Positions 1 to 41,487 of a DNA stretch of 41,487 nt are shown here, piece after piece. Origin of the DNA: Paludibacteraceae bacterium (GTDB lineage Bacteria; Bacteroidota; Bacteroidia; Bacteroidales; Paludibacteraceae). Within the stretch, counting starts at the first letter, position 1; each line of letters opens with the position of its first letter. The position numbers were made by a program, and so were the translations under genes. The notes beneath the pieces were generated by a model. That model saw nothing but the letters and a program-made list of their open reading frames with translations. It searched no databases and was not told the origin of the DNA. The stretch is taken from NCBI GenBank assembly GCA_017384225.1, contig JAFNUD010000014.1, positions 1-41,487 of the forward strand, written 5' to 3'.

Positions 1-189
1 GAGGATGCTCTTGCCGTACATCTTTTGCAACATACCCTTAGGTGCCATACCTGGACGGAAACCTGGGATGTTAGCTTTCTTACGAATTTGGATAAGTTCT
101 TTTTGAACTGCCTCTTGATAGTCTGCTGGCTCCACTGTGAGCGTGATAACCGCGGTGAGGTCTTTGATTTCTGTTTGTTCGAATTTCAT
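1..189 (-). CDS. tig: Trigger factor, N-terminal part (runs off the window)
   Basis: Ribosome-associated chaperone and peptidyl-prolyl isomerase that binds nascent chains at the exit tunnel. Only the first 63 residues lie in the window. They begin MKFEQTEIKDLTAV and contain GFRPGMAP at residues 43-50, the ribosome-binding signature of the trigger factor N-terminal domain (family consensus GFRxGxxP). The ATG at 187-189 follows an AT-rich leader with a TAATTTTG promoter element. The rest of the gene is outside the window, so its integrity cannot be judged. The family assignment rests on the signature plus the N-terminal position and is fairly secure. Confidence 0.9.
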   Translation of the reverse strand, partial: MKFEQTEIKDLTAVITLTVEPADYQEAVQKELIQIRKKANIPGFRPGMAPKGMLQKMYGKSIL

Positions 190-233
190 ATCACTAAAAT
201 TTTAAATTATTATTCGATAGTTGTTTGCTCTCC

Positions 234-267
234 CAAAATTATAAACAATTATAGAAAATTATTCAAA
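234..267 (-). promoter_or_regulatory. Promoter of tig
   Basis: On the minus strand a TAATTTTG -7 element at 234-241 is preceded by TTTG at 264-267. The 22-base spacing is slightly longer than the usual 19-20. The expected transcript start is about 40 bases before the tig ATG. Confidence 0.55.
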
Positions 268-329
268 ATTTCTTGTTGTTGGGTAATATACTATAATAAA
301 TTTTAATTTTTGGAGCGTAAGATTTCCTG

Positions 330-2129
330 TTAATTCTTGTTTGCGCGTTTGCGCTCGAGTTCATCCAAGATAATCTTGCGGATACGCATGAAGTTAGGCG
401 TTACCTCTACATACTCATCCTCCTTGATATACTCCAGCGCCTCTTCGAGCGAGAAGATGACAGGTGGTGGCAATACCGCCTTGTCGTCTGCAGATTTCGA
501 ACGCATATTGGTCAGCTTCTTTGACTTGGTCACGTTGATCACGATGTCGCCCTCTTTCGAGCTCTCGCCCACTACCTGACCAGCATACACCTCGTCTTGT
601 GGCGAGATGAAGAATCGACCACGATCTTGCAGTTTGTCCAAGGCATATGCGTAGGCTGTACCCGACTCCATCGCGATGAGCGAACCATTGTTGCGCTTCA
701 CGATCTCGCCTTTGTATGGTTGGAACTCCAAGAAACGGTGTGCCATGATCGCCTCTCCAGCTGATACGTTCAGCACATATGTACGCATACCGATGATACC
801 ACGGCTAGGAATCACAAACTCCAATTGCACACGGTCGTTGATCATCTCCATGCGGGTCATCTCGCCCTTGTGGGTGGATACATATTCGATGATCTTACCC
901 GAGCACTCCTCTGGGGTGTTTACGGTCAGTTGCTCTACAGGTTCGCACTTCACGCCATCAATCTCCTTGATGATGACTTGTGGCTGACCCACTTGCAACT
1001 CATATCCCTCACGACGCATGGTCTCTACCAATACACTCAGGTGCAACACACCGCGGCCAAACACATTCCACGATGTCTCGTCTGTACCACGCTCCACGCG
1101 GAGGGCGAGGTTCTTCTCGAGCTCCTTGTTCAAGCGGTCTTGGATATGGCGTGAGGTCACGAACTTACCGTCCTTGCCAAAGAATGGAGAATCGTTGATG
1201 GTGAACACCATCGACATGGTTGGCTCATCGATTGCAATTGGATCGAGTGCCTCTGGATTCTCGTAATCGCAAATAGTATCGCCAATCTCAAAGCCCTCAA
1301 TACCGATGAGCGCGCAGATATCACCTGATTTCACTTCTTCCACTTTCATACGGCCCATGCCTGAGAAGGTGTGCAACTCTTTGATCTTGCAACGCACTTT
1401 GCTACCATCTTTCTTTGCCAAGGTCACATTCTGACCGTTCTTCAAGGCACCACGGTGTACGCGTCCCACAGCGATACGACCCAAGTATGGACTATAATCC
1501 AAACTGGTAATCAACATCTGTGGTGTACCGTCCAACATCTCTGGTGCAGGCACGTGCTCAATGATGGTGTCCATCAATGCGGTGAGGTCAGTCGTTGGCT
1601 TGTGCCAATCGGAGGACATCCAGCCGTTCTTAGCCGAACCGTAGATGGTTTGGAAGTCGAGTTGTTCTTCGGTCGCGTCAAGGTTGAGCATTAGGTCAAA
1701 TACCTCCTCTTGCACCTCGTCTGGACGGCAGTTGAGTTTATCTACTTTGTTGATGACTACGATTGGTTTGAGATTGAGTTCCAAGGCTTTTTGTAGCACG
1801 AAGCGAGTCTGTGGCATAGGGCCTTCGAAGGCATCTACGAGGAGCAGCACGCCGTCTGCCATGTTGAGTACGCGCTCCACCTCGCCACCGAAGTCGGCGT
1901 GGCCCGGAGTGTCAATCACATTGATCTTGCAGCCCTTGTATTCAATGGCTACGTTCTTCGCCAAGATGGTGATACCGCGCTCGCGCTCCAACTCGTTATT
2001 GTCGAGAATGAGCTCGCCTTTCTGCTCGTTCTCGCGGAAGAGGTTGGCGGTGTACAACATCTTGTCAACCAAGGTCGTTTTACCGTGGTCAACGTGTGCG
2101 ATGATGGCTATATTTCTGATGTTTTGCAT
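330..2129 (-). CDS. typA: Translational GTPase TypA/BipA
   Basis: Ribosome-binding GTPase of the EF-G/LepA superfamily, involved in ribosome assembly and stress adaptation. The 599-residue length matches the family. The G1 motif AHVDHGKTT is at residues 11-19, the switch and G3 region DTPGHADFGGEVER follows, and the G4 motif is NKVD. Domains II, III, V and the TypA-specific C-terminus (ending in the KKLTNMRS to ELERKRANKN region) are present. An open frame extends 29 codons upstream, but the ATG at 2127-2129 is preferred because an AAAGGAAT ribosome binding site lies just before it and family members start at MQNIRNIAIIAHVDHGK. The gene is transcribed alone from a promoter at 2186-2216. Confidence 0.97.
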   Translation of the reverse strand: MQNIRNIAIIAHVDHGKTTLVDKMLYTANLFRENEQKGELILDNNELERERGITILAKNVAIEYKGCKINVIDTPGHADFGGEVERVLNMADGVLLLVDAFEGPMPQTRFVLQKALELNLKPIVVINKVDKLNCRPDEVQEEVFDLMLNLDATEEQLDFQTIYGSAKNGWMSSDWHKPTTDLTALMDTIIEHVPAPEMLDGTPQMLITSLDYSPYLGRIAVGRVHRGALKNGQNVTLAKKDGSKVRCKIKELHTFSGMGRMKVEEVKSGDICALIGIEGFEIGDTICDYENPEALDPIAIDEPTMSMVFTINDSPFFGKDGKFVTSRHIQDRLNKELEKNLALRVERGTDETSWNVFGRGVLHLSVLVETMRREGYELQVGQPQVIIKEIDGVKCEPVEQLTVNTPEECSGKIIEYVSTHKGEMTRMEMINDRVQLEFVIPSRGIIGMRTYVLNVSAGEAIMAHRFLEFQPYKGEIVKRNNGSLIAMESGTAYAYALDKLQDRGRFFISPQDEVYAGQVVGESSKEGDIVINVTKSKKLTNMRSKSADDKAVLPPPVIFSLEEALEYIKEDEYVEVTPNFMRIRKIILDELERKRANKN

Positions 2130-2185
2130 ATTCCTTTTGTGTGCCCATATGTATGCGCACATTGCGCATATTACGAAAAAGCCCG

Positions 2186-2216
2186 CAAAATTACTAAAAA
2201 TTGTTGATATACGCAA
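2186..2216 (-). promoter_or_regulatory. Promoter of typA
   Basis: TAATTTTG (2186-2193) and TTG (2214-2216) on the minus strand, 20 bases apart, about 57 bases before the typA ATG. Confidence 0.7.
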
Positions 2217-2225
2217 GTTTTTGAA

Positions 2226-2243
2226 CTAAAAGTTCACTTTTAG
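2226..2243. repeat. Inverted repeat upstream of typA
   Basis: CTAAAAGT, two bases, ACTTTTAG: perfect 8-base arms just upstream of the typA -33 element and between divergent genes. It overlaps a second short palindrome (GAACT, three bases, AGTTC). It could be an operator, but nothing else supports that. The rest of 2244-2419 holds only a two-copy 15-base tandem repeat (2371-2400, each unit ending CGATCTAC) and no recognisable promoter for the next gene. Confidence 0.35.
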
Positions 2244-2419
2244 AGGTAAAAATAGATTCTAGTTCGTTTAATTCTCTACTCTCAAGGCATTATGACACAA
2301 ACTTTAGTCCGATAATGGACAGGATCAATGTGCAGATGAAGAACAAACGCCAAAACATAGCGGGCGCGATAGCGTAACGATCTACAGCGAAGCGATCTAC
2401 TAAACTAAATAATTACAAT

Positions 2420-2704
2420 ATGAATTTCTCTAGTATTCTTCTCGGTTTAGTTGCTTTTCTTTGTATTGGTTTGTTTCATCCTTTGGTGATAAAGGGTGAA
2501 TATTATTTCGGTACCAAATGTTGGTGGGTATTTGCGTTGGTGGGCGTAGGCATGCTTATTGGCTCGTTGTTTGCCAATAATATGTATCTATCTGTGATTC
2601 TTGGAGTTATTGCTTTCTCTAGTTTCTGGTCTATCCTCGAACTCTTCCAGCAGGAGAAGCGTGTAGAGCGTGGTTGGTTTCCCAAAAATCCCAAGCGGAA
2701 ATAG
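2420..2704 (+). CDS. DUF4491 family small membrane protein
   Basis: A 94-residue integral membrane protein of the Bacteroidota-restricted DUF4491 family. Three hydrophobic segments are visible at about residues 5-24, 35-52 and 55-74. The family's conserved elements GLFHPLVIKGEYYFGTKCWW and the C-terminal RVERGWFPKNPKRK are clear. The function of the family is unknown. The gene stands alone between typA (divergent) and a convergent hypothetical gene. The ATG at 2420 has no strong ribosome binding site, which is normal here. Confidence 0.85.
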   Translation: MNFSSILLGLVAFLCIGLFHPLVIKGEYYFGTKCWWVFALVGVGMLIGSLFANNMYLSVILGVIAFSSFWSILELFQQEKRVERGWFPKNPKRK

Positions 2705-2777
2705 GTTTTGATTGGTAATTTTCATGCGGTTGATCTATCGGCGATTATGGCTCGAAATATCAGTGATCATACAGTGA

Positions 2778-2880
2778 GGTTCCAATCAGATTCCAATCAG
2801 GTTCCAATGAGATTCCAATGCGATAAAGAGGCATGTAAGGGGCGAGTATAGGGTGTAAGGTGTAAGGTGTAAGGTGTAAA
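2778..2880. repeat. Two short tandem repeat tracts
   Basis: 2778-2819 holds four near-identical 10-11-base units built on (G/A)TTCCAATSA. 2853-2880 holds about four copies of the 7-base unit GTGTAAG. Both lie in the non-coding stretch between the stop of the DUF4491 gene and the stop of the convergent hypothetical gene. They look like simple slippage-prone repeats. I see no promoter, RNA or gene in this stretch. Confidence 0.7.
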
Positions 2881-2904
2881 GTATAGAGTGTACAGGCAAA
2901 GGAA

Positions 2905-3267
2905 TTATGAGTTGGATTTGCTTAATTCCTTTCTTATGAAATCGCATAGGCGAGCAGGCACGGTTGGTTTACCTTTTGCGCTTGGCATGCGCTGGTGTCT
3001 GCTGGCTTCGCGCAAAGCGGCACGATGTTTCTCTTCCCACGCTTCGCGTTGTACAGGGTCACGTAGAATAACGCTCGCCTCAGCAGATACTTGGCTAAAC
3101 GCCTTAACGATAGGACGCTCAGACATTTCTTTGCGCTTCTTTTGGGAGTAATCTGGTTTGTGACAATAGGCAGCATAACCCAGTCTGCCTGGGATGGGAC
3201 GGAGGTAATGATCCTTGTCAATTGACCCTCCGATACTTTCTAAAAACGATGCTACATGTACAGTCAT
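2905..3267 (-). CDS. Conserved hypothetical protein, 120 residues
   Basis: I do not recognise a named family. The protein is basic and soluble with no signal peptide. It has a GRLGYAAYCHKPDYSQKKRKEM segment (residues 27-48) followed by a predicted helical stretch (VKAFSQVSAEASVILRDPVQREAWEEKHRAALREA). The layout (a short folded start, a basic segment, then a helix ending in a DPxxREAWEEKH-type motif) resembles a set of small Bacteroidales hypothetical proteins of unknown function. It has a good TACCTTTG element upstream and a coding-like composition, so expression is plausible. The ATG at 3265-3267 is the only good start. Confidence 0.6.
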   Translation of the reverse strand: MTVHVASFLESIGGSIDKDHYLRPIPGRLGYAAYCHKPDYSQKKRKEMSERPIVKAFSQVSAEASVILRDPVQREAWEEKHRAALREASRHQRMPSAKGKPTVPARLCDFIRKELSKSNS

Positions 3268-3324
3268 AGTTATCTAGTTTAATGGTTAATCATGTTATTG
3301 CAGTCTGCTAATCAAATGCGACTG

Positions 3325-3332
3325 CAAAGGTA
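3325..3332 (-). promoter_or_regulatory. -7 element for the hypothetical gene at 2905-3267
   Basis: TACCTTTG on the minus strand, 57 bases before the ATG. No clear TTG lies at the -33 distance, so this promoter is weaker than its neighbours. Confidence 0.5.
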
Positions 3333-3367
3333 ATAAAAATTTCTCATTTTTTCAGATTTTCAGCGAA

Positions 3368-3494
3368 GAATTTTACCGTAAATTTACCATTTTTTGAGCG
3401 AGAGCCGTAACCCCTTAAGTATAATTCCCCCTTTAAAGGGGAATAATAGATACTTAAGAGGGTAAAAACACGGCTCTGCTCAACGGCAAAATTC
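3368..3494. repeat. Large imperfect palindrome between divergent genes
   Basis: A nested inverted repeat of about 127 bases. From outside in: GAATTTTACCGT (3368-3379) with ACGGCAAAATTC (3483-3494), 11 of 12 matched; GAGC-g-AGAGCCGT (3396-3408) with ACGGCTCTGCTC (3470-3481); CCC and TTAAGTAT (3412-3422) with ATACTTAA and GGG (3450-3462); and a perfect central CCCCTTTAAAGGGG (3428-3441). It sits between two outward-facing promoters, where no terminator is needed. The size and nested symmetry suggest a MITE-like or palindromic repeat element. No target duplication was found. Confidence 0.6.
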
Positions 3495-3541
3495 ACATTG
3501 ACTAACAAGTCAGCTTTTTTGCTAAAATTATTGCTATTTTT

Positions 3542-3573
3542 TTTGCATATATACAAACTTTTTTGTACCTTTG
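3542..3573 (+). promoter_or_regulatory. Promoter of the Band 7 / patatin / yccF operon
   Basis: TTTG (3542-3545), exactly 20 bases, TACCTTTG (3566-3573): a near-ideal Bacteroidota promoter. The transcript would start near 3580 and carry a leader of about 80 bases. That leader contains an out-of-frame 25-codon ORF (3598-3675) overlapping the start of the Band 7 gene. Confidence 0.85.
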
Positions 3574-3658
3574 CACTCGTTATCCTACGGCAAAAACATG
3601 AAACCTAACGATAAAGCTGAAATCAACAAAATCATTAAACATATTAAACAACCGAATT

Positions 3659-4507
3659 ATGAACGATTTTTTTAAGACTAAAGGCATCATGAGTATTGTA
3701 ATATTTTTGGTACTCGTGGTATGTTGCAGTATTTTTGTGCGCTGCACACGTGTGGATTCCTCTGAAGTAGGTATCAAGTTTAATAAACTCTCTCTGACGG
3801 AGCAGGGTACATTGGATGCTACTCCTGTAACGGGTTATGTATTCTATTGCCCCATTACGACGGATGTGTTTACTTACCCAATCTTCGTGCAACGCGTAGA
3901 TTATCACCCATTTAATGTCAATACTAAAGATGCGGCTATCTTTGAGATGGACCCAACGATGGCGTACTATCTCAATCGTGATAAGGCAGTGGATGTGTTC
4001 TTTAAGTATCGCCGCTCGCTTAGCGATATTGAGGAGGGATATATGCGTACTGTAATCTATGATGCATATCGTGTGGTGGCGAATAATTACACCTCTGACG
4101 AACTGATGGCCAACCGAGCAAGTTTTGAGAGTGAGGTGCGTATCATGCTAGACTCGACTCTAACAGCCGAAGGTTTTATTGTAACCGAGTTTACATCGCA
4201 GATCACTCCTCCAGAATCACTTCGTCAAATGATTGATGCCAAGAACGCTGCCGTACAAGCTGCATTGAAGGCAGAGAACGAGGTGAAGCAAGCCGAAGCG
4301 AATGCTAAGATTGCCATCGCCAAAGCCGAAGGTGAGGCGCAGGCCATGAAGATCAAAGCGGATGCCGAAGCATACTACAACCGCACAATCTCTGCGTCTT
4401 TGACGCACAATATCGTGCTCGAAGACTGGATTGAGAAATGGGACGGTAAGATGCCACAAATCCAAGGCAGCAACAATATGATGCCAATGATCAACTTCAC
4501 GAAGTAA
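3659..4507 (+). CDS. SPFH/Band 7 (prohibitin-like) membrane protein
   Basis: A 282-residue membrane-anchored scaffold protein of the SPFH (stomatin/prohibitin/flotillin/HflK) superfamily. Such proteins form large rings on membranes and often modulate proteases or membrane microdomains. One N-terminal transmembrane segment (about residues 9-27) is followed by the Band 7 domain (about 30-190), then an Ala/Glu/Lys-rich coiled coil (about 195-245, with AENEVKQAEANAKIAIAKAEGEAQAMK), as in prohibitins. It is the first gene of a probable operon with the patatin remnant 16 bases downstream and yccF. No substrate or partner can be deduced. The start at 3659 fits the membrane anchor. Confidence 0.88.
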   Translation: MNDFFKTKGIMSIVIFLVLVVCCSIFVRCTRVDSSEVGIKFNKLSLTEQGTLDATPVTGYVFYCPITTDVFTYPIFVQRVDYHPFNVNTKDAAIFEMDPTMAYYLNRDKAVDVFFKYRRSLSDIEEGYMRTVIYDAYRVVANNYTSDELMANRASFESEVRIMLDSTLTAEGFIVTEFTSQITPPESLRQMIDAKNAAVQAALKAENEVKQAEANAKIAIAKAEGEAQAMKIKADAEAYYNRTISASLTHNIVLEDWIEKWDGKMPQIQGSNNMMPMINFTK

Positions 4508-4523
4508 TTCATTTTATTCTAAT

Positions 4524-5364
4524 ATGAAGATTCGCCTTGTCCTAGAAGGGGGCGGCATGCGAGGATTATATACCGCAGGTGTGCTGGATGTGATGATGGA
4601 GCAACAATTCATGCCCGATGTGGTGTGTGGCACTTCTGCGGGCGATACGGGAGTTGAACCTACTGTCGCAGCAGCGTGGACGTGTGTTGCGCTACAACAA
4701 ACGCTTTGTTGGTGATCGCCGCTATATCAGTTTACATTCGTGGCTTACAACGGGTAATATGATCAACAAGGATTTTGCTTATAGCTTGTTACCCAGAGAG
4801 TTAGATCCTTTTGATGACGAGACTTTTATGGCTTCTAAGGCGGCTTTTTATGCCACTATCACCAATATGCAAACGGGGCAAGCGGAGTATGTTCGCCTGC
4901 ATAGCACATGGGATCAGATGGATGTTATTCGTGCCTCTGCCTCGTTGCCTTTCATTAGTCGTCCGGTAGAGTGGAATGGGCAAAAATACTTTGATGGAGG
5001 CTTGGCGGATAATATTCCGCTAGATAAATGTTTAGAATTAGGTTGCGACAAGGTGATTATCGTTCTTACTCGTCCTTTGGGCTATGTTCGTAAAGAGAGT
5101 CTTACGGCTATCACTCGCCTGTGCTACCCTCGTTATAAAAATCTCCATCGCACAGTAGAACAGCGCAACAAGAACTACAATCATCGCATAGAGCAGATAG
5201 TCCAACTGGAGCGCGAAGGCAAGGTTTTTGTTCTTCGTCCTTCCGAGGAGATAACCATCTCCCGCTTAGAGAAAGATTCTGCCCGATTGGAGCAAGTCTA
5301 TAATCTCGGTTTAAACGATGCCATTCGCCAATGGCAAGCGATACAAGAGTATTTGGGAAGTTAA
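4524..5364 (+). pseudogene. Patatin-like phospholipase, frameshifted
   Basis: A YjjU-type patatin-like lipid acyl hydrolase split by a frameshift. Frame 1 from the ATG at 4524 encodes LVLEGGGMRGLYTAGVLD (the oxyanion GGG loop) and the nucleophile motif GTSAG (codons 36-40, 4629-4643), then drifts into nonsense and stops at 4715. The correct continuation lies in another frame from about 4645: ELNLLSQQRGRVLRYNKRF, later the FISRPVEW region and the catalytic-dyad motif DGGLADNIP. Restoring two bases within the GC-rich run at 4638-4644 would give a 280-residue protein of normal family length. Alone, the downstream part lacks the oxyanion hole and catalytic serine and should be inactive. A sequencing or assembly error is the main alternative to a real mutation. 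Confidence 0.82.
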
Positions 5365-5395
5365 TAACCATGTTTCATATTAAACAACAAACAAT

Positions 5396-5764
5396 ATGAC
5401 TTTTTTAGGCAATCTCATTTGGCTCATTATGGGCGGATTTATTACAGCCCTAATGTATTGGTTCATTGGGCTATTAATGTGCGCCACTATCATCGGCATC
5501 CCTTTCGGTGTGCAACTCTTCAAAATAGGCAACATGGCACTCTGGCCTTTTGGATACAATCTTGTAGCAAAAGAAAATGCCAACAGTTGTATCAATATTC
5601 TATTCAATGTGCTATGGATATTTCTTGGATGGTGGGAGATAGCTCTCACACATCTTGTATTTGGTGTCCTTCTGTGCTGCACTATCATCGGCATACCATG
5701 GGGAACACAACACTTCAAACTCGCATTTGGCTCTATTTTCCCCTTTGGCAAAGAGGTGGTATAA
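5396..5764 (+). CDS. YccF family inner-membrane protein
   Basis: A 122-residue membrane protein of the YccF family (DUF307). It contains the family's internal duplication: CATIIGIPFGVQLFK (about residues 28-42) and CCTIIGIPWGTQHFK (about 94-108), each following a hydrophobic helix and followed by an aromatic FG segment (ALWPFG, SIFPFG). The role of YccF is unknown, although it is widespread in bacterial inner membranes. It follows the patatin gene by 31 bases and probably shares its transcript. It ends four bases before the stop of the convergent acetyltransferase. Confidence 0.92.
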   Translation: MTFLGNLIWLIMGGFITALMYWFIGLLMCATIIGIPFGVQLFKIGNMALWPFGYNLVAKENANSCINILFNVLWIFLGWWEIALTHLVFGVLLCCTIIGIPWGTQHFKLAFGSIFPFGKEVV

Positions 5765-5768
5765 GGTA

Positions 5769-6032
5769 TCAGGAGTTAAGACTTTTGTGTTGAGAGTTAG
5801 CAATGAGGTATTTCTGTGCAAACGAACAGATTGGAATGATCGTATAGCGATGAGCTGTTGCCCACTGCAACGCAGCTCGTACTAATTGCGCCCCTATTCC
5901 CCGCCCACTCGCGTACGAGTAGGTATGCAAAATAGACATTTCTTTTCCTACAAGAGAATATTTTAACCGACCAAGCACCTTGTTATCTTCCATGGCTTGA
6001 ATCTCCATATGCTTAAAAATCGTTTGAATCAT
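5769..6032 (-). CDS. Small GNAT-like N-acetyltransferase (YjdJ type)
   Basis: An 87-residue minimal GNAT-fold protein of the YjdJ-like acetyltransferase group, which in other organisms acylates small molecules or proteins with unknown specificity. The acetyl-CoA pyrophosphate-binding loop is GRGIGAQLV (residues 43-51; consensus (Q/R)GxGxxLV). It is followed by the helix VRAALQWATAHRY and the family's closing IIPICSFAQKYL strand-helix. Translation could also begin at MEIQAMED (8 codons in), where many relatives start. No TAnnTTTG promoter is visible upstream. Confidence 0.8.
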   Translation of the reverse strand: MIQTIFKHMEIQAMEDNKVLGRLKYSLVGKEMSILHTYSYASGRGIGAQLVRAALQWATAHRYTIIPICSFAQKYLIANSQHKSLNS

Positions 6033-6118
6033 AATTGTACTTTATTTAATTACTTTATTACTTTCATGTACAAAAATCGCGCCAGAAATTAGTAAATTAC
6101 ATTTTTTTCGACAAATCT

Positions 6119-6150
6119 TTTGGTGATGTCAAAAAAAAGCAGTACCTTTG
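6119..6150 (+). promoter_or_regulatory. Promoter of rpsP
   Basis: TTTG (6119-6122), 20 bases, TACCTTTG (6143-6150). The leader before rpsP is about 80 bases and includes a GC-rich CCCGGGCATGC stretch. No known riboswitch or ribosomal-protein leader was recognised. Confidence 0.8.
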
Positions 6151-6237
6151 CGCGCTTTTTCGTGTAAAAGGCATACCATTAATTATTAACCCGGGCATGC
6201 AAATCGTGAATTTGTAGCTCACAAATGACAAAAACAA

Positions 6238-6777
6238 ATGGCAACAAAAATTCGTTTGGCTCGTCATGGTCACAAAGACTACGCTTACTACCACATCGTA
6301 GTAGCAGACAGCCGTTCGCCACGTGATGGCAAGTACATTGAGCGTATTGGTTCTTACAACCCAAACAACAACCCAGCAAAGGTTGACTTGAAGTTTGATC
6401 GCGCCTTGTATTGGGTAAATGTAGGTGCTCAACCTACCGACACTGTTCGCAACATCCTCTCTGGTGAGGGCGTTATGCTTATGAAGCACTTGAACGGTGG
6501 TGTAGCTAAGGGTGCATTCTCTGCAGAAGAGGCTCAAAAGCGTTTCGATGCTTGGAAAGCTCAAAAAGATGTTAAGAATGGTAAGATTAGCCAAGCAGAG
6601 GCAGACAAGAAAGCTGCTGCTGCAAAAGCATTGCTTGCTCAAGAAGTAGAAGCAAACAAAGCAAAAGCTGCTGAGGTTGCAAAAAAACGCCAAGAGGCTG
6701 CTGACGCTTTAGCTGCTGCCGCAGTAGAAGCTGCTCAAGAGGCTGCCGCTGCAGAAGCTGAGAACGCAGAGGCATAA
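6238..6777 (+). CDS. rpsP: 30S ribosomal protein S16 with long C-terminal tail
   Basis: Component of the small ribosomal subunit. The S16 core is residues 1-85: [42 protein letters not shown], then the [18 protein letters not shown] motif. S16 in most bacteria is 80-100 residues; this protein has 179. The extra roughly 90 residues are low-complexity Ala/Lys/Glu ([34 protein letters not shown]), probably an extended helix or disordered tail. Long S16 tails are usual in Bacteroidota. The gene is monocistronic, with its own promoter and a strong terminator. Confidence 0.97.
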
Positions 6778-6805
6778 TATAGACCGAAGAAAGTCTATTG
6801 CTATC

Positions 6806-6835
6806 AAAAAAGAGTTCTTCGGGACTCTTTTTTTT
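6806..6835 (+). terminator. Rho-independent terminator of rpsP
   Basis: A-tract, GAGTTC stem, TTCG tetraloop, GGACTC, then eight T. The 6-bp stem (one G-U) is closed by a stable C(UUCG)G loop. The T-tract overlaps the -33 element of the next promoter. Confidence 0.9.
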
Positions 6836-6864
6836 GCACATATACATTTTTTTTTGTACCTTTG
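6833..6864 (+). promoter_or_regulatory. Promoter of the glycosyltransferase-miaB operon
   Basis: TTTG (6833-6836), 20 bases, TACCTTTG (6857-6864). The ATG of the first gene begins only 9 bases after the -7 element, so the transcript should be leaderless or nearly so. Confidence 0.85.
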
Positions 6865-6872
6865 CCGTCGAA

Positions 6873-7691
6873 ATGCTGAATGTATCTATTGTATTATATA
6901 ATCCAGAATGGAAACAAGTCGTTGAACTAACGACCGTACTTCTGCAATGTAAAGAGGTACGAACTGTGTATTGGATAGATAACTCTCCAAACAAGACAGA
7001 AACGCTTCCCTTTGTCTCAGACAAAATATACTATATATATAATAATAGGAACATAGGCTATGGAGCTGCGCATAACATTGCCATTCGTGAAAGTATTTAT
7101 GACAACATACCATTCCACTTGGTGATAAACCCTGATATAGTTCTCAATCAAGATACACTGCCTTGTCTGCTATCTTTTATCCGCCAGCACGCAGAAGTAG
7201 GAATGGTGATGCCCAAGATTATATCACCAATGGGAGAGTTACAATACTTGTGCAAATTATTACCTTCCCCATTAGATGTGTTTGGAAGAAGATTCTTACC
7301 CAAGAGTTGGATGAAAAAACGCAATTATCGCTATGAACTACGCGAATCGGGATACGACAAGATGATGAATGTACCTTATTTGAGTGGTTGTTTTATGCTT
7401 ATGCGAACAGAAGCAGTACGCAAAGCACGATTGTTTGACGAACGCTTTTTTATGTACCCCGAAGATATGGATCTTACCCGTCGCATACATAGGGAGTACC
7501 TTACCGTTTATTTCCCCCACACAACAGCTATTCATCACCATGCAAAAGCTTCCTACCATAGTATGAAAATGTTATGGATACATATAATAAATATGTGTAG
7601 GTATTTCAACAAGTGGGGATGGATTGTAGATAACGAGCGCGATGAGATGAATACGTGTGCGTACGAGGCATTAAAGCAAGAAATACAATAA
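6873..7691 (+). CDS. Glycosyltransferase family 2 (rhamnosyltransferase-like)
   Basis: A 272-residue cytoplasmic GT-A fold enzyme that transfers a sugar from a nucleotide donor. Donor and acceptor cannot be read from sequence. It starts directly with the first beta strand (MLNVSIVLYN), then WIDNSPN and NNRNIGYGAAHNIA, the metal/nucleotide motif NPDI (86-89, in place of DxD), SGCFMLMR, and the acceptor-side acid motif YPEDMDLTRR. Its order resembles WbbL/RgpA-type rhamnosyltransferases that build surface polysaccharide. The ATG at 6873 was chosen over an upstream in-frame ATG at 6798 because the promoter lies between them. miaB follows after 2 bases, so the two genes are cotranscribed. Confidence 0.9.
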   Translation: MLNVSIVLYNPEWKQVVELTTVLLQCKEVRTVYWIDNSPNKTETLPFVSDKIYYIYNNRNIGYGAAHNIAIRESIYDNIPFHLVINPDIVLNQDTLPCLLSFIRQHAEVGMVMPKIISPMGELQYLCKLLPSPLDVFGRRFLPKSWMKKRNYRYELRESGYDKMMNVPYLSGCFMLMRTEAVRKARLFDERFFMYPEDMDLTRRIHREYLTVYFPHTTAIHHHAKASYHSMKMLWIHIINMCRYFNKWGWIVDNERDEMNTCAYEALKQEIQ

Positions 7692-7693
7692 TT

Positions 7694-9028
7694 ATGAAAC
7701 GATTTTATATAGAAACGTATGGCTGCCAAATGAATGTGGCAGATAGCGAAGTGGTAGCTGCTATTATGCAGACTGCAGATTGTCAGATGGCAGATAATAT
7801 ATCCGATGCAGATATTATTATTTTGAACACATGCTCCATTCGCGAAAATGCAGAGCAGAAAGTACAACACCGTCTGCAAGAATTACGAGGAGGAAGAAAT
7901 AGAAAAAATACAGGCAAATTGATAGGGGTGATCGGCTGTATGGCTGAACGCATGGGAGAAGAACTGCTTCGCGATTATGGAGTAGATTTTGTTGCGGGTC
8001 CTGATGCTTATATGGATATTCCTAATCTATTGGCACTATGCGAGCAAGAACAACCTGCACTCAACATCCAATTGAGCACTACCGAAACCTATCGCGAAGT
8101 AATGCCAGCCCGCATTGGCAAGACTATTTCAGGATTTGTGAGTATCATGCGTGGATGTAATAACTTCTGTTCATATTGCGTAGTACCTTACACCCGCGGT
8201 CGCGAACGAAGTCGAGATGTGGAAAGTATCAAAAATGAGGTACTAGATCTACAGAAAAAAGGCTATAAGGAAGTCACGTTATTGGGACAAAATGTTAACT
8301 CCTACTGCTATACGCATACCAACGAACAAGGAACAGAAGAAATAATCAACTTTTCCATGCTATTGGGCATCATAGCCGAATTGGTTCCCAACATGCGTAT
8401 CCGCTTTACAACTTCGCATCCAAAAGACATGTCCGACCAGACACTTGAGGTAATAGCCGCACACGACAATTTATGCCGCTTCATCCATCTGCCTGTACAA
8501 AGCGGTTCAAATAGAATATTGAAACTAATGAATCGCAAATATACACGCGAATGGTATCTTGATCGCATAGCTGCTATCCGCCGAATTTTACCAGATGCAG
8601 CTATTAGTACAGATGTATTTTGTGGATTCCATAGCGAAACAGAGGAAGAACATCAAGAAACATTATCGTTGATGCGCGAAGTAGGATTTGATTCTGCATT
8701 TATGTTTAAGTATAGCGAACGACCTGGTACACACGCACAAAAACATTTACCAGATAACATCAGTGAAGAGGAAAAAGTACGTCGATTAAACGAGATTATT
8801 GCTTTACAAACACAACTATCACTAAAGAGCAACCTACGTGAGATAGGTAAGATAGTAGAAGTTTTAGTAGAAGGATATTCAAAACGCAGCAATGAAGATA
8901 TGTATGGCAGAACTAGCCAATACAAGACTGTTGTTTTTCCACGCGAAAATAGGCATATCGGAGAACTGGTAAAAGTAGAAATCACAGAGGCATCAGCTGC
9001 CACTTTGAAAGGAAAAATAGTAAAATAG
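7694..9028 (+). CDS. miaB: tRNA-2-methylthio-N6-dimethylallyladenosine synthase MiaB
   Basis: Radical SAM methylthiotransferase that adds a methylthio group to i6A37 in tRNAs reading UNN codons. It has 444 residues. The N-terminal UPF0004 domain carries the auxiliary iron-sulfur cluster ligands C11 (YGCQMN), C47 (NTCSIRE) and C82 (GCMAER). The radical SAM cluster is C155, C159, C162 in GCNNFCSYCVVPYTRGRERSR. A TRAM RNA-binding domain closes the protein (about 380-444). The start MKRFYIETYGCQMN at 7694 matches the family; an upstream in-frame ATG lies inside the preceding gene. The gene is coupled to the glycosyltransferase by a 2-base gap. Confidence 0.98.
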   Translation: MKRFYIETYGCQMNVADSEVVAAIMQTADCQMADNISDADIIILNTCSIRENAEQKVQHRLQELRGGRNRKNTGKLIGVIGCMAERMGEELLRDYGVDFVAGPDAYMDIPNLLALCEQEQPALNIQLSTTETYREVMPARIGKTISGFVSIMRGCNNFCSYCVVPYTRGRERSRDVESIKNEVLDLQKKGYKEVTLLGQNVNSYCYTHTNEQGTEEIINFSMLLGIIAELVPNMRIRFTTSHPKDMSDQTLEVIAAHDNLCRFIHLPVQSGSNRILKLMNRKYTREWYLDRIAAIRRILPDAAISTDVFCGFHSETEEEHQETLSLMREVGFDSAFMFKYSERPGTHAQKHLPDNISEEEKVRRLNEIIALQTQLSLKSNLREIGKIVEVLVEGYSKRSNEDMYGRTSQYKTVVFPRENRHIGELVKVEITEASAATLKGKIVK

Positions 9029-9068
9029 GCAAAATATTTTTATAAAAAAGCATTTTTTTGAAAAAAAA

Positions 9069-9100
9069 TTTGCATACATAAGAAAAAAGCAGTACCTTTG
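9069..9100 (+). promoter_or_regulatory. Promoter of the greA operon leader
   Basis: TTTG (9069-9072), 20 bases, TACCTTTG (9093-9100). The predicted start is near 9107, about 125 bases before the first long-operon ORF and about 245 bases before greA. Confidence 0.85.
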
Positions 9101-9145
9101 CAGCGAAAACAATAAATTTTCATAGTTAAGGTTTAGGTTTAATGG

Positions 9146-9178
9146 CAACGAGAGGCTGGGAAGTTTCTCGTTGTTTTT
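9146..9178 (+). terminator. Terminator-like hairpin in the greA leader
   Basis: CAACGAGA (9146-9153) pairs perfectly with TCTCGTTG (9166-9173) and is followed by TTTTTC. It lies about 40-70 bases after the predicted transcript start, well before greA, so it may act as an attenuator or release a short RNA of about 70 nt. A 14-codon ORF, ATG at 9142 to TGA at 9186, spans the hairpin. Confidence 0.55.
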
Positions 9179-9232
9179 CAAACTGAGTTACAAAAAAGGA
9201 AGTGTCGTTTTCACTATTTTTTCATATATAAT

Positions 9233-9343
9233 ATGGCAGATTTAGATAATAATCAAGGGGATCCATTACTACCTGACATGAGTGATATGGATGATGTTCG
9301 CAAGGCGTTTATTGCGAGCGAGATATTTAATCGTAAATACTAA
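9233..9343 (+). CDS. Small acidic protein upstream of greA, 36 residues
   Basis: A short ORF starting MADLDNNQGDPLLPD and ending in AFIASEIFNRKY, with the stop 9 bases before greA. It is rich in Asp in its first two thirds and has a basic, aromatic end. I cannot name a family with confidence. The spacing to greA, the codon-like composition and the compact C-terminal motif (RKAFIASEIFNRKY) suggest a real small gene, possibly translationally linked to greA. Confidence 0.5.
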   Translation: MADLDNNQGDPLLPDMSDMDDVRKAFIASEIFNRKY

Positions 9344-9352
9344 AAAACAGAT

Positions 9353-9823
9353 ATGGCAACAACTTACATGACCGCAGAAGGTCTTCAAAAATTAAAAGAG
9401 GAACTCCAATATTTGGAGAGCGTGGAACGCCCACGCGTAATTGCAGCTATTGCTGAAGCTCGTGAGAAAGGCGATCTCAGTGAGAACGCAGAATATGATG
9501 CTGCAAAAGAAGAACAAGGTGTTTTAGAGAGCAAGATTGCGATGATTAAGGGTAAGATAATCGATGCTCGAATTATTGATGAAACAGATATAAACACCAA
9601 TGAAGTACAAATCTTGACCAAAGTTCGCGTACAAAATTTAAAAACAGGACAAGAGAAAATATATCAACTTGTTACTGAAGGCGAAGCAAATATCTTGGAG
9701 GGCAAAATTGCCACTACAACACCTATCGCAAAAGGATTGTTAGGCAAGAAAGTAGGCGATACCGCAGAAGTGGTAGTGCCTGCAGGAAAACTAACTTTCA
9801 AGATTTTGGAAATTAGCATTTAA
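9353..9823 (+). CDS. greA: Transcription elongation factor GreA
   Basis: Rescues backtracked RNA polymerase by stimulating transcript cleavage through the secondary channel. The 156-residue length is typical. The N-terminal coiled coil (residues 1-75) carries the acidic tip [16 protein letters not shown] (about 42-57), whose Asp/Glu pair coordinates the catalytic magnesium. The C-terminal FKBP-like domain ends in [11 protein letters not shown]. It is preceded by the 36-residue ORF and followed by the HIT gene (31 bases). The leader contains a terminator-like hairpin. Confidence 0.97.
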
Positions 9824-9854
9824 TACATTATAACACTCATTTTTCAAAAAAGCT

Positions 9855-10268
9855 ATGACCATCTTTACGAAAATCATCAACGGAGAAATCCCTAGCTACA
9901 AAGTGGCTGAGAATGATCATTTTTATGCGTTCTTAGATATCAACCCATTACAAAAGGGACACACTTTGGTTGTACCCAAACTCGCTGAGCCAGAAGCAGA
10001 CTACATCTTTGACTTGAACGATGATTTGCTGAGCGAAATGTTGGTTTTCGCAAAACAAGTAGCTCGTGGCATCAAGGGCGCTGTAGAATGTAAAAGAGTA
10101 GGCGTGGCAGTAATCGGTTTAGAAGTTCCTCATGTGCATATGCACCTGATTCCAATCAGCAAAGAGGGAGATATGTCGTTTGCCAATCCTAAAATAACAT
10201 TGCCTGCGGCGGAGATGGACGCGATAGCCCACTGCATCGCAGAGGCTATGGCACAACCAAGCCTTTAA
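9855..10268 (+). CDS. HIT family nucleotide hydrolase
   Basis: A 137-residue histidine-triad protein of the HinT/Hit group, which hydrolyses AMP-linked or dinucleotide substrates. The catalytic triad is HVHMH (H93, H95, H97) in EVPHVHMHLIP. The N-terminal TIFTKIINGEIPSYKVAEND and the DINPLQKGHTLVVPK segment are classic. It is last in the greA operon, closed by the terminator at 10287-10317. The physiological substrate is unknown. Confidence 0.95.
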   Translation: MTIFTKIINGEIPSYKVAENDHFYAFLDINPLQKGHTLVVPKLAEPEADYIFDLNDDLLSEMLVFAKQVARGIKGAVECKRVGVAVIGLEVPHVHMHLIPISKEGDMSFANPKITLPAAEMDAIAHCIAEAMAQPSL

Positions 10269-10286
10269 CCATATACGTTACCTCAT

Positions 10287-10317
10287 AAAAAAATGACTGC
10301 TGTAGCAGTCATTTTTT
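10287..10317. terminator. Bidirectional terminator between the HIT gene and the DUF2147 gene
   Basis: A-tract and ATGACTGC, TGTA loop, GCAGTCAT and T-tract. The hairpin is symmetric with A and T tracts on both sides and can stop both convergent transcripts. Confidence 0.9.
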
Positions 10318-10323
10318 GTCGTA

Positions 10324-10758
10324 TTAGTTCTTTGGTAACCAAGTTTGGCTTCGTCCCAAGAGACCTGCTTTATCCAGCGAACCGCGCAGAATCAATTTGC
10401 CATCCTTGAGGTAAACTCTTGCATAATAGAACTTACCATTGTCTGGATCAAGCACTTTACCACTACGAAGCTCTCCATCCTTGAGTTGCATATCGCGGAT
10501 AATGGTCAGTCCTACTATTGGTTGATTGCGATCCTCCCCCGTACATTCCACGCACAATGCATCATCAGCATTTTCCTCCAACAGATCAATAATCTGACCA
10601 TAATACAATCCGTTTTCTGATTGGTAGATGCGTACCACAGACTTGTGTTCCCCTGTAGCATCATCAACGGTTATCCACTCGCCCAAAATTGGAGTTTGAG
10701 CCTCAAGACATGCACTCATTGATATACATGCCAATAGAAAATAAAGTTTCTTTTTCAT
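10324..10758 (-). CDS. DUF2147 family exported protein
   Basis: A 144-residue secreted protein of the DUF2147 family (unknown function, common in Bacteroidota and Proteobacteria). It starts with a signal sequence (MKKKLYFLLACISMSAC). Cleavage could be by signal peptidase I near LEAQ, or the MSAC could act as a lipobox. The domain follows: LGEWITVDDATGEHKSVVRIY, a Cys pair in ALCVECTGEDR, LDPDNGKFYYARVYLKDGKLILRG and LLGRSQTWLP, all family landmarks. The frame stays open 11 codons upstream, but the start at 10758 gives a correct signal peptide and follows the promoter. Confidence 0.88.
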   Translation of the reverse strand: MKKKLYFLLACISMSACLEAQTPILGEWITVDDATGEHKSVVRIYQSENGLYYGQIIDLLEENADDALCVECTGEDRNQPIVGLTIIRDMQLKDGELRSGKVLDPDNGKFYYARVYLKDGKLILRGSLDKAGLLGRSQTWLPKN

Positions 10759-10780
10759 ATTTAATTGTATTTTTTCGCGG

Positions 10781-10814
10781 CAAAAGTACAAAAAAAATAT
10801 CGAATATACACAAA
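10781..10814 (-). promoter_or_regulatory. Promoter of the DUF2147 gene
   Basis: TACTTTTG (10781-10788) with TTTG (10811-10814) on the minus strand. The spacing of 22 bases is slightly long. Confidence 0.6.
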
Positions 10815-10828
10815 GTAACGCGAATTAT

Positions 10829-10859
10829 TTTGATATTTGCTTAAAAAATAGTAACTTTG
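10829..10859 (+). promoter_or_regulatory. Promoter of rdgB-porZ
   Basis: TTTG (10829-10832), 19 bases, TAACTTTG (10852-10859), 27 bases before the rdgB ATG. It is divergent from the DUF2147 promoter. Confidence 0.8.
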
Positions 10860-10886
10860 CAGGCAAGATTTGAAATTGTCAAAACA

Positions 10887-11480
10887 ATGAAACTAATATT
10901 TGCATCCAATAACACACATAAATTAGATGAAGTGCGCCAAATCTTATCGCCAATAGAAGTATTAGGATTGCGCCAAATAGAATATTTCAATGAGATAGAG
11001 GAAACTGGCGACACGTTGGAAGCTAATTCGCTAATAAAAGCTCAGACTATTTGGGACTGGCTCTGCAAGAAAGGACTAACCACTACTATATCTGGTGTTT
11101 TAGCTGACGATACTGGACTGGAAATCAATGCCTTGAACAATGCTCCTGGTGTATATTCTGCGCGTTGGGCTGGCATTCCCTCAAATGATAATCTTAATCG
11201 CCAAAAAGCATTGGCAGAATTAGCAGGAATACAAGATCGTTCAGCACGTTTTCGCACTGTCATCACATGGATATCGCAAACAGGAATACAACAAGTAGAC
11301 GGTATTATCAACGGTCAAATGGCTACTGAGGAAAGTGGTGAAGGTGGATTTGGATACGATGCACTGTTTATCCCTCAAGGATATGACGTTACTTTTGCTA
11401 TGCTATCTGCAGAAGAAAAAAATTCCATTAGTCACCGCGCACGCGCGCTACACCAGTTGCGCACTTTATTAGAGTTATAA
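10887..11480 (+). CDS. rdgB: Non-canonical purine NTP pyrophosphatase (RdgB/HAM1)
   Basis: House-cleaning enzyme that hydrolyses dITP, ITP and XTP to monophosphates and so keeps deaminated purines out of DNA and RNA. It has 197 residues. Family motifs are the N-terminal FASNNTHKLDEV (phosphate binding), EETGDTLEANSLIKA, ADDTGLEINALNNAPGVYSARWAG, and GEGGFGYDALFIPQG with SHRARAL near the end. The start MKLIFASNN at 10887 was chosen; an upstream in-frame start overlaps the promoter. porZ follows after 8 bases, in the same operon. Confidence 0.96.
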   Translation: MKLIFASNNTHKLDEVRQILSPIEVLGLRQIEYFNEIEETGDTLEANSLIKAQTIWDWLCKKGLTTTISGVLADDTGLEINALNNAPGVYSARWAGIPSNDNLNRQKALAELAGIQDRSARFRTVITWISQTGIQQVDGIINGQMATEESGEGGFGYDALFIPQGYDVTFAMLSAEEKNSISHRARALHQLRTLLEL

Positions 11481-11488
11481 AGAATAAT

Positions 11489-13855
11489 ATGGGCAAAAAT
11501 GTAATGAGTATGAAAAGATTATTTTTGTTACTTTTGATTGTTTGTACAACAACACAAGTGTTTTCTAACAAGAAAATTGACACTTCGGAGGACAACTGGA
11601 GTTATGGAACCATGCACCAATGGCGAGCACTTACTGCGTTTGAACATGCTACTGAGGTGGCTGTAACAAGAAATCGAGTGTATGCAGTATCCAGCAATTC
11701 GCTCTTTTCTGTAGATAAGCAATCTCAAGAAATAAATTATCACAATCGCTTGACAGGCTTAAATTCCTCAGTCATTTCTCAGATTAGTTATAATCCGACT
11801 TTAGACGCTTTATTAATCGCTTATCAGAATGGTCAATTAGATGTGATTGATTCCAAAGGAAATATCCACAATATACCTGATTTGTATCTAAAACAGATGA
11901 ATGCATCGAAAATCGTAAATGAGATTTATATGCATGGTACAAAGGCATACTTAGCTATGAGTTTTGGTATTGTTCTGCTGGATATGAAGAAGAGTGAGAT
12001 CAAAGATACATATTATTTAGGAAAAGAGTCTTCTGAAGTAGATATTCATTCTATAACCATTTCTGGAGATAGTATTTATGCTGTATCTTCTACCCACTTA
12101 TATTTAGCATCTTTGGATGCGAACTTGATGGACTATGCTTGTTGGAAAAGCCAAGCACTACCATCAGGAAAAAAGGTAAAAGACTTGTGTTGCTATGATG
12201 ATAAGTTGTATATTGTTAGAGATTCCACAATTTGGACTCGTTCAAAATCGACATGGAAATCATCTCCGAAGTCTTTCGCCGTTGGTGGCATACGTTTGTT
12301 AGAAAATGAGTTGTTTGTCATTCCCAACAGCAAGTTTGGTATAACAACAATAAACTCCAACACACTCCAACTGACCGAATTGGGTAAAGTCTATGACATA
12401 GCACTAGAAACAGGAGCGAATGATTATTATTGGATTGGCACCTCTTTAATGGGTTTGTTTTTTACAAGAGACCAGCAAGCATATTATCCGCACGGACCTA
12501 TTGATAATACGGCCTATCGTATGCGTTTTTTTGGAGACCGATTATATGTCTTGCCTGGTGGAAGATGGGCTACTCAAAACACCAAACCTGGCAATATCAT
12601 GTTTTTTGAAAATGAACTTTGGACTAATATATCCAGCACTATGTTGCATCAAGAATTAGGTACTGAAATCTATGATTTAATGAATGTAGCACAAGATCCA
12701 AAGGACAAGAATCATTATTTTGTCACCAGTTACGGTTCTGGATTACTGGAAATGTATGATCAACAAATAGTACAACTATATACGCCAAAAAATAGTCCTT
12801 TACGATCGGCTGATCCTAATAAGCCCGCTAGATATACCCGTACTGATGGCGCGATGTTTGATGACCAAGGATATTTGTGGGTATTGAATACTGCGGATGC
12901 TACTGGTACAAAGAATGTCCATGTCATAAGTCCAGATCAGACAGAGTGGCATTCTTTCAACTTGATGTATAAAGGCAATGTGGTTGTTTTGCATACACCT
13001 GGTGAAATTTTGATGGACAATCGCAATCCACAATGGAAATGGATTCCTTTGTGTAGATACAATCCTGGTCTCATTCTAATAAACGACAATGGCACTCCTA
13101 CTTATTCTACTGACGACGAGGTGGTATATCGAACCACATGGTATGATCAAAACGGAAAGCAAGTTATGCCCAAAGAGATACATTCTTTAGCGCAAGATAT
13201 GGATGGTACATTGTGGGTAGGTACTAATGAGGGATTATTTTTGATTCCTGCCACGACAGATTTCTTCACATCTAATGATTGCGAACGCGTAATCATACCA
13301 CGCAATGATGGTACGAATTTAGCAGACTATTTGTTAGAAAACGAACAAATCAATGCTATCGTAGTAGATGGAGCTAATCGTAAATGGATAGGTACAACCA
13401 CATCTGGAGTGTTCTTGCTATCTGAAGATGGAAAAGAAACAATAGAACATTTCACCGCTGAAAATTCACCTTTAATGAGCAATTCAATATTGTCTATTGC
13501 TATTCATGAATCCACAGGAGAAGTTTTTATAGGAACAAGCGACGGACTAATGTCCTATATGAGCGATGCTGTGCCTCCTCAAGAAGATTTTACTAACATC
13601 TACGCATATCCTAATCCTGTACAACCTAACTATAAGGGATACGTGGTTATCAAGGGATTGATGGCAGATACCGAATTGCGTATTGTGGACGCTAATGGCA
13701 ATTTAGTAAAGACATTGCAAGGTTTAGGTGGAGAAGCAACATGGGATATTACTAACACTATTGGCAAACGCGTAGCATCAGGTATATACACCGTCGTATG
13801 TAATACCAAAGATGGACACGCATATAGTCATGTGAAAGTGATGATAATGAACTAA
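11489..13855 (+). CDS. porZ: Type IX secretion accessory protein PorZ-like (double beta-propeller plus Ig-like C-terminal domain)
   Basis: A 788-residue exported protein that matches PorZ in architecture. PorZ is the surface component of the type IX secretion system that supplies anionic LPS for cargo anchoring in Porphyromonas. A signal peptide (MKRLFLLLLIVCTTTQVFS) is followed by propeller-type repeats, for example WRALTAFEHATEVAVTRNRVYAVSSNSLF near residue 45 and WVGTNEGLFLIP-type blades up to about residue 690. The end is an FlgD/Ig-like type IX sorting-type domain (YAYPNPVQP, then VASGIYTVVCNTKDGHAYSHVKVMI). Translation may begin at 11489 or at the in-frame ATG at 11510, which gives a better signal peptide. 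A two-component-type propeller protein of other function is the main alternative. Confidence 0.8.
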   Translation: MGKNVMSMKRLFLLLLIVCTTTQVFSNKKIDTSEDNWSYGTMHQWRALTAFEHATEVAVTRNRVYAVSSNSLFSVDKQSQEINYHNRLTGLNSSVISQISYNPTLDALLIAYQNGQLDVIDSKGNIHNIPDLYLKQMNASKIVNEIYMHGTKAYLAMSFGIVLLDMKKSEIKDTYYLGKESSEVDIHSITISGDSIYAVSSTHLYLASLDANLMDYACWKSQALPSGKKVKDLCCYDDKLYIVRDSTIWTRSKSTWKSSPKSFAVGGIRLLENELFVIPNSKFGITTINSNTLQLTELGKVYDIALETGANDYYWIGTSLMGLFFTRDQQAYYPHGPIDNTAYRMRFFGDRLYVLPGGRWATQNTKPGNIMFFENELWTNISSTMLHQELGTEIYDLMNVAQDPKDKNHYFVTSYGSGLLEMYDQQIVQLYTPKNSPLRSADPNKPARYTRTDGAMFDDQGYLWVLNTADATGTKNVHVISPDQTEWHSFNLMYKGNVVVLHTPGEILMDNRNPQWKWIPLCRYNPGLILINDNGTPTYSTDDEVVYRTTWYDQNGKQVMPKEIHSLAQDMDGTLWVGTNEGLFLIPATTDFFTSNDCERVIIPRNDGTNLADYLLENEQINAIVVDGANRKWIGTTTSGVFLLSEDGKETIEHFTAENSPLMSNSILSIAIHESTGEVFIGTSDGLMSYMSDAVPPQEDFTNIYAYPNPVQPNYKGYVVIKGLMADTELRIVDANGNLVKTLQGLGGEATWDITNTIGKRVASGIYTVVCNTKDGHAYSHVKVMIMN

Positions 13856-13919
13856 CATTATTTTCATCACATCCTTTGTTGGATTCTACAACACATAACT
13901 GACATGAAAACAAGGAGAG

Positions 13920-14507
13920 TTAACCTTCTCTTTGTATCAAATTCATGAATTCTCCACGAGTTTCAGGACGGTTGAATGCTCCTGTGAAATCGCTTGTTGT
14001 AGTTATTGAGTTTTGTTTTTGTACACCACGCATTTGCATACATAAGTGTTCTGCTTCGACAACTACCATTACTCCCAAAGGATTAAGTGTATTTTGAATA
14101 CAATCCTTAATTTGAGTGGTCAAACGCTCTTGCACTTGCAATCGTCGCGCAAAAACATCTACGACGCGTGCAATCTTACTCAGTCCTGTAATTCTTCCAT
14201 TAGGAATATAGGCCACATGTACTTTCCCAAAAAATGGCAAGAGATGATGTTCACACAACGAATAAAAAGTAATATCCTTTACTACCACCATTTGTCGATA
14301 GTCCTCATCAAAAAGAGCTCCTCGTAATATTGCTTCTGGGTCTTGTTTATAGCCCTGAGTAAGAAATTGCATTGCCTCACCTACACGAATTGGAGTACGT
14401 ACAAGTCCTTCTCTACTTGGGTCTTCACCCATGTTAATCAATAATTGCTCTACACTTTGAGCTATGCTTTGCGTAATGTCATCAGAAGGTATAAAAGGTG
14501 GAATCAT
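13920..14507 (-). CDS. folE: GTP cyclohydrolase I
   Basis: Converts GTP to 7,8-dihydroneopterin triphosphate, the first step of folate biosynthesis. The 195-residue length is typical. Zinc ligands are C85 and H88 ([12 protein letters not shown]) and C156 ([10 protein letters not shown]). [23 protein letters not shown] and the [10 protein letters not shown] segment are conserved. The ATG overlaps the stop of the upstream SPOR gene in an ATGA arrangement (14504-14507), so translation is likely coupled. It is last in a kinase-SPOR-folE operon, convergent with porZ. No clear terminator was seen in the 64 bases between them. Confidence 0.97.
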
Positions 14508-15028
14508 TGCATTACAATTATCTTATCGGGTACAACATAGGTACTCCCAGTGAGTTCTGGAAATAACTGGAGTAAAGTATTCTTATACACATTAGCTTCT
14601 TCTCTGTTCTCAAAGTTGCCTATTCTTACTTTCCAAAAAGGAGGTTCTGATAAGGTATATATAGGTATATCAATGAGATTTTCAATACGTTGTTGTAATT
14701 CGGTAGCCTCTTTCTTAGCTTGTTGCTGATTATTCGATGCATAAATCTGTACCCGAAAACCTTCTTTCAGTTGTTCTCCTCGTACATAACCTATTCGTTT
14801 GTTTAGCATAAGTTCTCTAATAGATGAATCTTGATGCACTATTGCATTAGGCATATCATCTGTAATAAGTATTACTTCTATGCTATCCTTATTACTCAAC
14901 GTGTCTAAACCTGCCGTAATTTCTACAATATCCAAAGGGGTTCCCGTCTCCAAGATAGGTTCTTGTGCTAAAGTTTCTATCATGCATACTCCCCATACTG
15001 CACTAAATATCAATATACCTTTTTTCAT
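14504..15028 (-). CDS. SPOR domain exported protein
   Basis: A 174-residue protein with a signal peptide ([22 protein letters not shown]), a variable linker, and a C-terminal SPOR domain (about residues 88-172: [27 protein letters not shown], then [23 protein letters not shown]). SPOR domains bind denuded peptidoglycan, usually at division sites, so a periplasmic envelope role is expected. It lies between the nucleoside kinase and folE and overlaps folE by 4 bases. No promoter of its own is visible. Confidence 0.88.
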
Positions 15029-15087
15029 TTTTCACTACCTTTATAATCCATATTACAATCACATTATTTACTTCCTTAAAATACCAT

Positions 15088-16770
15088 CTAATACCTAAAC
15101 GAACTTCCACCCACAAACTCACGCAGAAATGATGTAGGAGGTATCTCACGCTCGGGTATTGACTCAAAGTAGCTTAAGTATTTTAGCAATCTATGCGCTG
15201 TTGTATATTCATCGCAGTATTTTGGCACTTCATCAAGTATAGGTTCTGCATGTCGCTTGAGCACTGCAAGTTCAAAAAGTAATGCAGAATTAAACATTAC
15301 ATCCGCTTCTTCTTGGAACGGCGAAATCCATCTGCGTTCACCTCGTTGTACACTTTCTAATCGAGCTATCGTCTCGCGTGCAGAGTACCCACGATAACGA
15401 TAGTCACGCACAATTCGTCGTATTAGACGAACATCAGTGGTAGGAATCCAATTATGGTTATCCAAGTTGACAGTAGTGAGCGAACTAACATAAATTTTAA
15501 ACACTACCTCCCGAGGTATATCAGGAATTAGTTGTGGGTTCAACGCATGCAAACCTTCCAAAATGACTACAGTGTCTTCTTCTAATTTCAAACTATCACC
15601 TCGATATTCGCGTTTACCTGTTTCAAAATTATAGAATGGCAATTGCACGCATTTTCCCTCAAGTAAATCTGATAATTGTTGTCTAAACAATGGAAGATCT
15701 ATCGCGTGTAAATGCTCAAAATCCCATTCTCCATTCTCATCTCGAGGAGTGTCTTCCCTATTTACGAAATAGTTATCCATAGAGATAACAACTGGGCGAA
15801 TCCCATTGACCATTAGTTGAATCGTTAAGCGCTTAGAAAAAGTGGTTTTTCCAGATGAACTTGGTCCTGATATGAGTACAAATTTTGGAAGTCCACTTTC
15901 ACGATGGGCTATCTGATCAGCAATCTGTGCAACTTTCTTTTCATGGAGAGCCTCCGAGAGTTTTATCATCTCAAAACTCTTTTGATTCTTACAAGCCTTA
16001 TTGAATTCTCCCACATTGCTAATATGTAATAGTTTGTTCCAACTAACATACTCTTTAAAAATGCCAAAACGCTTATCTTGTACACTTCTATCATTTAGGC
16101 AATTCGGATTAATCCTACTAGGAATACGTAGTAAAATATTATCGTGATAGTACTCTATATCAAATACGTTGATGTATCCTGTAGAAGGCATCAACGCTCC
16201 AGCATAATAATCTATATAATCTCCCATTCGATAATAGCGACAATATGGATTGCCTAATGTTTCGAAGAGAGTAGTCTCACCATCATTTCTCTCTCCAAAC
16301 AAACGAATCACTTCTTTCGTTTGTCTTTCCTCTGTTATGATTGGTCGATCGTCCTTTATAATAGATTGCATACGGCTCTTTAGTTGTTCTACAAGAACAG
16401 GAGTAATAGGTTTTATTTCATCACGCGAAGGACGAATAGTACAATAGAATCCTTGACTAATCGGATGCTCTATTCTTAAATCACAATCAGGCCACAATTC
16501 ATGTACTGCACATGCCATCACCATATTCAAGGTACGAACATAACAACGCATACCACTCTCACTTGTAGCATCCAAAAATTCGATATCTTTAGGTTTATAA
16601 ATAAGAAAATCAAGATTCTGCACCTTATAATTCACCCGAGCTGCAATAATCGGGTAAGGTGTTGTCAATGAATCCTGAAGTTGCTCATACAACTCCTTGA
16701 TTGATGTTCCACGAGGAATCTGCACATACTGCTTATTATTCTTGCAGTACACAGTCACTAAATTTTGCAT
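15088..16770 (-). CDS. Nucleoside (uridine-type) kinase fused to threonyl-tRNA synthetase-like domains
   Basis: A 560-residue protein. Residues 1-65 resemble a TGS domain (VQIPRGTSIKELYEQLQ). Residues about 70-250 resemble the threonyl-tRNA synthetase second additional domain (MACAVHELWPDCDLRIEHPISQGFYC). A PRK/uridine kinase domain follows from about 285, with P-loop GPSSSGKT at 302-309, DNYF, and DFEHLHAIDLPLF. This fused architecture is known in Bacteroidota and Firmicutes and is annotated as nucleoside kinase. The likely reaction is ATP-dependent phosphorylation of uridine or cytidine, but specificity is unproven. A good AAAGGAG site precedes the ATG. It heads an operon with the SPOR gene and folE. 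Confidence 0.9.
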   Translation of the reverse strand: MQNLVTVYCKNNKQYVQIPRGTSIKELYEQLQDSLTTPYPIIAARVNYKVQNLDFLIYKPKDIEFLDATSESGMRCYVRTLNMVMACAVHELWPDCDLRIEHPISQGFYCTIRPSRDEIKPITPVLVEQLKSRMQSIIKDDRPIITEERQTKEVIRLFGERNDGETTLFETLGNPYCRYYRMGDYIDYYAGALMPSTGYINVFDIEYYHDNILLRIPSRINPNCLNDRSVQDKRFGIFKEYVSWNKLLHISNVGEFNKACKNQKSFEMIKLSEALHEKKVAQIADQIAHRESGLPKFVLISGPSSSGKTTFSKRLTIQLMVNGIRPVVISMDNYFVNREDTPRDENGEWDFEHLHAIDLPLFRQQLSDLLEGKCVQLPFYNFETGKREYRGDSLKLEEDTVVILEGLHALNPQLIPDIPREVVFKIYVSSLTTVNLDNHNWIPTTDVRLIRRIVRDYRYRGYSARETIARLESVQRGERRWISPFQEEADVMFNSALLFELAVLKRHAEPILDEVPKYCDEYTTAHRLLKYLSYFESIPEREIPPTSFLREFVGGSSFRY

Positions 16771-16835
16771 GTTTTCTCCTTTCGTTTTACCAATTGTCTC
16801 CTAAGTGTGAAAACCGATTAATTTACTTTCCGCTG

Positions 16836-16866
16836 CAAAGTTACTACTTTTTTTTAATATATACAA
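16836..16866 (-). promoter_or_regulatory. Promoter of the nucleoside kinase operon
   Basis: TAACTTTG (16836-16843) with TTG (16864-16866), 20 bases apart on the minus strand. The leader is about 60 bases and ends in an AAAGGAG ribosome binding site. Confidence 0.8.
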
Positions 16867-16951
16867 CTATTCCCCCTTTTTTTATTGTATTAAGCATAGA
16901 TATACTTACTCCACAGATTAATAGAATGTCAAAAAAACATACAAAAAGTAA

Positions 16952-16971
16952 AATACCTACAAATAGGTATT
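16952..16971. promoter_or_regulatory. Candidate operator over the FeoB-operon promoter
   Basis: A perfect inverted repeat AATACCTA-caaa-TAGGTATT whose right arm overlaps the -33 TTG (16970-16972). A dimeric repressor bound here would block RNA polymerase. A metal-responsive regulator is a reasonable guess given the downstream genes; the actual factor is unknown. Confidence 0.55.
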
Positions 16972-17000
16972 GCACACTTAAAAAAATAGCAGTAATTTTG
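16970..17000 (+). promoter_or_regulatory. Promoter of the FeoB-like / TonB receptor / HMA operon
   Basis: TTG (16970-16972), 20 bases, TAATTTTG (16993-17000), 50 bases before the ATG of the FeoB-like gene. Confidence 0.75.
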
Positions 17001-17050
17001 CAGCGATTTTTGGAAGCACATATTAAAAGTGCTACATTATCAGACATATA

Positions 17051-18769
17051 ATGCGTACAAAAGAGTACATAGAACAGAGCGTGTTGATTCAAGAAGTGGA
17101 TGCACGCTACCTGGAACAAGAAATGGTGCGGACTGCCGAATTGATAGACCGACACCAGCCTTTTGTGGTGCTACTTACTCATTATGAGGAGCTACTCAAT
17201 ACCGAACATACACTTGATTACCATTTACTTAGCCGATTAATCGGTGTGCGTATCGGACGCTTAGAAGACAAGCAGTCTACCATCGCAGGCGTGAGCGACT
17301 TCCGCCACATCCACGTCACCTACGGAAAGGATATTGAGGAAGCCATCTCCCAACTCATTGATGTAATTGTCACCCTACCCGACGTGCGCGAGAAATACTC
17401 CAAACGCTATATGGCCATCCGCCTGCTGGAACGTCCTGATGAGATGTTAGCACTATTGCCCCACTCAGACGAACTCATTCGTGTGGCAGCCGAGCAGCGA
17501 GCACGTTTGCTCTACGAATACGGTAAAACTGCCAGAGAAGTGATAGCGTTGGCACGTCGAGGGTTCGTGCACGGAGCACTGGAAGAGACACTCAAGCATG
17601 CGCGACACGACACGGGTCATTCTATCGCCGATAAAATAGATAAGGTATTGACTAACAAGTGGGTAGGACTGCCTGTACTAATATTGGTGCTATGGGGCGT
17701 GTTTGAATGTACATTCACATTGGGTGCGTATCCACAGGAGTGGATAGGCATGGGTGTGGAAGCATTGGCTAACTGGGTGAGAGGATTGTTGCCAGAAGTG
17801 TGGTGGAGCAGTCTGCTCGTAGATGGTATATTGATGGGCGTAGGTGCCGTATTGGCATTCTTGCCGAACATCATCATTATGTTCTTCTTCCTAAGTCTAA
17901 TGGAGGACTCAGGTTATATGGCGCGCGCTGCCTATACGATGGACAAAATCATGCACCATATCGGTTTGCACGGTAGTTCGTTCATACCTATGCTGATGGG
18001 CTTTGGTTGCAATGTACCTGCTATCATGGCAGCACGTGATATTAGCAATAAGAAAGATCGTGCACTGACAATGCTAATGGTGCCATTCATGAGTTGTTCG
18101 GCGCGCCTACCAGTGTATATGCTATTCGTGGGGGCATTCTTTGCCGAGCAGAAAGCAATCGTGATGTTGTCGCTATACGTATTGGGGGTGTTGCTGAGTA
18201 TTGCTTTTGCTTGGGTGATGCAGCATACAAAGGCCTTTCGCCAACCCAAACATGACTATGTGAGCGAGCTGCCTCCTTATCGCCGTCCCACCCTGCGCAA
18301 CACAGGTTTGCACATTTGGGAGCGCGTGGCAGACTACTTGCAGAAGATTCCCGCAGTAATCATCTGGGCTAGCGTAATCATCTGGGCATTGACGTATTTC
18401 CCTACGGGCAATATGGCAGATATGGAGCATAGCTATTTGGCTGCTATCGGCCATTGGATGGAGCCCGTGATGCGACCATTGGGATTCGACTGGAAAATGT
18501 CGGTTTGCTTGCTAACGGGATTGCCTGCAAAAGAGGCGATTGTATCTTCGATGGGTATCCTTTATCCATCTGATACAGTTCTTTCTGCCTTTACGCCTGT
18601 GACAGCCTACGCGTTCATGACGTTCGTGCTACTATATTTCCCATGCGTGGCAACGATCACCACATTGAGCAAAGAACTTGGAGCAAAATGGGCATGGTTT
18701 AGCTTGGTACAATCTATGGTACTAGCATGGGTAGTGAGTTGGATAATACAACTGATAGGAAGTATTTAG
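17051..18769 (+). CDS. FeoB-like metal permease lacking the GTP-binding half of the G domain
   Basis: A 572-residue membrane permease. Residues 200-572 match the FeoB membrane domain: NKWVGLPVLILVLWGVFECTFTLGA, the gate motifs GFGCNVPAIMA (317-327) and MSCSARLP (347-354), EDSGYMARAAY, and TGLPAKEAIVSS. FeoB normally starts with a full G domain (GNPNxGKT, then DLPG, then NxxD). Here residues 1-110 match only its distal half (VDARYLEQEMVRTAELIDRHQPFVVLLTHYEE, then a VTYGKDIEEAISQL segment). G1 to G3 are absent and the NxxD position reads LTHYE. An intact promoter 50 bases upstream leaves no room for a lost G domain, so this is not a simple frameshift. It probably transports Fe2+ or another divalent metal without GTP control. 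TonB receptor and HMA genes follow. Confidence 0.88.
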   Translation: MRTKEYIEQSVLIQEVDARYLEQEMVRTAELIDRHQPFVVLLTHYEELLNTEHTLDYHLLSRLIGVRIGRLEDKQSTIAGVSDFRHIHVTYGKDIEEAISQLIDVIVTLPDVREKYSKRYMAIRLLERPDEMLALLPHSDELIRVAAEQRARLLYEYGKTAREVIALARRGFVHGALEETLKHARHDTGHSIADKIDKVLTNKWVGLPVLILVLWGVFECTFTLGAYPQEWIGMGVEALANWVRGLLPEVWWSSLLVDGILMGVGAVLAFLPNIIIMFFFLSLMEDSGYMARAAYTMDKIMHHIGLHGSSFIPMLMGFGCNVPAIMAARDISNKKDRALTMLMVPFMSCSARLPVYMLFVGAFFAEQKAIVMLSLYVLGVLLSIAFAWVMQHTKAFRQPKHDYVSELPPYRRPTLRNTGLHIWERVADYLQKIPAVIIWASVIIWALTYFPTGNMADMEHSYLAAIGHWMEPVMRPLGFDWKMSVCLLTGLPAKEAIVSSMGILYPSDTVLSAFTPVTAYAFMTFVLLYFPCVATITTLSKELGAKWAWFSLVQSMVLAWVVSWIIQLIGSI

Positions 18770-18816
18770 AAATCGGGACACGTGAGGCGGGACCAATGAA
18801 ATGGTAAAAAGAAATT

Positions 18817-21168
18817 ATGAAGAAGATTATATTGTTTTTGATTACTGCCCTGCTATCTTGCGGGATGGCAAGTGCAAAGGTGGTGGGTACTGTGTTGGAT
18901 GACAAAGGGTATCCGCTGGTGGGTGCTAACGTATATTGGGTAGGTACAACCATAGGTGTAGCCACCGACCTTGACGGACGATTTGATTTGCAAGAAGTGA
19001 AGACCACTAATCTGCTGGTTAGCAGTTTCATGGGCTATCATAACGACACTACCGAAGTAAATTCGCATGGTCCGCTGACTATCGTCTTAGTGAACGACTT
19101 AGTGCTAGAAGAAGTGAATATCGTAGAGCGCAAAATGGCCGTTCTGCGTTCACGTGTATCGCCTCTGCAAACAGAAACTATCACAGGCGAAGCGCTCTGC
19201 ATGGCTGCTTGCTGCAACTTGAGCGAGAGTTTTGAAACTAGCGCCAGTGTGGATGTGGCATATTCGGATGCTGCAACGGGTGCGAAACAGATACGTTTGC
19301 TCGGACTCAGCGGAACTTACGTGCAGATGCTGACGGAGAATACGCCTAATATCCGCGGTTTGGCGCAGGCTTTTGGTATGGAGTATATACCTGGACCATG
19401 GATGGAAGCTATTCAGGTGAGCAAGGGTACTTCTTCCGTATTGAACGGCTACGAGGCTATCGCAGGACAGATTAATGTGGAGTATCTCAAACCTCAAACG
19501 CAAGACCCCATCTCGCTGAATGCGATGATTAGTACCGAGACACATGCTGAGGTGAATGCTACAGGCGGATGGGATTTGAACGACAAGGTGTCCACAGGTA
19601 TCCTCTTCCACGCACAAAACATGTCGCTAGAGTTGGACCATAACCACGATGGATTCCTTGATATGCCCAAGAACACGAACGTGAATCTGCTCAATCGTTG
19701 GTATGTGAAGACGGGCGACTATACAGGTCAGTTCCTCGTGCGTGGTCTGTACGACCACCGTGTGGGCGGTTTTACCAAAGAGGCTACCGATGCCATATCG
19801 CCATATGCAATTGACCTAAGCACTTATCGTGTAGATGGATTTATAAAGAACGGCTATGTATTTAATAATGAATTAGGTACATCAATCGGAATTATCGCTT
19901 CTGCATCCTATCAGAATCAACAAAACAGCTATGGATCACGCCATTGGAATGCAGCACAAACGAATGCCTACTTGAATGCTATCTTCCAAACATCGTTTGA
20001 CGATTATGCATCTGACCCATGGGAAGAACATGAACATAAATTGTCAGCGGGACTGAGCGTGAACTATGATAAGTATGACGAGTCCCTCTCGCCTCTCGCC
20101 TTATCGCCTAATAGCCATATCGCCTCTCGTTGGGAAGTGACACCAGGCGTGTTTGCTGAATATACCTATACCTACAAAGATAAGGTGACACTCTTGGCAG
20201 GTATTCGTGAGGATTATTCTTCGACCTATGGATTCTTCACAACCCCTCGTATGAATCTGCGCTTTGCGCCTTTCGAGTGGTGGACAGTGCGCGGGAGTGT
20301 AGGATTGGGCTATCGTTCACCTAACGCCATTGCGGACAATGCAGCATATATGCCAAGTAATCGCATATATGATTTCGATGCGGCCAATCTCGCACAAGAA
20401 CGATCAATGAATACGGGCATAAGTACGGTTTTCTATATCCCTGTGGGCAAACGAGAGTTGCAGTTATCGGGCGAATACTACTACACTAAGTTCTTGGATG
20501 GTGTGATAACGGATATGGATCGCAGTTTGCACGGAATCACCCTATATAACATGCACGATGTAGAGGGTGCACAGTATTTCTCACATAACTGGCAATTAGA
20601 AGCCAACATGGAGATTCTGCGCGGGTGGTCTATGACCGCAGCGTTCCGCTATACGGATGTGAAGCAAACTTCATTCAATAGTGAAGTGGGCGAGTATCAG
20701 TTGCGCGATAAACCGCTGCAAAACAAATTTAAAGGCATAGTAACGATGAGTTACCAGACACCACTGAAGACATGGCAATTTGATCTCACTGCCCAATTCA
20801 ACGGCGAAGGTCGTATGCCAGACGGCTTTAAGATTCCCGAAACAAATGGTCAGTTGAGCAAACAGTATTTCACTGATCAATCTGGACAAATACACCATAA
20901 GTGGTATCCACAATTACTCGGACAAGTGACGAAATTCTTCCGCACATGGTCAATCTATTTGGGTGCGGAGAATATGACGAACTTCACACAAGATAATCCG
21001 ATTGTGGGCGAGAGAGTATTTGGCGAGAAGACGATGAGGCACAAGGCAAAGGGTGCTGGTTTTGTAGATCCATCATCGGCTAACTACGATGCATCAATGA
21101 TTTGGGCGCCAATACATGGATGGAAACTCTATCTGGGCTTCCGTTGGGCATTAGATAGAGAGGAGTAA
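18817..21168 (+). CDS. TonB-dependent outer-membrane receptor, putative metal or metallophore receptor
   Basis: A 783-residue outer-membrane beta-barrel. A signal peptide (MKKIILFLITALLSCGMASA) is followed by a carboxypeptidase-regulatory-like domain (KVVGTVLDDKGYPLVGANVYWVG, about 21-100). The plug (about 110-225) contains an unusual Cys cluster, CMAACCNLSESFE, then GAKQIRLLGLSGTYVQMLTENTPN and GPWMEAIQVSKGTSSVLNGYEAIAGQINVE. The barrel ends in YLGFRWALD. There is no SusD partner, so it is not a glycan-uptake pair. It lies 47 bases after the FeoB-like gene, with an HMA protein downstream, so metal or metallophore uptake is the best inference. The plug cysteines could contact metal. Confidence 0.88.
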   Translation: MKKIILFLITALLSCGMASAKVVGTVLDDKGYPLVGANVYWVGTTIGVATDLDGRFDLQEVKTTNLLVSSFMGYHNDTTEVNSHGPLTIVLVNDLVLEEVNIVERKMAVLRSRVSPLQTETITGEALCMAACCNLSESFETSASVDVAYSDAATGAKQIRLLGLSGTYVQMLTENTPNIRGLAQAFGMEYIPGPWMEAIQVSKGTSSVLNGYEAIAGQINVEYLKPQTQDPISLNAMISTETHAEVNATGGWDLNDKVSTGILFHAQNMSLELDHNHDGFLDMPKNTNVNLLNRWYVKTGDYTGQFLVRGLYDHRVGGFTKEATDAISPYAIDLSTYRVDGFIKNGYVFNNELGTSIGIIASASYQNQQNSYGSRHWNAAQTNAYLNAIFQTSFDDYASDPWEEHEHKLSAGLSVNYDKYDESLSPLALSPNSHIASRWEVTPGVFAEYTYTYKDKVTLLAGIREDYSSTYGFFTTPRMNLRFAPFEWWTVRGSVGLGYRSPNAIADNAAYMPSNRIYDFDAANLAQERSMNTGISTVFYIPVGKRELQLSGEYYYTKFLDGVITDMDRSLHGITLYNMHDVEGAQYFSHNWQLEANMEILRGWSMTAAFRYTDVKQTSFNSEVGEYQLRDKPLQNKFKGIVTMSYQTPLKTWQFDLTAQFNGEGRMPDGFKIPETNGQLSKQYFTDQSGQIHHKWYPQLLGQVTKFFRTWSIYLGAENMTNFTQDNPIVGERVFGEKTMRHKAKGAGFVDPSSANYDASMIWAPIHGWKLYLGFRWALDREE

Positions 21169-21254
21169 AATCGTGAGGTATATTGACACACAGAAATGTT
21201 GTTGATTTTGTCTTTTTATAACAAAAACCAAGTAAATTATAATATTGTATTTAT

Positions 21255-21632
21255 ATGAAACGAATCATCATTTTCCTAATGGCGGTTATGCCAATGGCAT
21301 TTTGCTTAAGTACAGCAGAAGCAAAACCAAACAAACAACAAGTAGTATTATACGTCAACTTGCACTGCCAAGACTGCTGCGACAAAATTCTAAAGAACAT
21401 TCCTTTTGACAAGGAACTCAAAAACGGCGTGAAAGATTTGGTATTTGACTTAGAAGCACAAACAGTGACTGTTACCTACGATGCCAACAAAACTGATGTT
21501 CCTACGTTGCTAAAGGCGTTTTCTAAGATTGGCAAACCTGCTAGTACCAGCAAACCTTGCCACGAACACGGTCATGAGCACGATCATGGTCATGTGCATA
21601 GCGATGCTTGCCAGCACAACCTTCAACATTAA
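21255..21632 (+). CDS. Secreted heavy-metal-associated (HMA) domain protein with His-rich tail
   Basis: A 125-residue periplasmic or secreted metal-binding protein. A signal peptide (MKRIIIFLMAVMPMAFCLSTAEA) is followed by one HMA domain (about 28-95). Its metal loop is LHCQDCCDKI, a CxxCC variant of the usual MxCxxC. The last 23 residues hold nine His and two Cys (alternating HEHGHEHDHGHVH). HMA domains and His-rich tails bind soft or borderline metals (Cu, Zn, Ni, also Fe). Third in the operon, it may hand metal from the TonB receptor to the FeoB-like permease or buffer it. The 86 bases before it contain no clear promoter. Confidence 0.85.
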   Translation: MKRIIIFLMAVMPMAFCLSTAEAKPNKQQVVLYVNLHCQDCCDKILKNIPFDKELKNGVKDLVFDLEAQTVTVTYDANKTDVPTLLKAFSKIGKPASTSKPCHEHGHEHDHGHVHSDACQHNLQH

Positions 21633-21716
21633 CCACCGCCCCGTTTATTTTCTGCGTTTGACATTCAAATTGCTGACCTCTTACAGGTTATTAACGGGTT
21701 AGTACTACTATTTTTA

Positions 21717-21953
21717 AACCAAAAGAATGGAAAATTCTGCATTGCATAATTTTCCATTCTTTTGTATTCCTTTAGTACGCCTTTGATATAATTTTGTTGT
21801 GAGTATAAAAAACTCACCTCACCGCGAACATTCAAGCGATAACCTGCTTCGGGTAGGATAATACTATTCCATTTTTTTACTTGCTCTGGATAGGTTGAAA
21901 TTTACCAGATTTCTAAATGCCAAAACAAGCGCTGATAAACGCTTTTGTAATAT
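21717..21953 (-). ncRNA. Candidate non-coding RNA, about 200-235 nt
   Basis: A TAATTTTG element (minus strand) starts a leftward transcript that meets the bidirectional terminator at 21721-21763. Only tiny ORFs occur. Visible helices include CAAAA..GCG with CGC..TTTTG near the 5' end, GAAAT with ATTTC, CTGG with CCAG, and GTGAGT with ACTCAC (near 21800-21818). I could not match it to 6S, tmRNA, SRP, RNase P or a riboswitch. The alternative is an untranslated spacer with a chance promoter. Confidence 0.35.
21721..21763. terminator. Bidirectional terminator at the end of the metal operon
   Basis: AAAAGAATGGAAAATT, 11-base loop, AATTTTCCATTCTTTT: a perfect 16-bp stem with A and T tracts. It follows the HMA gene by about 90 bases and could also end the leftward transcript from 21959-21991. 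Confidence 0.88.
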
Positions 21954-21958
21954 GTCCG

Positions 21959-21991
21959 CAAAATTACAACACTTTTTTTTGAATTGTGCAA
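21959..21991 (-). promoter_or_regulatory. Promoter for the candidate leftward RNA
   Basis: TAATTTTG (21959-21966) with TTG (21989-21991), spacing 22 bases, in the same A-rich context as other promoters here. No coding gene follows. Confidence 0.45.
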
Positions 21992-22049
21992 CTCAAAAGT
22001 TAGGATTATTAATTGATATTATATTGGGGAGTTCTTTGGTTTATCCTCG

Positions 22050-22937
22050 TTAGACAATCAATTGGTATTGTGCGGAGAGCAGCAGAGGATAATTAGAAGT
22101 GATATGCCCTGAAGGATAGTCAAAGAGCACAGGGAAAGAGTAGTCATCTACTATATTACGAATCGTTTCTAATAGTGTACAACCCAAGGATGGGTCATCC
22201 TGACAGTCTATAAATTGACCTACCACCAAGCCACCAATAGCATCAAACACACCACTTAAACGCAGGTTGTGCAACATACGATCAATATGATAGTGGTTCT
22301 CGCAAATATCTTCGATAAAGAGAATAGGTGGTTCTGCGCATTGCTCAATAATCCGATTCAAACTAAAAGGTGTGCCCTGAAGACCATAAAGCACGCTCAA
22401 ATTACCACCGATAAGTCTACCAACAACTTTGCCACTACGGTTAAGCGATGAATTGGTGGGTAACAACGTAGTTATACTAGAAGCGGCTATATCATGATGA
22501 AACAATAATAAAAAATCGCGCTCGGCTCGCAGAGCTATATCATCAGCGGGAAGAAGCGAGATATCCTTACACATATTTGCATGTAAAGATGGTATATTAT
22601 GCAAACTCAACAGATTGTGCAATGCCGTCACATCTGAGAATCCTACTACTAAAGGAAATTGCTCTTTGGGTCGCTTGGGCAAGACAATGCGATCAACAAT
22701 GCGCTGCAAACCGTATCCTCCTCGACTACACAAAATAATATCTATAGTAGGATCAGCAAAGGCAACGTTGATATCTGCAATACGTTCCTCATCTGTGGCA
22801 GCAAAACGTCCCAAATGACCATATGCATACTTACCTACAGATACATAGAAGCCCCATTCTTCAAGGCGGATTTTAGCTTGATCAATCCATTGCGAATCAA
22901 TCGCACCAGCAGGAGAAATTATTCGAATATGTTTCAT
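22050..22937 (-). CDS. LD-carboxypeptidase, peptidase family S66
   Basis: Cleaves the terminal D-Ala from murein tetrapeptides (L,D-carboxypeptidase A type) in peptidoglycan recycling, normally in the cytoplasm. It has 295 residues. The nucleophile motif is GFSDVTALHN (Ser of GFSD). Other landmarks are SRGGYGLQRIVD (GGYG), IGGNLSVLYGLQGT, the catalytic Glu region LFIEDICE, and the His in PSGHITSNYPLLLS. The start at 22937 (MKHIRIISPAG) is clear. The frame stays open 20 codons upstream, but the promoter lies inside that stretch. The -7 element ends 6 bases before the ATG, so the message should be leaderless. Confidence 0.94.
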   Translation of the reverse strand: MKHIRIISPAGAIDSQWIDQAKIRLEEWGFYVSVGKYAYGHLGRFAATDEERIADINVAFADPTIDIILCSRGGYGLQRIVDRIVLPKRPKEQFPLVVGFSDVTALHNLLSLHNIPSLHANMCKDISLLPADDIALRAERDFLLLFHHDIAASSITTLLPTNSSLNRSGKVVGRLIGGNLSVLYGLQGTPFSLNRIIEQCAEPPILFIEDICENHYHIDRMLHNLRLSGVFDAIGGLVVGQFIDCQDDPSLGCTLLETIRNIVDDYSFPVLFDYPSGHITSNYPLLLSAQYQLIV

Positions 22938-22943
22938 CGTGTG

Positions 22944-22973
22944 CAAAATTACATTTTTTTTTTCATATATCAA
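22944..22973 (-). promoter_or_regulatory. Promoter of the LD-carboxypeptidase gene (leaderless)
   Basis: TAATTTTG (22944-22951) with TTG (22971-22973), 19 bases apart. Only 6 bases separate the -7 element from the ATG. Confidence 0.75.
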
Positions 22974-22983
22974 AAAAAAGTTG

Positions 22984-22991
22984 TATCTTTG
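22984..22991 (+). promoter_or_regulatory. -7 element of the TPR/PD40 gene (leaderless)
   Basis: TATCTTTG followed 9 bases later by the ATG. The -33 position reads TTT rather than TTG. Both divergent promoters fit in 63 bases. Confidence 0.65.
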
Positions 22992-23000
22992 CAGCAATTT

Positions 23001-24386
23001 ATGCGAAAATTCTGTCTATTCATATTATTTTTGCTTTTTTCTGTGCCTTTTTTTTCACAGAGCGAGTTTAAGGCTAACGAATTATTTCAGTCGGGCGACT
23101 ATGTTGCTGCTCAAAAGGAATATGGCAGGTTGCTACGTCGTTATCCTTCATCTGCCCTTTATAATTATCGCTATGCTCGATGTGCACAAGAATTAGGAGA
23201 TTTCCAAACGGCTATCTTATATTTTAACAAATCAGGTAATCGTTATGATTTGAAACATTTTAATTTAGGAGAGATATATTTACATTTGGGATATACCGAA
23301 CTGGCAATTGCTTCCTACGAATCTTATTTGGCAACGCTGAATCCTGATTCAGAGCGAATGACATATGTTCTCGCACAAGTAGAACAAGCAGAAAAATTGC
23401 AACGTTACCTACGCCGCGTCGAGAAAGTAGAGATTATTGATTCTGTAGAGACTACAATAGATAGCATCTTATCCTATTGTCCTTTGTCAGAAGAAGCGGG
23501 TACTATGGCATATGATTCGGTAGGTAGTATTGTTTATATCAATCAGCGCAAGGATCGTAAGTTGTGGAGTGTATCTCAAGATTCTGTAGTAAAGATTGTT
23601 TCCAGCCATAGTCTGATGGGGCAGTGGTCATTACCAGATACGTTACCCGCGAATATAAACATGTCTTTACGACAAGCATATCCTTATATATTGAGCGATG
23701 GAGTGACGCTTTATTTTGCAGCGTGCGACACTAATGGTTTAGGCGGATACGATATATACGTGACGCGCTACAACACCTATACGGAATCCTACACCACGCC
23801 CGAAAATGTGGGTATGCCTTTCAATTCCACCGCCAACGATTATCTGATGTTGATAGATGAGCATCGTAATATTGGCTATTTTGCTACGGATCGTTTTTCT
23901 CCACATGGCAAAGTGCGTGTCTATTCGTTTGTTCCGATTTTGCAAAAGACCTATTGGAGAGATTTGTCTCAAGACTCGTTAGTCGCATATGCACAGTTGC
24001 GATATGTCTTACCCGTGCAACAAACTACAGTTGTGGAGATGGCAGGATACGAACCTGCGTCCAAACTTGACACCATACAAGCAGAACAACCAGAAGAGGA
24101 TATCTTCTTTATTCTCAATGACTCTGTTGTGTACACAGACTTGTCCCACTTCCGTCATGCCGAAGCACGAAAAAAATACCATGAATGGGAAAATTTACAA
24201 AAGCAATCGGATTATGATGCGCAATTGCTCTCTATTCTCCGACATTCCTATAGTATGGCATCCGAGGAAGAACGTGAGCAGTTGGCATCATCAATAATCC
24301 TGTTAGAAAACAAACAGAGTCAATCATTCGAACGCTGTCAAAACTTGCTTCAAGAAATCCGACAAATAGAAATGAGCGCCCAATAG
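23001..24386 (+). CDS. Exported TPR and PD40 (WD40-like propeller) protein
   Basis: A 461-residue periplasmic protein. The signal peptide (MRKFCLFILFLLFSVPFFSQ) is followed by TPR repeats (about 22-130: ANELFQSGDYVAAQKEYGRLLRRYP, then ALYNYRYARCAQELGDFQTAILYF). PD40 motifs follow at about 225-320: AYPYILSDGVTLYFAACDTNGLGGYDIYV and DRFSPHGKVRVYSF. This TPR-PD40 order is shared with PorE/Omp-type proteins of the type IX secretion system, but the C-terminal OmpA domain of PorE is absent; the end is a helical coiled-coil-like region instead. Envelope scaffold or peptidoglycan-associated function is inferred only. The ATG at 23001 was preferred to upstream in-frame ATGs because the promoter lies between them. 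Confidence 0.82.
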   Translation: MRKFCLFILFLLFSVPFFSQSEFKANELFQSGDYVAAQKEYGRLLRRYPSSALYNYRYARCAQELGDFQTAILYFNKSGNRYDLKHFNLGEIYLHLGYTELAIASYESYLATLNPDSERMTYVLAQVEQAEKLQRYLRRVEKVEIIDSVETTIDSILSYCPLSEEAGTMAYDSVGSIVYINQRKDRKLWSVSQDSVVKIVSSHSLMGQWSLPDTLPANINMSLRQAYPYILSDGVTLYFAACDTNGLGGYDIYVTRYNTYTESYTTPENVGMPFNSTANDYLMLIDEHRNIGYFATDRFSPHGKVRVYSFVPILQKTYWRDLSQDSLVAYAQLRYVLPVQQTTVVEMAGYEPASKLDTIQAEQPEEDIFFILNDSVVYTDLSHFRHAEARKKYHEWENLQKQSDYDAQLLSILRHSYSMASEEEREQLASSIILLENKQSQSFERCQNLLQEIRQIEMSAQ

Positions 24387-24398
24387 GACGCTCATTTC
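24369..24398 (+). terminator. Terminator overlapping the stop codon of the TPR/PD40 gene
   Basis: GAAATGAGCG (24369-24378) pairs perfectly with CGCTCATTTC (24389-24398). The gene's TAG stop lies in the loop, and only a short T-rich stretch (ATTTATCT) follows. Confidence 0.65.
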
Positions 24399-24453
24399 AT
24401 TTATCTAGCCAATAGCAATCTCCCTTCACTTTAAGAAGGGGTTGAGGGTAAGC

Positions 24454-25395
24454 TTAGAGTACACCAATCTCTTTGAGAACCGCTGTAGTCTTAGCTACAG
24501 CCTCTTCGCTGGCAGCAAAGAGAGCCTTCTCTGCCTCGTTCAAAGGAAGCTCAACAATTTTCTCAATACCGTTCTTACCGATGATACATGGAACACCGAT
24601 GGTGATATCATTGTAGCCATACTCACCCTCAAGATAAGCAGAACATGGGATCATCTTCTTTTGGTCGTTGATGATGCTATCAGCCACAGCTGCTGCTGCC
24701 GCACCTGGAGCCATCCATGCGCTAGTGCCAAGAAGACCTGTCAATGTAGCACCACCTACCATACTGTCTTTAGCTACTTGCTCCAAATCCTCTGCACTGA
24801 TAAGTTCGCTTACAGGCATACCTTTGTAAGTTGCAAAACGGGTCATAGGAATCATCGTAGTATCGCCGTGACCACCGATTACGAAGCCTTCTACTTCGTT
24901 AGCATTGCACTCGAGTTTTTGGCTCAAGAAATATTTGAAACGGCTGCTGTCCAATGCGCCACCCATACCAATCACGCGGTTGCGTGGCAAACCAAGTGCC
25001 TTATAGGTGAGGTAAGCCATGGTATCCATAGGGTTAGAAACCACTACAAGGATAGCGTTAGGAGAGTAAGTGAGGATTTGGTTTGCAACGCTCTTTACGA
25101 TACCTGCGTTTACACCGATAAGCTCCTCGCGAGTCATACCAGGTTTGCGTGGCAGACCAGAGGTGATAACTACTACATCAGAACCTGCTGTTTGGCTGTA
25201 ATCGTTGGTAACACCTTTTACAACAGTGTCAAAGCCCAACAATTGAGCAGTTTGCATAATATCCATGGCTTTGCCTTCAGCAACGCCCTCTTTGATGTCG
25301 ATCAATACGACTTCGCTGGCAACCTTCTTAACTGCCAACACATTTGCGCATGTAGCACCTACGTTGCCTGCGCCTACTACGGTAACTTTTGACAT
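24454..25395 (-). CDS. mdh: Malate dehydrogenase (LDH-like type)
   Basis: NAD-dependent oxidation of malate to oxaloacetate (TCA branch). It has 313 residues. The dinucleotide-binding motif is VVGAGNVGATCA (residues 5-16). Substrate-specificity loop residues are LPRKPGMTR; the first Arg is the MDH-type discriminator where LDH has Gln. The catalytic His is in IGGHGDTTMIP. VVSNPMDTMAYL is also conserved. It is monocistronic, convergent with the TPR/PD40 gene. A small CCCTTC-GAAGGG hairpin at 24421-24440 lies just past the stop. Confidence 0.97.
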   Translation of the reverse strand: MSKVTVVGAGNVGATCANVLAVKKVASEVVLIDIKEGVAEGKAMDIMQTAQLLGFDTVVKGVTNDYSQTAGSDVVVITSGLPRKPGMTREELIGVNAGIVKSVANQILTYSPNAILVVVSNPMDTMAYLTYKALGLPRNRVIGMGGALDSSRFKYFLSQKLECNANEVEGFVIGGHGDTTMIPMTRFATYKGMPVSELISAEDLEQVAKDSMVGGATLTGLLGTSAWMAPGAAAAAVADSIINDQKKMIPCSAYLEGEYGYNDITIGVPCIIGKNGIEKIVELPLNEAEKALFAASEEAVAKTTAVLKEIGVL

Positions 25396-25449
25396 AATCT
25401 TGAAAATTAGTATTTATTTAAAGTTATAATTATTTTTCCTAATTTTGCG

Positions 25450-25481
25450 CAAAGATACTGCTTTTTTTCTATATACACAAA
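25450..25481 (-). promoter_or_regulatory. Promoter of mdh
   Basis: TATCTTTG (25450-25457) with TTTG (25478-25481), 20 bases apart, about 55 bases before the ATG. Confidence 0.8.
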
Positions 25482-25504
25482 TTTTTGCGCTTTTTTCCTA
25501 AATA

Positions 25505-26182
25505 TCATTCCTCAAGCAAGTCAGGACGGCGTTCGCGCGTATGACGAATCGATTCTTCGTATAGCCAGTCTTCTATCTTAGCTTGGTGACCCGATAGCAG
25601 AATCTCTGGTACTTTCCATCCTTTGTATTCTGCTGGGCGAGTATAAACGCCTGGCTCAAGCAATCCATCTTGAAAACTATCACTCAGCGCGCTGGTCTCA
25701 TCGCCCATCGCGCCAGGCAAAAGGCGTACAATAGCATCCGTCATCAATGCTGCTGGTATCTCGCCACCTGTGAGTACAAAGTCGCCTATTGTATATTCCT
25801 TGGTGATAAGGTGGTCGCGCACACGTTGATCTACTCCCTTGTAATGTCCGCAGAGAATGATGATATTTTCTTTGAGCGACAGAGCATTGGCTTCTTTCTG
25901 TGTAAAGCGCTCACCATCAGGAGCGGTAAAGATAATCTCATCGTATTTGCGTTGACTCGTGAGATACTCAATAGCACGATCAATGGGCTCTACTTGCAAT
26001 ACCATACCCGCACCAAAACCAAAGGCATAGTCATCTACCTTGCGATGTTTATCCAAAGTGAAATCACGTAGATTGTGCACATATATCTCTGCCAATCCTT
26101 TGTCTTTCGCGCGCTGCACAATAGAATGATTGAGTGGCGATTCTAATAGTTCTGGACATGCTGTAAGGATGTCAATTCGCAT
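25505..26182 (-). CDS. trmD: tRNA (guanine37-N1)-methyltransferase TrmD
   Basis: Methylates G37 in tRNAs for Leu, Pro and Arg and prevents +1 frameshifting. It has 225 residues with the SPOUT trefoil-knot SAM site ([13 protein letters not shown], then [28 protein letters not shown]) and the N-terminal [12 protein letters not shown], a variant of the usual FPEx[18 protein letters not shown] carries conserved RNA/SAM residues. The C-terminal helical domain ends [13 protein letters not shown]. It appears last in the LOG-DUF4271-hemD-rnpA-yidD-trmD run (59-base gap after yidD). Confidence 0.97.
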
Positions 26183-26241
26183 AATTCTTAATTCTTATTT
26201 CGCCGTACGGCTCAAACGATTATTACAAAATTCTTATTTCA

Positions 26242-26469
26242 CTATGGCACAGGATCATAGCCACTCCCGCCCCATGGGTGACAACGCATGATACGCTTGA
26301 TTCCCATCCATCCGCCTTTGAAGATGCCATATTTCAAAACGGCTTCTACCATATACCTACTGCATGTGGGTGTATAGCGACACGAGGGGGGAGTAAGTGG
26401 AGAGATGCAATACCTATAAAAATATACAGGTAGCAAAAAACACTTACGTATGATGGTTTTAATGTTCAT
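26242..26469 (-). CDS. yidD: Membrane protein insertion efficiency factor YidD
   Basis: A small amphipathic membrane-associated protein (75 residues) thought to assist YidC-mediated insertion. The family core is complete: [58 protein letters not shown], with three conserved Cys. It overlaps the end of rnpA by 11 bases, the common rnpA-yidD arrangement, which suggests translational coupling. Confidence 0.97.
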
Positions 26470-26812
26470 GAGCTATTTTTTTGAGAGCTTTTCGTACTGC
26501 TTTCTCTATTGTCAGATAAGACTGTTGTTCCTTATCCATGTAATTAAATGCTATCTGATAATGCCCTTCTGATTCGGATAAAATATCCTTATTCAACCGA
26601 TATGCTTCGCGCATCAGTCGTCGCAGATGATTGCGATCTACGGCGTGCTTGAATAGGGATTTTGGCGCCCAAATTAATACTTGTGTAGCATCTCCCGCAG
26701 GCATCCAAGTGACGCGCAATGGCCACGCTACAAAACGTTTGCCTCGCGCATATAGTTGGTCAATACTGATTTGACCACACAACTTGTCTAACTTAGGAAA
26801 AGTATGCTTCAC
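26459..26812 (-). CDS. rnpA: Ribonuclease P protein component
   Basis: Protein subunit of RNase P, which matures tRNA 5' ends. The core motif is [20 protein letters not shown] (the RNR motif), with the beta strands [17 protein letters not shown] and VLIWAPKS before it. The gene probably starts at a GTG (26810-26812, [11 protein letters not shown]), which gives 117 residues and a 4-base gap to hemD. The upstream in-frame ATGs (26908, 26941) overlap hemD by about 90-125 bases and would add a non-homologous extension. No strong ribosome binding site decides between them. Confidence 0.9.
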
Positions 26813-26816
26813 GGAC

Positions 26817-27566
26817 TTATGCTTGTTGTGACTCCAGATATTTTTTAATAGCAGTAGTAATACTCGGGCATTGAGGCGTAGGAGCTTGGATGTCGGCTCT
26901 CCAACCATTCTCCTCAATAGCAGCCAAGGTATTAGTTCCAAAGCAAGCTATCACCGTATCACCCTGTTCCCAATCAGGAAAATTCTTCTTCAACGCAGCC
27001 ACACCAGAAGGGGTAAAAAGCACAATCATATCATAGTTGAATGGCTTATCTTTGGGCCATTCAGAAGATACAGTGCGATACATAACTGCTGGCTTGACTA
27101 CGATATTGTGCTCGGCAAACATATTGATGTCATCATCATTGTGCACATCGGATGTCACCATCAGATACTTCTCATTAGGGCGACGCAACATGGCTGGCAA
27201 CAAATCTTCAAAACGGTTGTTTTCAGCTGCAAATACCTTGCGTTTACGATACTGTATATACTTTTGCAAGTAGTTGCCTACCGCCTCAGAGATACAATAA
27301 TAGTGCATGTTCTGAGGTACAGAAAAACGCGACTCTTCGCACAAGCGGAAGAAATGATCAATGCCCAAACGCGAACTCACAATCACTGCCGTATAATCCT
27401 CCAAATAAATATGCTGATCACGAAATTCCAGCACATTTACACCCTCAACACGAATCAATTGCTGAAAGTCGCAACGCACACCAAAATTTGCCTCCAAATC
27501 CGCATAGGGATTACGATCGGATAACGGACGAGGTTGGGAAATAAGAATATTATTTATTTTTTTCAT
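26817..27566 (-). CDS. Uroporphyrinogen-III synthase family protein (HemD-like)
   Basis: Uroporphyrinogen-III synthase closes hydroxymethylbilane into the heme, siroheme and B12 precursor. The 249-residue protein has the two-lobe fold pattern: ISQPRPLSDRNPYADLEANFGV at the start, SSRLGIDHFF, the central CISEAVGNYL, and LFTPSGVAALKKNFPDW with IACFGTNTLAAIEENGW. Sequence conservation in this family is low, so the exact reaction is inferred. It lies between DUF4271 (2-base gap) and rnpA, an arrangement usual in Bacteroidota. Confidence 0.85.
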   Translation of the reverse strand: MKKINNILISQPRPLSDRNPYADLEANFGVRCDFQQLIRVEGVNVLEFRDQHIYLEDYTAVIVSSRLGIDHFFRLCEESRFSVPQNMHYYCISEAVGNYLQKYIQYRKRKVFAAENNRFEDLLPAMLRRPNEKYLMVTSDVHNDDDINMFAEHNIVVKPAVMYRTVSSEWPKDKPFNYDMIVLFTPSGVAALKKNFPDWEQGDTVIACFGTNTLAAIEENGWRADIQAPTPQCPSITTAIKKYLESQQA

Positions 27567-27568
27567 AA

Positions 27569-28210
27569 TCAGATAATGTATTTTACCAATAAGATACTAC
27601 CAAACAAAGGTAATATCTCTAAGCAAATTATGTATAACAACACATATAGAATCGATAATGCATGTACAAAAAAGAGTTGAATGCCTTTGATAAACAAAAT
27701 CGCCATATACAATATCACAACCACGCTATAAGCTACCTGTGCTACTATTGGCAATGCAATATTAGTTAGCAACAGCACAATCGGATATAGGCCCATACAT
27801 GCCAACGTTCGAATCGTACTATACTGCTCCATCGCCTCATCCATACGTTTTGACGAGACAAATACCATTCCTACTCCATACACCAAGAGTATCTGTATCC
27901 CATATACTACAGCCAATAGAGCAAACACCTTCATATAACTCCAAAACGTAGGAGTAATCCCTGGCATCTGCCAGATAATCATGACTGCCATGGCCATCAC
28001 GCCCAAGCGAAAAATCCGTAAGATTACTTCGTTCATCCAATCCCGTGCACGGGCCGAATACATGCGTTCAGAATGGCTAAACATACGCTGTAGTGTCACA
28101 CCTTCCACTTGTGGTACGAGATTCACTATTCCGACCACAAACAATGCAAACATCACCCATCCTACCCAAGATGCAGAATAAAATGAAGATATGTGGGAAA
28201 GTACAGTCAT
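27569..28210 (-). CDS. DUF4271 membrane protein
   Basis: A 213-residue integral membrane protein of the Bacteroidota family DUF4271 (function unknown). About six hydrophobic segments are visible, from ASWVGWVMFALFVVGIVNLV near the start to a segment ending LPLFGSILLVKYII. A charged RMFSHSERMYSARARDWMNE segment lies between the first helices. The ATG at 28208-28210 was preferred to a TTG three codons earlier. It abuts the HemD-like gene, as is usual, suggesting a link to heme synthesis or the envelope. Confidence 0.82.
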   Translation of the reverse strand: MTVLSHISSFYSASWVGWVMFALFVVGIVNLVPQVEGVTLQRMFSHSERMYSARARDWMNEVILRIFRLGVMAMAVMIIWQMPGITPTFWSYMKVFALLAVVYGIQILLVYGVGMVFVSSKRMDEAMEQYSTIRTLACMGLYPIVLLLTNIALPIVAQVAYSVVVILYMAILFIKGIQLFFVHALSILYVLLYIICLEILPLFGSILLVKYII

Positions 28211-28254
28211 GTGCAGCAACTATTTACGCATACAGTTTTTTCAGTCACGACAGG

Positions 28255-28842
28255 TTAGATAGCCGCTAATCGGCGAGTTGATGGATCCCATTCTGGAGCT
28301 GATAACAGCGCGGGTATCACCTCCTCTGGAGTAGATACTACGGTAAACATTTCGCGATGAATAGGGCGCATCATTTGCTCCGCCACCATATAGTCGAGAC
28401 AATCCAGCAAACGGTCGTAATAGCCATCTGTATTCAATATCACCACAGGACAGGTATGCAATCCTAATTGCTTCCATGTCAGACACTCCAAGAGTTCTTC
28501 AAACGTGCCTATACCTCCAGGTAAGGCTACCATAGCATCGGTTTCTTGTACGATAGTAGCTTTGCGCTCATGCATCGTTTGCGTGACTATGGTTTGCGTG
28601 CTGCGAGGGTTATTCCAACCAGCATCCACCATAAATTGCGGAATCACGCCCAACACCTCACCGCCAGCAGACAAAGCACCATCGGCAGCGGCGGCCATCA
28701 AACCTATACCACCATCTCCATAAATCATGCGAATACCTGCTTGGGCTAATAACTCACCCAAACGCTTAGCTGCATCCACAAAAGAAGGACGCACTTTGTT
28801 CGATGCAGAACAGTATATTGCCACCGACGATAACTTCTTCAT
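28255..28842 (-). CDS. LOG family phosphoribohydrolase (TIGR00730 type)
   Basis: LOG-type proteins cleave ribose 5-phosphate from nucleoside 5'-monophosphates (cytokinin ribotides in plants; AMP-like in bacteria). The 195-residue protein has the signature PGGIGTFEEL (108-117) and MHERK (90-94), and the Rossmann start VAIYCSASN with GDGGIGLMAAAADGA. It leads the leftward run toward trmD and has a strong promoter. Confidence 0.95.
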   Translation of the reverse strand: MKKLSSVAIYCSASNKVRPSFVDAAKRLGELLAQAGIRMIYGDGGIGLMAAAADGALSAGGEVLGVIPQFMVDAGWNNPRSTQTIVTQTMHERKATIVQETDAMVALPGGIGTFEELLECLTWKQLGLHTCPVVILNTDGYYDRLLDCLDYMVAEQMMRPIHREMFTVVSTPEEVIPALLSAPEWDPSTRRLAAI

Positions 28843-28884
28843 TTCTTAAATGCCTAAATTAACCTCAATTTACAAAAATGCCTG

Positions 28885-28915
28885 CAAAGGTACTACAAAA
28901 AATGCACATACGCAA
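28885..28915 (-). promoter_or_regulatory. Promoter of the LOG-trmD gene run
   Basis: TACCTTTG (28885-28892) with TTG (28913-28915), 20 bases apart. No other TAnnTTTG element was seen before trmD, consistent with one operon. Confidence 0.8.
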
Positions 28916-29092
28916 GTAAAACGAATATTATTTTACAAAATGATAGATAATTATCTATCTTATTTCCATTTTCCTCATACTTGGAGTACATTCGCCCCTA
29001 TATGTAGAAATTCTTGAGAGCACATTGCACAGAAAAACACTATCATGTTATAAGCAAAAAAACAGACGTTTTTATCTTTTTTTAGCATTTAA

Positions 29093-29124
29093 TTTGCAGG
29101 TTCCGTTGAAAATGTGTACCTTTG
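29093..29124 (+). promoter_or_regulatory. Promoter of the acetyltransferase-fur-zinc peptidase operon
   Basis: TTTG (29093-29096), 20 bases, TACCTTTG (29117-29124), 28 bases before the ATG. The preceding 28916-29092 is AT-rich with nothing else recognised. Confidence 0.8.
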
Positions 29125-29151
29125 TCGCCAAATTGCGTAGTTTTTATCAAT

Positions 29152-30282
29152 ATGGCAGTAGAAATCAAACAAATTATCTCTCGGAGAGATTTAAAAAAGT
29201 TCATACTTTTTGGCAACGACCTATACAAAGACAACGAGAATTTCTGTCCTCAGTTAATCAGCGACGAGCTGAATGTATTCGATGCAAAAATCAACCCAGC
29301 ACACGAAGTGTGTGAGCATGTCTTATTTATGGCTTATCGCGATTTACAGCCCGTAGGACGTATAGCTGGTATCATCAATCACGCAGCCAATGAGAAGTGG
29401 AATGTCAAAAAAGTTCGATTCGGATGGATGGATTTTATCGACGACAAAGAGGTGAGTTTCGCACTCTTGGATGCTGTATCTGAATGGGGAAAATCCAAAG
29501 GAATGGACCGCCTAAACGGTCCCGTTGGAATGACTGATTTTGACCACCAAGGACTTCTCATTGAAGGATTTGAATACCTCGCTCCTATGGCATCATTGTA
29601 CAACTACCCATACTATATCCAACACATGGTAGAATATGGCCTTACAAAAGAAGCCGACTGGATTGAGTACCAGATTTACCCCCCTGCGGAGTTACCCGAA
29701 CGATTTGCACGTATGGACAAGATTGTACGCGAACGAACCAATGTCAGAGTGGACAAGGTGAAAAGCTGCAAAGAACTGGTCAAAAAATACGGCATGCAAT
29801 ACATGGATGTCATCGATGTTGCATATCAAAAGTTATATAATTTCCAACCGCTCACAGAGCGACAAAAGAAATACTACTGTGACTCCTATTTCCCGCTGCT
29901 TAACTTTGACTTTGTCACTGTGGTAGTCAACGAGAAAGATGAAGTTGTGGCAGTTGGTGTAGGTATGCCAGATATCTCCCAAGCATTGCGAAAATGCAAT
30001 GGAAGACTATTTCCATTTGGTTGGTACCACATGCTCAAAGCACTGCACGCTAAACAGATGGAGGCATTCGACCTACTCATCATCGCTGTCCGTCCTGACT
30101 ACCAAGACAGAGGACTGAATGCTGTTATCATTGCTGACCAACACCCTTATTTTGTGAAATATGGCATCAAACGAGTAGAAACCACATCTATATTGGAAAC
30201 CAACACCAAGAACCAAAGCCACTGGGAAATGTTCCCACACAAAATCCACAAACGTCGTCGCGCATACATCAAAGAGATTTGA
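29152..30282 (+). CDS. GNAT-superfamily-like protein, 376 residues
   Basis: A cytoplasmic protein of a family common in Bacteroidales and usually annotated as a hypothetical or N-acetyltransferase-like protein. It begins MAVEIKQIISRRDLKKFILFGNDLYKDNENFCPQL. A GNAT-like half is visible at about 45-150: PVGRIAGIINHAANEK, then FGWMDFIDDKEVSFALLDAVSEWGKSKGMDRLNGPVGMTDFDHQGLLIEGF. A second possible acyl-CoA binding segment near the C-terminus is AVRPDYQDRGLNAVIIADQ. The substrate is unknown. The start at 29152 was chosen because an earlier in-frame ATG overlaps the promoter. Its TGA shares a base with the fur start. Confidence 0.75.
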   Translation: MAVEIKQIISRRDLKKFILFGNDLYKDNENFCPQLISDELNVFDAKINPAHEVCEHVLFMAYRDLQPVGRIAGIINHAANEKWNVKKVRFGWMDFIDDKEVSFALLDAVSEWGKSKGMDRLNGPVGMTDFDHQGLLIEGFEYLAPMASLYNYPYYIQHMVEYGLTKEADWIEYQIYPPAELPERFARMDKIVRERTNVRVDKVKSCKELVKKYGMQYMDVIDVAYQKLYNFQPLTERQKKYYCDSYFPLLNFDFVTVVVNEKDEVVAVGVGMPDISQALRKCNGRLFPFGWYHMLKALHAKQMEAFDLLIIAVRPDYQDRGLNAVIIADQHPYFVKYGIKRVETTSILETNTKNQSHWEMFPHKIHKRRRAYIKEI

Positions 30283-30758
30283 TGATTGATAGTACAATGA
30301 CGAACAAAAAAACGGACATATTTCAACAATCTTCGGATATTTTGTGTGCCTATATAGACCAGCACCAAATGCATCATACCGCAGAGCGAATGGTGATTCT
30401 ACAAGCCATTTGCCGGCTACAATCATTCACCGTGGACGAACTGCGCAAGGAATTGACCGAACTCAACATAAGCAGGGCAACAGTCTATAACACACTGGTT
30501 TTATTGGAGAAAGCAGAGATTATCCATCGTTTAGACAAAGAGTTTGGAGTACGAGCAACTCAATACGAACTCATTATGGCGATGGAGTCTTCGGTACAAG
30601 TCATTTGTGCGCGTTGCGGACGAGTAAGCAAAATAAAAGACACTACCATTCACCGTATGTTAGCCGACAAGAAATGGACTAATTTTGTACCAGACCACTT
30701 CTCCTTATATGTGTACGGACAATGTAAAAAGTGTAGAAGAAAAATCAACAAACTTTAA
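30282..30758 (+). CDS. Fur family transcriptional regulator
   Basis: A metal- or peroxide-responsive repressor of the Fur/PerR/Zur family, 158 residues. The winged helix (about 20-90) includes RMVILQAICRLQSFTVDELRKEL and ISRATVYNTLVLLEKAEIIHRL. The dimerisation domain has two CxxC zinc sites (CARCG, about residue 108, and CKKC near the end). His clusters HQMHH and TIHRM may be regulatory sites. The ATG overlaps the preceding TGA (TGATG), so translation is likely coupled. Whether it senses Fe, Zn, Mn or peroxide cannot be told. It is a candidate regulator of the FeoB-like operon but is unlinked to it (13 kb). Confidence 0.93.
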   Translation: MIDSTMTNKKTDIFQQSSDILCAYIDQHQMHHTAERMVILQAICRLQSFTVDELRKELTELNISRATVYNTLVLLEKAEIIHRLDKEFGVRATQYELIMAMESSVQVICARCGRVSKIKDTTIHRMLADKKWTNFVPDHFSLYVYGQCKKCRRKINKL

Positions 30759-30763
30759 CTAAT

Positions 30764-31432
30764 ATGTATTGGACTTTATTTATCATCATTGCCCTTGTTA
30801 GTTGGGCTGTTAGTGCGCTATTAGAGCGTCGATTTAAGGAGTATTCACAAGTTGATTTGCGACTTACCGGACGTGACGTCGCTGAAAAAATGCTACGTGA
30901 CAATGGAATCACCGACGTGAATGTCACTTGTACTCCAGGTCATTTGACCGACCACTACGATCCCCGAACCAAGACCGTCAATCTGTCGGAATCGGTATAT
31001 AATTCAGCCAGCGTGGCGGCAGCAGCCGTGGCGGCACACGAGTGCGGACATGCTTTGCAGCACGCTTATGGCTATACCCCATTGCGCATGCGCAGTGCAT
31101 TAGTTCCTGCCGTTAGTTTCGCGTCTAAATGGCTAACATGGATACTATTAGCAGGTATATTAATGATTAATTCGTTTCCGCAACTTCTAACACTCGGAGT
31201 GGTGATGTATGCTCTGACAACCTTATTTGCATTTGTCACATTGCCAGTAGAAATCAACGCCAGTACCCGTGCTGTGGCATGGTTGGAGCAAGCAGGCATT
31301 ACGGACCGTCAAACCACCCCCATGGCTGCATCAGCCTTGCGTAGTGCTGCATATACTTATGTGGTAGCGGCTTTAGCTTCGCTTGGCACATTGATTTATT
31401 ACATAATGATATTAGTCGGTCGCCGCGACTAA
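30764..31432 (+). CDS. Zinc metallopeptidase, YugP family
   Basis: A membrane-anchored putative neutral zinc peptidase (Pfam Zn_peptidase_2), 222 residues. The zinc site is HECGH (92-96) in AAHECGHALQHAYGY. An N-terminal transmembrane helix (about 3-20), two central hydrophobic segments (about 122-165) and one at the C-terminus place it in the inner membrane. NVTCTPGHLTDHYDPRTKTVNLSE before the active site is typical. The substrate is unknown. It follows fur by 5 bases. Confidence 0.9.
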   Translation: MYWTLFIIIALVSWAVSALLERRFKEYSQVDLRLTGRDVAEKMLRDNGITDVNVTCTPGHLTDHYDPRTKTVNLSESVYNSASVAAAAVAAHECGHALQHAYGYTPLRMRSALVPAVSFASKWLTWILLAGILMINSFPQLLTLGVVMYALTTLFAFVTLPVEINASTRAVAWLEQAGITDRQTTPMAASALRSAAYTYVVAALASLGTLIYYIMILVGRRD

Positions 31433-31481
31433 TAAAAAACTAAATCGATTCGATTTAAGAGGAGGAAGCGCGATCGCCCAA

Positions 31482-31496
31482 TGCCGCAAAGCGGCA
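31482..31496 (+). repeat. Short GC-rich hairpin after the zinc peptidase gene
   Basis: TGCCGC, AAA, GCGGCA. It sits in the 90-base gap before tRNA-Arg, alongside an AAATCG-CGATTT inverted repeat (31443-31457). There is no T-tract and no promoter motif, so the tRNA may be cotranscribed with the upstream operon. Confidence 0.4.
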
Positions 31497-31523
31497 GTCA
31501 TTGCGACAAGCGCATTCCGACAA

Positions 31524-31597
31524 GGCCCTGTAGCTTAGCTGAATAGAGCGTCAGATTCCGGTTCTGAAGGTCCTGGGTTTGAATCCCAGCAGGGTCA
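31524..31597 (+). tRNA. tRNA-Arg (anticodon CCG)
   Basis: A complete cloverleaf of 74 bases. Acceptor GGCCCTG pairs with CAGGGTC (one G-U). The D arm is GCTTAGCTGAATAGAGC. The anticodon stem TCAGA/TCTGA encloses the loop TTCCGGT, with anticodon CCG (reads CGG). The T arm is CTGGG-TTTGAAT-CCCAG. CCA is not encoded. An 18-base copy of its 3' end recurs 54 bases downstream. Confidence 0.97.
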
Positions 31598-31659
31598 CAA
31601 AACCTCGTTCGTATTCAAACGAAATAAGGTCGCTAAAAATTAGCAGGGTTACAAAACCT
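31588..31659 (+). repeat. Direct repeat of the tRNA-Arg 3' end
   Basis: AGCAGGGTCACAAAACCT (31588-31605) and AGCAGGGTTACAAAACCT (31642-31659): 17 of 18 identical, 54 bases apart. It resembles a tRNA-end attachment-site duplication, but no integrase or element lies between the copies. Confidence 0.7.
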
Positions 31660-31668
31660 GTTTTAAAC

Positions 31669-32406
31669 ATGTTGAGAAAACTAATATGCATATGGCTATT
31701 CATAGCCCTCACATTATCCTCTGCCCAAGCAGAGGTGATTCTTTTGCGCAATGGGCATCAAGTAAAAGGAAATATCCTAATCAACAACTCTGAGGTTGTC
31801 ATTGTGCAAAAGAGTGATGGCACGCGCCACCAATATCCAAAAACGGAAGTAATAGCTATTCAGGAGGAGTCAACAGAGGAAAAAATGCAGGAAGTTATTA
31901 CACCGACACCGCAAAAAAACATAGCTATTCGCTTTGCCGTCTCGGGTGGAACCGCATATATCCCACATAGAGAATGGGGAGCCACAATGGATGCACACCT
32001 GATGATTGGCACACAGCAACTATTGCAACAGCCCATTTTTCTTGGTGGAAGCATTGGATATCGTGGGGTATTCGACAATAACAACAACTACTCATGGATT
32101 CCCCTCCAGTTGGTATTGCAATACCCGCTTATTCTTCAGCAATCAGCACGCCACGCACCCCTATTAGGAACCTCGTTTGGCTATTCCTTTGCCACCAACA
32201 AGCAATGGGGAGGAGGGCTATCCGCAGGCATTCATATAGGATGGCAGTATCGTATCAGTGACAGAAGTAGTTTTTCATTGGCTCTGACTGCACAATGGCA
32301 ACAAACGCACATAGATATCATAGAGACTATCTACGATACAGATTATACCAACCACATTGAGGCAAACATTTTAGGCTTGGGACTACAAGTGGGTATACAA
32401 TTTTAA
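31669..32406 (+). CDS. Exported outer-membrane beta-barrel-like protein
   Basis: A 245-residue protein of unknown function. Signal peptide MLRKLICIWLFIALTLSSAQA. A short domain follows (about 22-65, EVILLRNGHQVKGNILINNSEVVIVQKSDGTRHQYPKTEVIAI), of the type found before barrels in Bacteroidota envelope proteins. The rest (about 85-245) alternates hydrophobic and polar residues with many aromatics and ends in LGLGLQVGIQF, a beta-barrel-like finish with a terminal Phe. The start at 31669 was preferred to an in-frame ATG inside the tRNA. No own promoter was recognised. Confidence 0.7.
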   Translation: MLRKLICIWLFIALTLSSAQAEVILLRNGHQVKGNILINNSEVVIVQKSDGTRHQYPKTEVIAIQEESTEEKMQEVITPTPQKNIAIRFAVSGGTAYIPHREWGATMDAHLMIGTQQLLQQPIFLGGSIGYRGVFDNNNNYSWIPLQLVLQYPLILQQSARHAPLLGTSFGYSFATNKQWGGGLSAGIHIGWQYRISDRSSFSLALTAQWQQTHIDIIETIYDTDYTNHIEANILGLGLQVGIQF

Positions 32407-32422
32407 TAGCAACATCACATCC

Positions 32423-32647
32423 ATGCATCACGACCAAACCCCATCTCAACGCCCACTCAACCGCCCCAATAAACGAGAGGCGCGCACTCACCACGTTGGT
32501 ATCTTGCTCAACGATAGTGAAATGCGCGCACTAAATCGGTATTGCGAAAAGTATGGTGTAAAAAACCGCTCACGGTTTGTACGAGAGCTTGTGATGCGCG
32601 GTGTATTAAAGCAATTCGAAAAAGACGCACCTACTTTGTTCGACTAA
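32423..32647 (+). CDS. Small ribbon-helix-helix-like protein, 74 residues
   Basis: A basic small protein whose last 50 residues fit a ribbon-helix-helix DNA-binding fold: strand THHVGILLND, helix A SEMRALNRYCEKYG, helix B NRSRFVRELVMRGVLKQF. The first 20 residues are Pro/Arg-rich and probably disordered. It follows the outer-membrane protein by 16 bases and ends 3 bases before the stop of the convergent RNase gene. It may be a regulator. No toxin or mobilisation partner is adjacent. Confidence 0.6.
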   Translation: MHHDQTPSQRPLNRPNKREARTHHVGILLNDSEMRALNRYCEKYGVKNRSRFVRELVMRGVLKQFEKDAPTLFD

Positions 32648-32650
32648 CCC

Positions 32651-34282
32651 CTACTCTTCTATCAAGAGAAAATCTATTTTCTTGCGTTCTACATCTACTC
32701 TTGTCACACGCACGCGCACCTCATCCAACAGCGTATACGTCTTGCCGCTACGAGCTGCTATCAAGCAATAATTATCCTCATCATACTGCATATAATCATG
32801 CGGTTGAATAGTACGAATAGGCACAAGACCCTCCGTCAGTGTATCCTTAAGTTGCACAAATAAGCCAAATTCGGTTACACCACTAATCACGCCATCAAAG
32901 TCCTCGCCTACACGACTACTCATCCAGCGAGCCTGCATATCCTTGATTGAGTCGCGCTCTGCCGTTTGAGCCACTTGCTCCATATCCGAACAATGCACGC
33001 AAGCATCTTCTAATACATCTTTCTCATGACGACAAGGATGCTTGGATTGCAGCAGATAGCGAGCCAACAAGCGATGAACCATCATATCGGGATAACGACG
33101 AATAGGAGAGGTAAAATGGGTGTAGTACGGAAAAGCTAAACCATAGTGACCAATATTAGAAGTCGAATATACCGCTTTCGCCATTGTGCGAATGGTCAGT
33201 GTCTCTATGAGTGCTTGACTATTAGTGCCTTGGCAGCTATCCAACAGCGAATTGATGTGTTTGTTTTGCACACTGCGCTTAGAAGAGGTACGTAATTGAA
33301 AACCGAGCTGACGAATAAACGTACCCAACTTCTGGAGCTTCTCAGGATCGGGTACATCGTGCACACGATATACAAATGGCTTCGCCTCCTCTCTTTTTGC
33401 AACATCGCCTTTCTCGCCCTCACCTTTTTTCCCGATCTCGGCTGCCACAATACGATTAGCCAGTAGCATAAACTCTTCTATCAGGTGATTGCTATCGGTC
33501 AGTTGATGAAAATGTATCGCAATTGGTTCTCCTGTATCATCCAATTCAAAACGCACTTCTGGCGTCTCAAAATTGATAGCACCATGGTGAAAACGATTCG
33601 CACGTAACTGTTTTGCCAAACCGTCTAACACGCGTAGTGCATCTACCAATGCTTCCTGAGCAACTGGCACTGCATTTGCTTCTGCTTGCAATAGCTCCTG
33701 CGCTTGCTCATAACTGAGGCGATAATCAGAGTTGATTACAGTACGGCAAACCTTGTGTTTGACCACTTTGGCATTGGCGTCCATCTCTATGACCACCGAC
33801 ATACATAGCTTATCTTCGTTAGGACGAAGACTACACAACTCATTGCACAAACGTTCGGGAAGCATCGGTATCACTCGATCTACTAAATAAATGCTTGTTC
33901 CGCGTTGATAAGCCTCCTCGTCCACTGCGCTACCCTCCTGCACATAATGTGTCACATCGGCAATATGGACACCTATTTGGTAGTTACCCGAATCGAGCAC
34001 TTGAAACGACAATGCATCATCAAAATCTTTGGCATCAGCAGGATCTATAGTAAAAGTGAGTATATCGCGCATGTCACGCCTGCGAAGAATCTCCTCATTG
34101 GGTATGCTTGCAGGTAATTGCTTCAGTTCGGCTAATACAGAGTCTGCAAATTCTGTTGGCAAGAGGAAGGGTTCTTTTGACGGAACTTCTTCCACTTGCC
34201 ATTTTTCTATATGATTACGCTGGACGCGTGCTTGCTTACGTTCACGACGTTCGCGTTTGGCTATTAAATCTTTCACTCGCAT
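32651..34282 (-). CDS. RNase R/RNase II family exoribonuclease lacking the N-terminal domains
   Basis: 3'-5' exoribonuclease of the RNB family, 543 residues. The catalytic RNB domain (about 70-440) has the four acidic residues D80, D86, D88, D89 in FTIDPADAKDFDDALS, GVHIADVTHYVQEGS, and YYTHFTSPIRRYPDMMVHRLLA. An S1 RNA-binding domain follows (about 460-540, GVISGVTEFGLFVQL). Bacteroidota RNase R is normally over 700 residues with a helix-turn-helix and two cold-shock domains first. All of these are absent, replaced by a basic 30-residue start (RERRERKQARVQRNH). The promoter sits 49 bases upstream, so the short form is the transcribed gene. A charged insert (GEGEKGDVAKREE) lies at about 285-300. 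Confidence 0.93.
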   Translation of the reverse strand: MRVKDLIAKRERRERKQARVQRNHIEKWQVEEVPSKEPFLLPTEFADSVLAELKQLPASIPNEEILRRRDMRDILTFTIDPADAKDFDDALSFQVLDSGNYQIGVHIADVTHYVQEGSAVDEEAYQRGTSIYLVDRVIPMLPERLCNELCSLRPNEDKLCMSVVIEMDANAKVVKHKVCRTVINSDYRLSYEQAQELLQAEANAVPVAQEALVDALRVLDGLAKQLRANRFHHGAINFETPEVRFELDDTGEPIAIHFHQLTDSNHLIEEFMLLANRIVAAEIGKKGEGEKGDVAKREEAKPFVYRVHDVPDPEKLQKLGTFIRQLGFQLRTSSKRSVQNKHINSLLDSCQGTNSQALIETLTIRTMAKAVYSTSNIGHYGLAFPYYTHFTSPIRRYPDMMVHRLLARYLLQSKHPCRHEKDVLEDACVHCSDMEQVAQTAERDSIKDMQARWMSSRVGEDFDGVISGVTEFGLFVQLKDTLTEGLVPIRTIQPHDYMQYDEDNYCLIAARSGKTYTLLDEVRVRVTRVDVERKKIDFLLIEE

Positions 34283-34330
34283 ATGGCTACTCTAAATTAT
34301 TCATTTGGTGCCTACACCACAAAAAACGTG

Positions 34331-34361
34331 CAAAGGTACAACTTTTTTGTGTATTATGCAA
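34331..34361 (-). promoter_or_regulatory. Promoter of the RNase R-like gene
   Basis: TACCTTTG (34331-34338) with TTG (34359-34361), 20 bases apart on the minus strand. Confidence 0.8.
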
Positions 34362-34421
34362 CTTATCCTACTGTTTTTGCAACCGATTGCGGAAGCATAT
34401 TTCACGAATATATAGAAAAAA

Positions 34422-34453
34422 TTTGGTCAATTAAAAAAAAAGTTGTACCTTTG
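34422..34453 (+). promoter_or_regulatory. Promoter of glgP
   Basis: TTTG (34422-34425), 20 bases, TACCTTTG (34446-34453). It is divergent from the RNase promoter, about 60 bases away. Confidence 0.85.
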
Positions 34454-34467
34454 CCCCCGTTTTTGCG

Positions 34468-34487
34468 CGTGGTACGCGCGTACCACG
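34468..34487. promoter_or_regulatory. Perfect 20-base palindrome in the glgP leader
   Basis: CGTGGTACGC joined to its exact complement, starting about 9 bases after the predicted transcript start. It could be a repressor operator or a stable 5' hairpin controlling transcript stability or translation of glgP (the ATG is 45 bases further). Confidence 0.6.
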
Positions 34488-34532
34488 TAAAATTAAAGAG
34501 ATATTAAGTACAAAAAAGATAAATTTAACATT

Positions 34533-37094
34533 ATGGTTATCAAAGTAAGTAACACAAATCAACCAAATTGGACAGAGGTTAAGGTCAATGCTAACCTCCC
34601 AGAAAATCTTCACAAATTGCAAGAGATTGCATACAACCTTTGGTGGGTATGGAACTCTGAGGCAAAAAACATTTTCCGCTATATCGACAACGATGCTTGG
34701 CACAAGGCTCAATCCAACCCTATCGTATTGCTGAATATTATCAGCTACGACCGCATGTTGGAGCTCAGCAAAGACAAGAAATTCATGAAGCAATTAGACG
34801 CTGTATATGCCGAATTCCGCGCATATATGGACGAGCCAAAAGATGCTTCTAAACCTAGCGTTGCATACTATTCTATGGAGTATGGTCTAAGCCACGTACT
34901 CAAAATCTACTCTGGTGGTCTAGGTGTTCTCGCTGGTGACTACCTGAAAGAGGCTTCTGACTGCAATGTGGACATGACTGCTATCGGTTTCCTATATCGC
35001 TACGGCTATTTCACACAAACTCTCTCTCCAGAGGGGCAACAAATCGCTAAATACGAGGCACAAAATTTCTCTAACCTCCCTATCACACAAGTGAAGAACG
35101 AGGACGGTAGCCCAATGGTGATTGAAGTTCCTTATCCAGAGCGTACTGTTAAGGCATACCTTTGGAAAGTGGCTGTAGGTCGTATCAACCTCTACTTGCT
35201 CGATACCGACAACGAGATGAACTCCGAGTGGGATCGCCAAATTACTCACCAGCTCTATGGTGGCGATTGGGAGAACCGTATCAAACAAGAGATCATGCTC
35301 GGTATGGGTGGTACTATCGCACTCACCAAACTCGGCATCAAGAAAGATGTTTACCACTGCAACGAGGGTCACGCTGCCTTCATGGGCTTGCAACGCATGC
35401 TTGACCTCGTAGAGAAAGAGGGTTTGAACTTCCAACAAGCATTGGAGGTTGTTCGCGCAAGCGGTCTTTATACTTGCCACACTCCAGTACCTGCTGGTCA
35501 CGACTACTTCGAGGAGGGACTCTTCTACAAGTATATGAACATGTTCCCAAGCCGCCTCGGCATTGAGTGGCATGACCTCATCGGTATGGGTCGTCAAAAC
35601 CCTGCTGACAACACCGAGAAATTCTCTATGTCTGTATTCGCTCTCAATACTTGCCAAGAGGCTAACGGCGTGAGCTGGTTGCACGGCGAGGTAAGCAAGA
35701 AGATGTTTGCTCCAGTATGGCCAGGTTACTTCGAGGAGGAGCTCCACGTGGACTATGTAACCAACGGTGTGCACATGCCTACATGGGCTGCCAGCGAGTG
35801 GAAAGCAATCTACAAAGAGACCTTCCCAAAAGAGTGGTTCAAAGATCAATCTAACCTCGCTATGTGGGCTCCATACAACGATATGCCAGAAGAGAAAATC
35901 TGGGCTACCCGCATGAGCCTCAAGCAAAAGCTTATCAACTACCTCAAAGAGCAATTCCGCGACAATTGGATGAAGAGCCAAGGTGATCCAGCTCGTATCG
36001 TTCGCGCACTCAACGAGATGAACGCAGACAACCTCATTATCGGTTTCGGTCGTCGTTTCGCAACATACAAACGTGCTCACTTGCTCTTTACTGACTTGGA
36101 GCGCCTCGACAAACTCGTGAATAACCCAGACCGCCCAGTACAATTCCTCTTTACTGGTAAGGCTCACCCAGCTGATGGTGGTGGTCAAGGTTTGATTAAG
36201 CGCATCATTGAGATTAGCCGTATGCCACAGTTCCTCGGTAAGATTATCTTCCTCGAAAACTACGACATGCGTCTGGCTAAGCGCCTCATCTCTGGTGTAG
36301 ATATCTGGTTGAATACACCTACTCGTCCATTGGAGGCTTCTGGTACATCAGGTGAGAAGGCACAAATGAACGGTGTATTGAACTTCTCTGTGCTCGATGG
36401 TTGGTGGAAAGAGGGTTACGTAGAAGGTGCTGGTTGGGCATTGACCGACAAGCGTACCTACGAGAACCAAGCACACCAAGACCAATTGGATGCGGCTACT
36501 ATCTACCAAATGCTTGAGAAAGAGATTATCCCATTGTACTACGCTAAGAACTCTAAGGGTTACTCTCCAGAGTGGATTCAAACTATCAAGAACTCTGTGA
36601 CTAAGATCACTCCTCGCTTCACTACCAAGCGTATGATGGACGACTATTTCGAGAAGTTCTACAATAAGCTCGCTAAGCGCCACGCACTCCTTGGTGCTGA
36701 TAACTACAAGATTGCTAAGGATATCGTAGCTTGGAAGCAAAACATCGTTGCTCACTGGGACAACATTGAGGTAGTAAGCTCTACTCTCAACGCTAAGAGC
36801 GCAGAGCTCAGCGTAGGTAACAAGTGCACTATCGCAGTAGAACTTGACACCAAGGGCTTGAACGACAAGGGTATCGGCGTAGAGTTAGTAGCGGTTCGCA
36901 CCTCTACTCACAACAACGACAAGTTGTTCGAAGTGAAACCATTGGAGTTGGTACAAGCTAAGGGGTCACGCCTCTTCTTCGAGACCGAGTATCAATTGGC
37001 TTACGCAGGTGGTATGAAGTTCGGATTGCGTATGTATCCTAAGAACGACTTGTTGCCACACCGTATGGACTTCTGCTACGTTCGTTGGATCTAA
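34533..37094 (+). CDS. glgP: Alpha-glucan (glycogen) phosphorylase
   Basis: PLP-dependent GT35 enzyme releasing glucose 1-phosphate from glycogen or maltodextrin. The 853-residue protein has the N-terminal DUF3417 domain (about 14-120, NLPENLHKLQEIAYNLWWVWN) and then the phosphorylase fold (YYSMEYGLSHVLKIYSGGLGVLAGDYLKEASD, CNEGHAAF, YVTNGVHMPTW, RPLEASGTSGEKAQMNGVLNFSVLDGWW). The PLP lysine is K609 of SGEKAQMNG. The short divergent form of Bacteroidota (TIGR02094) fits. Codon use is strongly biased (GGT, CTC, AAC) compared with neighbours, suggesting high expression. It is monocistronic, with a palindrome in the leader. Confidence 0.96.
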   Translation: MVIKVSNTNQPNWTEVKVNANLPENLHKLQEIAYNLWWVWNSEAKNIFRYIDNDAWHKAQSNPIVLLNIISYDRMLELSKDKKFMKQLDAVYAEFRAYMDEPKDASKPSVAYYSMEYGLSHVLKIYSGGLGVLAGDYLKEASDCNVDMTAIGFLYRYGYFTQTLSPEGQQIAKYEAQNFSNLPITQVKNEDGSPMVIEVPYPERTVKAYLWKVAVGRINLYLLDTDNEMNSEWDRQITHQLYGGDWENRIKQEIMLGMGGTIALTKLGIKKDVYHCNEGHAAFMGLQRMLDLVEKEGLNFQQALEVVRASGLYTCHTPVPAGHDYFEEGLFYKYMNMFPSRLGIEWHDLIGMGRQNPADNTEKFSMSVFALNTCQEANGVSWLHGEVSKKMFAPVWPGYFEEELHVDYVTNGVHMPTWAASEWKAIYKETFPKEWFKDQSNLAMWAPYNDMPEEKIWATRMSLKQKLINYLKEQFRDNWMKSQGDPARIVRALNEMNADNLIIGFGRRFATYKRAHLLFTDLERLDKLVNNPDRPVQFLFTGKAHPADGGGQGLIKRIIEISRMPQFLGKIIFLENYDMRLAKRLISGVDIWLNTPTRPLEASGTSGEKAQMNGVLNFSVLDGWWKEGYVEGAGWALTDKRTYENQAHQDQLDAATIYQMLEKEIIPLYYAKNSKGYSPEWIQTIKNSVTKITPRFTTKRMMDDYFEKFYNKLAKRHALLGADNYKIAKDIVAWKQNIVAHWDNIEVVSSTLNAKSAELSVGNKCTIAVELDTKGLNDKGIGVELVAVRTSTHNNDKLFEVKPLELVQAKGSRLFFETEYQLAYAGGMKFGLRMYPKNDLLPHRMDFCYVRWI

Positions 37095-37128
37095 TTAGGC
37101 AGACCTGTCTGACATGTCCGATAATAAT

Positions 37129-37162
37129 AAAGACTGCTTCTCAATAGGGAGGCAGTCTTTTT
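37129..37162 (+). terminator. Rho-independent terminator of glgP
   Basis: AAAGACTGC (37129-37137), loop with additional pairing, GCAGTCTTT (37152-37160) and T-rich end. It lies 35 bases after the glgP stop. Confidence 0.88.
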
Positions 37163-37497
37163 ATATATCACTTAACCCTATCAGTTGTTTCTTCTACTAT
37201 AGTCCTCGGCATTGATCCACTTTTTATAGCAGTTCCGGTGATCGTCGGTAACGATACCACTACGTTACCACTAGCCACGTCATGCTACCTGCCGACATAT
37301 CTCCTACCCCCATGTATGTTTTTAGAAATAAATGGCGATTTTCGCATCATAGAACCTTGTAATTCACTCATAAATCTTAGATAATTCTTACGTTATTCGA
37401 CAACTTTCCCGATACTCACATCTCTAAACTCTAAACAATAGCGCTATAGGCGCATCCGATAAACAAGACTTTCCCTTAAAACTTTTTCCACTCAATA
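37163..37497. other. Intergenic stretch without a recognised gene
   Basis: I see no gene. A GGTAACG-CGTTACC inverted repeat (about 37239-37261) lies inside outer GTCGG/CCGAC arms (about 37236-37291), and an ATAGCGCTAT palindrome lies near 37437-37446. A minus-strand stretch of about 37 codons (about 37165-37275) is open but has no start and no similarity I recognise. Confidence 0.5.
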
Positions 37498-37529
37498 TTT
37501 GCATATCCGCAAATTTTGTAGTACCTTTG
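37498..37529 (+). promoter_or_regulatory. Promoter of the structured RNA
   Basis: TTTG (37498-37501), 20 bases, TACCTTTG (37522-37529). It is of the same quality as the promoters of highly expressed genes here, but no ORF follows for over 400 bases. Confidence 0.85.
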
Positions 37530-37535
37530 CAACCG

Positions 37536-37881
37536 ATTCCTACGCTGGAGGGAAACATGTCCTGCGAAAAGCGTTTCGCAAAGGTCTTCTTGGGGTAGGT
37601 TTCTGACATATTGAAATTATCGTTTGAGCCACTTTGTGGCGAGATAAGAAATAGCGTTTATTGCGCTTTGCGTTTGACACACGAAACTTAGCAACTTTCA
37701 TACACAGTCAAAATCAAAGTTAACAGTAAATGCCTATGGGTATGACTATATCCATACTATGCTTGTATTCAAGGCGTAGTGTGTTGTCATATCAGCGTAG
37801 GTTTCCTGTTGTTTATTTGACTGTGTGGGTAATGCTAAGACCTCGTGTGTGAATAAGCAACACGAGGTCTGCGCTTTTTTT
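37536..37881 (+). ncRNA. Candidate structured non-coding RNA, about 345 nt
   Basis: An unrecognised RNA gene bounded by a consensus promoter and a strong terminator. Local hairpins: TGCGAAA/TTTCGCA (37563-37580), TTATC with GCCAC/GTGGC and GATAA (37617-37647), and ATGCCT/AGGCGT enclosing TATGG/CCATA (37730-37777). Long-range helices: CCTACGCTG (37539-37547) with CAGCGTAGG (37793-37801), and ACACAGTCAAA (37702-37712) with TTTGACTGTGT (37816-37826). These two helices cross, implying a pseudoknot or two alternative folds. Signatures of tmRNA, RNase P RNA, SRP RNA and 6S RNA were sought and not found. The BspA-like gene starts 62 bases after the terminator, so an attenuated leader is the main alternative. 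Confidence 0.6.
37838..37881 (+). terminator. Strong intrinsic terminator of the structured RNA
   Basis: AGACCTCGTGT (37838-37848), 11-base loop, ACACGAGGTCT (37860-37870), GCGC, then seven T. An imperfect promoter-like TACCCTTTG (37891-37899) follows before the BspA-like gene. Confidence 0.9.
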
Positions 37882-37942
37882 CTGTCTTTATACCCTTTGT
37901 GAATAAACAAACGACAATACTAACAATTAAAATCAAACAGTT

Positions 37943-40900
37943 ATGAAAAAACTTTTATCTGTTTTATCCTCCACCCTTCAGGACGAAGTTAGAAGAGGAC
38001 TTCTTCTCCTTGCACTGGTCGCCAGCGTGAGTACTATTTATGCCTCAGATACTGAAGTGGATGGCATTTGGTATGATTTTGACAGCAGTACCAAAACAGC
38101 TTCTGTTACTTATAAAGGAGATTACTCTGGTCGTTATTATGACGAATATTCTGGTTCTGTAACTATTCCTGAAACGGTTATCTACAACGGCACTACCTAC
38201 AACGTGACCAGCATTGGAAATTATGATTTCCAATCGGGCGATTTGTTCTACAATATCACCAGCAATTCGACCGTAGAGGTTACACATGCTTACAACACTC
38301 ACTCCATCACTATTCCAAGAACTGTTACCTACGATAGCATCACTTATATCGTAACGAGTATTGGAGAAAGTGCATTCAATGGTTGCTCATCCCTCACCTC
38401 TATTACCATCCCTAACAGTGTAACGACCATTGGATACGGTGCTTTCTATTATTGCACCTCCCTCACCTCTATTACCATCCCTAACAGTGTAACAAATATT
38501 GGAGGTAAAGCATTCCTTAATTGCATTTCTTTGACCAAGACCAATTATACTGGCGATATTGCAGGATGGTGTAACATTAAGTTTGGTAGTCACAATGCTA
38601 ATCCAATGTACTTTTCACACAATTTCTATATAAACGACCAAGAAATTAAAGATTTGGAAATTCCTAACAACGTGACAAGCATTGGTTCTTCTGCTTTCTA
38701 TAGTTGCTCTTCTTTGACCTCTGTGACTATCCCTAACAGCGTGACAAGCATTGGAGATTATGCTTTCAATAAATGCTCTGGCTTGACCTCTGTGACTATC
38801 GGTGAAAGCGTAACAAGCATTGGAAATTATGCTTTCAATTTTTGCTCCTCCCTCACATCCATAACAATCCCCGAAGGCGTAACGAGCATTGGAGATCGTG
38901 CTTTCCAACTGTGCTCCTCCCTTACCTCCATCAATATCCCCAACAACGTAACGAGCATTGGAAATTATGCTTTCCGTAGTTGCTCCTCCCTCACCTCCAT
39001 CAATATCCCTAACAGCATAACGAGCATTGGAGAGGGAACTTTCTATAATTGCTCCTCTCTCACCTCTGCTACCATTGGTAATAGCGTAACAAGCATAGGA
39101 GCGGAGGCTTTCTATTGTGTAAATCTTGAAGAAATTTATTGTTATCCTACAACACCTCCAACTATTACAGAAGAAAATACATTTAAAAACTACAACGCAA
39201 CTCTTTATGTTCCTTGCGATAGCAAAGAAGCGTATGAAGAACATCCTGTATTTAGTAAATTTGAAAAAATCAAAGGTATTGACGACTGCGGTGGAGGATT
39301 TGTAACAACCCATATCCATGAAACCATTTGCCAAGGAGAAGTATATGAATTTGGAGAATACCTATGTGACACCACTGGAACATATACTGCTATTATTGGT
39401 GATGTGACGACCTTCCTTTACTTGACCGTGTTACCCTCCTCAATAGATACAATAACTGTAGAAGCTTGCGATTCATACGAATGGCGTGGGCAGGTATATA
39501 CTATAAGTGGCGATTATACTTTCCATGGCGATAAAGAAGACTCTATAGAACAGTGTCACACAGAAATACTCCATTTAACAATCAGTAAGTCTAAATATAA
39601 AGAAGAGACAATTGTATCAGAGGGTTCCTACGAATGGAACGGAAAGGTTTTGACTGAAAGTGGCGATTATGTATCTACTCTTAAAACTGTTAATGGTTGC
39701 GATAGTATTTTAGAGTTGCATTTAAAAATAGTGCCTGATGAAGGAGAAAATAATATTATCTATTACACTTCGCAAACAGGAGAGATTGTTACACCTCATA
39801 AGACAGATGTTTTTGGAGCTAATATTCTTAGTAATACCTATGAAAATGGTCTTGGGATCATTACTTTTGATGGACCTGTAACGCAAATAGGACACGCAGC
39901 TTTCTATGAAACTAATATAACTTCCATCATCCTCCCTAATACTGTTACCTCTATAAGGGATGCCGCTTTTGGTCATTGTTACGATCTAACTTCGATAGTT
40001 ATTCCTAATACTGTTACCCGTATAGGTTGGAGTGCTTTTTCTTATTGTTATGACCTTACCTCAATTAATATTCCATCTAGTGTTACTTTTATTGATGAAT
40101 ATGCATTTAACTACTGCGAATCACTAACATCTATTGAAATTCCTGAAGGCGTAAAATCAATAAAACAGCACACCTTTTTTGGGTGCGATCGTCTCGAGTC
40201 AGTTGTAATACCAAATAGTGTACAAAGCATTGGAGATTACGCCTTTTTTTGGTGCTCATCTCTTAACTCTATAAATCTCCCTAATAAATTACGAACAATT
40301 GGAGAATATGCATTTAGAAGCTGCCCATTTACTTCTATTACAATTCCTAAAAGTGTTACAAAAATCAAAGATAGGGCATTCAATGTTTGTAAAGAACTTG
40401 TTTCTATAGTGGTAGAAGATGGAAATACTACTTATGACAGCAGAAATAATTGCAATGCTATTATTGAAACGGGTACAAATACCCTAATTACAGGTTGTGC
40501 TACTACCACCATTCCTGACGATATAGTAAGTATTGCGGATGGTGCTTTCTATGGTTGTAACTCCTTTGGTTCCATTACTATTCCTAATAGTGTTACAAAA
40601 ATTGGTAATGAAGCCTTTAGATGTTCTATCGATACTATTTATTGTTATGCGATAACACCTCCAGAATTGTATGATGAAAAAGTGTTTGACGAGTATGATG
40701 CAAACCTTAATGTTCCTTGTTCATCACTTGAAGCATACAAATCTGACAGTTTGTGGGGAAAATTTACTAACATTCAATGTTTCGAAACTACTCCTCCTTC
40801 CGAGCCACAAGACACTACAATCTACCACCCAACTGAATATGCAACTATCTGCGAAGGAGAAATGTACACATGGATGGGAGTAGATTTTACAGCAGCAGGT

Positions 40901-41487
40901 ATGTTTATATCGGAAGAAATAGTAGAAGATGAGAACTACATTTATCACCATATCTACACATTAGAATTGACAGTTATACCATTTTCGTCCGATACAATAG
41001 TGGTGGAAGCATACGATTCATACGAGTGGCATGGCGTGGTTTATACCGAAAGTGGCACATATACATACTACGATAATTGCTTTGAAGAAATCCTCCACTT
41101 GACCATTATTGACACTCCAACTCCTCCCGAACCCGAGATACCAACTGAAGGCATTGGCGTATTCTCTATAGGTGAAGGAAAAACAGTCACATTCTCCCAA
41201 GGTAACTTGCAATACACCCAATCCACCGATACATGGTCTTTTGCCGAAAATCAATACGACTTCCTTGGTACAGCGAATGTATCAAATGGTGCATTGGCAG
41301 ACAAAATTGACTTATTCGGCTGGAGTGCAAGCAATACTACTGCGCCTTTTGGTGTAAGTACTTCTACGGATTGGGAGAATGGTTATAGTGGTTCCTTTAT
41401 TGATTGGGGTACGAATAAGATAGGTAATGATGCTCCAAATACATGGCGTACCTTGACATATGATGAGTGGTATTATCTCCGATATAA
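37943..41487 (+). CDS. BspA-like leucine-rich repeat surface protein (3' end outside the window)
   Basis: At least 1181 residues, open to the window end. The N-terminus is an unusually long signal-like segment (MKKLLSVLSSTLQDEVRRGLLLLALVASVSTIYA). Two blocks of Treponema/BspA-type repeats (LRR_5) follow, about 38350-39130 and 39880-40630, each with about ten units of about 23 residues (consensus SxTIPNSVTSIGxxAFxxCSSL). After each block come modules of the DSYEWxGxxYTxSGxYT type (about 39320-39720 and 40830-41100). From about 41150 a further domain starts (GIGVFSIGEGKTVTFSQGNLQY) that is common in Bacteroidota surface proteins. Family members bind host proteins or other bacteria. Export via type IX secretion is possible (porZ is in this window), but the C-terminal signal is not visible. 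Confidence 0.9.
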   Translation, partial: MKKLLSVLSSTLQDEVRRGLLLLALVASVSTIYASDTEVDGIWYDFDSSTKTASVTYKGDYSGRYYDEYSGSVTIPETVIYNGTTYNVTSIGNYDFQSGDLFYNITSNSTVEVTHAYNTHSITIPRTVTYDSITYIVTSIGESAFNGCSSLTSITIPNSVTTIGYGAFYYCTSLTSITIPNSVTNIGGKAFLNCISLTKTNYTGDIAGWCNIKFGSHNANPMYFSHNFYINDQEIKDLEIPNNVTSIGSSAFYSCSSLTSVTIPNSVTSIGDYAFNKCSGLTSVTIGESVTSIGNYAFNFCSSLTSITIPEGVTSIGDRAFQLCSSLTSINIPNNVTSIGNYAFRSCSSLTSINIPNSITSIGEGTFYNCSSLTSATIGNSVTSIGAEAFYCVNLEEIYCYPTTPPTITEENTFKNYNATLYVPCDSKEAYEEHPVFSKFEKIKGIDDCGGGFVTTHIHETICQGEVYEFGEYLCDTTGTYTAIIGDVTTFLYLTVLPSSIDTITVEACDSYEWRGQVYTISGDYTFHGDKEDSIEQCHTEILHLTISKSKYKEETIVSEGSYEWNGKVLTESGDYVSTLKTVNGCDSILELHLKIVPDEGENNIIYYTSQTGEIVTPHKTDVFGANILSNTYENGLGIITFDGPVTQIGHAAFYETNITSIILPNTVTSIRDAAFGHCYDLTSIVIPNTVTRIGWSAFSYCYDLTSINIPSSVTFIDEYAFNYCESLTSIEIPEGVKSIKQHTFFGCDRLESVVIPNSVQSIGDYAFFWCSSLNSINLPNKLRTIGEYAFRSCPFTSITIPKSVTKIKDRAFNVCKELVSIVVEDGNTTYDSRNNCNAIIETGTNTLITGCATTTIPDDIVSIADGAFYGCNSFGSITIPNSVTKIGNEAFRCSIDTIYCYAITPPELYDEKVFDEYDANLNVPCSSLEAYKSDSLWGKFTNIQCFETTPPSEPQDTTIYHPTEYATICEGEMYTWMGVDFTAAGMFISEEIVEDENYIYHHIYTLELTVIPFSSDTIVVEAYDSYEWHGVVYTESGTYTYYDNCFEEILHLTIIDTPTPPEPEIPTEGIGVFSIGEGKTVTFSQGNLQYTQSTDTWSFAENQYDFLGTANVSNGALADKIDLFGWSASNTTAPFGVSTSTDWENGYSGSFIDWGTNKIGNDAPNTWRTLTYDEWYYLRY

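Follow-up and report, generated by a model that had tools for sequence, protein, structure and literature searches.

Near the end of the window analysed in this work, a stretch of 41,487 nt from a Paludibacteraceae bacterium, lies a sequence (37536-37881) that a preliminary description took for a free-standing gene of an unrecognised structured RNA, framed by a promoter and a terminator and tied by two long-range helices that cross each other. The question that this locus raises is whether such an RNA is conserved, and whether it is an independent gene or belongs to the gene that follows it.

The promoter, the helices and the terminator named in that description are all present where it had placed them, including the 9-bp and 11-bp crossing helices and the 11-bp stem followed by seven T residues (Table 1). 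The promoter pieces, TTTG and TACCTTTG, agree with the Bacteroides -33 TTTG / -7 TAnnTTTG consensus given in the retrieved part of PMC7366714, and the RNA of this copy is predicted to start at about 37534-37537. The fold energy of 37536-37881 is -118.7 kcal/mol, the mean of 100 dinucleotide shuffles being -87 (z -6.92), and none of the 100 shuffles reached it. The element had also been said to lack an ORF; among the listed ORFs of at least 60 aa only one overlaps the element, a 61-aa antisense ORF over its 5' part (37424-37609). The inserted hairpin that follows the 5' domain reads TTATCG..CGAGATAA; by eye, similar hairpins are found near the RNA start in L023, L086, L101 and L192.

Table 1. 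Coordinates of the features of the window copy and of the gene behind it
Feature	Position	Strand	Basis or remark
Promoter, TTTG (37498-37501) and TACCTTTG (37522-37529)	37498-37529	+	sequence
5' domain	37535-37616	+	differs between copies; sequence, by eye; covariation statistics on PK1 alone
5' domain pairing, CCTAC with GTAGG	37539-37543 with 37595-37599	+	by eye
5' domain hairpin, TGCGAAA..TTTCGCA	within 37535-37616	+	by eye
5' domain pairing, ATGTC with GACAT	37557-37561 with 37605-37609	+	by eye
PK1, CCTACGCTG with CAGCGTAGG, 9 bp	37539-37547 with 37793-37801	+	crosses helix A; part of the family only
Additional hairpin of the window copy, TTATC/GATAA and GCCAC/GTGGC	37617-37647	+	by eye
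Conserved core	37644-37880	+	covariance model R1, 240.7 bits; window copy among the sequences used to build R1
Core hairpin GCG/CGC	37654-37666	+	loop UUUAU (37657-37661) with GUAAA (37726-37730) as possible partner, pairing H-H
Helices B (37677-37683) and C (37687-37692), 5' strands	37677-37692	+	strongest covariation of the family
Helix A, ACACAGTCAAA with TTTGACTGTGT, 11 bp	37702-37712 with 37816-37826	+	covariation in A1
Helix A, 3' strand	37816-37826	+	inside the long-stem loop; two nt in common with D
Apical core hairpin	37739-37793 (37739-37746 with 37786-37793)	+	covariation analyses, pair counts
Long stem D+E, 5' strand	37794-37817	+	overlaps PK1 target 37793-37801
Small hairpin GGGT/ACCT	37827-37843 (37827-37830 with 37840-37843)	+	C strand in loop
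Helices C (37834-37839) and B (37844-37850), 3' strands	37834-37850	+	share positions with the 5' half of the local terminator
Local terminator hairpin, AGACCTCGTGT (37838-37848) with ACACGAGGTCT (37860-37870), 11 bp	37838-37870	+	-21.5 kcal/mol for 37834-37874
Long stem D+E, 3' strand	37852-37875	+	runs into the U-tract
U-tract TTTTTTT	37875-37881	+	sequence
Gene for a BspA-type leucine-rich repeat protein (LRR_5)	37943-41487	+	open to the window end; 37943-40000 searched

None of the 4227 families of Rfam 15 matches the window element at the gathering cut-off (one tRNA is found elsewhere in the window), and a search of 37090-37950 at E ≤ 10 gave only matches below the cut-off. Nothing was found over the element in 20 loci that are mostly close copies, in 20 loci found with the covariance model described below, or in a plasmid locus; at E ≤ 0.1, nine loci gave a single match, below the cut-off and outside the element. 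The judgement that this is not a housekeeping RNA (tmRNA, RNase P, 6S or SRP) stands, given that the element is multicopy and that neither ARAGORN nor Rfam has a match over it. Bacteroidales-1 (RF01693), listed in the retrieved passages of PMC2864571 as a motif of Bacteroidales whose role is unclear, is likewise a structured RNA of the same order but gave no match to the element in the cmscan runs; its sole match in the window genome lies elsewhere (L337, G000:C65:39880-40078; 58.9 bits, under the 60-bit cut-off). The DUF805b RNA (RF02914) is a cis-regulatory RNA that occurs in the same leaders, but it is a separate 35-nt motif outside the fold of the element. In three of the 20 loci scanned it is located between the U-tract and the start codon (L012:1883-1917, L013:1442-1476 and L018:1443-1477), so that two structured RNAs share one leader. 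In the open-access literature no title, abstract beginning or retrieved passage (PMC8040213, PMC2864571, PMC7366714, PMC10994844) describes this RNA; the family is thus without description in the sources searched, and a candidate list in a supplement could hold it as an unnamed entry.

A blastn search with the window element identified further copies in the window genome and matches in 55 of 101 genomes (its own included), all from one genus, some of these covering the promoter only (query 1-39). Pattern scanning listed at least 117 contig stretches with the motif; among those listed nearly all come from Paludibacteraceae or Bacteroidales, many of them from ruminant or horse gut samples, and one bears the title Holosporaceae, which is probably due to misbinning. 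From all loci 81 distinct copies were taken, and these close copies were mostly found by the pattern GCGTAGGTTTCN(1-2)TGTTGTTTATT. Four copies without a terminator strand were dropped, leaving the 77 of the first flank survey; three more lacked the GCGYTTATT anchor (74), and 73 were aligned (alignment A1; L121 omitted). The covariance model R1, built from these 73 cores, finds 20 places in the window genome (259.7 to 36.4 bits). It has matches in 117 of 121 genomes of the genus, in 67 of 120 genomes (23 of 33 genera) of the family sample, in 41 of 295 genomes (25 of 183 genera) of the order sample and in one of 296 of the phylum sample, namely the window's own, which is also included in the other counts; all are lower bounds, given that 7 or 18 candidates were scored per genome under stricter filters. 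The element is therefore multicopy and conserved among relatives, beyond what the preliminary description had reported. The cultured carriers are Phocaeicola dorei (83.5 bits with R1) and P. vulgatus, whose plasmids bear identical copies (identity over 248 nt), and one further copy is on a putative viral contig. In P. dorei CL06T03C03 the plasmid copy lies 66 nt ahead of the coding sequence of WP_133300711.1.

Two copies of the window genome have unusual layouts. L003 (G000:C66:971-1131) consists of the promoter and the 5' domain, stops after the first core hairpin and passes directly into a BspA-like gene; it resembles a broken-off copy that has lost its attenuator. In L202 (G000:C61) a divergent short copy is immediately followed by a promoter together with a 5' domain like that of the window copy, so that one gene has tandem leaders.

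The many copies, their diverse neighbours and their patchy distribution in the order could also reflect a mobile repeat with a promoter that inserts before genes, its structure serving its spread, and the plasmid and viral copies as well as the truncated and tandem copies are in line with this idea. We consider it very improbable. The nearest relative of a copy was found in the same genome for just 4 of 35 copies (1.0 on average and at most 7 after shuffling; 69 of the 73 rows carried a genome label), one pair being 96% identical, so that within-genome bursts of near-identical copies were not seen. The element has no match in 50,697 phage records, the window copy has none in the phage or plasmid sequences searched, and viral contigs scanned with the first pattern contained none; a phage or plasmid origin was rejected, as two Phocaeicola plasmids and one viral contig are too few for a mobile element. 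In addition, the ends of the element are those of the predicted transcript, and the covariation in cis described next is strong.

Covariation was evaluated with a tree-based null that imitates R-scape, and is not R-scape itself; it consists of 100 alignments whose substitutions were redistributed over the tree. In A1, 8 of 27,495 column pairs reached E ≤ 0.05, every one of them in helix A or helix B; helix A, the 11-bp helix of the preliminary description, is thereby backed by covariation, and so is a new helix (37677-37692 with 37834-37850). Helix C came next among the remaining helices (E 0.28), and the small hairpin, with 98.6% of cells paired and double changes in one of its four pairs, gave E 0.43. 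The columns of the search pattern cannot covary in A1, because the copies were selected by that pattern. A model with 42 pairs has 95.7% of cells paired and double changes in 22 pairs; its double-change cells number 363, compared with a mean of 96 in shuffled and at most 75 in slid controls. The H-H pairing is 92.7% paired, with 62 cells changed on both sides versus 55 in one slid control.

For the wider family, 147 copies found with R1 were used: 100 chosen by us (60 from the order and 40 from the family listings) and 47 from loci already collected. Seven of them are close copies (L223, L224, L226-L229 and L230; above 160 bits). Together with 13 rows of A1 they form an alignment of 160 sequences, made by MAFFT without structure, in which 10 of 28,203 column pairs reached E ≤ 0.05, nine of them belonging to helices B and C and the tenth being an off-register pair of C columns. 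Double-changed cells amount to 518 in helix B and 218 in helix C; pair counts in the model-found set lean to helices A, B, C and the apical stem, because R1 contains them. Helix A is 59.8% paired order-wide versus 54.5% when slid by one. The five tested pairs of helix B all form within 15 of 18 copies of the window genome and in 6 of 306 combinations between copies; helix B thus acts in cis, because its pairs form within copies and hardly between them. Two further candidates did not hold. Helix G (AGCAAC with GUUGCU; 90.1% paired) would give a tidy three-strand attenuator and is not claimed, its 25 double changes lying within the 18-30 of the slid controls; helix F (TTTGAC with GTCAAA) is weak, as it is 79.6% paired versus 65.1% slid by one and has fewer double changes than the slid control (78 versus 108).

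At the 3' end there is a longer helix than the one recognised at first, the long stem D+E, which in the window has 23 bp with one mismatch (-25.5 kcal/mol). In 158 sequences its median is 22 bp and -28.2 kcal/mol, versus -12.1 kcal/mol with a shuffled strand, and the real strand is better in 99%; taken singly, no D or E pair reaches significance against the tree-based null (best E 0.63, 160 sequences). The loop of D+E contains the 3' strands of helices A, C and B, and the architecture resembles an upstream arm with strands that base-pair within a terminator-stem loop. The local hairpin is an alternative terminator in the close copies: its z is below -2 in all 72 usable close copies and in 20% of the 142 usable model-found copies, where it is ordinary (median z -0.6). 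This hairpin cannot fully coexist with B, C and D+E, because they have strands in common. In the 73 close copies the median energies of B/C and of the local terminator are -21.4 and -21.2 kcal/mol, and D+E is the most stable of the rival structures (-25.8).

The 9-bp helix, PK1, belongs to part of the family. Its presence could be evaluated in 176 of 220 copies, those with a recognisable promoter and an internal GCGTRR segment, and the first 60 nt contain an exact 6-nt complement of that segment in 59 of the 176, 5.4 being expected; the remaining 117 are without it. T-A and C-G combinations covary (46:2 versus 4:16; Fisher p 4e-10 before any correction for relatedness). The PK1 strand, CYACGC, targets the segment that forms one side of D+E; where present, PK1 would compete with the long stem, in keeping with a switch. 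A choice between two partners had been proposed on the basis of the element GTAGGTTTC, which does occur twice (37595 and 37797). The idea of a partner choice is supported; a switch between the two GTAGG sequences is possible, and the choice between the local terminator and helices B and C is better supported.

The surroundings of the copies were analyzed with simple rules of our own for gene calls and signal peptides. Six of the 77 copies of the first set and six of the 147 model-found copies had no call; in the others the gene that follows has the orientation of the element in 70 of 71 and 133 of 141 cases, respectively (the opposite one in 8 of the 141). The distance from the element to this gene has a median of 69 nt (quartiles 52 and 93) in the model-found set, and in the window the start codon is 61 nt past the U-tract. 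The bias is weaker for the upstream gene, which is on the same strand in ratios of 51:22 and 91:50. Of the 147 model-found copies, 132 have the motif TAnnTTTG in the 260 nt that precede the core; inside the gap between element and gene it is found in 9 of 118 and 6 of 67 copies. In the same loci it occurs in 13 of 103 100-nt stretches before other genes, versus 5 of 118 when the last 100 nt of the gaps are taken; the missing promoter in the gap is a modest argument, because control genes rarely show the motif either. Because the gene behind it shares its strand and lies a median of 69 nt away, the element reads as a 5' leader and not as the free-standing RNA gene initially proposed. A stable, self-contained small RNA that acts in trans or sponges a protein, always terminated and with the gene transcribed by leakage or from a promoter of its own, would account for the promoter and terminator that closely frame the RNA, its compact conserved fold, the strong terminator of the close family and the long stem at the U-tract of the wide family. 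Nevertheless, we regard it as unlikely in view of the strand bias, the narrow gap and its few promoter motifs, this last point being tempered by the controls, and of the 20 matches in one genome, whose pairing strands differ. Given the strand bias and the narrow spacing, conditional readthrough into the gene would be the simplest account.

The proteins encoded behind the element are diverse, 195 of them falling into 135 clusters with no common pathway. A Pfam scan of 124 of the 133 same-strand downstream proteins (the first 340 residues at most) assigned LRR_5 to 11 and, among the 25 of 66 families listed, DUF4988, a restriction-type helicase, an outer-membrane barrel, the T9SS tail and BACON to three each; single sugar transferases, methylases and defence-like genes were also found. 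By a crude signal-peptide rule, 75 of the 133 downstream proteins are predicted to be exported versus 55 of 183 other genes (p 3e-6). Gut bacteria of one order thus seem to place the element before many different genes, often those of surface proteins. As side observations, all named by eye, seven copies (L207, L213, L239, L251, L274, L278 and L334) precede one family of small helix-turn-helix-like proteins, and the copy on the putative viral contig (L335:386-5361) precedes an EF-Tu-type GTPase-like gene, with an Hsp70-like protein two genes further. An abiF RNA (RF03085) is close to another copy (L208:917-953).

Surface proteins, sugar transferases and restriction or other defence-like genes behind a large folded leader bring to mind processive antitermination. 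The EAR element, or epsC motif, and LoaP antitermination likewise involve a leader RNA before accessory, surface-related genes. In a leader of this kind (LoaP/EAR or put-like) the RNA, with or without a NusG-type protein, would let the polymerase pass the terminator and later ones. This explanation seems to us distinctly unlikely, since the element carries its own terminator, with strands inside the fold, and is unmatched in the Rfam searches.

A leader peptide was also considered and rejected. GGAG..ATG is frequent in the 5' part of close copies, and in one subtype the small ORF reads MSCEKRFA..; nonetheless, with a start rule set by us, GGAG..RTG is found in 38 of the 64 close copies that have a promoter (9 of the 73 lack one), the reading frames extend over 4 to 31 codons with varying start, frame and length, and the same stretch forms a hairpin. 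A conserved small ORF was thus not found.

We favor the view that the element is a 5' leader RNA and that its probable role is transcription attenuation of the downstream gene. The parts of the leader, as read from the sequence, are a promoter motif, a knotted core and the long stem D+E ending at the U-tract, with an additional local hairpin ending at the same U-tract in the subfamily of the window; the same-strand gene usually follows about 50-95 nt past the U-tract, across a gap that carries no promoter motif. A same-strand gene close behind, a promoter ahead of the leader, and terminator strands shared with an alternative covarying helix are features expected of an attenuator, and all of them were found here. 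RNA polymerase would stop at the U-tract unless upstream strands sequester portions of the terminator beforehand. Strands A, C and B would do so by pairing into the long-stem loop and into the 5' half of the local hairpin; the 5' strand CYACGC, where present, would occupy one side of the long stem. Once these parts are captured, transcription would continue into the gene. Which way this goes would be decided by a signal, be it a small molecule, a protein or another RNA, that binds the conserved core. Against attenuation, D+E persists before the U-tract in the fully knotted fold, so that A, B and C alone need not stop termination; moreover, helix A is poorly paired order-wide, PK1 is absent in most of the copies in which it could be assessed, and the downstream genes have no common pathway.

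Attenuating riboswitches are also 5' leaders with competing helices in which terminator strands are shared with upstream partners; in contrast with them, the element has no common downstream pathway and no Rfam match in the scanned stretches, and it presumably has more long-range helices than is usual in that group. T-box leaders are similar as well, being large leaders with a terminator and mutually exclusive helices; unlike them, the element has no Rfam match, and the downstream families (25 of 66 listed) are not amino-acid genes.

A broader and more tentative possibility, for which we would claim limited confidence, is that these RNAs are an order-wide class of large sensing RNAs of gut Bacteroidales, in which a distant copy-specific arm captures the loop of its own terminator, so that one signal would release up to about twenty accessory genes in a genome, with surface, polysaccharide and defence functions, while the leaders would be insulated from each other by their own covarying strands. 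If the leader model is true, gut Bacteroidales, including Phocaeicola cultured from humans, would control many accessory genes through one RNA class, genes that had no known link. The signal sensed would then point to a physiological cue shared by surface and defence genes, and the fold, in which an upstream arm binds the terminator loop, would be an uncommon architecture among attenuators.
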